From Paucibacter sp. DJ2R-2 (GTDB lineage: Bacteria; Pseudomonadota; Gammaproteobacteria; Burkholderiales; Burkholderiaceae_C), in assembly GCF_025717675.1 (NCBI RefSeq), contig NZ_JAJIRT010000016.1, positions 1 to 37,374 on the forward strand: a stretch of DNA of 37,374 bases. Direction: 5' to 3'. Below, one piece after another: positions 1-37,374 of the stretch. The stretch's first letter is position 1. Every line of letters starts with the position of its first letter. Both the position numbers and the translations under genes were made by a program. A model generated the notes under the pieces. It was given only the letters and a program-made list of their open reading frames with translations. It was not told where the DNA came from and did not search any database.

Positions 1-187
1 TTCGAATCCAGCAGCACAACCACCAGAAGCAGTCTTTGCGAGCAGCGAAGCCCTCTACTGTAGCACAGGAATTTTCGACTTCGCAAGAAGACCGCGACTT
101 TTGATCGTGCGCACGGTCCAGTTAACAACTACCAAGAGCACCCGCCAGCAGCAGAGGCGCCCCAACGGGCCACGGCCGTACAGGAAG
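1..187. other. Non-coding flank downstream of ptsI
   Basis: No convincing gene lies between the window edge and the ptsI stop codon. The short open frames here lack recognisable motifs. I see no strong hairpin followed by a T tract on the minus strand, so no clear ptsI terminator can be named. The first bases (TTCGAATCC) resemble a tRNA T-loop but do not fit a tRNA 3' end. Confidence 0.4.
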
Positions 188-1972
188 CTATTGCATGCTG
201 CTGGCGGACTTGTGCGCCGAGAACGCCACTTGCGCCTCGCGCTGCGGGTCTTCACTGGCCAGAACTGCCGCAATACCGCGAGCAAGTCGGGATGCATCGG
301 CTCGCAAGACGCGCTGCTTCACAGAGGGAATCTGTGAGGGATGCATCGAAAAGTTGCGCAAGCCCATGGCCAGCAACAAGTCAGTGAAGGCCGGGTCGCC
401 CGCCATTTCCCCACACACACTGACCGACTTGCCCGCTGCGGTCGCGCCGGCAATCGAGCCGGAGAGCAGTTGAAGCACGGCCGGATGCCAGGGGTCATAC
501 AGATGCGCGACCGCTTCGTCTGCACGGTCGATCGCCAAGGTGTACTGGATCAGGTCATTGGTTCCGATCGAGACGAAATCCACGTGCCGGAGTATCAAAG
601 GCAGCATCACGGCGGCTGCCGGGATCTCCACCATGACGCCGAGTTCGACACGTGTGAATGCTTGCCCCGCATCCGTCAACTGCTGCTGCACCTTCCTGAC
701 TGATTCCAAGATCTGGCGAACTTCGCTCAAGTGAGCAACCATTGGAATGAGGAGCCGCACTTTGCCGAATGCACTCGCACGGTAAATGGCCCGCAGCTGT
801 TGCCGGAACATGCTGGGTTCGGCCAGGCTCCAACGAATGGCGCGCAAGCCCATGGCCGGATTGAGCACATGCTCATGGCGCAACTCGCTGGCACTCATGC
901 GATCCAGGGGCTTATCTGCCCCGACATCCACGGTCCGGATGGTCACAGGCATGCCGCGCATGGCCTCCACTGCAGCACGGTAAGCCACGAACTGCTCGTC
1001 TTCACTCGGCAGTTCACCATCGCGGTTCATGAACAAGAACTCGCTCCGGAACAGGCCCACACCCGTCGCTCCGGATTCAATCGCGCCGGCCGCGTCTGCA
1101 GGCAGCTCAATATTGGCATGCAGTTCGACTCGCTCGCCATCCAAGGTGACCGCGGGCGTGTGGCGCAGGCGGGTCAGACGGGCCCGCTCAAGCTCACTTT
1201 GGCGCTGCCGGAAACGGTACTCCTCCAGCATGATGGGCGAAGGATTGACGATCACAGCACCGGCATCGCCGTCGATGATGACCCAGTCATCATGACGGAT
1301 CAGGCGCGAAGCCTCGCGCGTGCCGACCACCGCGGGGATGTCCATGCTGCGCGCGACGATGGCGGTGTGCGAGGTCTTGCCGCCGATGTCGGTGATGAAG
1401 CCGTGGAACACACTGCGCTTGAACTGCATCATGTCGGCGGGCGCAATATCGGCAGCCACCAGCAGCAGCGGGTCCTCACCGGCGAAGTCGCGTTGCACGA
1501 CGCTGGCGGCGTCGACCGGCGTGTGCCCTTGCTCGCGCGCCAGGGCGCTGAGCACCCGTTCGACCACCTGCTCAAGATCCGCCTTGCGTTCACGCAGGTA
1601 ATCGTCCTCCATCTCGTCGAACTGCCGCGCCAAGACCTCTAACTGGGCAGACAAGGCCCATTCCGCGTTGTAGTGGCGCTCGATGATCCACTGTTTGGTG
1701 GCGCCAGTCAGCGCTTCGTCGTGCAGCAACATCAAGTGGACGTCGAGCAGTGCGGCCAGTTCATGAGGCGCATCGCCAGGCAGATCCTGCTTGAGCGCCT
1801 CCAACTCCGCGGCCACCACGTCGCGCGCGCGCAAGGCCCGCAGGATCTCGGACTCCACTTGCGCTTCACTGATGAAGTAGTGCGCCACATCAACCCGACT
1901 GGACGCCACCAGCACCGCCCGGCCAATAGCCACGCCGCGCGAAACAGGGATACCAAAGACCTGAAAGCTCAT
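188..1972 (-). CDS. ptsI: Phosphoenolpyruvate-protein phosphotransferase (PTS enzyme I)
   Basis: Enzyme I takes the phosphate of phosphoenolpyruvate and passes it to His15 of HPr in the cytoplasm. The 594-residue protein is full length for the family (about 575-590). It shows the phosphohistidine motif GGKTSHTAIVARS with His202, the PEP-domain signature TIRTVDVGADKP near residues 344-355, VSIGTNDLIQYTLAIDR at about 467-483, and the catalytic CGEMAGDP with Cys520. There is no N-terminal GAF domain, so this is ordinary EI and not the nitrogen-type PtsP. It starts at ATG 1972 and stops at TAG 188-190. Its partner ptsH lies on the same strand but is separated by an opposite-strand acyltransferase gene, so ptsI probably needs its own promoter in the 1973-2096 gap or read-through across that gene. 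Confidence 0.96.
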   Translation of the reverse strand: MSFQVFGIPVSRGVAIGRAVLVASSRVDVAHYFISEAQVESEILRALRARDVVAAELEALKQDLPGDAPHELAALLDVHLMLLHDEALTGATKQWIIERHYNAEWALSAQLEVLARQFDEMEDDYLRERKADLEQVVERVLSALAREQGHTPVDAASVVQRDFAGEDPLLLVAADIAPADMMQFKRSVFHGFITDIGGKTSHTAIVARSMDIPAVVGTREASRLIRHDDWVIIDGDAGAVIVNPSPIMLEEYRFRQRQSELERARLTRLRHTPAVTLDGERVELHANIELPADAAGAIESGATGVGLFRSEFLFMNRDGELPSEDEQFVAYRAAVEAMRGMPVTIRTVDVGADKPLDRMSASELRHEHVLNPAMGLRAIRWSLAEPSMFRQQLRAIYRASAFGKVRLLIPMVAHLSEVRQILESVRKVQQQLTDAGQAFTRVELGVMVEIPAAAVMLPLILRHVDFVSIGTNDLIQYTLAIDRADEAVAHLYDPWHPAVLQLLSGSIAGATAAGKSVSVCGEMAGDPAFTDLLLAMGLRNFSMHPSQIPSVKQRVLRADASRLARGIAAVLASEDPQREAQVAFSAHKSASSMQ

Positions 1973-2096
1973 GCGCCGACTTTAGCAGCGCCGCTGCCAG
2001 ATCAGCGCCGTCATCGAGACGTCATTCCGGCGTCACGGCCTCGTCATTGCCGCCGCCGAGCATGGCGGTGCCAACAACGACTTGCATGAGGCCACC

Positions 2097-2942
2097 ATGA
2101 GGGATCTTCCGCTGCCCACGCTGCCCTTCTCCGATCTGCGTGCCCTGAAGAGCGAGCGCCGCCCTGGCTTGCCTCAGCCTGAAGCGCGCCCAGCGCCAGC
2201 GCCGGCCCGCCTGGACGTCAGCTGGGCACGACACGAAGACGACGTGCGCGAAGCCCAGCGCCTGCGTTACCAGGTGTTTGCCGAAGAAATGGGGGCTCGT
2301 CTGAGCGTGCCTGCAGGAGCACCGGCTCGCCATGACATCGACAGCTTTGATGCCTTCTGCGAGCACTTGTTGGTCCGAGAGGTCGACGTCCATGGCCGCA
2401 TCGGCCAAGTCATCGGCACCTATCGCGTCCTGACTCCAGCTTCAGCCAAACAGGCCGGCGGTTGGTACAGCGAAACCGAATTCGACCTGACCCGCTTGCG
2501 AGGCTTGCGCGAGCAGATGGTGGAGCTGGGCCGCTCCTGCATCCACCCCGATCACCGCTCGGGTGGCGCGATCATGGCACTCTGGGGCGCCCTGGCGGAA
2601 TTCATGATGCGCAACAAGCTGGACACCATGATCGGCTGCGCCAGTGTCAGCATGCGCGACGGCGGCCATTTCGCGGCCAGCCTCTGGAAACAGCTGGAGC
2701 AAAGCCATCTGGCCAGCATCGAATGGCAGGTGCGTCCGCGTCTGCCGCTGCCGGTGGAAGAGCTGCGCCACGACCTGGTGGTGGAAGCACCGCCGCTGAT
2801 CAAGGGCTATCTGCGCTGCGGCGCCCGCATCCTGGGCGCACCGGCCTGGGACCCCGATTTCAACACCGCCGACCTGCCCATGATGATGCGCCTGGCCGAC
2901 CTGCCCTCACGTTACCGCCGTCACTTCATGGGCGGACAGTAA
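2097..2942 (+). CDS. GNAT-family N-acyltransferase, OlsB/hemolysin-like
   Basis: Predicted cytoplasmic acyl transferase of the GNAT fold, 281 residues from the ATG at 2097. The body from about residue 45 carries the family pattern: a Tyr-Gln-Val-Phe-Ala-Glu-Glu stretch near 58-64, and the cofactor loop ELGRSCIHPDHRSGG at about 143-157, followed by IGCASVSM near 179-186. That layout matches the Acetyltransf_5 group, which includes ornithine lipid synthase OlsB acting on acyl-ACP. The exact acceptor cannot be read from the sequence. A longer TTG start at 2082 is possible, but GAGG at 2087-2090 sits correctly for ATG 2097. The first 40 residues are Pro/Ala-rich and low complexity. The gene lies opposite to and between ptsH and ptsI, converging on ptsH with an 18-bp gap. 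Confidence 0.8.
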   Translation: MRDLPLPTLPFSDLRALKSERRPGLPQPEARPAPAPARLDVSWARHEDDVREAQRLRYQVFAEEMGARLSVPAGAPARHDIDSFDAFCEHLLVREVDVHGRIGQVIGTYRVLTPASAKQAGGWYSETEFDLTRLRGLREQMVELGRSCIHPDHRSGGAIMALWGALAEFMMRNKLDTMIGCASVSMRDGGHFAASLWKQLEQSHLASIEWQVRPRLPLPVEELRHDLVVEAPPLIKGYLRCGARILGAPAWDPDFNTADLPMMMRLADLPSRYRRHFMGGQ

Positions 2943-2960
2943 TCACCGCCCCAGGCAGGT

Positions 2961-3230
2961 TCACTGCCCTTCGCCAAACTTGTCATTGACGAGGGCCGTG
3001 ATGGCGTCGTGAGCGGCCTGCTCATCGCCGCCCTCGGTCTCCAGTTCCACCTGCGAACCCAGGCCCGCCGCCAACATCATCACCCCCATGATGCTCTTGG
3101 CGTTGACGCGCCGATTGTTGCGACTCATGAAGACCTCGCACTGAAAGCTTCCCGCCAGCTTGGTCAGCTTGGCCGAGGCACGGGCATGCAGGCCCAGTTT
3201 GTTGCTGATGGTGAGCGTGGACTTGATCAT
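2961..3230 (-). CDS. ptsH: Phosphocarrier protein HPr
   Basis: HPr is the small cytoplasmic phosphocarrier that accepts phosphate from enzyme I on a histidine and hands it to EIIA proteins. The 89-residue product has the active-site segment LGLHARASAKL with His15, and the regulatory-serine region NAKSIMGVMMLA with Ser46, the site used by HPr kinase/phosphatase in organisms that have HprK. Length and motifs are normal. The mannose-type EIIA gene ends 56 bp upstream on the same strand, so the two are probably co-transcribed. No hprK is visible in the window, so phosphorylation of Ser46 is only a possibility. Confidence 0.96.
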   Translation of the reverse strand: MIKSTLTISNKLGLHARASAKLTKLAGSFQCEVFMSRNNRRVNAKSIMGVMMLAAGLGSQVELETEGGDEQAAHDAITALVNDKFGEGQ

Positions 3231-3286
3231 TGAAACTCAGGACTCCAAAAAGGGTTCACCGGCAGCATGCCTGCGACTTGAAAAGT

Positions 3287-3682
3287 TCAGGCCGCAGCCT
3301 CGGGTGTCTCAGCCAACACAATGCCCGCTTGAGCGCCGCCAACTGCACGTTCGGCCAAGCTCGCCAAAGGCTGACTTGCATAGCAGAGCGAACGCCACAG
3401 CATCGGCACATTGACGCCGCTGATCACTTGGACGGCGGCGCTGCGCAAACGCAGCGCCGCGTTGCATGGCGTGGCGCCGAAAACATCCGTCAACACCAGA
3501 TTCTCAGCATGCCCACCCGCGTGCAAAAGGGCCCGCGCGGCCGACTCCACGGCATCGGCCGACATCTCCGGCGTCACATCCAAAACCTGCAACTGCCGGG
3601 CGCAATCCGGAAAGGTGTGCTCGGCCACGGCTTTGAGGGCCGAGGCCAGGGGCGAATGGGCGATCAGCAGCAATCCGGACAT
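3287..3682 (-). CDS. PTS EIIA component, mannose (EIIA-Man) family
   Basis: Single-domain EIIA of the mannose/fructose family, 131 residues, accepting phosphate from HPr. The N-terminus reads MSGLLLIAHSPLASALK, placing the phospho-acceptor at His9, and the second conserved loop is VLTDVFGATPCNAA. No EIIB, EIIC or EIID gene is nearby, which is typical of the reduced phosphotransferase systems of Betaproteobacteria and suggests that this protein regulates something and does not help import sugar; that role is inferred. It is followed by ptsH (56 bp) and preceded by a lipoprotein gene (67 bp), all on the same strand. In related genomes it is often labelled manX or PTS sugar transporter subunit IIA. 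Confidence 0.88.
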   Translation of the reverse strand: MSGLLLIAHSPLASALKAVAEHTFPDCARQLQVLDVTPEMSADAVESAARALLHAGGHAENLVLTDVFGATPCNAALRLRSAAVQVISGVNVPMLWRSLCYASQPLASLAERAVGGAQAGIVLAETPEAAA

Positions 3683-3749
3683 AGGCTTTCATTATCAATG
3701 CTGCCCGCGCTCCTCGGCCCTGTGCTTCGCCACAGCTTCACAACCGAAC

Positions 3750-4301
3750 TCACGTTTCCAGCTTCATGGAGTTGATGAAGCTGTCCCAGGCCGCAGGCTG
3801 GCGCTTGGGAGCAAGCATGACCGCTTGATAGACCCAAACGCCGCGCGTGAACACCGCGATATCGGCCTCGGCGGCCCCGGAACCCGCCAGCCCACCCAAG
3901 TGGATCTGTGAGGCCTCCGGACTGGGCGTCATGCCTGGCACCTGCAAAGCCTGACTGGCCGCTGGTTCGGCACTGCCAGCACCCAACTTGTTACGTAAGG
4001 CGTCGCGCATCTGTCGCATGGCCGGGCTGACCAGCGCCGGGTCGCGAACTTCCGCCCAAGACAAGGAAAACGTGATGCCATCGGCCTTGCACTGGGCCAT
4101 GCCCATGCGTACCGGTTCGCTCGGTGTCGCAGGGCGGCTGTGAACTTCCGGCTTGCAAGGGAACATGAGCACCATGCCGGACTCGGCCGGGCGCACCTCC
4201 CGCCAATCCAGGCCCGGGGAACAAGCCGACAAGCAAGCGGCAAATACCAGAAGCTGCGTCTGGCGCAGAGCCAACCTGACACGTGAGCGCATTGAGTTCA
4301 T
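3750..4301 (-). CDS. Putative lipoprotein of unknown function
   Basis: I do not recognise a named family. The 183-residue product starts with a charged N-terminus, then a hydrophobic stretch (about residues 11-25) ending in a lipobox LSAC with Cys27, so it is predicted to be lipid-modified and exported. The mature part is soluble-looking, with a central region (about 60-110) and a C-terminal GVWVYQAVML/AAWDSFINSMKLET segment that recalls small proteins encoded beside PTS genes in Burkholderiales; that comparison is from memory. The same frame stays open far upstream (to 5675), but that part is antisense to the CoA-transferase gene. ATG 4301 is chosen because it precedes the signal sequence directly. 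It lies 67 bp upstream of the EIIA gene. Confidence 0.75.
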   Translation of the reverse strand: MNSMRSRVRLALRQTQLLVFAACLSACSPGLDWREVRPAESGMVLMFPCKPEVHSRPATPSEPVRMGMAQCKADGITFSLSWAEVRDPALVSPAMRQMRDALRNKLGAGSAEPAASQALQVPGMTPSPEASQIHLGGLAGSGAAEADIAVFTRGVWVYQAVMLAPKRQPAAWDSFINSMKLET

Positions 4302-4343
4302 ACGGGCATTATCCGAGGCGACGGCAAGGCACCGGAGCGCACA

Positions 4344-5633
4344 ATGAATTGCATGGATACAGCCAGCCTCAACCCAAGCAACTCCCCCGCCCCAATAGCC
4401 TCCATCCTGCCGGCGATGTCCCTGGCCGGTGTGCGCGTGCTTGACCTCTCGCGCGTGCTGGCCGGCCCCTGGTGCACGCAAACCCTGGCCGACCTGGGTG
4501 CCGATGTCATCAAGGTCGAACGACCCGGCAGCGGCGACGACACCCGCGCCTGGGGTCCACCGTATTTGAAAGATGCCCAAGGCAAAGACACCAGCGAGGC
4601 CGCCTACTACCTGGGCGCCAACCGCAACAAGCGCTCCATTGCCATCGACATCGCTTGCAGTGAAGGTCAGGATTTGATCCGCCGACTGGCGACCCAGGCC
4701 GACGTGCTGGTCGAGAACTTCAAGGTCGGCGACCTGGAACGCTTCGGCCTTGATGCTCAAACCCTGCAGGACGCCAACCCGCGGCTGGTGGTCTGCTCCA
4801 TCACGGGCTTTGGCCAAACCGGCCCTTACCGAGACCGTGCTGGCTACGACTATGCGATCCAGGGCATGGGCGGACTGATGAGCATCACCGGCGAACGCGA
4901 CGATCGGCCGGGCGGCGGCCCACAAAAAGTCGGCGTGGCCGTGGCCGATCTCTTCACCGGGCTCTACGCCACCGTGGCCATCCTCGCCGCTCTGCGCCAC
5001 GCAGAAGCCACGGGCCGTGGTCAAGTCATCGACATGGCCTTGCTGGACACCCAGGTCGCCATGCTGGCCAATGTGGGGTCCAACTTCCTCTGCACAGGCC
5101 GTGCTCCAGGTCGCATCGGCAATGCCCACCAGAACATCGTCCCCTATCAGGTGTTCGAGGCGTCCGACGGTCATCTGATCCTGGCCGTCGGCAACGACCT
5201 GCAGTTCGCAAAGTTCTGCGACATCGCCGGCCACGCAGAATGGGCGCTGGACCCTCGCTTTGCTCGCAACAGCGACCGAGTCCGGCATCGCAGCGAGTTG
5301 GTGCCCTTGATCGAAGCCACCATGCGCAGTCGCCCGCGCGATCTCTGGCTGCGCGCCCTGGAAGCCGCCAAAGTACCCTGCGGCCCCATCAACAGCCTGG
5401 CCGAAACCTTTGCCGACCCTCAGGTGCAAGCGCGGGACACCGTCGTGCCCCTGCCTCATCCCATGAGTCCCGAACTGCGCGTGGTGGCCAACCCCATCAA
5501 GCTGTCGCTGACCCCCGTGAGCTACCGGCGGCCACCGCCGCTGCTGGGCGAACACTCGCGCGAAATCTTGCTGGAGGCCGGCTATGTCGAGGCGGAGATC
5601 GAAGCCCTGGTCGCGAGCGGGGCCGTGCGCTGA
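4344..5633 (+). CDS. CaiB/BaiF family (family III) CoA-transferase
   Basis: Family III CoA-transferases move CoA between carboxylic acids through an aspartyl thioester. The 429-residue protein has the usual opening LAGVRVLDLSRVLAGPW from about residue 27, the LGADVIKVERPGSGD loop, and the RAGYDYAIQGMGGLM motif where Asp169 is the expected catalytic residue. The length is normal for formyl-CoA transferase-like enzymes (about 400-430). The donor and acceptor cannot be read from the sequence; succinyl-CoA-dependent dicarboxylate transferases are common annotations. The start at 4344 is supported by GGAG six bases upstream; Met4 and Met25 are alternatives, and family members usually begin close to Met25. 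It is divergent from the lipoprotein gene with only 42 bp between them. Confidence 0.88.
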   Translation: MNCMDTASLNPSNSPAPIASILPAMSLAGVRVLDLSRVLAGPWCTQTLADLGADVIKVERPGSGDDTRAWGPPYLKDAQGKDTSEAAYYLGANRNKRSIAIDIACSEGQDLIRRLATQADVLVENFKVGDLERFGLDAQTLQDANPRLVVCSITGFGQTGPYRDRAGYDYAIQGMGGLMSITGERDDRPGGGPQKVGVAVADLFTGLYATVAILAALRHAEATGRGQVIDMALLDTQVAMLANVGSNFLCTGRAPGRIGNAHQNIVPYQVFEASDGHLILAVGNDLQFAKFCDIAGHAEWALDPRFARNSDRVRHRSELVPLIEATMRSRPRDLWLRALEAAKVPCGPINSLAETFADPQVQARDTVVPLPHPMSPELRVVANPIKLSLTPVSYRRPPPLLGEHSREILLEAGYVEAEIEALVASGAVR

Positions 5634-5673
5634 GTTGAACTGAGCCGAACCGAAGCAAGCGGCTTCTGCATTC

Positions 5674-5719
5674 AATTCACCGACTTCAGTGTGCAGAATT
5701 CACCGAACTTGAGTGTCAG
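5674..5719. repeat. Two tandem imperfect 23-bp repeats
   Basis: Two adjacent copies, 5674-5696 and 5697-5719, both begin AATTCACCGA and continue with CTTCAGTGTGCAG and ACTTGAGTGTCAG. They differ by one substitution and two single-base indels. They lie just after the CoA-transferase gene. They could be paired binding sites or a scar of a mobile element end; neither is shown. Confidence 0.6.
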
Positions 5720-5722
5720 GCG

Positions 5723-5761
5723 GCGTCCGCGACAATTTCCCCCGGATCGGGGGATGGACGC
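5723..5761. other. Compound hairpin upstream of the kinase-like gene
   Basis: An outer stem GCGTCC (5723-5728) with GGACGC (5756-5761) encloses an inner stem TCCCCC (5738-5743) with GGGGGA (5749-5754). There is no T tract on the plus strand after it, so it is not a standard terminator. It sits in the roughly 245-bp gap before the gene at 5880 and may shape the 5' leader of that transcript. Confidence 0.45.
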
Positions 5762-5879
5762 TACCAGGCATCACCATGACCATGGCGACCGCTGCAGAAG
5801 AAGCCGACGCCCGGGTTTCTTCTTCCTCCACCCATAAGCACAACAACGAGTCAGCGACACACCCCTCGCCTTCCAGCCC

Positions 5880-7037
5880 ATGCGCAGCAACACCCCACCT
5901 TCCGCCAGCTCCGGCGCCGCGAACGATGTCGCCGGCGAGCCGAGCCATGCGCAATGGGCCGAAATCGTGCAGCAACTGGGCGCGGAAATTGCCGGGCCGC
6001 TGAGCGCAGCGCTGGAGCGAATCCACAAGCTGGTCAGCACCGGCCAGATCGACCGACAAAGCCTGCGCGCCCTGCGCGAAAGCGTCAGCCAGGCGCGCGA
6101 AGCCGGCATGGTCGGCCAGCAGCTGGCCCGCCTGGCCTCCGGCCGCCTGCACTTGTCTCGCGAAAAAATGCACCTGACCCAGGTGCTGCGCAGCGTGCTG
6201 GCCCAGCGCAGCCGCGAGACGCAAGCACGCGGCATCCAGGTGCGTCAGGTGCTCAAGCCCATCGAGGTGATGACCGATGGTTCCCTGCTGTTCGCCTTGC
6301 TCAATGCATTGATGGACTGGGCCTTGTCGAGCACGCACAGCTCCATCGACTTGCGCCTGGACCTGACGCCCTGGCCGGCCAAGGCCCGCCTGGTCTGCCG
6401 CTTTGCCCACCGCTCGCTGGACCTGCTCGACGATCCACGCGCGGCCGAAACCCCGGCGGCCTTGAACTCCCTGGCCTGGCGCCTCGTTGAGCAAACAGCC
6501 ATCACCCTCGGTGTGCTGCCCTTGCGCGAGGACGAAGCCGGCATCACGGTGCTGACGCTGGAATTTCCGCACATCGTCGGCGACGAGGCCAACGGCCTGG
6601 CCGCCACCGAACGCGTGCTTGATGCCGAACCGGATGGAGAACATCAACCGTCCAGCAATTCCAAGCCATTGGCCGGAAGCCACATATTGATCATTGCCCA
6701 ACGCCGCGAGCTGCGCAGCCAGCTGCAGGTCGCGATGCAGCACATGGGCCTGATCATCGACGGCGTTGGCAGCATGGAAGAGGCCCATCAATTCTGTGCC
6801 GAAGGCCTCCCGCATGGCATCGTCTTCGAGGCTCGCCTGCGCGGTCCCGAATTCGACCGACTCTATGCCGAAGTGATGCGCGAAGTGCCTGACTTCAGCT
6901 TCGTAGAGGTGCTGGACGAAGCGCACAAGACCCAGCTCTCCACGGCCACGCCAGACGGCCTGGCGCGCATTTCGCGTCAGCATGTCAACGACGCCCTGCC
7001 CTCAGTGCTGCTGTTCGAACTGTCCAAAGGCCTGTGA
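5880..7037 (+). CDS. Degenerate histidine-kinase/receiver-like protein
   Basis: This 385-residue soluble protein is not a gene I recognise by name. Residues about 25-230 look like a kinase core: a helical region, then SLLFALLNALMDWALSS (about 135-151), which resembles the N box of HATPase_c, and a later TAITLGVLPLREDEAGITVL stretch where G2/G3 motifs would be. The helical hairpin has no H-E/D phospho-acceptor motif (GAEIAGPLSAALERI instead) and the ATP lid glycines are not evident. Residues about 267-385 resemble a receiver domain, but the acidic pair is replaced (HILIIAQRREL) and the acceptor position reads VFEARLRG, Glu for Asp. There are no membrane segments. I infer a catalytically dead signalling or scaffold protein. 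An in-frame TAA at 5835 limits the start to ATG 5880; no clear ribosome-binding site is seen. Confidence 0.65.
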   Translation: MRSNTPPSASSGAANDVAGEPSHAQWAEIVQQLGAEIAGPLSAALERIHKLVSTGQIDRQSLRALRESVSQAREAGMVGQQLARLASGRLHLSREKMHLTQVLRSVLAQRSRETQARGIQVRQVLKPIEVMTDGSLLFALLNALMDWALSSTHSSIDLRLDLTPWPAKARLVCRFAHRSLDLLDDPRAAETPAALNSLAWRLVEQTAITLGVLPLREDEAGITVLTLEFPHIVGDEANGLAATERVLDAEPDGEHQPSSNSKPLAGSHILIIAQRRELRSQLQVAMQHMGLIIDGVGSMEEAHQFCAEGLPHGIVFEARLRGPEFDRLYAEVMREVPDFSFVEVLDEAHKTQLSTATPDGLARISRQHVNDALPSVLLFELSKGL

Positions 7038-7073
7038 AGGCAGCGCCGCGGCGCAGGCTCTAAACTCCAGGGC

Positions 7074-7589
7074 ATGAAGAAGACCTCTAGTTTGCTCGCC
7101 CCCGCCCTGTTGGTGCTGGCCCTGGCCGGCGGTGCCTACTTGGCTTACCAAAGCCTGGGCGCCCGCGAAACCGCGCCGCGCGTTGACTATGTGCTGCTGG
7201 ACGGCAAGAAAGCCGATTCCAGCCAATGGCGGGGTCAGGTCATGTTGGTGAACTTCTGGGCCACCAGTTGCACCACCTGCGTCAAGGAAATGCCGCAGAT
7301 CGTCGCGACCCACGAGAAGTTCAAAGGCCGCGGCTTCGACACCCTGGCCGTGGCCATGAGCTACGACCCGCCGGCCTTCGTCGCCAAGTTCGCCGAAAGC
7401 CGGCAACTGCCCTTCGGCGTAGCCATCGACAACACCGGACAGATCGCGCAAAGCTTCGGCCGTGTGCAACTGACACCGACCACACTGCTGATCAACAAGC
7501 GCGGCGAGGTGGTCAAGCGCTATGTCGGCGAGCCGGACTTCGCGGCCCTGCATGCGCTGGTAGAAAAGCTGTTGGCTGAGTCGGCCTGA
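7074..7589 (+). CDS. TlpA-like membrane-anchored thioredoxin-fold protein
   Basis: Predicted periplasmic thiol-disulfide oxidoreductase of the TlpA/ResA group, 171 residues. Residues about 7-27 form an N-terminal signal anchor, and the thioredoxin domain carries NFWATSCTTCVKEMP with the redox pair Cys66-Cys69 in a CTTC arrangement. The cis-proline loop reads VQLTPTTLLIN with Pro135. Enzymes of this type usually reduce disulfides in apocytochromes or copper-binding proteins; the substrate here is unknown. It lies 36 bp after the kinase-like gene and 20 bp before the solute-binding protein gene, so the three could be co-transcribed, although no functional link is obvious. Confidence 0.88.
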   Translation: MKKTSSLLAPALLVLALAGGAYLAYQSLGARETAPRVDYVLLDGKKADSSQWRGQVMLVNFWATSCTTCVKEMPQIVATHEKFKGRGFDTLAVAMSYDPPAFVAKFAESRQLPFGVAIDNTGQIAQSFGRVQLTPTTLLINKRGEVVKRYVGEPDFAALHALVEKLLAESA

Positions 7590-7609
7590 GGCCACTCCAA
7601 CGTACGAGC

Positions 7610-8434
7610 ATGTCGATGTCGTTGGTGAAACACCCCAAACGCTGCCTTTGCGCCCTGCTCGCGGCGCTCGCACTCGGCACGCACATTCCGGTTTGGGCAC
7701 AAGAAGCTCCCAGCGCCAAAGCCACTGCGCCCCTGGTCTTGGCCGGCGAGGATGATTGGCCGCCCTACAGCGCTGCCGAGAAGCCGGGCGCCGACACGCA
7801 GCGCCCGCCGGTGGGCTTCAGCGTCGACCTGATCCGCGCGGCCCTGGCCACACAAGGCGTGCAGGTGCAGATCATCACCGTGCCCTTTTCGCGTTGCATG
7901 CTCTACGCCAAGACCGGCCAGGTCGCAGGCTGTTTCAACGCCACCGTCACCGACGACAACCGCAACGATTACGTCTGGCATCAGCCGGCCATGTTCGAGG
8001 AAGAGCTGTCCATCTTCGGCCGCGCCGACGACCCCAGCCCCGAGATGCGTCTGTCCGATCTGCGCGGCAAGCGGGTGGCCTACACCAATGGCTACACCTA
8101 TCCCAGCGAGTTCATGCACGACGCGCGCATCCAGAAGTTCAGCGCCGTCTCGGATGCCGCCCTGATGCGCATGCTGCTGAGCAAACGCGTGGACTACATC
8201 CTCTTGAACCGCACGCCAGCCTGGCTGCGCATCGACAACACGCCCGAGTTCCGCGGCCAGCTGCGCCGCACCGGACTCATCTCCATGGACGGCTTCTGGG
8301 TCGCGTTTTCCAAGCAGCACCCACAGGGCGAACGCCTGGCCCAGCAATTCAGCCAGGGCCTGGCGCAGATGCGCAAGGACGGCAGCTACCAGCGCCTGGT
8401 CGACGAGTTCAGACGCCGGGTCCGCTACCGCTGA
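7610..8434 (+). CDS. Periplasmic substrate-binding protein, SBP_bac_3 type
   Basis: Predicted exported solute-binding protein of 274 residues. A Sec signal peptide spans about residues 1-30, ending VWAQEAP. The mature part begins LVLAGEDDWPPYSA and GFSVDLIRAAL, the usual start of family 3 (amino-acid type) binding proteins, and continues with LRGKRVAYTNGYTYP and a C-terminal LAQMRKDGSYQRLVDEF helix. No permease or ATPase gene is adjacent, so it may serve a remote transporter or act as a sensor input. Met3 (7616) is an alternative start. It converges on lipA with about 33 bp between stop codons and no evident terminator. Confidence 0.85.
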   Translation: MSMSLVKHPKRCLCALLAALALGTHIPVWAQEAPSAKATAPLVLAGEDDWPPYSAAEKPGADTQRPPVGFSVDLIRAALATQGVQVQIITVPFSRCMLYAKTGQVAGCFNATVTDDNRNDYVWHQPAMFEEELSIFGRADDPSPEMRLSDLRGKRVAYTNGYTYPSEFMHDARIQKFSAVSDAALMRMLLSKRVDYILLNRTPAWLRIDNTPEFRGQLRRTGLISMDGFWVAFSKQHPQGERLAQQFSQGLAQMRKDGSYQRLVDEFRRRVRYR

Positions 8435-8467
8435 GGGCAGCGCCGATCCAGCCCGGACAAACCGATC

Positions 8468-9475
8468 TCAGGACGCAGCCGGAGCTTCAGCGCCGGCGGC
8501 CAGCACGCCATGGGCCTGCTGGTCGGCGTGGTAACTGCTGCGCACCATGGCGCCCACGGCGGCGTGAGTGAAGCCCATCTTGTAGGCCTCTTCCTCGAAC
8601 ATCTTGAAGGTGTCCGGGTGCACATAGCGGCGCACCGGCAGGTGGTGGCCCGAGGGCGCCAGGTACTGGCCAATGGTCAGCATGTCGATGTGGTGGGCGC
8701 GCATATCGCGCATGACCTGGAGGATTTCCTCGTCCGTCTCGCCCAGACCCACCATGATGCCGCTCTTGGTCGGCACGCCGGGCACTTCTTCCTTGAAGCG
8801 CTTGAGCAGGTTGAGGCTGAACTCGTAGTCCGAACCCGGGCGCGCTTCCTTGTACAGGCGCGGCGCGGTTTCCAGGTTGTGGTTCATCACGTCCGGCGGT
8901 GCGGCCTTGAGGATGTCCAGCGCACGGTCCATGCGGCCGCGGAAATCGGGCACCAGCACTTCGATCTGGGTCGAAGGGCTGAGCTCACGCACCTTGCGGA
9001 TGCACTCGGCAAAGTGGCCGGCGCCGCCGTCACGCAGGTCGTCGCGATCCACGCTGGTGATCACCACGTACTTGAGCTTGAGCGCGGCAATGGTCTTGGC
9101 CAGGTTCTCGGGCTCGTTCACATCGAGCGGATCGGGGCGGCCGTGGCCGACATCGCAGAAGGGGCAGCGGCGGGTGCACTTGTCACCCATGATCATGAAA
9201 GTGGCCGTGCCCTTGCCGAAGCACTCACCGATATTGGGGCAGGAGGCTTCTTCGCAGACCGTGTGCAGCTTTTGCTCGCGCAGGATCTGCTTGATTTCGT
9301 AGAAACGGGTGCTGGGCGAACCGGCCTTGACGCGAATCCAGTCGGGCTTCTTGAGCGTCTCGGCGGGCACGATCTTGATCGGGATGCGCGCCGTCTTGGC
9401 CTGGGATTTCTGCTTGGCCGTGGCGTCGTACGCCTCGCCTGTCTTTGCTTCGTGAGTGATGTTCTCGGTCGCCAT
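8468..9475 (-). CDS. lipA: Lipoyl synthase
   Basis: LipA is a radical-SAM enzyme that inserts two sulfur atoms into the octanoyl chain attached to the E2 subunits and GcvH. The 335-residue protein has both iron-sulfur motifs: the auxiliary cluster [12 protein letters not shown] (Cys74, Cys79, Cys85) and the radical-[11 protein letters not shown] (Cys100, Cys104, Cys107). Further family landmarks are [31 protein letters not shown] and the C-terminal MVRSSYHA, which supplies the serine ligand of the auxiliary cluster. The N-terminus has a Lys/Ala-rich extension typical of Burkholderiales. It lies 15 bp after lipB on the same strand, an obvious two-gene operon for lipoate assembly. Confidence 0.97.
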
Positions 9476-9490
9476 GCCAGCCTCGTTTCG

Positions 9491-10159
9491 TCAACGCTCC
9501 AGCTGGGCTTGCAGCCGTTCCCCGAAGCGCTGGGCCACTTCGGGCCAATCCGCAAAAACCCCAAGTGTAACGAGGTCCACCGTGCGCAGCCCCGCATAGC
9601 CACAGGGGTTGATACCTGCGAAGGGTTGCAGGTCCATGGCCACATTGAGGGCCACACCGTGGTAGCTGCAATGGCGCGTGACCTTGATGCCCAGGGCCGC
9701 CACCTTGCCCAGGCCACGGAAGGGGTCGTCGGCCGGCGCAGGGCCGGTGAGCGCCGCATGGGCAAACGGGTCGTCCAGCCGCACATAGATGCCCGGCGCG
9801 CCGGCCACGCGATGGCCGGTGACGCCGTAGCTGTCCAGGGTCTGGATCACCGCCGTTTCCAGGCGGAACACAAACTCACGCACATAGATGCCCAGGCGCT
9901 GCAGATTGACCAGGGGGTAAGCGACCACCTGGCCGGGGCCGTGGTAGGTCACCTGGCCGCCGCGGTTGGTCTGCACCACCGGGATGCCGGCCGGGGCCAG
10001 CACATGGTCGGCCTTGCCGGCCAGGCCTTGGGTGTAGGTAGGGGGATGCTCGCAAAGCCAGAGCTCGTCTTCGGTCTCGGGCCCGCGCTGTTCGCTGAAG
10101 GCACGCATGGCGTCGACCGTCTCGGCGTAGTCGACCCGGCCCAGGTTTTTCACAATCAT
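9491..10159 (-). CDS. lipB: Octanoyl-[ACP]-protein octanoyltransferase
   Basis: LipB moves octanoate from acyl carrier protein to lipoyl domains, giving LipA its substrate. The 222-residue protein has [19 protein letters not shown] at about 65-82, the catalytic lysine in [12 protein letters not shown] (Lys152) and the catalytic cysteine in INPCGYAG (Cys186), which forms the thioester intermediate in this family. The frame remains open upstream to 10360, but ATG 10159 gives the standard N-terminus [11 protein letters not shown] and normal length; the extension would run into the divergent Sel1 gene. The stop TGA at 9491 is 15 bp from the lipA start. Confidence 0.96.
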
Positions 10160-10238
10160 GGCGACATGGTAGCCAAGCCTGCAGGGCGGCGTGAAATCGG
10201 CTACCGTCTGGCCCTTTCCGAAACGGAAGCTTTCACCG

Positions 10239-10937
10239 ATGCCGACGATGCGCACTTTCTCTCTTTGGAAGAAAACGGTCTGGACGGCGGCCCTGCTCGC
10301 CCTGAGCAGCAGCGCCGCGCTGCATGCCCAGGAAGCACCTGCGCCCGAGCCTCCACCCACAGCGCTGGAGCGCGCCGTTCAAGCCTACGAAGCCGGTGAG
10401 CTCAAGGCCGCCGCACGCGGATTCACGGCGCTGTCGGCCCAGGCACGCCCTCTGCCCCTGGCCGACTACAACCTGGCCATGATGCATTTGCGCGAGGAGT
10501 TGCCCAAACCCAGCGCGCGCCGCGCCGAGCGCCTGCTGAAGCGAGCGGCAGCGGGCGGCCTGGTTCGCGCCGAGCTGGCCCTGGCCCAGCTCTACGAGCA
10601 AGGTCTGCTGGGCAAGCCGGATCTGGCCCAGGCCAAGGCTTGGAATTTGCGCGCCGCCAAGCGCGGCAGCAGCGAGGCACAGGTTGCCCTGGCCACGGCC
10701 TTTTACCTCGGCCGAGGCACGCCGGCGGACCCGGAGCAGGCCGCGCACTGGTACCGCGAGGCGGCCAAGGCCGGGGACGTAGGCGCGCAATACCTCTTGG
10801 GCTCGATGTACGAGAGCGGTTATGGCGTGCCGGCCGATCTGCGCCTGGCGCGCTATTGGTACGACATCGCCGCGCGCAATGGCGACGAAGGTGCGCCCTA
10901 CAAGATCAAGGCGATCGACGCGCAGTTGGGAAACTAA
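10239..10937 (+). CDS. Exported Sel1-repeat (TPR-like) protein
   Basis: Predicted periplasmic repeat protein of 232 residues from ATG 10239. A signal peptide (about 1-32, ending [10 protein letters not shown]) is followed by a Pro-rich linker and about four Sel1-like repeats: units around [53 protein letters not shown] and [19 protein letters not shown]. Such repeats bind partner proteins; the partner is unknown. The frame could begin at 10191, but that N-terminus is not signal-like. A GGAAG stretch lies about eight bases upstream of 10239. The gene sits on the plus strand between lipB (divergent, 79 bp) and ybeD (convergent, 12 bp), breaking an otherwise same-strand cluster. Confidence 0.82.
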
Positions 10938-10949
10938 GCCCCAGCCTGC

Positions 10950-11252
10950 TCAGAGCACGACCTTGACCATGGGGTGGGTCGTCAGGGTGCGGTAGAGCTC
11001 GTCGAGTTGTTCTCGGCTGGTCACACGCACGGTGATGGTCAGGCCCAGATAGTTGCCGGCCTTGCTGGGACGCTGCTCCACGGTGGCGGCGTCGAAGTCC
11101 GGGTCGAAAGCCTGGGCCACCTTCACGATGGCCTCCACATAGCCCTCAACCTTGGCGCCCATGACCTTGATCGGGAAGTGCGAGGGGTAGGTGATCAGCG
11201 ACTGCTCGGGCGGAATGTCCGGTGGCGGCTGCATCGGGGGGAATTGGCTCAT
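10950..11252 (-). CDS. ybeD: DUF493 (YbeD) family protein
   Basis: Small cytoplasmic protein of 100 residues, full length for the YbeD/DUF493 family. The conserved core YPSHFPIKVMGAKVEGYVEAI and the ferredoxin-like fold ending LYRTLTTHPMVKVVL are recognisable; the first 17 residues are Pro-rich. The family has an ACT-like fold and is presumed regulatory. In many proteobacteria it lies between the dac gene and lipB, as here, so a link to lipoate or cell-wall functions is often suspected but not proven. It follows dat by 50 bp on the same strand. Confidence 0.92.
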   Translation of the reverse strand: MSQFPPMQPPPDIPPEQSLITYPSHFPIKVMGAKVEGYVEAIVKVAQAFDPDFDAATVEQRPSKAGNYLGLTITVRVTSREQLDELYRTLTTHPMVKVVL

Positions 11253-11302
11253 GATGCTTCTTCAATCAAAAGATTCAGATCTGAGGACGCAGATGCGTCG
11301 CT

Positions 11303-12178
11303 TCAGATCGATTGCAAGGGCTTGGCTCGCTGGTAAGCCTCATACAGCCGGGCGTAGACCGGCCCGGGCTTGCCGTGCAGAGCGCCATGGCCGACCGGCT
11401 GGTGGTCCAGACGAGTGACAGCCAGCACTTCCTTGCCGGCCGAGCTGAGGATGATCTCGTCCGCTGCAAAGAGCTCGGCCTCGGAGATGGGCCGCAGGTT
11501 GTAGCCGATGCCGCATTCCTCGCAGAGCTCACGCAGCAGCTCGACGCGAATGCCTTCGAGCAGGTCTTCGCTGCGCGGCGGACCTAGCAGGGCGCCCTCT
11601 TTGACGATCCAGACATTGGAGGACGCGCCCTCGGTCAGGAAGCCGTCGCGTAGCAGAATCGTCTCAGCCGCACCCTCGTCGGCCGAGATCTGCCGCGCCA
11701 GCACATTGCCCAGCAGCGAGATGCTCTTGATGTCGCCGCGCTGCCAGCGGAAATCACGCGCGCTGATGCAGGCCACGCCACGGTGCCGCTCTTCGGCCGA
11801 CATCGGCTTGGACGGCATGCTGTAGGCGAACACCGTCGGCACGGCGCCCTCAGGCATCGCATGGTTGCGCGGCGCGACGCCGCGGGTCACTTGCAGATAG
11901 ACCAACTGCTCGTCCGCCGCCACGCCGCGCACCAACTCACGCGCCATCTCCAGCCACTGGGCACGCAAGAGCGGGCTGGCGATGCGCAGCTTGGCGAGGT
12001 TGCGCTCCAGCCGCTCCATATGCGATTCGAAGCGGAACAAGCGCCGCTCGTAAACCGGCAGCACTTCATAGACCCCATCGCCGAAGATAAAGCCCCGGTC
12101 CATGACCGAGATCTTGGCCTCGGCCAGAGGCTGGTAGCTGCCGTTCAGGTAACAGCGGACATCGGGCAAAGCAAGCAT
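11303..12178 (-). CDS. dat: D-amino acid aminotransferase (class IV, PLP)
   Basis: PLP-dependent class IV aminotransferase of 291 residues, probably interconverting D-alanine and D-glutamate with their keto acids. Visible landmarks are ISVMDRGFIFGDGVYEVLPVY (residues about 23-43, given here as the fold-type IV opening), the PLP lysine in RGDIKSISLLGNVLA (Lys151), and FLTEGASSNVWIV. Branched-chain aminotransferase and aminodeoxychorismate lyase share the fold, but the opening and the neighbourhood favour a D-amino acid enzyme. The frame extends to 12244, yet ATG 12178 has GGAGG five bases upstream and gives the usual N-terminus. It lies between the D,D-carboxypeptidase gene and ybeD. Confidence 0.88.
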   Translation of the reverse strand: MLALPDVRCYLNGSYQPLAEAKISVMDRGFIFGDGVYEVLPVYERRLFRFESHMERLERNLAKLRIASPLLRAQWLEMARELVRGVAADEQLVYLQVTRGVAPRNHAMPEGAVPTVFAYSMPSKPMSAEERHRGVACISARDFRWQRGDIKSISLLGNVLARQISADEGAAETILLRDGFLTEGASSNVWIVKEGALLGPPRSEDLLEGIRVELLRELCEECGIGYNLRPISEAELFAADEIILSSAGKEVLAVTRLDHQPVGHGALHGKPGPVYARLYEAYQRAKPLQSI

Positions 12179-12256
12179 GCGGGCCTCCGGCAGCCAAGGT
12201 GAAGCGTCGTCGTCAAACCCCGAGCTTACGCCCGCCACGCCCACGGCAAAGTAGGA

Positions 12257-13459
12257 TCACTTGATCCACAAACGCATGGCGTCCCAGGCCCGGCCCAAGA
12301 TGCCGGCCAGCGGCACTTCTTCCAACACCACCAGGGGCACTTCGGCCACAGCCACGCCGCCAGCGGTGCTGACCTTCAAGGTGCCAACGCGCTGGCCCTT
12401 GCTCAAAGGAGCAACCAGGGGGTCGGTGCGTTCGATCTGGGTCTGCAGCTTGGCACCGTCGCCACGCGGCACGGCCACAAAGACAGGGCCTGCGGCGCCG
12501 AGCTTGGCTTGCGGGCTGGCGCCCTTCCAGACCGGCACGGTGCTGATGGCGGCGTCCTTATCAAACAGGCGCACGGCATCGAAGGCCGAGTAGCCCCAGT
12601 TCAGCAGCTTCTGGCTTTCGGTCGCGCGCGCTTCCTTGGAAGCCGTGCCCATCACCACGCTGAGCAAGCGGCGCTTGCCATTGGGAAACTCGCGCTGAGC
12701 GCTGGAGACCAGGCAGTAACCGGCGGCTTCGGTGTAGCCGGTCTTCATGCCGTCGACGCTGGGGTCGCGGCGCAGCAGCAGATTGCGGTTGTCCTGGCGG
12801 ATCTTGTTGAAGGTGAAATCGCGCTGCGAGTAATAGCTGTAGTACTCGGGGAAGTCGCGGATCAGGCTGGAGGCGATCACAGACAGGTCACGCGCGCTAC
12901 TCTTGTGGCCGGGCTCGGTCATGCCGGTCACGTTCTTGAACTGCGTGTTCTTCAGACCCCAGGCCTGCGCCTGGCGGTTCATCAGCGCCACGAACTGCTC
13001 CACCGTACCGGCCACACCTTCGGCCAGGGCCACCGAGGCGTCGTTGCCGCTCTGGATGATCATGCCGCGCAGCAGCTCGTCGACCTTGGGCGTCATGGTC
13101 GTGTTGATGAACATCAGCGAGGGGTCGCCCTTGCGCTCGTCCCAGGCGCGGGTGGAGACCGGCAGGGTTTGATCGAGGGTCAGGCGCTTGTCGCGCAGGG
13201 CACCAAACACGACATAGGCCGTCATCAGCTTGGTCAGCGAAGCCGGGTCATTGGGCGTGTCGGCATCGCGCTCGCTGAGCACGCGGTTGGCGCTCATGTC
13301 CAGCAGCAGGTAGCTGCGCGCGGCAATCTCAGGGCCGGGCATCTGCGATGCCGCTTGAGCCTGGCTGGCCGCGGCCGGCGCCTGCGCCTGCACCACGGGA
13401 GAGACCAGGGCCGAAGCAGCGGCCAGAGAGAAAGCAAGAGGGAACGAATAACGATTCAT
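12257..13459 (-). CDS. dacA: D-alanyl-D-alanine carboxypeptidase (PBP5/6 type)
   Basis: Penicillin-binding protein of the PBP5/6 class that trims the terminal D-alanine of peptidoglycan pentapeptides in the periplasm. About 400 residues. A signal peptide (about 1-26) precedes an Ala/Gln-rich linker. The three active-site motifs are present: SLTK, SGN and KTG (roughly residues 74-77, 137-139 and 239-241). The C-terminal beta-rich PBP5_C domain is followed by an amphipathic tail, AGILGRAWDAMRLWIK, expected to bind the inner membrane. GTG at 13462 directly precedes ATG 13459; either could initiate and no strong Shine-Dalgarno site decides. Symbols dacA and dacC are both used for such genes. Confidence 0.93.
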   Translation of the reverse strand: MNRYSFPLAFSLAAASALVSPVVQAQAPAAASQAQAASQMPGPEIAARSYLLLDMSANRVLSERDADTPNDPASLTKLMTAYVVFGALRDKRLTLDQTLPVSTRAWDERKGDPSLMFINTTMTPKVDELLRGMIIQSGNDASVALAEGVAGTVEQFVALMNRQAQAWGLKNTQFKNVTGMTEPGHKSSARDLSVIASSLIRDFPEYYSYYSQRDFTFNKIRQDNRNLLLRRDPSVDGMKTGYTEAAGYCLVSSAQREFPNGKRRLLSVVMGTASKEARATESQKLLNWGYSAFDAVRLFDKDAAISTVPVWKGASPQAKLGAAGPVFVAVPRGDGAKLQTQIERTDPLVAPLSKGQRVGTLKVSTAGGVAVAEVPLVVLEEVPLAGILGRAWDAMRLWIK

Positions 13460-13524
13460 CACAAGGGTTCTTTCGACTCGCGTTCAGGCGAATCCAAGCA
13501 GGAAAACAGAGGGCGGCAAACAGC

Positions 13525-14163
13525 TCAGGCGCGCCAGTTGCGCACGACCAGATCGCGCAGCAATGGCAGCTGACCGTGGAAGAAATGGCCCACGCCGGGC
13601 ACCACGACCACGGGCAGCGACTGCGGCCGCGCCCAGTCCAGCACCGAACTCAGGGGCACGACATCGTCCACTTCGCCGTGGATGACCAGGGTGTCCGAGG
13701 GCACGGGCGCGGTGTCGAAGCGACTGGTCGCCGGGCCTACCAGCGCCAGCCGTTCGGCGCGCTGGTCTTCGGGCAGGCGCAGCGCGGCTTGCGAGGCCAC
13801 ATAACCACCGAAGGAAAAGCCAGCCAGCACCAGGGGCTCGCCCGGCTCGCGCAGCGCGGCCAGCACGGCCAGGGCGTCGTCGATCTCGCCACGGCCTTCG
13901 TCCCAGCCGCCTTCGGACTTGCCAATGCCGCGGAAATTGAAACGAGCCACCCGGTAGCCCAGTTGCACAAAGGCTCGCGCCAAGGTCTGCACCACCTTGT
14001 TGTCCATGGTGCCGCCCTGCGTGGGGTTGGGGTGGCAGACCAGGGCCAGGCCACGCGTGGGCGGCATGGGCAGGTCGGCATGGCCGCTGGCCGGCCGGTC
14101 GATGGCGCATTCAATGGCACCGACCGGGCCGGGTACCAGGCGCTTTTCGGTCAAGGAATTCAT
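13525..14163 (-). CDS. Alpha/beta hydrolase
   Basis: Cytoplasmic alpha/beta-hydrolase of 212 residues. It shows the nucleophile elbow AGFSFGGY with Ser117, an oxyanion region ALVCHPNPTQGGTMDNK, an Asp in IHGEVDDVVP (about 166-167) and the catalytic His in VPGVGHFFHG (His193). The HPNP...GGTMDNKVV pattern is typical of a small conserved proteobacterial hydrolase group whose substrate is unknown. A second open frame overlaps (13484-14110), but only this one contains the motifs. It lies 18 bp after the ferredoxin gene and 65 bp before the dac gene. Confidence 0.88.
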   Translation of the reverse strand: MNSLTEKRLVPGPVGAIECAIDRPASGHADLPMPPTRGLALVCHPNPTQGGTMDNKVVQTLARAFVQLGYRVARFNFRGIGKSEGGWDEGRGEIDDALAVLAALREPGEPLVLAGFSFGGYVASQAALRLPEDQRAERLALVGPATSRFDTAPVPSDTLVIHGEVDDVVPLSSVLDWARPQSLPVVVVPGVGHFFHGQLPLLRDLVVRNWRA

Positions 14164-14181
14164 GGCGAGCGCGGCGCCTCT

Positions 14182-14508
14182 TCAGCGGCCGACGTTTTCG
14201 GGCAGCACCAGGCGCTCAACCACTTCGCCGCCCTTGAGGTGCTTGTCGACGATCTCGTCGATGTCGCTCTGGTCGACATAGGTGTACCAAACTGCCTCGG
14301 GGTAGACCACGGCCACCGGGCCACCGGCACAGCGGTCGAGGCAACCGGCCTTGTTGACGCGCACGCCGCCCTGGCCGCCCAGGCCCAGATCGCGCACACG
14401 CGCTTTGCAGTGATCGAAGCCTGCCTGCGCACCATGCTGAGCACAGCTGTTGTCACCGTTTTCGCGGTGGTTCAGGCAGAAGAAGATGTGGCGCTCGAAA
14501 TAGCTCAT
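14182..14508 (-). CDS. Thioredoxin-like [2Fe-2S] ferredoxin
   Basis: Small electron carrier of 108 residues with the thioredoxin-like ferredoxin pattern: Cys11 and Cys22 near the N-terminus, and Cys56 and Cys60 in KAGCLDRCAGGP. A fifth cysteine (Cys34) is not part of the usual ligand set. The opening FERHIFFCLNHRENG is characteristic of the stand-alone (2Fe-2S) ferredoxins in Burkholderiales. Redox partners are unknown. The gene is 18 bp upstream of the hydrolase gene, suggesting co-transcription. Confidence 0.9.
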   Translation of the reverse strand: MSYFERHIFFCLNHRENGDNSCAQHGAQAGFDHCKARVRDLGLGGQGGVRVNKAGCLDRCAGGPVAVVYPEAVWYTYVDQSDIDEIVDKHLKGGEVVERLVLPENVGR

Positions 14509-14559
14509 GCCGCCATTGTAGGGAGCCAGGACAAGAAGCCCTGGGGTTCACCCTTTGTT

Positions 14560-15663
14560 TCAAGACTCGCGGCGGGCGATCACGCGCAGCAACCAGGCCA
14601 GGGCCGCAAACGGCCAAACCCATCCCAGCCATTGGGCCAGGCCGTACATATTGATGAAGCGGCCCAGCTCCCAGGTCTGCAGTCGTTCTTCGAGGTAGGG
14701 GTCGGTCGGTGCCTGGCTGACCAGAGCGATCAAGCTGCTCAACACGATCAGGCCCAGGGCCGCATTGACCCGGCGCGGCAAGGCGCTGGCGGCCATGCCC
14801 AGCAGCGCACCGACCAGCAGACCCGGCCCGCTGGCCAGAGTCAGCCAGGACCAGGCATGTTGTGGGCCGAAGTTGAGGCCCGTGGAGATGGCCGTGCCCA
14901 GGGCGCCCAGGCCCAAGGCGCCGAGTGCCAGCGCCAGCCGGCGCTTGCCCGGCCGCGCCACCGACAGCGCCACCAGGGTGGGCGCCAACAGGCCCAGGGC
15001 GATTGCAATCGCCTCCAGGCCAGGCGGCAGCGCGCGCACGGCGCTCTCGTTCAACTCGTCACCCCACTGCAAGGCCCAGGGGGTGCCAGCCAGCAAATCG
15101 ACCGCAGCCACTTGCAGGCGCGGCAACCACTGGCCCAGGCCCAGCGGCACCGGCGCAGGAAACAGCAGGCCCAAGGGCCAGAGCGCCAGCAGCGCCAGCG
15201 CGCCGGCGCTGTGCGGCTGAAACCAGTAATCGCGCACATCCTCCCAGCGCCGCAGACCGCCCAAACGATAAAGCAGCCAGGCCAGAAAAAGCCCCAGCCA
15301 GGCGCCGGCGCCGTTGAGCAAAAAGTCGCCCAAGGCTGGCACCCGGTTGGGCAGGAAGTACTGCAAGGTCTCCAGGCCGTAGGACAGCATAGGCCCGGCC
15401 GCAGCAGTCACCAAAACGCCGGCGCGCAAGCTCCAGCCGCTGCGCATGGCGGCGGCAAAACACAAGAATCCGAGGGGCAGATAACCCAGCAGATTCGCCT
15501 GCAGGTCAAACCAGCTGAAATAGGGCGACCAGGGCAGGCTGAGCATGCCGCGCAGCTCCAGCCCCGGCGGCCACATCCAGGGGCCAAAGGGATAGAGACT
15601 GGCGTAGACGATCAACGCCAGATAGGCCAGCGCCAGCCAGGATGCAGAGCTTTGGCGGCGCAT
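14560..15663 (-). CDS. VanZ-like multi-pass membrane protein
   Basis: Integral membrane protein of 367 residues. The N-terminal half resembles the VanZ domain: LALIVYASLYPFGPW, a WFDLQANLLGYLPLGFL segment, GLETLQYFLPNRVPALGDFLLNGAGAWLG. About eight hydrophobic segments follow along the chain. VanZ homologues are widespread and mostly of unknown function; resistance to teicoplanin was described for the enterococcal protein, which does not imply that here. The frame extends to 15720 but ATG 15663 gives a compact N-terminus and does not overlap the upstream gene. It follows the HemJ-like gene by 19 bp on the same strand. Confidence 0.85.
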   Translation of the reverse strand: MRRQSSASWLALAYLALIVYASLYPFGPWMWPPGLELRGMLSLPWSPYFSWFDLQANLLGYLPLGFLCFAAAMRSGWSLRAGVLVTAAAGPMLSYGLETLQYFLPNRVPALGDFLLNGAGAWLGLFLAWLLYRLGGLRRWEDVRDYWFQPHSAGALALLALWPLGLLFPAPVPLGLGQWLPRLQVAAVDLLAGTPWALQWGDELNESAVRALPPGLEAIAIALGLLAPTLVALSVARPGKRRLALALGALGLGALGTAISTGLNFGPQHAWSWLTLASGPGLLVGALLGMAASALPRRVNAALGLIVLSSLIALVSQAPTDPYLEERLQTWELGRFINMYGLAQWLGWVWPFAALAWLLRVIARRES

Positions 15664-15682
15664 TGCTAGCTGGGCCCGTGGG

Positions 15683-16105
15683 TCAGAAGGGCTTGACGAC
15701 CACCAGGACGACGATGGCAATGAACATCAGCACGGCCGACTCGTTGAAAACACGGAACCAGCGGTGACTGCGGCGGTTGGCCGACTGCTCAAAACTGCGC
15801 AGGATGGACTTGCAGGCGTGGTGATAGCCGATCACGCCAAGCACCAGCAACAGCTTGGTGTGCATCCAACCCTGGTTGAAACCGCTGAAATTCAGCGCCC
15901 ACATCCAGCCGCCGAGAAGCAGGGCCGGGATCATCAGCAGGGTGGCAAATCGGTAGAGCTTGCGTGCCATCAAGAGCAGGCGCTCGCGCTCGGCATGGCT
16001 GTCGGCCGGCACCATGGCCAGGTTGACGAAGATGCGCGGCAGGTAAAAGAGACCGGCGAACCAGCTGGCCACGAAGACGATGTGAAAGGCTTTGATCCAG
16101 AGCAT
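15683..16105 (-). CDS. hemJ: HemJ/CopD-like protoporphyrinogen oxidase candidate
   Basis: Small membrane protein of 140 residues with four predicted helices. The opening MLWIKAFHIVFVASWFAGL, with His8, and the mid-segment MHTKLLLVLG, with Lys84, match the HemJ (UPF0093) pattern, in which a conserved His and Lys are needed for activity. HemJ oxidises protoporphyrinogen IX to protoporphyrin IX late in haem synthesis. Databases often label these proteins CopD family because of fold similarity. The assignment is strengthened by the divergent neighbour hemB, another haem gene. A candidate small RNA ends 73 bp upstream on the same strand. Confidence 0.82.
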   Translation of the reverse strand: MLWIKAFHIVFVASWFAGLFYLPRIFVNLAMVPADSHAERERLLLMARKLYRFATLLMIPALLLGGWMWALNFSGFNQGWMHTKLLLVLGVIGYHHACKSILRSFEQSANRRSHRWFRVFNESAVLMFIAIVVLVVVKPF

Positions 16106-16177
16106 CGCCGCATTATGCGTGGCGGCTTGACGCGCGCGAGGAACCGCCAGAAACGGTCGATTTCGCCGCGCGCAGAC

Positions 16178-16207
16178 AAAAAAAAGCCCCGGCCATGAAG
16201 CCGGGGC
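16178..16207 (-). terminator. Intrinsic terminator of the candidate sRNA
   Basis: An 8-bp perfect GC stem pairs 16200-16207 with 16186-16193 around a 6-nt loop, and eight T residues follow on the minus strand (16178-16185). Its orientation fits termination of minus-strand transcription, upstream of hemJ. Confidence 0.88.
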
Positions 16208-16291
16208 GAGAAAGCCTTATCGCTGTCATCACGCTAAGGCTCCTGCTCAGGGAGGAAAAGCAGGGAACGACCACCTTGCGGCTATCATTCG
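16178..16291 (-). ncRNA. Candidate sRNA with an anti-Shine-Dalgarno loop
   Basis: Read on the minus strand, this stretch has the build of a compact regulatory RNA of about 110 nt. Hairpin 1 pairs 16259-16264 with 16242-16247 (6 bp) and its 11-nt loop contains CCUCC, the complement of the GGAGG ribosome-binding core. Hairpin 2 pairs 16235-16241 with 16213-16219 (7 bp). The third element is an intrinsic terminator. An extended -10 promoter lies at the expected distance upstream. A family of toxic sRNAs with an anti-Shine-Dalgarno element has been described in Betaproteobacteria; from memory this locus resembles it, but no covariance model was run. It could instead be an attenuated leader of hemJ. 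The start is estimated from the promoter. Confidence 0.65.
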
Positions 16292-16297
16292 AAGTGA

Positions 16298-16306
16298 ATT
16301 TTAACA
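16298..16306 (-). promoter_or_regulatory. Extended -10 promoter for the candidate sRNA
   Basis: The minus strand reads TGT followed by TAAAAT (16303-16298), a TGn extended -10 element with five of six bases matching TATAAT. No good -35 box is seen at the usual distance, which extended -10 promoters tolerate. The predicted start point is near 16291. Confidence 0.5.
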
Positions 16307-16344
16307 TAAGCGTCATCCGGGGGCGCATCAGGGAAGTCGCGTAG

Positions 16345-17460
<1,116 letters not shown>

Positions 17461-17468
17461 TCCCAGGC

Positions 17469-18569
17469 ATGCGCCTGTTCCACATCCACGGCGACCAGTT
17501 CACCGAGCTGAACCAACTGCCGGCCGACTTGCCCAGCGATGGCTTCCTCTGGCTGGGCTATGGCCGGCGCGAGTTCGAACTGCAACTGGGCGAGATCCAG
17601 CAAGGCCTGCAGCGCTGGGGCTGCGGCCAAGTCGTGGACCTGCATGTCTCCGACCTGCTGAACAACCAGCTGCCCTCGCATTTCGACTACACCAGTTGGT
17701 ACGACTTGCTGGTGTTCCGACGACTGGCAGCCGCGCCTGGCCACGAGCATCTGCTCGCCGACCCGGAGCACGGCACGCTGCACAGCACCCATGAGGCGCT
17801 CAAAGCCATCGACACCAGCCCAGTGGGCTTTGCAGTCTTTGACAGAGTGCTGCTGACGGTTCACCCGACGGACTGCCTGGTGCGCGACTACTTCGCCAGC
17901 AAGATGGGCGCCCTGGCCGAAGGCCGCGATCTGCGCGGCAGCGCACGCCTGCCCAACAGCCCGGCCGAGCTGATGCTGCGCATGGTCAACCACATGGTGG
18001 ACAGCTATCTGGAGCTGCGCCGCCTGCTGACCCGGCAGATGACGGCGCTGCAGCGCACGCTGATGGACGCCAACAGCCATTTCGACGACTGGCCCCTGCT
18101 GCTCGAATCACGCGACGCCTTGCATCGGCTGGAAGACACCTGCGAGGATCAGCGCAGCGCCATCCAGGAATGGATCGACGTGCTGGACGATTGGCCCTCG
18201 GCTGAGGAACCGGCGGCACAGCGCGAGCGCGAGCTGCTGCGGGTGCGCTCACGGGATGTGCACGAGCACATCGAACGGGTGCTGGCCCATGTGCGGCGCA
18301 TGGAGTCGTCCAGCGAGTCGGCGGTGCAGATGCACTTCTCGGCCCTGGGCCATCGCACCAACTCCATCATGCGCACGCTGACCGTGCTGACCGCCATCTT
18401 CCTGCCGCTGAACCTGATCACCGGCATCTTCGGCATGAACTTCGACGGCCTGCCCCTGATCCACAAGGCCGCCGGCTTCTGGGTCGCCTTCGGCCTGATG
18501 CTGGCCGTAGGCCTGGGCCTGGGCCTGTTCTTCTGGCGCAAGCGCTATTTAGGCACGCGCCACGGCTGA
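17469..18569 (+). CDS. CorA-family magnesium/divalent cation transporter
   Basis: Membrane protein of 366 residues with the CorA plan: a large acidic cytoplasmic N-terminal domain rich in long helices (about 140-300), then TM1 (about 302-320) ending in the signature Gly-Met-Asn at 322-324, a short loop, and TM2 (about 337-355) followed by a basic tail WRKRYLGTR. GMN marks the pore entrance in this family. Substrate could be Mg2+ or, as in ZntB-like members, another cation; the sequence does not decide. The gene starts 8 bp after hemB, so translation coupling or a shared transcript is likely. It converges on ybeY with a 9-bp gap. Confidence 0.9.
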   Translation: MRLFHIHGDQFTELNQLPADLPSDGFLWLGYGRREFELQLGEIQQGLQRWGCGQVVDLHVSDLLNNQLPSHFDYTSWYDLLVFRRLAAAPGHEHLLADPEHGTLHSTHEALKAIDTSPVGFAVFDRVLLTVHPTDCLVRDYFASKMGALAEGRDLRGSARLPNSPAELMLRMVNHMVDSYLELRRLLTRQMTALQRTLMDANSHFDDWPLLLESRDALHRLEDTCEDQRSAIQEWIDVLDDWPSAEEPAAQRERELLRVRSRDVHEHIERVLAHVRRMESSSESAVQMHFSALGHRTNSIMRTLTVLTAIFLPLNLITGIFGMNFDGLPLIHKAAGFWVAFGLMLAVGLGLGLFFWRKRYLGTRHG

Positions 18570-18578
18570 AGCGTCGTT

Positions 18579-19025
18579 TCAGCGCGCCGCGTAAGGGTCG
18601 GCAAAACCCAAGGCCTGCATCAGCTCGCTTTCACGCGCTTCCATACAGGCGGCCTCGTCGTCTTCCTCGTGGTCATAACCCTGGGCGTGCAGGGTGCCGT
18701 GCACCAGCATATGGGCGTAATGCGCCGCCAGGTCCAGGCCGGCCTCTGTCGCCTCCCGCTCCACCACCTCGGCACAGATGACCAGATCGGCCGTCACCAC
18801 GGGTTCGTGGCTGTAGTCGAAGGTCAGCACATTGGTCGCGTAGTCCTTGCTACGGAACTCGCGATTGAGCTGCTGCCCCTCTTCGGCGTCGACGATGCGC
18901 ACGGTGATCTCGCCCGGCAGCTCCAGGGCGCTGCGGATCCAGCGCGCGACCTTGTGGCGGGGCAGATGCGCCTTGTGGCGCGGGTCAGCAAATTGCAAGG
19001 ACAGACTCAGTTCGGGCAGGCTCAT
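18579..19025 (-). CDS. ybeY: Endoribonuclease YbeY / rRNA maturation factor
   Basis: YbeY is a metal-dependent single-strand endoribonuclease involved in 16S rRNA 3' maturation and ribosome quality control. The 148-residue protein has the zinc motif [16 protein letters not shown] with His109, His113 and His119 (HxxxHxxxxxH), plus the conserved [18 protein letters not shown] segment. Length is normal. The ATG overlaps the phoH stop codon in an ATGA arrangement, a common sign of translational coupling. Convergent with the CorA-family gene; a short GCTGAA/TTCAGC hairpin (18565-18583) spans the two stop codons. Confidence 0.95.
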
Positions 19026-20038
19026 GGCTGGGCTTTCTTCGCTTTGGGGCTGAGGTGGCGCGCCTCATAGGCGTCAACGATGCGCGCGACCAAGGGGTGA
19101 CGCAGCACATCGGCACTGGTGAACCGGGTCATGGCCACCCCATCCACCTGCGCAAGCACCTGTTCGGCATCGACCAGGCCGCTGCTCACGCCCTTGGGCA
19201 GATCGATCTGGCTGGTGTCGCCGGTGACCACGCAGCGACTGCCAAAACCAATGCGCGTCAAGAACATCTTCATCTGCTCGGGCGTGGTGTTTTGTGCCTC
19301 ATCGAGGATGACGAAGGCGTGGTTCAGCGTGCGACCGCGCATGAAGGCCAGGGGCGCCACTTCCAGCTGACCTTTCTCGAAGGCCTTGGTCACCTTGTCA
19401 AAGCCCATCAGTTCGTACAAGGCGTCGTAGAGCGGGCGCAAATAGGGGTCGACCTTTTGCGTCAGGTCACCGGGCAGAAAGCCGAGGCGTTCACCGGCTT
19501 CGACCGCAGGGCGGGTCAGGACAATGCGCTGCACGGTGCTGCGCTCGAGCGCGTCGACCGCGCAGGCCACGGCGAGAAAGGTCTTGCCGGTGCCGGCCGG
19601 GCCCAGGCCCAGGGTGATGTCCTGGTTGAGGATGTTGTGCAGGTACTCATGCTGACGGGGCGTGCGCGCGGCCAGATCGGCCCGTCGGGTGCGCAGCACG
19701 AGCTCAGTAGCCCGTGCCGGAGGCCGGGCGGCCGCGGCCGTCTTGGGCACCGATCGGCGCGCCATCCGCGCCGGCCCAAGTTCAGCCGCGGCTTCGGCCA
19801 AAGCCATCTGCATGAGCTCGGGGGCCAGGGCCCGGCGGCTGCGCTCGTAAAGGGCAGCCAGAAGCTGCAAGGCCCGCTCGGCGGCCGCCTTCGGCCCCTC
19901 GATGCGGAAACGCTCGTTTTGCCGGCCGATGCGCACGGCCAGCGCCACCTCGATCTGCCGCAAATGCTCGTCCAGGCTGCCACACAGATGGGCCAGACGC
20001 TTGTTGTCGACCGGGGCGAACTCATGACGAAGGATCAC
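19022..20038 (-). CDS. ybeZ: PhoH-family ATPase (YbeZ-like)
   Basis: Cytoplasmic P-loop ATPase of 338 residues, regularly encoded next to ybeY and implicated with it in RNA metabolism. Walker A is GPAGTGKT (146-153) and Walker B is in FVILDEAQN (242-250); further family blocks are [19 protein letters not shown] and [10 protein letters not shown]. The N-terminal 100 residues hold a KH-like region and an Ala/Arg-rich linker (about 85-115). The start codon is GTG at 20038. The gene overlaps ybeY by 4 bp. It is often named phoH after the E. coli paralogue, but the neighbourhood fits ybeZ better. Confidence 0.93.
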
Positions 20039-20134
20039 GGCGGTACTTTCTTCTAGGGATTTGGCAATAACAGCATTGTCACCCGGCCTTGTTCACTGCT
20101 GCAGCGTCACCGGCCTCCTGCACAATCGACGCCC

Positions 20135-21613
20135 ATGCACAGCTTGTTACAGGAAGACTCGCCACGGAGCGTTTCGCGCCGGATGGCAACCACCGGCCCG
20201 ATCGCACTGGCCCTCGCGCTCACTGGCGGCGCCGCCCAAGCGGCGGCCAGCCCGCCGCTGGGCGCCCTTCCCCTGGCCGGCCTGGCCGGCATGCTCCTGG
20301 TCATGGGGCTGGCTGTGGCCGCCTTCGCCTACCGGCATGGCCATGAGCGCGGTGCCGGCCTGGGGCTTGGCGCCTGGCTGCTCTGCTTGGCGTTGACGGC
20401 AGTGCTGACGGTGGCCGGCGCGGGCCTGAGCCCCGGCCTGGCGCTGGGCTTGAACCTGAGCCTGGCGGCCTTTGGGACCTGGTGCAGCATCAAATTTCTG
20501 CTCCACCGGCCGGTGCCGATGCCGCTGTGGCAAGACCTGGCCCTGTTCGGCCAGCTGCTCTTGCTGCCCGCATTGGCTGTCGCACTTCGCAACCATGCCA
20601 ACCCCAACGCTGCGCTGCTGCTGCACAGCGTGCCCTTGCTGCTGACCTTGGAGTCCTTGCTGGCCTTGACCTTCAGCTGGAAGCGCCGTGCCAGCCTCCA
20701 AGTCGGCAAAGGCGGCAAGCCCGAGCCATCACCCGGCAGCCGGCGCCCCGAGGCGCGCTTTGCGCCGGCTTTGCTGGCGCTCTGTGGCCTGGGCTTGCTG
20801 GCGACCGCCGTCGCGGCCATTCCGGTGGCGCCGGGCCTGAACGGGCTGCAAGACATCAGCGCCTGGCTGGCCTTGCTGCTGCCGGCGGCTTTGCTGGCCA
20901 TGGGTTTGCAATACCTGCTCGGCTTTGCCCGCGACCGGGTGGAAGCCGAAAAGGAACATGCGCAGTTCGAGCAGCGCATGCAGGAGCGGGTCAGCGAGAT
21001 GGAGCGAAACTTTGGCGTGATCGCCGAGCAACGCCTGGAGCAGGTGACCGAGCGCGAGCGCAAGCGTATCGCGGCCGACCTGCACGATGACCTGGGCGCC
21101 AAGCTCCTGACCATCGTGCACACCAGCGAATCGGATCGCATCTCCAGCCTCGCCCGGGAAGCCCTGGAGGAAATGCGGCTGTCGGTGCGTGGCCTGACCG
21201 GCAAGCCGGTTCAACTGCTCGACGCGCTGGGTGACTGGCGCGCCGAGGTGGTGTCGCGCCTGGGCCAGGCCAATATCAATGCCGAATGGAAGTCGCCGTC
21301 CGAGGATCTGGTGCACACGCTTCCAGCGCGGGCTTACGTGCAGACCACACGGATCTTCCGCGAGGCGGTCAGCAACATCATCAAGCACAGCGGCGGCACC
21401 AACTGCATGATCAGCTGCTCGGTGCAAGACGGTGATTTCGTGGTCGTCATCCAAGACAATGGACAAGGCATTCCAGCCGAGCTCGACGGCCGCCTGGACC
21501 GGGGTCATGGCATGGCCAGCATGAAGTCGCGTGCCAAGCAGATGCAGGGACAATGCTTGGTTGAATCGGGCCCGGGCTGGGGAACCGTGATCCGCCTCAC
21601 AATCCCGCTCTGA
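20135..21613 (+). CDS. Membrane sensor histidine kinase, NarL-partner (HisKA_3) type
   Basis: Predicted inner-membrane histidine kinase of 492 residues. The first 265 residues hold about seven hydrophobic segments with no sizeable periplasmic domain, then a coiled-coil linker (about 265-300). The dimerisation region has ERERKRIAADLHDDLGAKLL with the phospho-acceptor His317. The ATP domain has the N box FREAVSNIIKHS (Asn414), the G1 motif DNGQGIP (441-447) and the G2 motif GHGMASMKSR. This architecture partners with LuxR-type regulators, and the next gene encodes one. The signal is unknown. Start ATG 20135; Met17 at 20183 is an alternative. Confidence 0.9.
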   Translation: MHSLLQEDSPRSVSRRMATTGPIALALALTGGAAQAAASPPLGALPLAGLAGMLLVMGLAVAAFAYRHGHERGAGLGLGAWLLCLALTAVLTVAGAGLSPGLALGLNLSLAAFGTWCSIKFLLHRPVPMPLWQDLALFGQLLLLPALAVALRNHANPNAALLLHSVPLLLTLESLLALTFSWKRRASLQVGKGGKPEPSPGSRRPEARFAPALLALCGLGLLATAVAAIPVAPGLNGLQDISAWLALLLPAALLAMGLQYLLGFARDRVEAEKEHAQFEQRMQERVSEMERNFGVIAEQRLEQVTERERKRIAADLHDDLGAKLLTIVHTSESDRISSLAREALEEMRLSVRGLTGKPVQLLDALGDWRAEVVSRLGQANINAEWKSPSEDLVHTLPARAYVQTTRIFREAVSNIIKHSGGTNCMISCSVQDGDFVVVIQDNGQGIPAELDGRLDRGHGMASMKSRAKQMQGQCLVESGPGWGTVIRLTIPL

Positions 21614-21755
21614 ATTCGAACGTCGGCCGCCATGCCGCCTTCAGTTTCTTTTTTCATTTGTCGAAATTGCCGTATCGCTGGAACCGCTTCCAGACTCTTT
21701 GAATGCCACCCAGTAGGCGCGCATACCGCGTGACCACGGGACGACCGAGACCGCC

Positions 21756-22409
21756 ATGGACCACATCCTGCTGCTTGAAGACATTCCCGAGATCCGCGCC
21801 TGGCTGAAGGCCTTGGTGAAACAAGTGTTCGCCAATGCCCAGATCACCGAGTGCTCGCGCGTGCAAGACGCGCTGGCCTTGGTCAACAGCCAGCGCTTCA
21901 ACTTGGCACTGCTGGACCTGGGCCTGCCCGACGGATCGGGCGTGGACGTGATCGCTGCCCTGCGTGAGAAGCAGCCTGAGGTGCAGTCGGTCATCGTCAC
22001 CATCCATGACGATGACGAGCACCTGTTCCCGGCCCTGCAAGCGGGCGCATTCGGCTATCTGCTGAAAGAGCAGTCTCGCGAACTGCTGGTTGAACAGCTG
22101 CAGCGCATGAGCCAAGGCGAGCCGCCGCTTTCGCCCTCGATCGCCCGCAAGGTGATCTCGCACTTCGCCAACCAGAAGCGCCCGCAGGCAGCGGCTGTTT
22201 TGCACGAGGTCTCACTGACCGACCGGGAGACCGAGGTGCTGCTGCGCGTGGCCAAGGGCTTCACCTTGCCAGAGATTGGTGTGCAGCTGGGCCTGTCCCG
22301 CCACACGATTGCCGACTACGTGAAGCAGATCTACCGCAAGCTCAACGTGTCCTCGCGCGCCGAAGCGGCCCTGGAAGCTCAGCGCCTGGGCCTGTTCGGC
22401 AGGAACTGA
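21756..22409 (+). CDS. NarL/FixJ-family response regulator
   Basis: Cytoplasmic transcription factor of 217 residues. The receiver domain (about 1-120) has the acidic pair Glu8-Asp9, the phospho-acceptor Asp54 in [13 protein letters not shown], the Thr82/His84 switch region (IVTIHDDDE) and Lys104 in GYLLKEQ. The C-terminal LuxR-type helix-turn-helix starts at about [15 protein letters not shown] and includes [19 protein letters not shown]. All phosphotransfer residues are intact. It follows its presumed kinase after a 142-bp gap and so may have its own promoter. Target genes cannot be inferred from the window. Confidence 0.93.
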
Positions 22410-22443
22410 AGCTCAGCCCTCGGGGGCGCACGATAATGCGCCG

Positions 22444-23016
22444 ATGATCGGCAGACTCACAGGCGTCATCGCGGAAAAATCGCCCCCGCAGCTCCTCATT
22501 GATGTGCAGGGCGTCGGCTACGAGGTCGACGTGCCCATGAGCACCTTCTACAACCTGCCGGGCCTGGGCGAGCGCGTCGCGCTGCTGACCCATTTCGTCG
22601 TGCGCGAGGATGCGCAAATCCTCTACGGCTTCCTCAGCAGCGAGGAACGCGCCACCTTCCGCCAGCTGATCAAGATCAGCGGAGTCGGCCCCAAGATGGC
22701 GCTGTCCCTGCTATCCGGCCTCTCGGTCGCCGAGTTGGCGCAGGCGGTCTCCAAGCAGGAAGCCGGCCGCTTGGTCAAAGTGCCGGGCATCGGCAAGAAG
22801 ACCGCCGAGCGCCTGCTGCTGGAACTCAAGGGCAAGCTGGGCCCCGATCTGGCCCTGCCGGCCAGCCTGGTGAACGACAACCAAGGCGACATCCTGCAGG
22901 CCCTGGTGGCCCTGGGCTACAGCGAGAAGGAAGCCGCCGCGGCGCTCAAACTGCTGCCGCCGGACGTGGGCGTCAGCGAGGGCATCAAGCAGGCCCTGAA
23001 GTCGCTGTCGCGTTGA
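22444..23016 (+). CDS. ruvA: Holliday junction branch migration protein RuvA
   Basis: RuvA tetramers hold the four-way DNA junction and load RuvB. The 190-residue protein has the N-terminal OB fold ([22 protein letters not shown]), two helix-hairpin-helix motifs ([13 protein letters not shown] at about 78-90 and [13 protein letters not shown] at about 113-125), and the C-terminal RuvB-contacting domain ([17 protein letters not shown]). Length is normal. ruvB follows 34 bp later. ruvC is not upstream here; a response-regulator gene occupies that position. Confidence 0.97.
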
Positions 23017-23050
23017 TGATCTTGATGGACTGCTGCCGGAGCCTTTTCGC

Positions 23051-24109
23051 ATGAGCATTCAAACCGACGACTTCGCCAGCCAGGTCAGCCGCGTCATCAG
23101 CGCCGCACCTGCTTCGCCGCGCGAAGAAGCGATCGAACGCGCCTTGCGGCCCAAGCTGCTGGACGAGTACGTGGGGCAAGCCAAGGCGCGGGAACAACTC
23201 GAGATCTTCATCGGCGCCGCGCGCAAACGCGACGAAGCCTTGGACCATGTGCTGCTGTTCGGCCCGCCGGGTCTGGGCAAGACGACGCTGTCCCACATCA
23301 TTGCCGCCGAGCTCGGGGTGAACCTGCGCCAGACCTCGGGGCCGGTGCTGGAGAAGCCCAAGGACTTGGCCGCGATCCTGACCAATCTCGAGAAGAACGA
23401 TGTGCTCTTCATCGACGAGATCCACCGGCTCTCGCCCGTGGTCGAGGAAATCCTCTATCCGGCGCTGGAGGACTACCAGATCGACATCATGATCGGCGAA
23501 GGCCCGGCCGCCCGCTCGATCAAACTCGATCTGCAGCCCTTCACCCTGGTCGGTGCCACCACCCGCGCCGGCATGTTGACCAACCCGCTGCGCGACCGCT
23601 TCGGCATCGTCGCGCGGCTGGAGTTTTACACCGCCGCCGAACTGCAGCGCATCGTGACCCGCTCGGCCGCCCTGCTGAACAGCCCAATCGACACCGAGGG
23701 TGCGCTGGAGATTGCCCGGCGCTCGCGCGGCACGCCGCGTATCGCCAACCGCCTGCTGCGCCGTGTGCGCGACTACGCTGAAGTGAAGGGAGACGGTCGC
23801 ATCGGCAAGGACATCGCCGACAAAGCTCTGGCCATGCTGGACGTCGACCCGCAGGGCTTTGACCTGATGGACCGCAAACTGCTCGAAGCCATCGTGCACC
23901 GCTTCGACGGCGGCCCGGTCGGCCTCGACAATGTCGCCGCCGCCATTGGCGAAGAAAGCGGAACGATCGAAGACGTGATCGAGCCCTACCTGATCCAGCA
24001 AGGCTTTCTCCAACGCACTCCGCGCGGCCGCATCGCCACGCTGGCAGCCTACCGCCATCTCGGCATGACCCCGCCGAAAGCCCACGGACAGTTATTCGGG
24101 GACGAGTGA
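23051..24109 (+). CDS. ruvB: Holliday junction ATP-dependent helicase RuvB
   Basis: RuvB is the AAA+ motor of branch migration. The 352-residue protein shows Walker [10 protein letters not shown] (71-79), Walker [11 protein letters not shown] (118-127), sensor 1 [10 protein letters not shown] (165-174), and a winged-helix C-terminal domain with [15 protein letters not shown] near the end. The typical short disordered N-terminus precedes [12 protein letters not shown]. Start ATG 23051 has CCGGAG upstream at somewhat long spacing. It converges on rpoC across a 341-bp gap with a repeat and a strong bidirectional hairpin. Confidence 0.97.
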
Positions 24110-24188
24110 GCGCTTTGAATTACTGAAGCAGCCTCTTCAGGGATATCGGTTCACAGCCCAGAGCCGTCGTTCGCAGAGAAGTTTCAGC

Positions 24189-24280
24189 ACGCAGAGCTCG
24201 CTGAGGACCGCAGAGAACGCTGAGACCAAAATTCCTGCCTTTCTCTCTGCGACCTCTGCGGTCCTCTGCGAACTCTGCGT
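24189..24280. repeat. Inverted repeat built of CGCAGAG-type heptads
   Basis: The left arm (about 24189-24225) contains four spaced CGCAGAG or CGCTGAG units; the right arm (about 24244-24280) contains four CTCTGCG units. The arms are near-complementary over about 37 bp with a handful of mismatches, around an 18-bp centre, so a long hairpin is possible on either strand. Similar GCAGAG-rich intergenic palindromes recur in many bacterial genomes and are often mis-annotated as small proteins with NAE-AED-RRGRREK-like translations. No function is known to me. Confidence 0.8.
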
Positions 24281-24355
24281 TCGTATTCAAAACTGAGCGA
24301 ACGGCCGCTCCGTACCGATTGCAGCGACCGATAAAGCCTGCCTCGCGCCCAATGA

Positions 24356-24394
24356 AAAGGCCGCCCGATCGCAAGATCGGGCGGCCTTTGTTTT
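24356..24394 (-). terminator. Intrinsic terminator after rpoC (probably bidirectional)
   Basis: A perfect 15-bp stem pairs 24356-24370 with 24375-24389 around the tetraloop at 24371-24374. The outer bases are AAA/TTT, so both strands end in a short T run: on the plus strand TTTGTTTT, on the minus strand TTTTCATT. It lies 57 bp beyond the rpoC stop and serves the rpoBC transcript; it may also stop ruvB transcripts. Confidence 0.9.
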
Positions 24395-24450
24395 GATGCG
24401 GAGCCCTTCTGGGCGCTCCGGGATCAAAGGGGCTGGCTTGTGGCCGCTGT

Positions 24451-27400
24451 TTACTCGGCAGCCGGCTCGGCGCCTGCGTCGACGCTGGCCATCTGCGCAG
24501 AAGCCAGTTCCTCGGCTTCTTGCTGAGCAATGGCGCGGCGCTCGGCGTCGTCCATCTTCTCCTTGGCGAAGCGGGCGCGGTGGAAGGCCATGCCGGTACC
24601 TGCGGGGATCAGGCGGCCGACGATGACGTTTTCCTTCAGGCCACGCAGCTCGTCGCGCTTGCCCATGATGGCAGCCTCGGTCAGCACGCGGGTCGTTTCC
24701 TGGAAGGAAGCGGCCGAGATGAAGGAGTCGGTCGACAGCGAAGCCTTGGTGATACCCATCAGTACGTCGGAATAGGTGGCCGGAACCTTGCCTTCCTTGC
24801 GCAGACGATCGTTGGTATCGAACAGCTCCGAGCGTTCCACTTGCTCGTTGATGATGTAGCTGGAGTCGCCGGCATTGGTGATCTGCACACGACGCAGCAT
24901 CTGGCGAACGATCACCTCGATGTGCTTGTCGTTGATCTTCACACCTTGCAAACGGTACACGTCCTGCACTTCATCAACGATGTAGCGAGCCAGCTCTTCC
25001 ATGCCCAAGAGGCGCAGGATGTCTTGCGGGTCGGCAGCGCCGTCCACAATCAATTCGCCGCGGTTGACCACCTGGCCTTCGTGCACCAAGATGTTCTTTT
25101 CCTTGGGCACCAGCTCTTCGTGCTTCTTGCCATCGGGGTCGGTGATTTCCAGGCGGTTCTTGCCCTTGGTCTCCTTACCGAAAGACACCGTACCGGTCAG
25201 CTCGGCCAGCACACCCACATCCTTGGGCGAACGGGCTTCGAACAGCTCGGCCACACGCGGCAGACCGCCGGTAATGTCTCGAGTCTTCTGACCTTCCATC
25301 GGGATACGTGCAAGCACTTCACCCGGGGCCAGGTCTTGACCGTCACGCACCTGCACCAGCGCACCGACCGGGAAGCCGATCGTCACCGAGTGGTCGGTAC
25401 CAGGGATCTTCACTTCGTTGCCGTTGGCGTCGAGCAGCTTGACCTGCGGACGCACGACCTTGGCGGCGCCGCGACGCTTGGGATCGATCACCACCAGGGT
25501 GGACAGACCGGTCACTTCGTCGACCTGCTTGGCCACGGTCACGCCTTCTTCCACATTCTCGAAGCGCGCCTGACCGGCGAACTCGGTGATGATGGGGCGG
25601 GTCAGCGGGTCCCAATTGGCCAGGATGGTGCCAGCCTTGATGGCCTGATCCGGCTTAATGCTCAGGATCGCGCCGTAAGGCACCTTGTGGCGCTCGCGCT
25701 CGCGGCCATGTTGGTCAGCAATGATGATTTCGCCGGAACGCGAAATCACCACCAGCTCACCCTTGCCGTTCGTCACATAGCGCATGGTGGCGTTGAAGCC
25801 GATCAAGCCGTCGGACTTGGCGTCCACGCTCGAAGCCACAGCTGCACGCGATGCCGCACCACCGATGTGGAAGGTACGCATGGTCAGCTGGGTACCCGGC
25901 TCACCGATGGACTGGGCGGCAATCACGCCGACCGCTTCACCGATGTTGACCAGGCCACCGCGGCCCAGATCGCGGCCATAGCACTTGGCGCACAGGCCGA
26001 AGCGTGTGGCGCAAGTCAGCGGTGTGCGGACCTTGACCTCGTCGGCGCCGGCAGCTTCCAGCATGTCGAGGTTGTCCTCGTCCAGCATGGTGCCTGCGGC
26101 CAGCAGCACGTTCTGAGTCTCGGGGTGCAGCACATCGATGGCGGCCACACGACCCAGAATGCGGTCGCGCAGCGATTCGATCACTTCACCGCCTTCGACC
26201 AGGGCGCGCATGGCGATGCCGTTGTCGGTGCCGCAATCGTCCTCGATCACCACCAGATCCTGCGTCACGTCGACCAGACGGCGGGTCAGGTAACCCGAGT
26301 TCGCGGTCTTCAGCGCCGTATCCGCCAGGCCCTTACGAGCACCGTGGGTGGAGATGAAGTACTGCAACACGTTCAGGCCTTCGCGGAAGTTCGCGGTAAT
26401 CGGCGTCTCAATGATGGAGCCATCAGGCTTGGCCATCAGACCCCGCATACCGGAGAGCTGGCGAATCTGAGCGGCAGAACCACGAGCGCCGGAGTCGGCC
26501 ATCATGTAGATGGAGTTGAACGATTCTTCGTTCACTTCCTTGCCATGACGGTCGATGGTCTTCTGCTTGGACAGCTGGCTCATCATGACCTTGCCGACTT
26601 CGTCGCCGGTCTTGCCCCAGATATCCACGACCTTGTTGTAGCGCTCGCCGGCTGTCACCAGACCGGAGACGTATTGCTGCTCGATCTCTTTGACTTCCTT
26701 CTCGGCGCGGGCGATCAGCACCGGCTTTTCAGGCGGCACCAGCATGTCGTCAACCGCGATCGAGATACCCGCACGCGTGGCCAGCTTGAAACCGGATTGC
26801 AGCAGCTTGTCAGCCAGCACCACGGTTTCCTTCAGACCGCACTTGCGGAAGGAAGTGTTGATCAGGCGCGAGATTTCCTTCTTCTTCAGGGCCTTGTCGA
26901 TGTTCGAGAACGGCAGGCCCTTGGGCAGGATTTCGCTCAGCAGCGCACGACCGACGGTCGTGCTCACCAACTTGGTCTCGGGGATCCACTCGCCCTCGGC
27001 CTCGCCCTTGGTGTACTGAACCATGCGGACATTGATCTTGGCCGTGATCTCGACGGCGCCGTTTTCCAGCGCGCGGATCATTTCCGAGATGTCCGAGAAC
27101 ACCATGCCCTCGCCCTTGCCGTTGATGCGCTCGCGGGTCGCGTAGTACAGACCCAGCACCACGTCTTGCGACGGCACGATCGACGGTTCACCGGAAGCCG
27201 GGAACAGCACGTTGTTGGAGGCCAGCATCAGGGTGCGGGCTTCCATCTGCGCTTCGATCGACAGCGGCACGTGAACAGCCATCTGGTCACCGTCGAAGTC
27301 GGCGTTGAAGGCCGAGCAGACGAGCGGGTGCAGTTGGATGGCCTTGCCTTCAATCAGCACCGGCTCAAAAGCCTGGATGCCCAGACGGTGCAGCGTAGGC

Positions 27401-28671
27401 GCACGGTTCAACAGAACCGGGTGCTCCTTGATGACCTCTTCCAGGATGTCCCAGACCACGGGAGTGCCGGATTCGACTTCCTTCTTGGCGGCCTTGATCG
27501 TCGTCGCGATGCCCATGGCTTCGAGGCGCGAGAAGATGAAAGGCTTGAACAGTTCCAGGGCCATCAGCTTGGGCAGACCGCACTGATGCAGCTTCAGAGT
27601 CGGGCCCACGGTAATCACCGAACGACCGGAATAGTCGACGCGCTTACCCAGCAAGTTCTGACGGAAACGACCGCTCTTGCCCTTGATCATGTCGGCCAGG
27701 GACTTGAGCGCGCGCTTGTTGGCGCCGGTCATGGCCTTGCCGCGACGGCCGTTGTCCAGCAGCGAGTCCACGGCTTCCTGCAGCATGCGCTTTTCATTGC
27801 GCACGATGATTTCAGGGGCCTTCAACTCGAGCAGGCGAGCCAGACGGTTGTTGCGGTTGATGACGCGGCGATACAGGTCGTTCAGGTCGGAGGTCGCGAA
27901 GCGGCCGCCGTCCAGCGGTACCAGCGGACGCAGGTCCGGCGGCAGCACGGGCAGCACTTCCAGCACCATCCAGTTCGGCTTGATGCCCGAACGCTTGAAG
28001 GCTTCCATGACCTTGAGGCGCTTGGAGTTCTTCTTGACCTTGAGCTCGGAGCCGGTCATGTCGTTGCGCAAGCGATCGATCTCGACGTCGAGATCCATCT
28101 CTTCCAGCAACTTCTTGATGCCCTCCGCGCCCATCAGCGCGATGAACTCGTCACCGAATTCCACGCGCTTCGCGTCGTAGTCGTCTTCGGTCATGATCGC
28201 GAATTTCTTCAGCGGGGTCATGCCCGGATCGACGATCACATACGCTTCAAAGTACAACACGCGTTCGATGTCGCGCAGCGTCATGTCCAGCACCAGGCCC
28301 AAGCGAGAAGGCAGGGACTTCAGGAACCAGATGTGAGCGCAAGGCGCGGCCAGGTCGATGTGACCCATGCGGTCACGGCGAACCTTGGTCTGGGTGACTT
28401 CAACGCCGCACTTCTCGCAGATGACGCCGCGGTGCTTCAGGCGCTTGTACTTGCCGCACAGGCACTCATAGTCCTTGATGGGGCCGAAGATCTTGGCGCA
28501 GAACAGGCCGTCACGCTCGGGCTTGAACGTGCGGTAGTTGATCGTCTCAGGTTTCTTTACCTCGCCGAAAGACCACGAGCGAATCTTCTCGGGCGATGCG
28601 AGCCCGATCTTGATTGCGTCGAAATGTTCGTCGGGTGTGAACTGCTTGAAAAGGTCCAGCAAGCCTTTCAT
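24451..28671 (-). CDS. rpoC: DNA-directed RNA polymerase subunit beta'
   Basis: The beta' subunit carries the catalytic magnesium site of RNA polymerase. The 1406-residue protein is full length for Burkholderiales. Zinc site 1 is Cys70, Cys72, Cys85 and Cys88 ([19 protein letters not shown]). The active-site motif NADFDGD lies at 456-462, with Asp458, Asp460 and Asp462. The second zinc site includes DDCGTD and [17 protein letters not shown]. The bridge-helix/trigger-loop region ([20 protein letters not shown]) is intact. Start ATG 28671 has GGAG upstream; rpoB ends 102 bp before. The last residues are Ala/Glu-rich, as is common in the order. Confidence 0.98.
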
Positions 28672-28773
28672 GCATAACTCCTTGGTTTTTTAGTCGGATA
28701 CAAAACGTTCAGCTCAAAGGAAAGGGCACCGCCGGGCGCTTCATGCGCCACGGCGGAGATCCCCCGCCCTGCC

Positions 28774-31700
28774 TTAGTTGCGTTCCAACTCAATATCGAT
28801 ACCGAGCGAACGGATTTCCTTGACCAGCACGTTGAACGATTCCGGCATGCCGGCTTCGATCGTGTGCTCACCCTTGACGATGCTCTCGTAGACCTTGGTC
28901 CGGCCGTTCACGTCGTCGGACTTGACCGTCAGCATTTCCTGCAGGATGTAGGAGGCGCCATAAGCTTCCAGCGCCCACACTTCCATCTCACCGAAACGCT
29001 GGCCACCGAACTGAGCCTTACCACCCAGCGGCTGCTGGGTGACCAAGCTGTAGGGGCCGGTCGAACGGGCGTGCATCTTGTCGTCCACCAAGTGGTGCAG
29101 CTTCAGGACATGCATGTAGCCGACGGTGGTCGGGCGCTCGAAGCGCTCGCCGCTGCGGCCGTCCGACAGATAAGCCTGGGTGCGCGTGGCGGTCAGGCCC
29201 TTCTTGGCGGCGATGTCATCCGGGTAGGCCAGCTTCAGCATGGCGCGGATTTCATCTTCCTTGGCACCGTCAAACACCGGCGTCGCAAACGGCACGCCAT
29301 GGCGCAGATTGCTGGCCATTTCGAGGATCTCGTCGTCGCTCAGGTCGTCCAAATGCTCGGCCTTGCCGCCGGACTTGTTGTACAGCTCATCGAAGAACTG
29401 ACGCAGCTCGGACACGCGAGCGTGTTCCTGCAGCATGTCGCCGATGCGCTGGCCAATGCCCTTGCCGGCCCAGCCCAAGTGGACTTCCAGCACCTGACCC
29501 ACGTTCATCCGCGAAGGCACGCCCAGCGGGTTCAGCACGATGTCGGCAGGCGTACCGTCGGCCATATAGGGCATGTCTTCGATCGGAGCGATCTTGGACA
29601 CCACACCCTTGTTGCCGTGACGGCCGGCCATCTTGTCGCCAGGCTGCAGGCGGCGCTTGACGGCCAGATAAACCTTGACCATCTTCAGCACGCCAGCCGG
29701 CAATTCGTCGCCTTGCGTGAGCTTCTTGCGCTTTTCTTCAAAGCCCAGGTCGAAGCTGTGACGGGTCTGCTCCAGGGAGTTCTTGATCGATTCCAGCTGG
29801 TTGGCGACTTCGTCCTCGGCGGGACGGATGTCGAACCAATGGAACTTGTCGACGCCGGACAGATAGGCCTTGTCGATGACCGTGCCCTTGGCGATCTTCT
29901 GCGGGCCGCCGTTGGCCACGCGGCCGATCAGCAGCTTTTCGATACGGTCAAAGGCGTCGGCCTCGACGATGCGCAGCTGGTCGTTCAGGTCCAGGCGGAA
30001 GCGCTTCAGTTCATCGTCGATGATCTGCTGGGCGCGCTTGTCACGCTGGATGCCTTCGCGGGTGAAGACCTGCACGTCGATGACGGTGCCCGAGGTGCCT
30101 TGGTCGACACGCAGGGACGTGTCCTTCACGTCGGACGCCTTCTCACCGAAGATGGCGCGCAGCAGCTTCTCTTCCGGAGTCAGCGTGGTCTCGCCCTTCG
30201 GAGTGACCTTGCCCACCAGCACGTCGCCGGGGTTCACTTCGGCGCCGACGTAGACGATGCCCGACTCGTCCAGGCGAGCCAGTTGCTGCTCGGACAGGTT
30301 GGGAATGTCGCGGGTGATTTCTTCGCTGCCCAGCTTGGTGTCACGCGCGTTGACCACCAGTTCCTCGATGTGGATCGAGGTGTAGCGGTCTTCGGCGATC
30401 ACGCGTTCGGAGATCAGGATCGAGTCTTCGAAGTTGTAGCCGTTCCAGGGCATGAAGGCGACCAACATGTTCTGGCCCAGCGCCAGTTCACCGATGTCGG
30501 TAGAGGCACCGTCCGCGATGATGTCTTCAGCCGCCACATGGTCACCGCGCTTGACGATCGGGCGCTGGTGAATGTTGGTGTTCTGGTTGGAACGCTGGTA
30601 CTTGATCAGGTTGTAGATGTCGACGCCGACTTCACCGGCCACGGTCTCCGCGTCATTGACGCGAATCACGATACGGTTGGTGTCCACGTAGTCCACGATA
30701 CCGCCGCGGCGAGCTGCCACCACGGTGCCCGAGTCCTTGGCCGCCACGCGCTCGACACCGGTACCCACCAGGGCCTTTTCGGGGCGCAGGATGGGCACGG
30801 CTTGACGTTGCATGTTGGCGCCCATCAGTGCGCGGTTCGCATCGTCGTGCTCCAGGAAGGGCACGAGCGAGGCGGCAACCGACACGATCTGGGTCGGAGC
30901 CACGTCCATGTACTGGATGCGCTCGGGCGAGGTCAGCACCGATTCACCGTTTTCACGGGCCGAGACCAGCTCGTCGATCAGCGCGCCTTCCTTGCTCAGC
31001 GAGGCATTGGCCTGAGCGATGACGTACTTGCCTTCCTCGATGGCGGACAGGTAGTCGATCTGCTTGGTGACCTTGCCTTCAACCACGCGGCGATACGGCG
31101 TTTCCAGGAAGCCGTACTCGTTCAACTGAGCGTACAGCGCCAGGGAATTGATCAGACCGATGTTCGGGCCTTCCGGCGTTTCGATCGGGCAGACGCGGCC
31201 GTAATGGGTGGGGTGCACGTCCCGGACTTCGAAGCCGGCACGTTCGCGAGTCAGACCGCCCGGGCCCAGGGCGGAAACACGACGCTTGTGCGTGATTTCC
31301 GACAGCGGGTTGGTTTGGTCCATGAACTGCGACAGCTGCGAGGCACCGAAGAATTCCTTCAGTGCAGCCGAGATCGGCTTGCTGTTGATCAGGTCATGGG
31401 GCATCAGGGCTTCGGTCTCGGCCTGGCCCAGACGTTCCTTGACGGCCTTTTCGATACGAGCCAAGCCCGAGCGGTACTGGTTTTCGGCCAGTTCGCCCAC
31501 GCAACGCACGCGACGGTTGCCCAAGTGGTCGATGTCATCGACTTCGCCGCGGCCATTGCGCAGCTCGACCAGGATCTTGACGACGTCCAGGATGTCCTCG
31601 TTGGACAGCGTCATCGCGCCTTCGGGCGTGTCGCGGCCAGCACGGGCGTTGAACTTCATCCGGCCCACGCGCGACAGATCGTAGGTATCGGCGTTGTAGA

Positions 31701-32895
31701 ACAGGCGGTTGAACAGAGCCTCGACGGCGTCTTCCGTCGGCGGCTCGCCGGGGCGCATCATGCGGTAGATGGCGACGCGGGCAGCCAGCTGGTCGACGGT
31801 TTCGTCGGTGGCCAGGGTTTGGCTGATGTAGGCGCCTTCGTCCAGTTCATTGGTGAACAGGCACTGCACGTCCTTGATGCCAGCCGAGCGCAGCTTCTTC
31901 AGCAGCGCATCGGTCAGCTCGTCATTGGCCTTGGCGATGATCTCGCCGGTGTCGCCGTCGACCATGTTCTTGGCCAGCACTCGGCCGAGCAAGAAGTCTT
32001 CGGGCACGGTGACGTGCTGAGTGCCGGATTGCTCCAGCTGGCGGGTGTGGCGCGCGGTGATGCGCTTGTCCTTCTCGACGATGACCGCACCGCTCTTGTC
32101 GGTGATGTCAAAGCGAGCGACTTCGCCCTTCAGGCGGTCGGCCACGAATTCCATCTGCGCACCCACGTCCATCAGACGGAAGTTGTCGAAGACGAAGAAG
32201 TGGGCCAGGATCTGCTCGGGGTTCAGGCCGATGGCCTTGAGCAGGATGGTGACCGGCATCTTGCGGCGGCGGTCGACACGGAAGAACAAGATGTCCTTGG
32301 CGTCGAATTCGAAGTCCAGCCACGAGCCGCGGTAAGGAATGATGCGGGCCGAGAACAGCAGCTTGCCGGACGAGTGGGTCTTGCCCTTGTCGTGTTCGAA
32401 GAACACGCCGGGCGAACGGTGCAGCTGCGAGACGATGACACGCTCAGTGCCATTGACGATGAAGGAACCATAGTCGGTCATCAGGGGCACTTCGCCCATG
32501 TAGACCTCTTGTTCCTTGATTTCCTTGACGGTCTTCGCCTGGGGCGATTCACGGTCATAGATGATCATCTGCAGGCGCGCACGCACGGCGGCTGCATAGG
32601 TCAAGCCCCGCTGCTGACACTCACGGGTGTCGAACGGCGGCTTGGCGATGTTGAATTCGAGGAATTTCATTTCCACGAAACCGTTGTGCGAAACAATCGG
32701 GAACGCGGAAAGGAAGGCTGCCTGCAGGCCTTCGGCCTTGCGTTTGGCGGGGGGAACGTCCTTTTGCAGGAAGGCCACATAGGCCTCTTTCTGCATGGTG
32801 AGCAAATAGGGAACGTTGAGAACGCTCTCGCGCTTGCCGAAGCTCTTGCGAATCCGCTTGCGCTCGGTATAGCTATAGGGGGTTGCTTGCGCCAT
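28774..32895 (-). CDS. rpoB: DNA-directed RNA polymerase subunit beta
   Basis: The beta subunit forms much of the active-site cleft and the rifampicin pocket. The 1373-residue product begins [20 protein letters not shown]. The frame is open to 32919, but ATG 32895 gives the standard N-terminus and has GGAG seven bases upstream. The rifampicin-binding cluster reads [20 protein letters not shown] and continues [16 protein letters not shown]; it carries no obvious resistance substitution compared with the E. coli pattern. Other landmarks are [25 protein letters not shown] and the C-terminal [15 protein letters not shown] 424-bp intergenic region with hairpins separates it from rplL. Confidence 0.98.
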
Positions 32896-33319
32896 AAACA
32901 CTCCGTGTCGAGAGCCCACCCCTGGCCGTGGGACGGGCTTCGTCGGCGACTGGCTTCACGAGCCACATCCAGAACGGATGGCTCGATGCTTGGTGGTTGG
33001 CCACTACCAACCGCTGGCGGACAACCCTGGCATTGCACCTGGGCCCGACCAAACCGGATCTCTGCAGTCGGATCAGAGAACACTTGAAAGAACCGCGCAT
33101 CATACCTCGCGCGAAGCTTTCAACTATTCTCAACAGGACTAACCCCTAAAACAGCAAAAGGGGGAGGTCCGTAGACCTACCCCTTTCAGGTTTTGACCGA
33201 AGCTTTTTGCTGCTTGCCAGCATCCCCAAGACCTCGTCAGGCGGGACATCAACAAGAGCGCAGAGCCGGTCGCTACCGGGTCAACGGGGGAAGGCTGCAA
33301 AGCCCGCCCCCTGAGCCAA
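32896..33319 (-). promoter_or_regulatory. rplL-rpoB intergenic leader with hairpins
   Basis: No gene is supported in these 424 bases. On the minus strand there is a strong hairpin near the rplL side (33157-33186, listed separately) and smaller ones nearer rpoB, such as GGTTGG/CCAACC around 33000 and a bulged GAGCC/GGCTC stem around 32960-32985. A TATGAT hexamer occurs around 33100 on the minus strand without a well-placed -35 box. In E. coli the equivalent interval holds an attenuator and an RNase III site that lower rpoBC expression relative to the ribosomal proteins; a similar role here is inferred. Confidence 0.5.
33157..33186 (-). terminator. Attenuator-like hairpin between rplL and rpoB
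   Basis: Left arm 33157-33169 and right arm 33174-33186 pair over 12 bp with one internal mismatch and a 4-nt loop; the outermost pairs are AAA/TTT. On the minus strand it is followed by a broken T-rich stretch (TGCTGTTTT), which fits partial and not complete termination, as expected within an operon that must continue into rpoB. Confidence 0.6.
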
Positions 33320-33697
33320 TTACTTGACTTCGACCTTGGCGCCGGCTTCTTCCAGCTTCTTCTTGGCGGCTTCGGCATCGGCCTTGGCCACGGCTTCCTT
33401 GACAGCCTTGGGAGCGCCGTCGACCAGGTCCTTGGCTTCCTTCAGACCCAGACCGGTGATTTCGCGCACGGCCTTGATGACGGACACCTTGTTGGCGCCG
33501 GCTTCCAGCAGCACAACGTTGAACTCGGTCTGCTCTTCAGCAGCGGCTGCACCAGCAGCGGCGCCACCAGCGGCCGGAGCGGCCATAGCAGCAGCGGACA
33601 CGCCGAACTTCTCTTCAATGGCCTTGACCAGGTCATTGAGTTCCAGAACGGTCATGGCGTCCAGGGCGGTGATGAATGCGTCTTTATCGAATGCCAT
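33320..33697 (-). CDS. rplL: 50S ribosomal protein L7/L12
   Basis: L7/L12 dimers form the flexible stalk that recruits translation factors. The 125-residue protein has the N-terminal dimerisation domain ([20 protein letters not shown]), an Ala/Gly-rich hinge (about 36-53) and the C-terminal factor-binding domain with [20 protein letters not shown] and ending GAKVEVK. Length is normal. It follows rplJ by 46 bp and is presumably co-transcribed. Confidence 0.97.
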
Positions 33698-33743
33698 TTG
33701 AGGCTCCTAGATTCAGTTAATGGTTGCTTTAACAGCAGATCGT

Positions 33744-34271
33744 TCAGGCAGCAGGCGCGGCTTCGGCTTCTGCCGGAGCAGCTGCACCACCACGTTGCTC
33801 GGACACAGCGGCGATGACACGTGCGAAACGCGACACCGGCGACTGCATGAGACCCAACAGTTGCGCCAGCAGGACTTCCTTGCTGGGGACCGATGCCAGG
33901 GCTTTCACGCCATTGGCATCCAGTGCCTTGCCACCGTAGGCTCCGCCCTTGATGATCAGTTTGTCGTTGGTCTTGGCAAAGTCAGCAATGACTTTGGCCG
34001 CGGCCACAGCGTCTTCAGAAAAGCCATAGATCAGCGGGCCGACCATGCTCTCCGAAGCAGCCTCGAACGGGGTACCGGCGACGGCACGACGCGCCAGGGT
34101 GTTCTTCAGCACGTGAAGATACACACCCTTGGCACGCGCTTCGACGCGCAGCTTGTTCAAGGCTTCAACGGTGAGGCCACGGTATTCGGCCAACGCCAGG
34201 GTCTGCGACTTCGCCGCTTGGGCTGCCACATCCGTAACGACGGCTGCTTTCTCGTTGCGATTGAGACTCAA
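33744..34271 (-). CDS. rplJ: 50S ribosomal protein L10
   Basis: L10 anchors the L7/L12 stalk to 23S rRNA and, with L12, represses its own operon. The 175-residue protein starts [19 protein letters not shown] and has [14 protein letters not shown] and [20 protein letters not shown]; the C-terminus is Ala/Glu-rich. The start codon is TTG at 34269-34271, supported by GAGGAG six bases upstream; no suitable ATG or GTG is near. A long leader precedes it. Confidence 0.95.
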
Positions 34272-34657
34272 GGTCTACTCCTCACAAAAACGTGTCCTTT
34301 GCCTTGCGGCTCCGGACACACCCGGGTTCAGCGACCTTCTGTCCAGGAAACCCGCCCTTCGCCCAGTTCAGAACGAAGAACAAATCAAACCTTTACAGCG
34401 GGACCGCCATCTGCGTTGGTTTCCGACCCGGCTTGCACCGGGCTTTCGATTAAGCCGCGCCACTGAAAAGCGACGCGACACCAACGGTCTTGGATGACCT
34501 GATGCTCAACACTGCGAACACCCGGCCTTTGCGCTTGCGTGCGCAATGGCCTTCGTTACGCACAAGACAATCCGCAGGGGACTGTCTTCTGTCGAGCCTC
34601 AGCCCACCAATTCATCAGCGCGGCGCCAGACAAGCGCCGCACCTCATTTCTTCAAAC
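34272..34657 (-). promoter_or_regulatory. rplJ leader region (L10 autoregulation site likely)
   Basis: No gene is supported in this 386-bp interval between rplA and rplJ. The long, GC-rich, hairpin-prone leader in this position is where the L10-(L12) complex binds to repress translation in many bacteria (the L10 leader family). I place the element by context and did not verify the conserved kink-turn and internal-loop structure. The interval may also contain the rplJ promoter. Confidence 0.5.
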
Positions 34658-35365
34658 TCAGGCCGAAGCTTGAGCGTTGATGCTGGCCACTTCCACGCGG
34701 GCGCCAACGCCCATGGTGGAAGAGATCGCGACCTTGCGCAGGTAGACACCCTTGCTGGTGGCCGGCTTGGCCTTGTTCAGGGCTTCGATCAGGGCGCGCA
34801 GATTGCCTTCCAGCTTGTCGTTGTCGAACGAACGACGACCCAGCGTGCCGTGAATGATGCCGCCCTTGTCAACGCGGAACTGGACTTGACCAGCCTTGGC
34901 GTTCTTGACTGCAGTGGCCACATCGGGCGTGACGGTGCCGACCTTGGGGTTAGGCATCAGGCCACGCGGGCCCAGCACTTGACCCAGGGTACCGACGATA
35001 CGCATCGTGTCCGGGGACGCGATCACGACGTCGAAAGGCATGTCGCCAGCCTTGATACGCTCGGCCAGGTCTTCCATGCCGACCACGTCAGCACCGGCAG
35101 CCTTGGCTTCTTCAGCCTTGGCACCTTGTGCGAACACAGCCACGCGCTTGGTCTTGCCAAGGCCGTGAGGCATCACGACCGCGCCGCGAACGACTTGGTC
35201 AGACTTCTTGGCGTCCACGCCCAGTTGCACGGCCACGTCGATGGACTCGTCAAACTTGGCGGTGGCCAGGCTCTTCACCAGGGCCAGCGCTTCGCTCAGC
35301 GGGTACAGCTTGGTGGTTTCGACCTTGCCTTGCAGAGCCTTTTGGCGTTTAGTCAGCTTTGCCAT
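34658..35365 (-). CDS. rplA: 50S ribosomal protein L1
   Basis: L1 binds 23S rRNA at the E-site stalk and in many bacteria represses the rplK-rplA mRNA. The 235-residue protein starts [15 protein letters not shown]; the longer frame to 35413 would overlap rplK and is rejected. Landmarks are [38 protein letters not shown] written here in two parts ([11 protein letters not shown] and [13 protein letters not shown]), and [17 protein letters not shown] near the end. A GGAGG lies within the rplK 3' end, and only one base separates the rplK stop from the ATG, suggesting coupled translation. Confidence 0.97.
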
Positions 35366-35366
35366 C

Positions 35367-35798
35367 TCAAACACCCTCCACCAGCACGCCCATCGAGCGA
35401 GCGGAACCAGCAATCGTACGAACGGCAGCGTCCAGATCAGCAGCGGTCAAATCCTTGACCTTGATCTTGGCGATTTCTTCCAACTGGGCGCGGGTCAGCT
35501 TGCCGACCTTTTCCAGATGGGGCTTTGCCGAACCCTTGTCCAGCTTGACAGCCTTCTTGATCAGGGCAGTCGCCGGGGGCGACTTGATCACGAAGGTGAA
35601 GCTCTTGTCTGCGAAGGCGGTGATGACCACCGGCAACTTCATACCCGGCTCGTGGCCTTGGGTCTGAGCGTTGAACGCCTTGCAGAACTCCATGATGTTC
35701 AGACCGCGCTGACCCAGCGCCGGACCGACCGGAGGCGAAGGATTAGCCTTGCCTGCCGCAACTTGCAGCTTGATAAAGCCGACAATTTTCTTGGCCAT
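35367..35798 (-). CDS. rplK: 50S ribosomal protein L11
   Basis: L11 forms the base of the GTPase-associated centre with its 23S rRNA site. The 143-residue protein starts [20 protein letters not shown], followed by the conserved [19 protein letters not shown] and [15 protein letters not shown]; it ends [12 protein letters not shown]. Start ATG 35798 has GGAG seven bases upstream. rplA follows after a single base. Confidence 0.97.
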
Positions 35799-35986
35799 GA
35801 TTTCTCCTGACAGAGCCGCAGCGGCCGCGCCGCAACTCTTGAGTGCTAGCGCAAGGGACTAGAGGCTTGATGCCCCGTTACCCTTGCTCCTCTTGCCCGC
35901 GTCTCGTCGCAGGCTGACTACGGACAGGATGTGCCGCTCTTGCGAACTGCACGAGCCCTGTCAGGCTCTTGAACTTATGACGCCGA

Positions 35987-36574
35987 TCAAACCTTCTCGA
36001 CCTGCGAGAAATCCAACTCGACCGGTGTGGCGCGGCCGAAGATGGTGACCGAGACGCGGACCTTGGACTTGTCGTAGTTGACGTCCTCGATCGCACCGTT
36101 GAAGTCTGTGAACGGGCCTTCCTTGACTCGCACCACTTCGCCCACCATCCACTCGACCTTAGGCCGGGGCTTCTCGACGCCCTCTTGCATCTGGCTGACG
36201 ATCTTCATCACTTCAGCTTCCGAGATGGGCGCCGGGCGGTTCTTCGCGCCGCCGACAAAGCCGGTGACTTTGGACGTGTGCTTGACCAAGTGCCAGGTGT
36301 CGTCTTCCATGACCATCTCCACCAGCACATAGCCGGGGAAGAAACGACGCTCAGTCACGGCCTTCTTGCCGTTCTTCAACTCGACGACTTCTTCGGTTGG
36401 CACCAAGATTCGGCCGAACTTGTCTTGCATACCGGCGCGATCAATGCGCTCGCGCAAATTGCGCTCGACGGCCTTTTCCATACCCGAATAGGCGTGCACA
36501 ACATACCAGCGCTTGGGAAGCCCGACCGGGGCTGCCGCAGCCTCCGTCACCACTTGGCCTAGTTCTTCAGTCAT
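35987..36574 (-). CDS. nusG: Transcription termination/antitermination protein NusG
   Basis: NusG binds the RNA polymerase clamp and links it to Rho or the ribosome. The 195-residue protein has an N-terminal NGN domain ([20 protein letters not shown], then [19 protein letters not shown]) and a C-terminal KOW domain ([20 protein letters not shown]). The first 20 residues form an acidic/Ala-rich extension common in Burkholderiales. It follows secE by 84 bp. The 188-bp gap to rplK includes a GAGCC/GGCTC hairpin and probably the L11 operon leader. Confidence 0.97.
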
Positions 36575-36658
36575 TGCAATCCTTCAACGCTCTACAACGC
36601 TTGCCTTGCGGCTCAATTCCAGCGCGAAAGACGCCCGCAGGCGCCCGTTCGCTTTCGA

Positions 36659-37042
36659 TCAACGCTTCCAGCCCAGAATCAGGTCATAGATGACCCACTC
36701 CAGGGTCTTGTCCGTGATCCACAAGAACAAGGCCATGACCACGACGAAGGCAAACACATAGCCGGTCATCTGGCGCGCTTCTTTATGCGTCGGCCAAACC
36801 ACCTTGCGCACTTCGCGCGAGGAGTCGCGGCCGTAGGCGATCAAGGATTTGCCGGTTTCGGAGGTGAAGAAAGCCGCCAAAGCTGCCGCCAACAACACCA
36901 GCAAAGCACCCCACTGAACCCACTGACCTTGCTTGGCCAGACCGTAATAGGCCACCAAGGCAGCAACCAGCAGCAGCGCAGCAACACCCAGCTTCGCCTT
37001 GTCGGCGCTGGTGGTCACGGTTTCGACTTGAGGATTCGACAT
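36659..37042 (-). CDS. secE: Preprotein translocase subunit SecE
   Basis: SecE clamps SecY in the inner-membrane translocon. The 127-residue product, starting MSNPQVETVTTS at ATG 37042, has three membrane segments (about 18-35, 43-59 and 93-112), the E. coli-like long form. The conserved cytoplasmic motif before the last helix is SSREVRKVVWPTHKEARQMT. The frame extends to 37078, but that would add a non-family N-terminus. Located between tRNA-Trp and nusG, the usual position. Confidence 0.95.
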   Translation of the reverse strand: MSNPQVETVTTSADKAKLGVAALLLVAALVAYYGLAKQGQWVQWGALLVLLAAALAAFFTSETGKSLIAYGRDSSREVRKVVWPTHKEARQMTGYVFAFVVVMALFLWITDKTLEWVIYDLILGWKR

Positions 37043-37190
37043 TGATTCAGTTCCATGCAGAGGCTTGCGACTCTGCATTCAGCATTTCGGTTTGGCGGTG
37101 GCGATACCCACCAGCAGCAAAGCCCGCCGGGATGCACTCCCGCGGGCCGATGTCTGGACCAACAAACCAACTTCCGCAATCAGCGGTAGT

Positions 37191-37266
37191 TGGCAGGGGC
37201 AGAGGGTCTCGAACCCCCAACCTTCGGTTTTGGAGACCGACGCTCTGCCAATTGAGCTATGCCCCT
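37191..37266 (-). tRNA. trpT: tRNA-Trp (anticodon CCA)
   Basis: The 76-nt minus-strand sequence folds as a complete cloverleaf: acceptor AGGGGCA with TGCCCCT, discriminator G and an encoded CCA end; anticodon loop CTCCAAA with anticodon CCA at 37231-37233; T-loop GTTCGAG context. It lies between tuf and secE, the classical betaproteobacterial location for tRNA-Trp. Confidence 0.97.
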
Positions 37267-37281
37267 GTGGCCTTACAAATC

Positions 37282-37374
37282 TTAAGCGAGGATGGTGGCA
37301 ACCACACCCGAACCCACGGTACGGCCACCTTCGCGGATAGCGAAGCGCAGACCGGTTTCCATGGCGATCGGAGC
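37282..37374 (-). CDS. tuf: Elongation factor Tu, C-terminal fragment
   Basis: Only the last 30 codons are inside the window. The translation ends [15 protein letters not shown] then [13 protein letters not shown] and a TAA stop at 37282-37284, which is the EF-Tu C-terminus. EF-Tu delivers aminoacyl-tRNA to the ribosome. The gene is cut by the window edge. Its position 15 bp upstream of tRNA-Trp on the same strand suggests one transcript, with the tRNA cut out afterwards. Confidence 0.95.

Follow-up and report, generated by a model that had tools for sequence, protein, structure and literature searches.

An anti-hemB small RNA gene of Paucibacter, with a suggested kinship to ErsA and sX13

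The stretch of DNA analysed here, a window of 37,374 nucleotides from Paucibacter sp. DJ2R-2, carries on its minus strand a small RNA gene which is this organism's copy of the known anti-hemB family (Rfam RF02837) and not a new RNA. What is new lies in the wider picture of the family, which suggests a kinship of anti-hemB with ErsA and sX13, and in the promoter and neighbouring genes that distinguish the organism's own family. We consider it probable that this copy is a trans-acting repressor pairing its loop with ribosome-binding sites, probably assisted by Hfq, and that it descended with ErsA and sX13 from an envelope-stress small RNA of the polA-engB region before moving to a housekeeping-type promoter. 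Family membership, loop conservation, covariation, synteny and the distribution of promoter motifs were all computed, and they are presented first.

The small RNA gene and its structure

The predicted transcript is approximately 114 nt long (about 16291 to 16178, minus strand), its 5′ end being placed from an extended -10 promoter element, TGTTAAAAT, read in the sequence at 16298..16306 of the same strand. Four structural elements follow one another along this RNA. A 5′ hairpin (16265..16290) lies outside the Rfam model, and the corresponding helix covaries in an order-level alignment of relatives. Next comes a central hairpin (16242..16264), CCUGCUU-UUCCUCCCU-GAGCAGG, recovered both by folding and by covariation, and presenting the loop UUCCUCCCU (16249..16257) with its anti-Shine-Dalgarno motif CCUCC, which is conserved in homologues. 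A second hairpin (16213..16241), identified by folding and by the order-level alignment, is longer than in most relatives of the order. The RNA ends at a Rho-independent terminator (16178..16207), made of a 9-bp GC-rich stem (16207-16186) followed by eight T (16185-16178), which was detected by folding and by a terminator scanner that returned two overlapping matches at the end of the small RNA, for a mean of 0.5 in shuffled sequences. Folding of 16291-16178 gave -55.0 kcal/mol, against -36.4 +/- 3.2 kcal/mol for shuffled sequences (z -5.75), and none of 200 shuffles was as stable.

The first-pass annotation had proposed a minus-strand small RNA gene of its own with a CCUCC loop, and this is confirmed both by the stability of the fold and by a match of 66.6 bits to RF02837. 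Its account of the hairpins was correct save for stem lengths and for the 5′ hairpin (16290-16265), which it missed: the CCUCC hairpin is present but has a stem of 7 bp and a loop of 9 nt, where 6 bp and 11 nt had been given, and the GC stem with eight T counts 9 bp rather than 8. A minus-strand open reading frame of 101 aa that runs across the RNA (16113-16418) was not counted as a gene, because homologous regions vary in length and carry conserved RNA structure.

The remainder of the window contains features unrelated to this RNA. The minus strand holds ordinary rpoC (24451-28671) and rpoB (28774-32919) genes, identified with Pfam; further upstream lie SecE (36659-37078) and a gene for a tRNA (37194-37266). 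Downstream of rpoC, an inverted repeat of 86 bp (24192-24277) scored 30.3 and 27.1 bits on its two strands with a plant microRNA model whose cut-off is 70; a long palindrome of this sort probably matches by chance.

Identity with the anti-hemB family

In a scan of the window against the whole of Rfam, the match to RF02837 covers 16266-16178, spans model positions 1-81 of 81 and, with E = 1.3e-13, stands above the gathering cut-off of 49.5 bits. It is the only RF02837 match above cut-off in the 5.8-Mb genome. The adjoining divergent hemB that goes with the family is found here as well (16426-17460, plus strand). A match of the Rfam ncS025 model to the same stretch (33.0 bits for a cut-off of 46) was taken as a cross-match. 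A search of plasmids returned a single record, from Ideonella dechloratans, covering 43% of the query with 81.0% identity.

A published member of the family is ncS04 of Burkholderia cenocepacia, a 105-nt RNA which, in the sections available of its description, is identified as anti-hemB, with a 3′ end established by RACE and dRNA-seq, and is seen on Northern blots (PMC5688073). Its start was mapped, and it co-purifies with or binds Hfq, according to the accessible passages of two reports (PMC5688073, PMC4603805). The same passages of the first report mention qPCR in seven tested conditions with no significant change, a result which does not speak for stress control (PMC5688073). For B. pseudomallei, too, anti-hemB was predicted to act in trans, as the available part of PMC3521395 has it. 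With Burkholderia RNA 7 / ncS04 the window RNA shares a score above cut-off over the full model, a divergent hemB, the CCUCC loop and the terminator. It differs in its other neighbour: in B. cenocepacia one flanking gene is divergent and the second convergent, as stated in the portion seen of PMC4603805, while here the second is a co-directional HemJ-like gene. The published accounts, in the parts accessible to us, give expression and Hfq binding, and no proven target for anti-hemB was found in them.

Distribution and conservation

RF02837 is widespread around the window's lineage. It was matched in 48 of 59 relatives at E<=1e-3 (45 above cut-off), in 206 of 300 genomes of the order at E<=1e-6 (190 above cut-off) and, at this same threshold, in 71 genomes of a class sample of 274, of which 14 were above cut-off; the 71 include the own genome and one member of its family, the sample itself taking in the own genome and two genomes of that family (G083 and G127). 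Fourteen well-known genomes used as controls gave three matches at E<=1e-3, none at 1e-6 and none above cut-off.

For closer comparison we collected 106 loci, which are the matches listed or fetched and not all matches, so that high-scoring ones are over-represented. The window locus is counted once, 105 loci are distinct, three (L042, L054 and L055) are second copies in a genome, and none was dropped. The loop CCUCCCUGA (CCTCCCTGA) is exactly conserved in 94 of these 106 homologues and begins with CCTCC in 102, counts that should be taken as upper bounds since selection by the model favours the loop. The stems tell a similar story. In an alignment of 24 class sequences, 16 of 24 pairs show changes on both sides, with a covariation score of 0.413 where shuffles gave 0.193 +/- 0.014 and structures slid along the alignment reached at most 0.111. 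Seven of these pairs belong to the 5′ helix, seven to the terminator helix and two to the central stem, which yields so few because it hardly varies. At the level of the order, 40 aligned sequences show at least one change on both sides in 21 of 25 pairs. Both the compensatory changes and the conserved loop on which the first-pass annotation had made its reading depend are thus present in relatives, and loop and stems are conserved whatever the neighbouring genes.

The number of hairpin loops bearing a run of C was judged by folding single sequences. One was counted at 27 of the 32 own-family loci, two or three at 28 of the remaining 46 in the order, and three or four at 15 of the 28 in the class, with the reservation that C-run loops in terminators are under-counted because the folded segments of some loci end before the terminator. 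One genome of the own family (G268) has five anti-hemB matches. Three of them lie on a single stretch (L138, G268:C10), at 4445-4529, 17993-18078 and 18177-18258, two being in tandem; hemB, hemJ, polA and engB were not found in the 19.9 kb of this stretch.

Gene neighbourhood

The small RNA gene of the window stands between hemB and a HemJ-like gene. The divergent neighbour, on the plus strand at 16426..17460 with a tentative start codon, is hemB, encoding porphobilinogen synthase (NF006762, 517.9 bits for a cut-off of 297), and its frame, on the strand opposite to the RNA, opens some 135 bp away from the point where the transcript is predicted to begin. Downstream by 72 bp, and co-directional, lies a gene of the UPF0093 type (15683..16105, minus strand; Pfam PF03653, 144.9 bits) that we may tentatively label HemJ-like, its score with the NCBIfam HemJ equivalog being 107.6 bits, under the cut-off of 138.05.

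Synteny was counted at the 106 loci with about 1.5 kb of flank each (+ denoting co-directional with the RNA, - the opposite direction): the order hemB-/engB- was found at 36 loci, hemB-/hemJ+ at 28, polA+/engB- at nine, polA only at six, engB- only at nine, engB+ upstream at six, hemB only at two, hemJ only at one, and none of these genes at nine. A HemJ-like neighbour was seen in the window's family alone, where it accompanies 29 of 32 loci. Of the two upstream partners hemB is one, the other being polA, which more distant relatives have in that place; the widely shared neighbour is engB. Among the class loci polA or engB is nearby in 22 of 28, in every case with polA+ on the upstream side or engB- on the downstream side, and hemB was seen at 0 of 28; of the six remaining loci, viewed with wider flanks, one showed engB at about 4 kb and five showed none of these genes. 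A functional linkage of the RNA with hemB and hemJ, which had been inferred earlier from the window, is therefore not supported. The sole engB match of the window's own genome lies on another contig (L282, G000:C1:367759-368358), unlike what is seen at many loci of the order.

A second collection of loci was obtained from named organisms with a search pattern that itself demanded the loop and a second C-run, 80 being listed out of 94 stretches. Among these 80, polA+/engB- was found at 28 and hemB-/engB- at 20, and polA, hemB or engB at 72; at two of the 72 the place and direction of polA are reversed. The organisms represented include Ectothiorhodospira and Thioalkalivibrio, with polA, and Rhodocyclus and Thauera, with hemB. 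The identity of representative query proteins as PolA and EngB/YihA was checked afterwards.

The polA-engB interval is a familiar address for small RNAs. In Escherichia coli the order is polA+ / spf+ / yihA(engB)-; ersA sits in the polA-engB gap, in the account available to us in part (PMC8575079), and sX13 downstream of polA, as the consulted sections of PMC3771888 describe.

Promoters

A promoter scan upstream of the window RNA found no sigma-70 site with both hexamers, and we accordingly consider its promoter as an extended -10 element only. In many relatives we see another type of signal, GAAC[TC]-N16-19-TC[TAG]NA, which we take to be a form of the promoters recognized by sigma-E/AlgU. We counted both patterns in the 106 loci and in 78 of the 80 named loci (the other two having fewer than 60 bases upstream), with families assigned by the kinship of the relatives and order genomes, and with an expectation derived from 20 shuffles of each sequence. 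Of the 46 order loci that do not belong to the window's family, 34 have the sigma-E-type pattern upstream of the loop (0.40 expected), a count which is not an independent test because the pattern was chosen after part of the order's upstream sequences had been viewed; those of the named loci and of ErsA were viewed only after that choice. The pattern is found at 14 of 28 class loci (0.30 expected), at 54 of 78 named loci (0.45 expected) and at the ErsA locus; it was not found at two sX13 loci, nor at any of the 32 loci of the window's family (0.35 expected). The extended -10 element has a quite different distribution, as it precedes the RNA at 19 of the 32 own-family loci (0.60 expected) and, elsewhere, at none of 46 order loci, one of 28 class loci and none of 78 named loci. 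The best-scoring order loci, L058 and L059, do not display the sigma-E-type pattern; L074, from the same group of large genomes, fits it.

Kinship with ErsA, sX13 and Spot 42

A profile built from distant members of the family, R1, allowed us to look at this kinship from the other end. It comprises 24 class sequences, all 24 with polA or engB near, and neither the window nor any true sX13 or ErsA gene went into it. Its training set does contain sequences that match the sX13 model below cut-off (three copies of genome G503, one of G415 and one of G565) and one copy with a match of 37.1 bits to the ErsA model. On the window RNA R1 scores 56.5 bits, the best of the own genome, the next best match there reaching 23.7 bits, and it finds matches in 140 of the 274 class-sample genomes at E<=1e-4, the own genome included. 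Twenty further matches outside the training set, chosen by hand and not at random (64.7 to 42.7 bits), all had polA or engB within 3 kb once E. coli PolA and YihA had been added as queries: 14 as polA+/engB-, four as engB- only, one as polA only and one as engB+ upstream. True sX13 genes scored 30.1 and 28.5 bits with R1, and a true ErsA gene 29.2 bits, modest values that exceed the own-genome background maximum of 23.7 bits; when R1 was run on whole genomes of the class under strict filters, the sX13 genome G345 was listed with no match at E<=1e-4, and neither the sX13 genome G497 nor the ErsA genome G494 figured among the matches. Spot 42 was not found with R1.

One class genome deserves a description of its own. 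At about 9135-9909 of one of its loci (L135, G503:C33), four small RNA copies stand in tandem between polA and engB. They score 35.9-41.8 bits with RF02837; one reaches 48.3 bits with the sX13 model, the others 28.4-29.8, and one 37.1 bits with the ErsA model, all below cut-off. The alpha-r14 Rfam model also matches these copies in part, again below cut-off. This four-copy locus may possibly be an evolutionary intermediate.

The likeness to ErsA (RF01719, Pseudomon-1) resides in the polA-engB gap, with polA upstream, as in distant relatives matched by RF02837 or R1, in a promoter of the sigma-E type, as in anti-hemB relatives, in a C-rich loop, and in the R1 score given above. ErsA differs in having a long C-run loop in its terminator hairpin (at the one ErsA locus examined), while the window RNA lies beside hemB and a HemJ-like gene instead of between polA and engB, and lacks the sigma-E promoter. 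With sX13 of Xanthomonadaceae (RF02232) the shared traits are a location downstream of polA and stem-loops that bear C-rich motifs at the apex. For sX13, experiments showed pairing with G-rich motifs close to ribosome-binding sites, in the sections consulted of PMC3771888, whereas in the window RNA such pairing would be expected by analogy; moreover sX13 has three C-rich apical loops as against one here, is Hfq-independent, and has no sigma-E pattern at the two loci inspected. Spot 42 (RF00021) shares with distant relatives of the window RNA the order polA+ / sRNA+ / yihA(engB)-, yet has no profile similarity to R1; its control by CRP and its target galK are published, as partial accounts indicate. 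None of the models RF01719, RF02232 and RF00021 matched the window at E up to 1 or the own genome at E<=1e-4, and RF00021 matched 0 of the 274 class-sample genomes at E<=1e-4, while matching its E. coli control.

Taken together, these observations suggest that the anti-hemB RNA is a betaproteobacterial relative of ErsA, rewired to a different promoter in the window's lineage. Going further, we lean towards the view that anti-hemB, ErsA and sX13 are one orthologous polA-engB small RNA, ancestrally under an envelope-stress sigma factor; hemB would have replaced polA in Betaproteobacteria, and the own family would then have left engB, exchanged sigma-E for the extended -10 element and kept one of several C-rich loops, the targeting loop staying fixed. 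Among the open-access papers listed, and in the passages seen of them, we found no link between anti-hemB and ErsA or sX13, and a search for a sigma-E small RNA of Burkholderia returned no paper.

Proposed mode of action and rival readings

Pairing with ribosome-binding sites, dependence on Hfq, the direction of evolutionary change, regulation and all targets are what we infer from this body of comparisons. The RNA would act in trans, by base-pairing, probably with the help of Hfq. Its exposed and nearly invariant loop, CCUCCCU, could pair with G-rich Shine-Dalgarno regions in a restricted number of mRNAs, whose translation this would block. A loop that repeats the anti-Shine-Dalgarno core and remains nearly fixed while so much else changes is what one would expect if it pairs with many ribosome-binding sites. 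Precedent comes from sX13, whose C-rich loops repress mRNAs with G-rich motifs near the start, as mutations in loop and targets showed, in the sections seen of PMC3771888. The same sections describe sX13 as Hfq-independent, so that use of Hfq cannot be assumed across the lineage (PMC3771888). The pattern CAGGGAGG-N3-9-ATG has 22 sites in the genome, 12 of them with a frame of at least 60 aa, for one site of the reversed pattern; no common theme was seen among the 22, and this list is not evidence, because ribosome-binding sites are G-rich anyway and the excess is mostly made of ordinary ones. As for ancestry, synteny, the type of promoter found in relatives and the likeness of the profiles argue for common descent with ErsA of Pseudomonas and sX13 of Xanthomonas from one polA-engB small RNA, probably governed by an envelope-stress sigma factor of the sigma-E/AlgU type. 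In the own family the gene would have come to lie between hemB and the HemJ-like gene, with an extended -10 element at 19 of 32 loci and mostly one C-rich loop left.

It has to be asked whether the loop might signal something blunter. The first-pass annotation had thought of the betaproteobacterial toxic sRNA family (RF02278), whose members would block translation broadly and slow growth. The idea of a CU-rich loop complementary to ribosome-binding sites is common to both; the RF02278 RNAs of B. cenocepacia are predicted to pair with such sites, and over-expression of one of them, ncS27, slows growth, in the accessible text of PMC5688073. One RF02837 copy of G268 scores 27.8 bits with RF02278, and R1 gives 16.4 and 13.6 bits on the two RF02278 genes of the own genome. 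These two genes (L114 and L115, on contigs C34 and C29 of G000) pass the cut-off of 50 with 60.3 and 51.6 bits, while the window locus obtains 20 bits, so that membership is rejected and we regard this reading as barely credible. An action in cis, as leader or attenuator of the HemJ-like gene or as antisense regulator of hemB, might be invoked from the nearness of both genes, the former following in the same direction and the latter starting close to the predicted 5′ end. We rejected both forms on synteny and hold them to be very improbable: the downstream gene is engB, in the opposite direction, at 54 of the 106 loci, hemB was seen at the side of none of the 28 class loci, the Burkholderia gene has one divergent and one convergent neighbour (in the part available of PMC4603805), loop and stems are kept regardless of neighbours, and the RNA ends at a strong terminator.

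A more serious competitor for the evolutionary part of our reading considers the polA-engB gap as a hot spot, where anti-hemB, sX13, ErsA and Spot 42 would have arisen independently, each with C-rich loops. The lack of profile similarity between Spot 42 and R1, the R1 scores of sX13 and ErsA, only 28-30 bits, and the general resemblance of structured, GC-rich RNAs with C-rich loops speak in its favour, as does the statement of the sX13 authors, in the sections seen, that they saw no resemblance in sequence between sX13 and either Spot 42 or the alpha-r7 RNAs (PMC3771888). The intermediates nevertheless point the other way, as the tandem copies of G503 are matched, below cut-off, by the RF02837 and sX13 models and, for one copy, by the ErsA model, and so do the promoter type and spacing common to ErsA and many anti-hemB relatives. 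We therefore deem independent origin unlikely, and retain common descent from a polA-engB small RNA as the preferred reading.

Significance

If anti-hemB is the counterpart of ErsA and sX13, then what is attached to these RNAs, namely pairing with ribosome-binding sites, porin and envelope targets, and control by sigma-22 (published for ErsA, as partial accounts have it), becomes a set of hypotheses for Betaproteobacteria. The finding also bears on a question which the sX13 authors raise in the consulted portion of their article (PMC3771888), namely whether other bacteria, too, have RNAs of this kind at their polA locus. The promoter difference seen in the window's own family makes the regulatory rewiring of a conserved small RNA testable across sister families. 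If this view is true, the anti-hemB RNA of this family would be a stress RNA of ancient origin that has changed over to a housekeeping-type promoter and kept its targeting loop unaltered.
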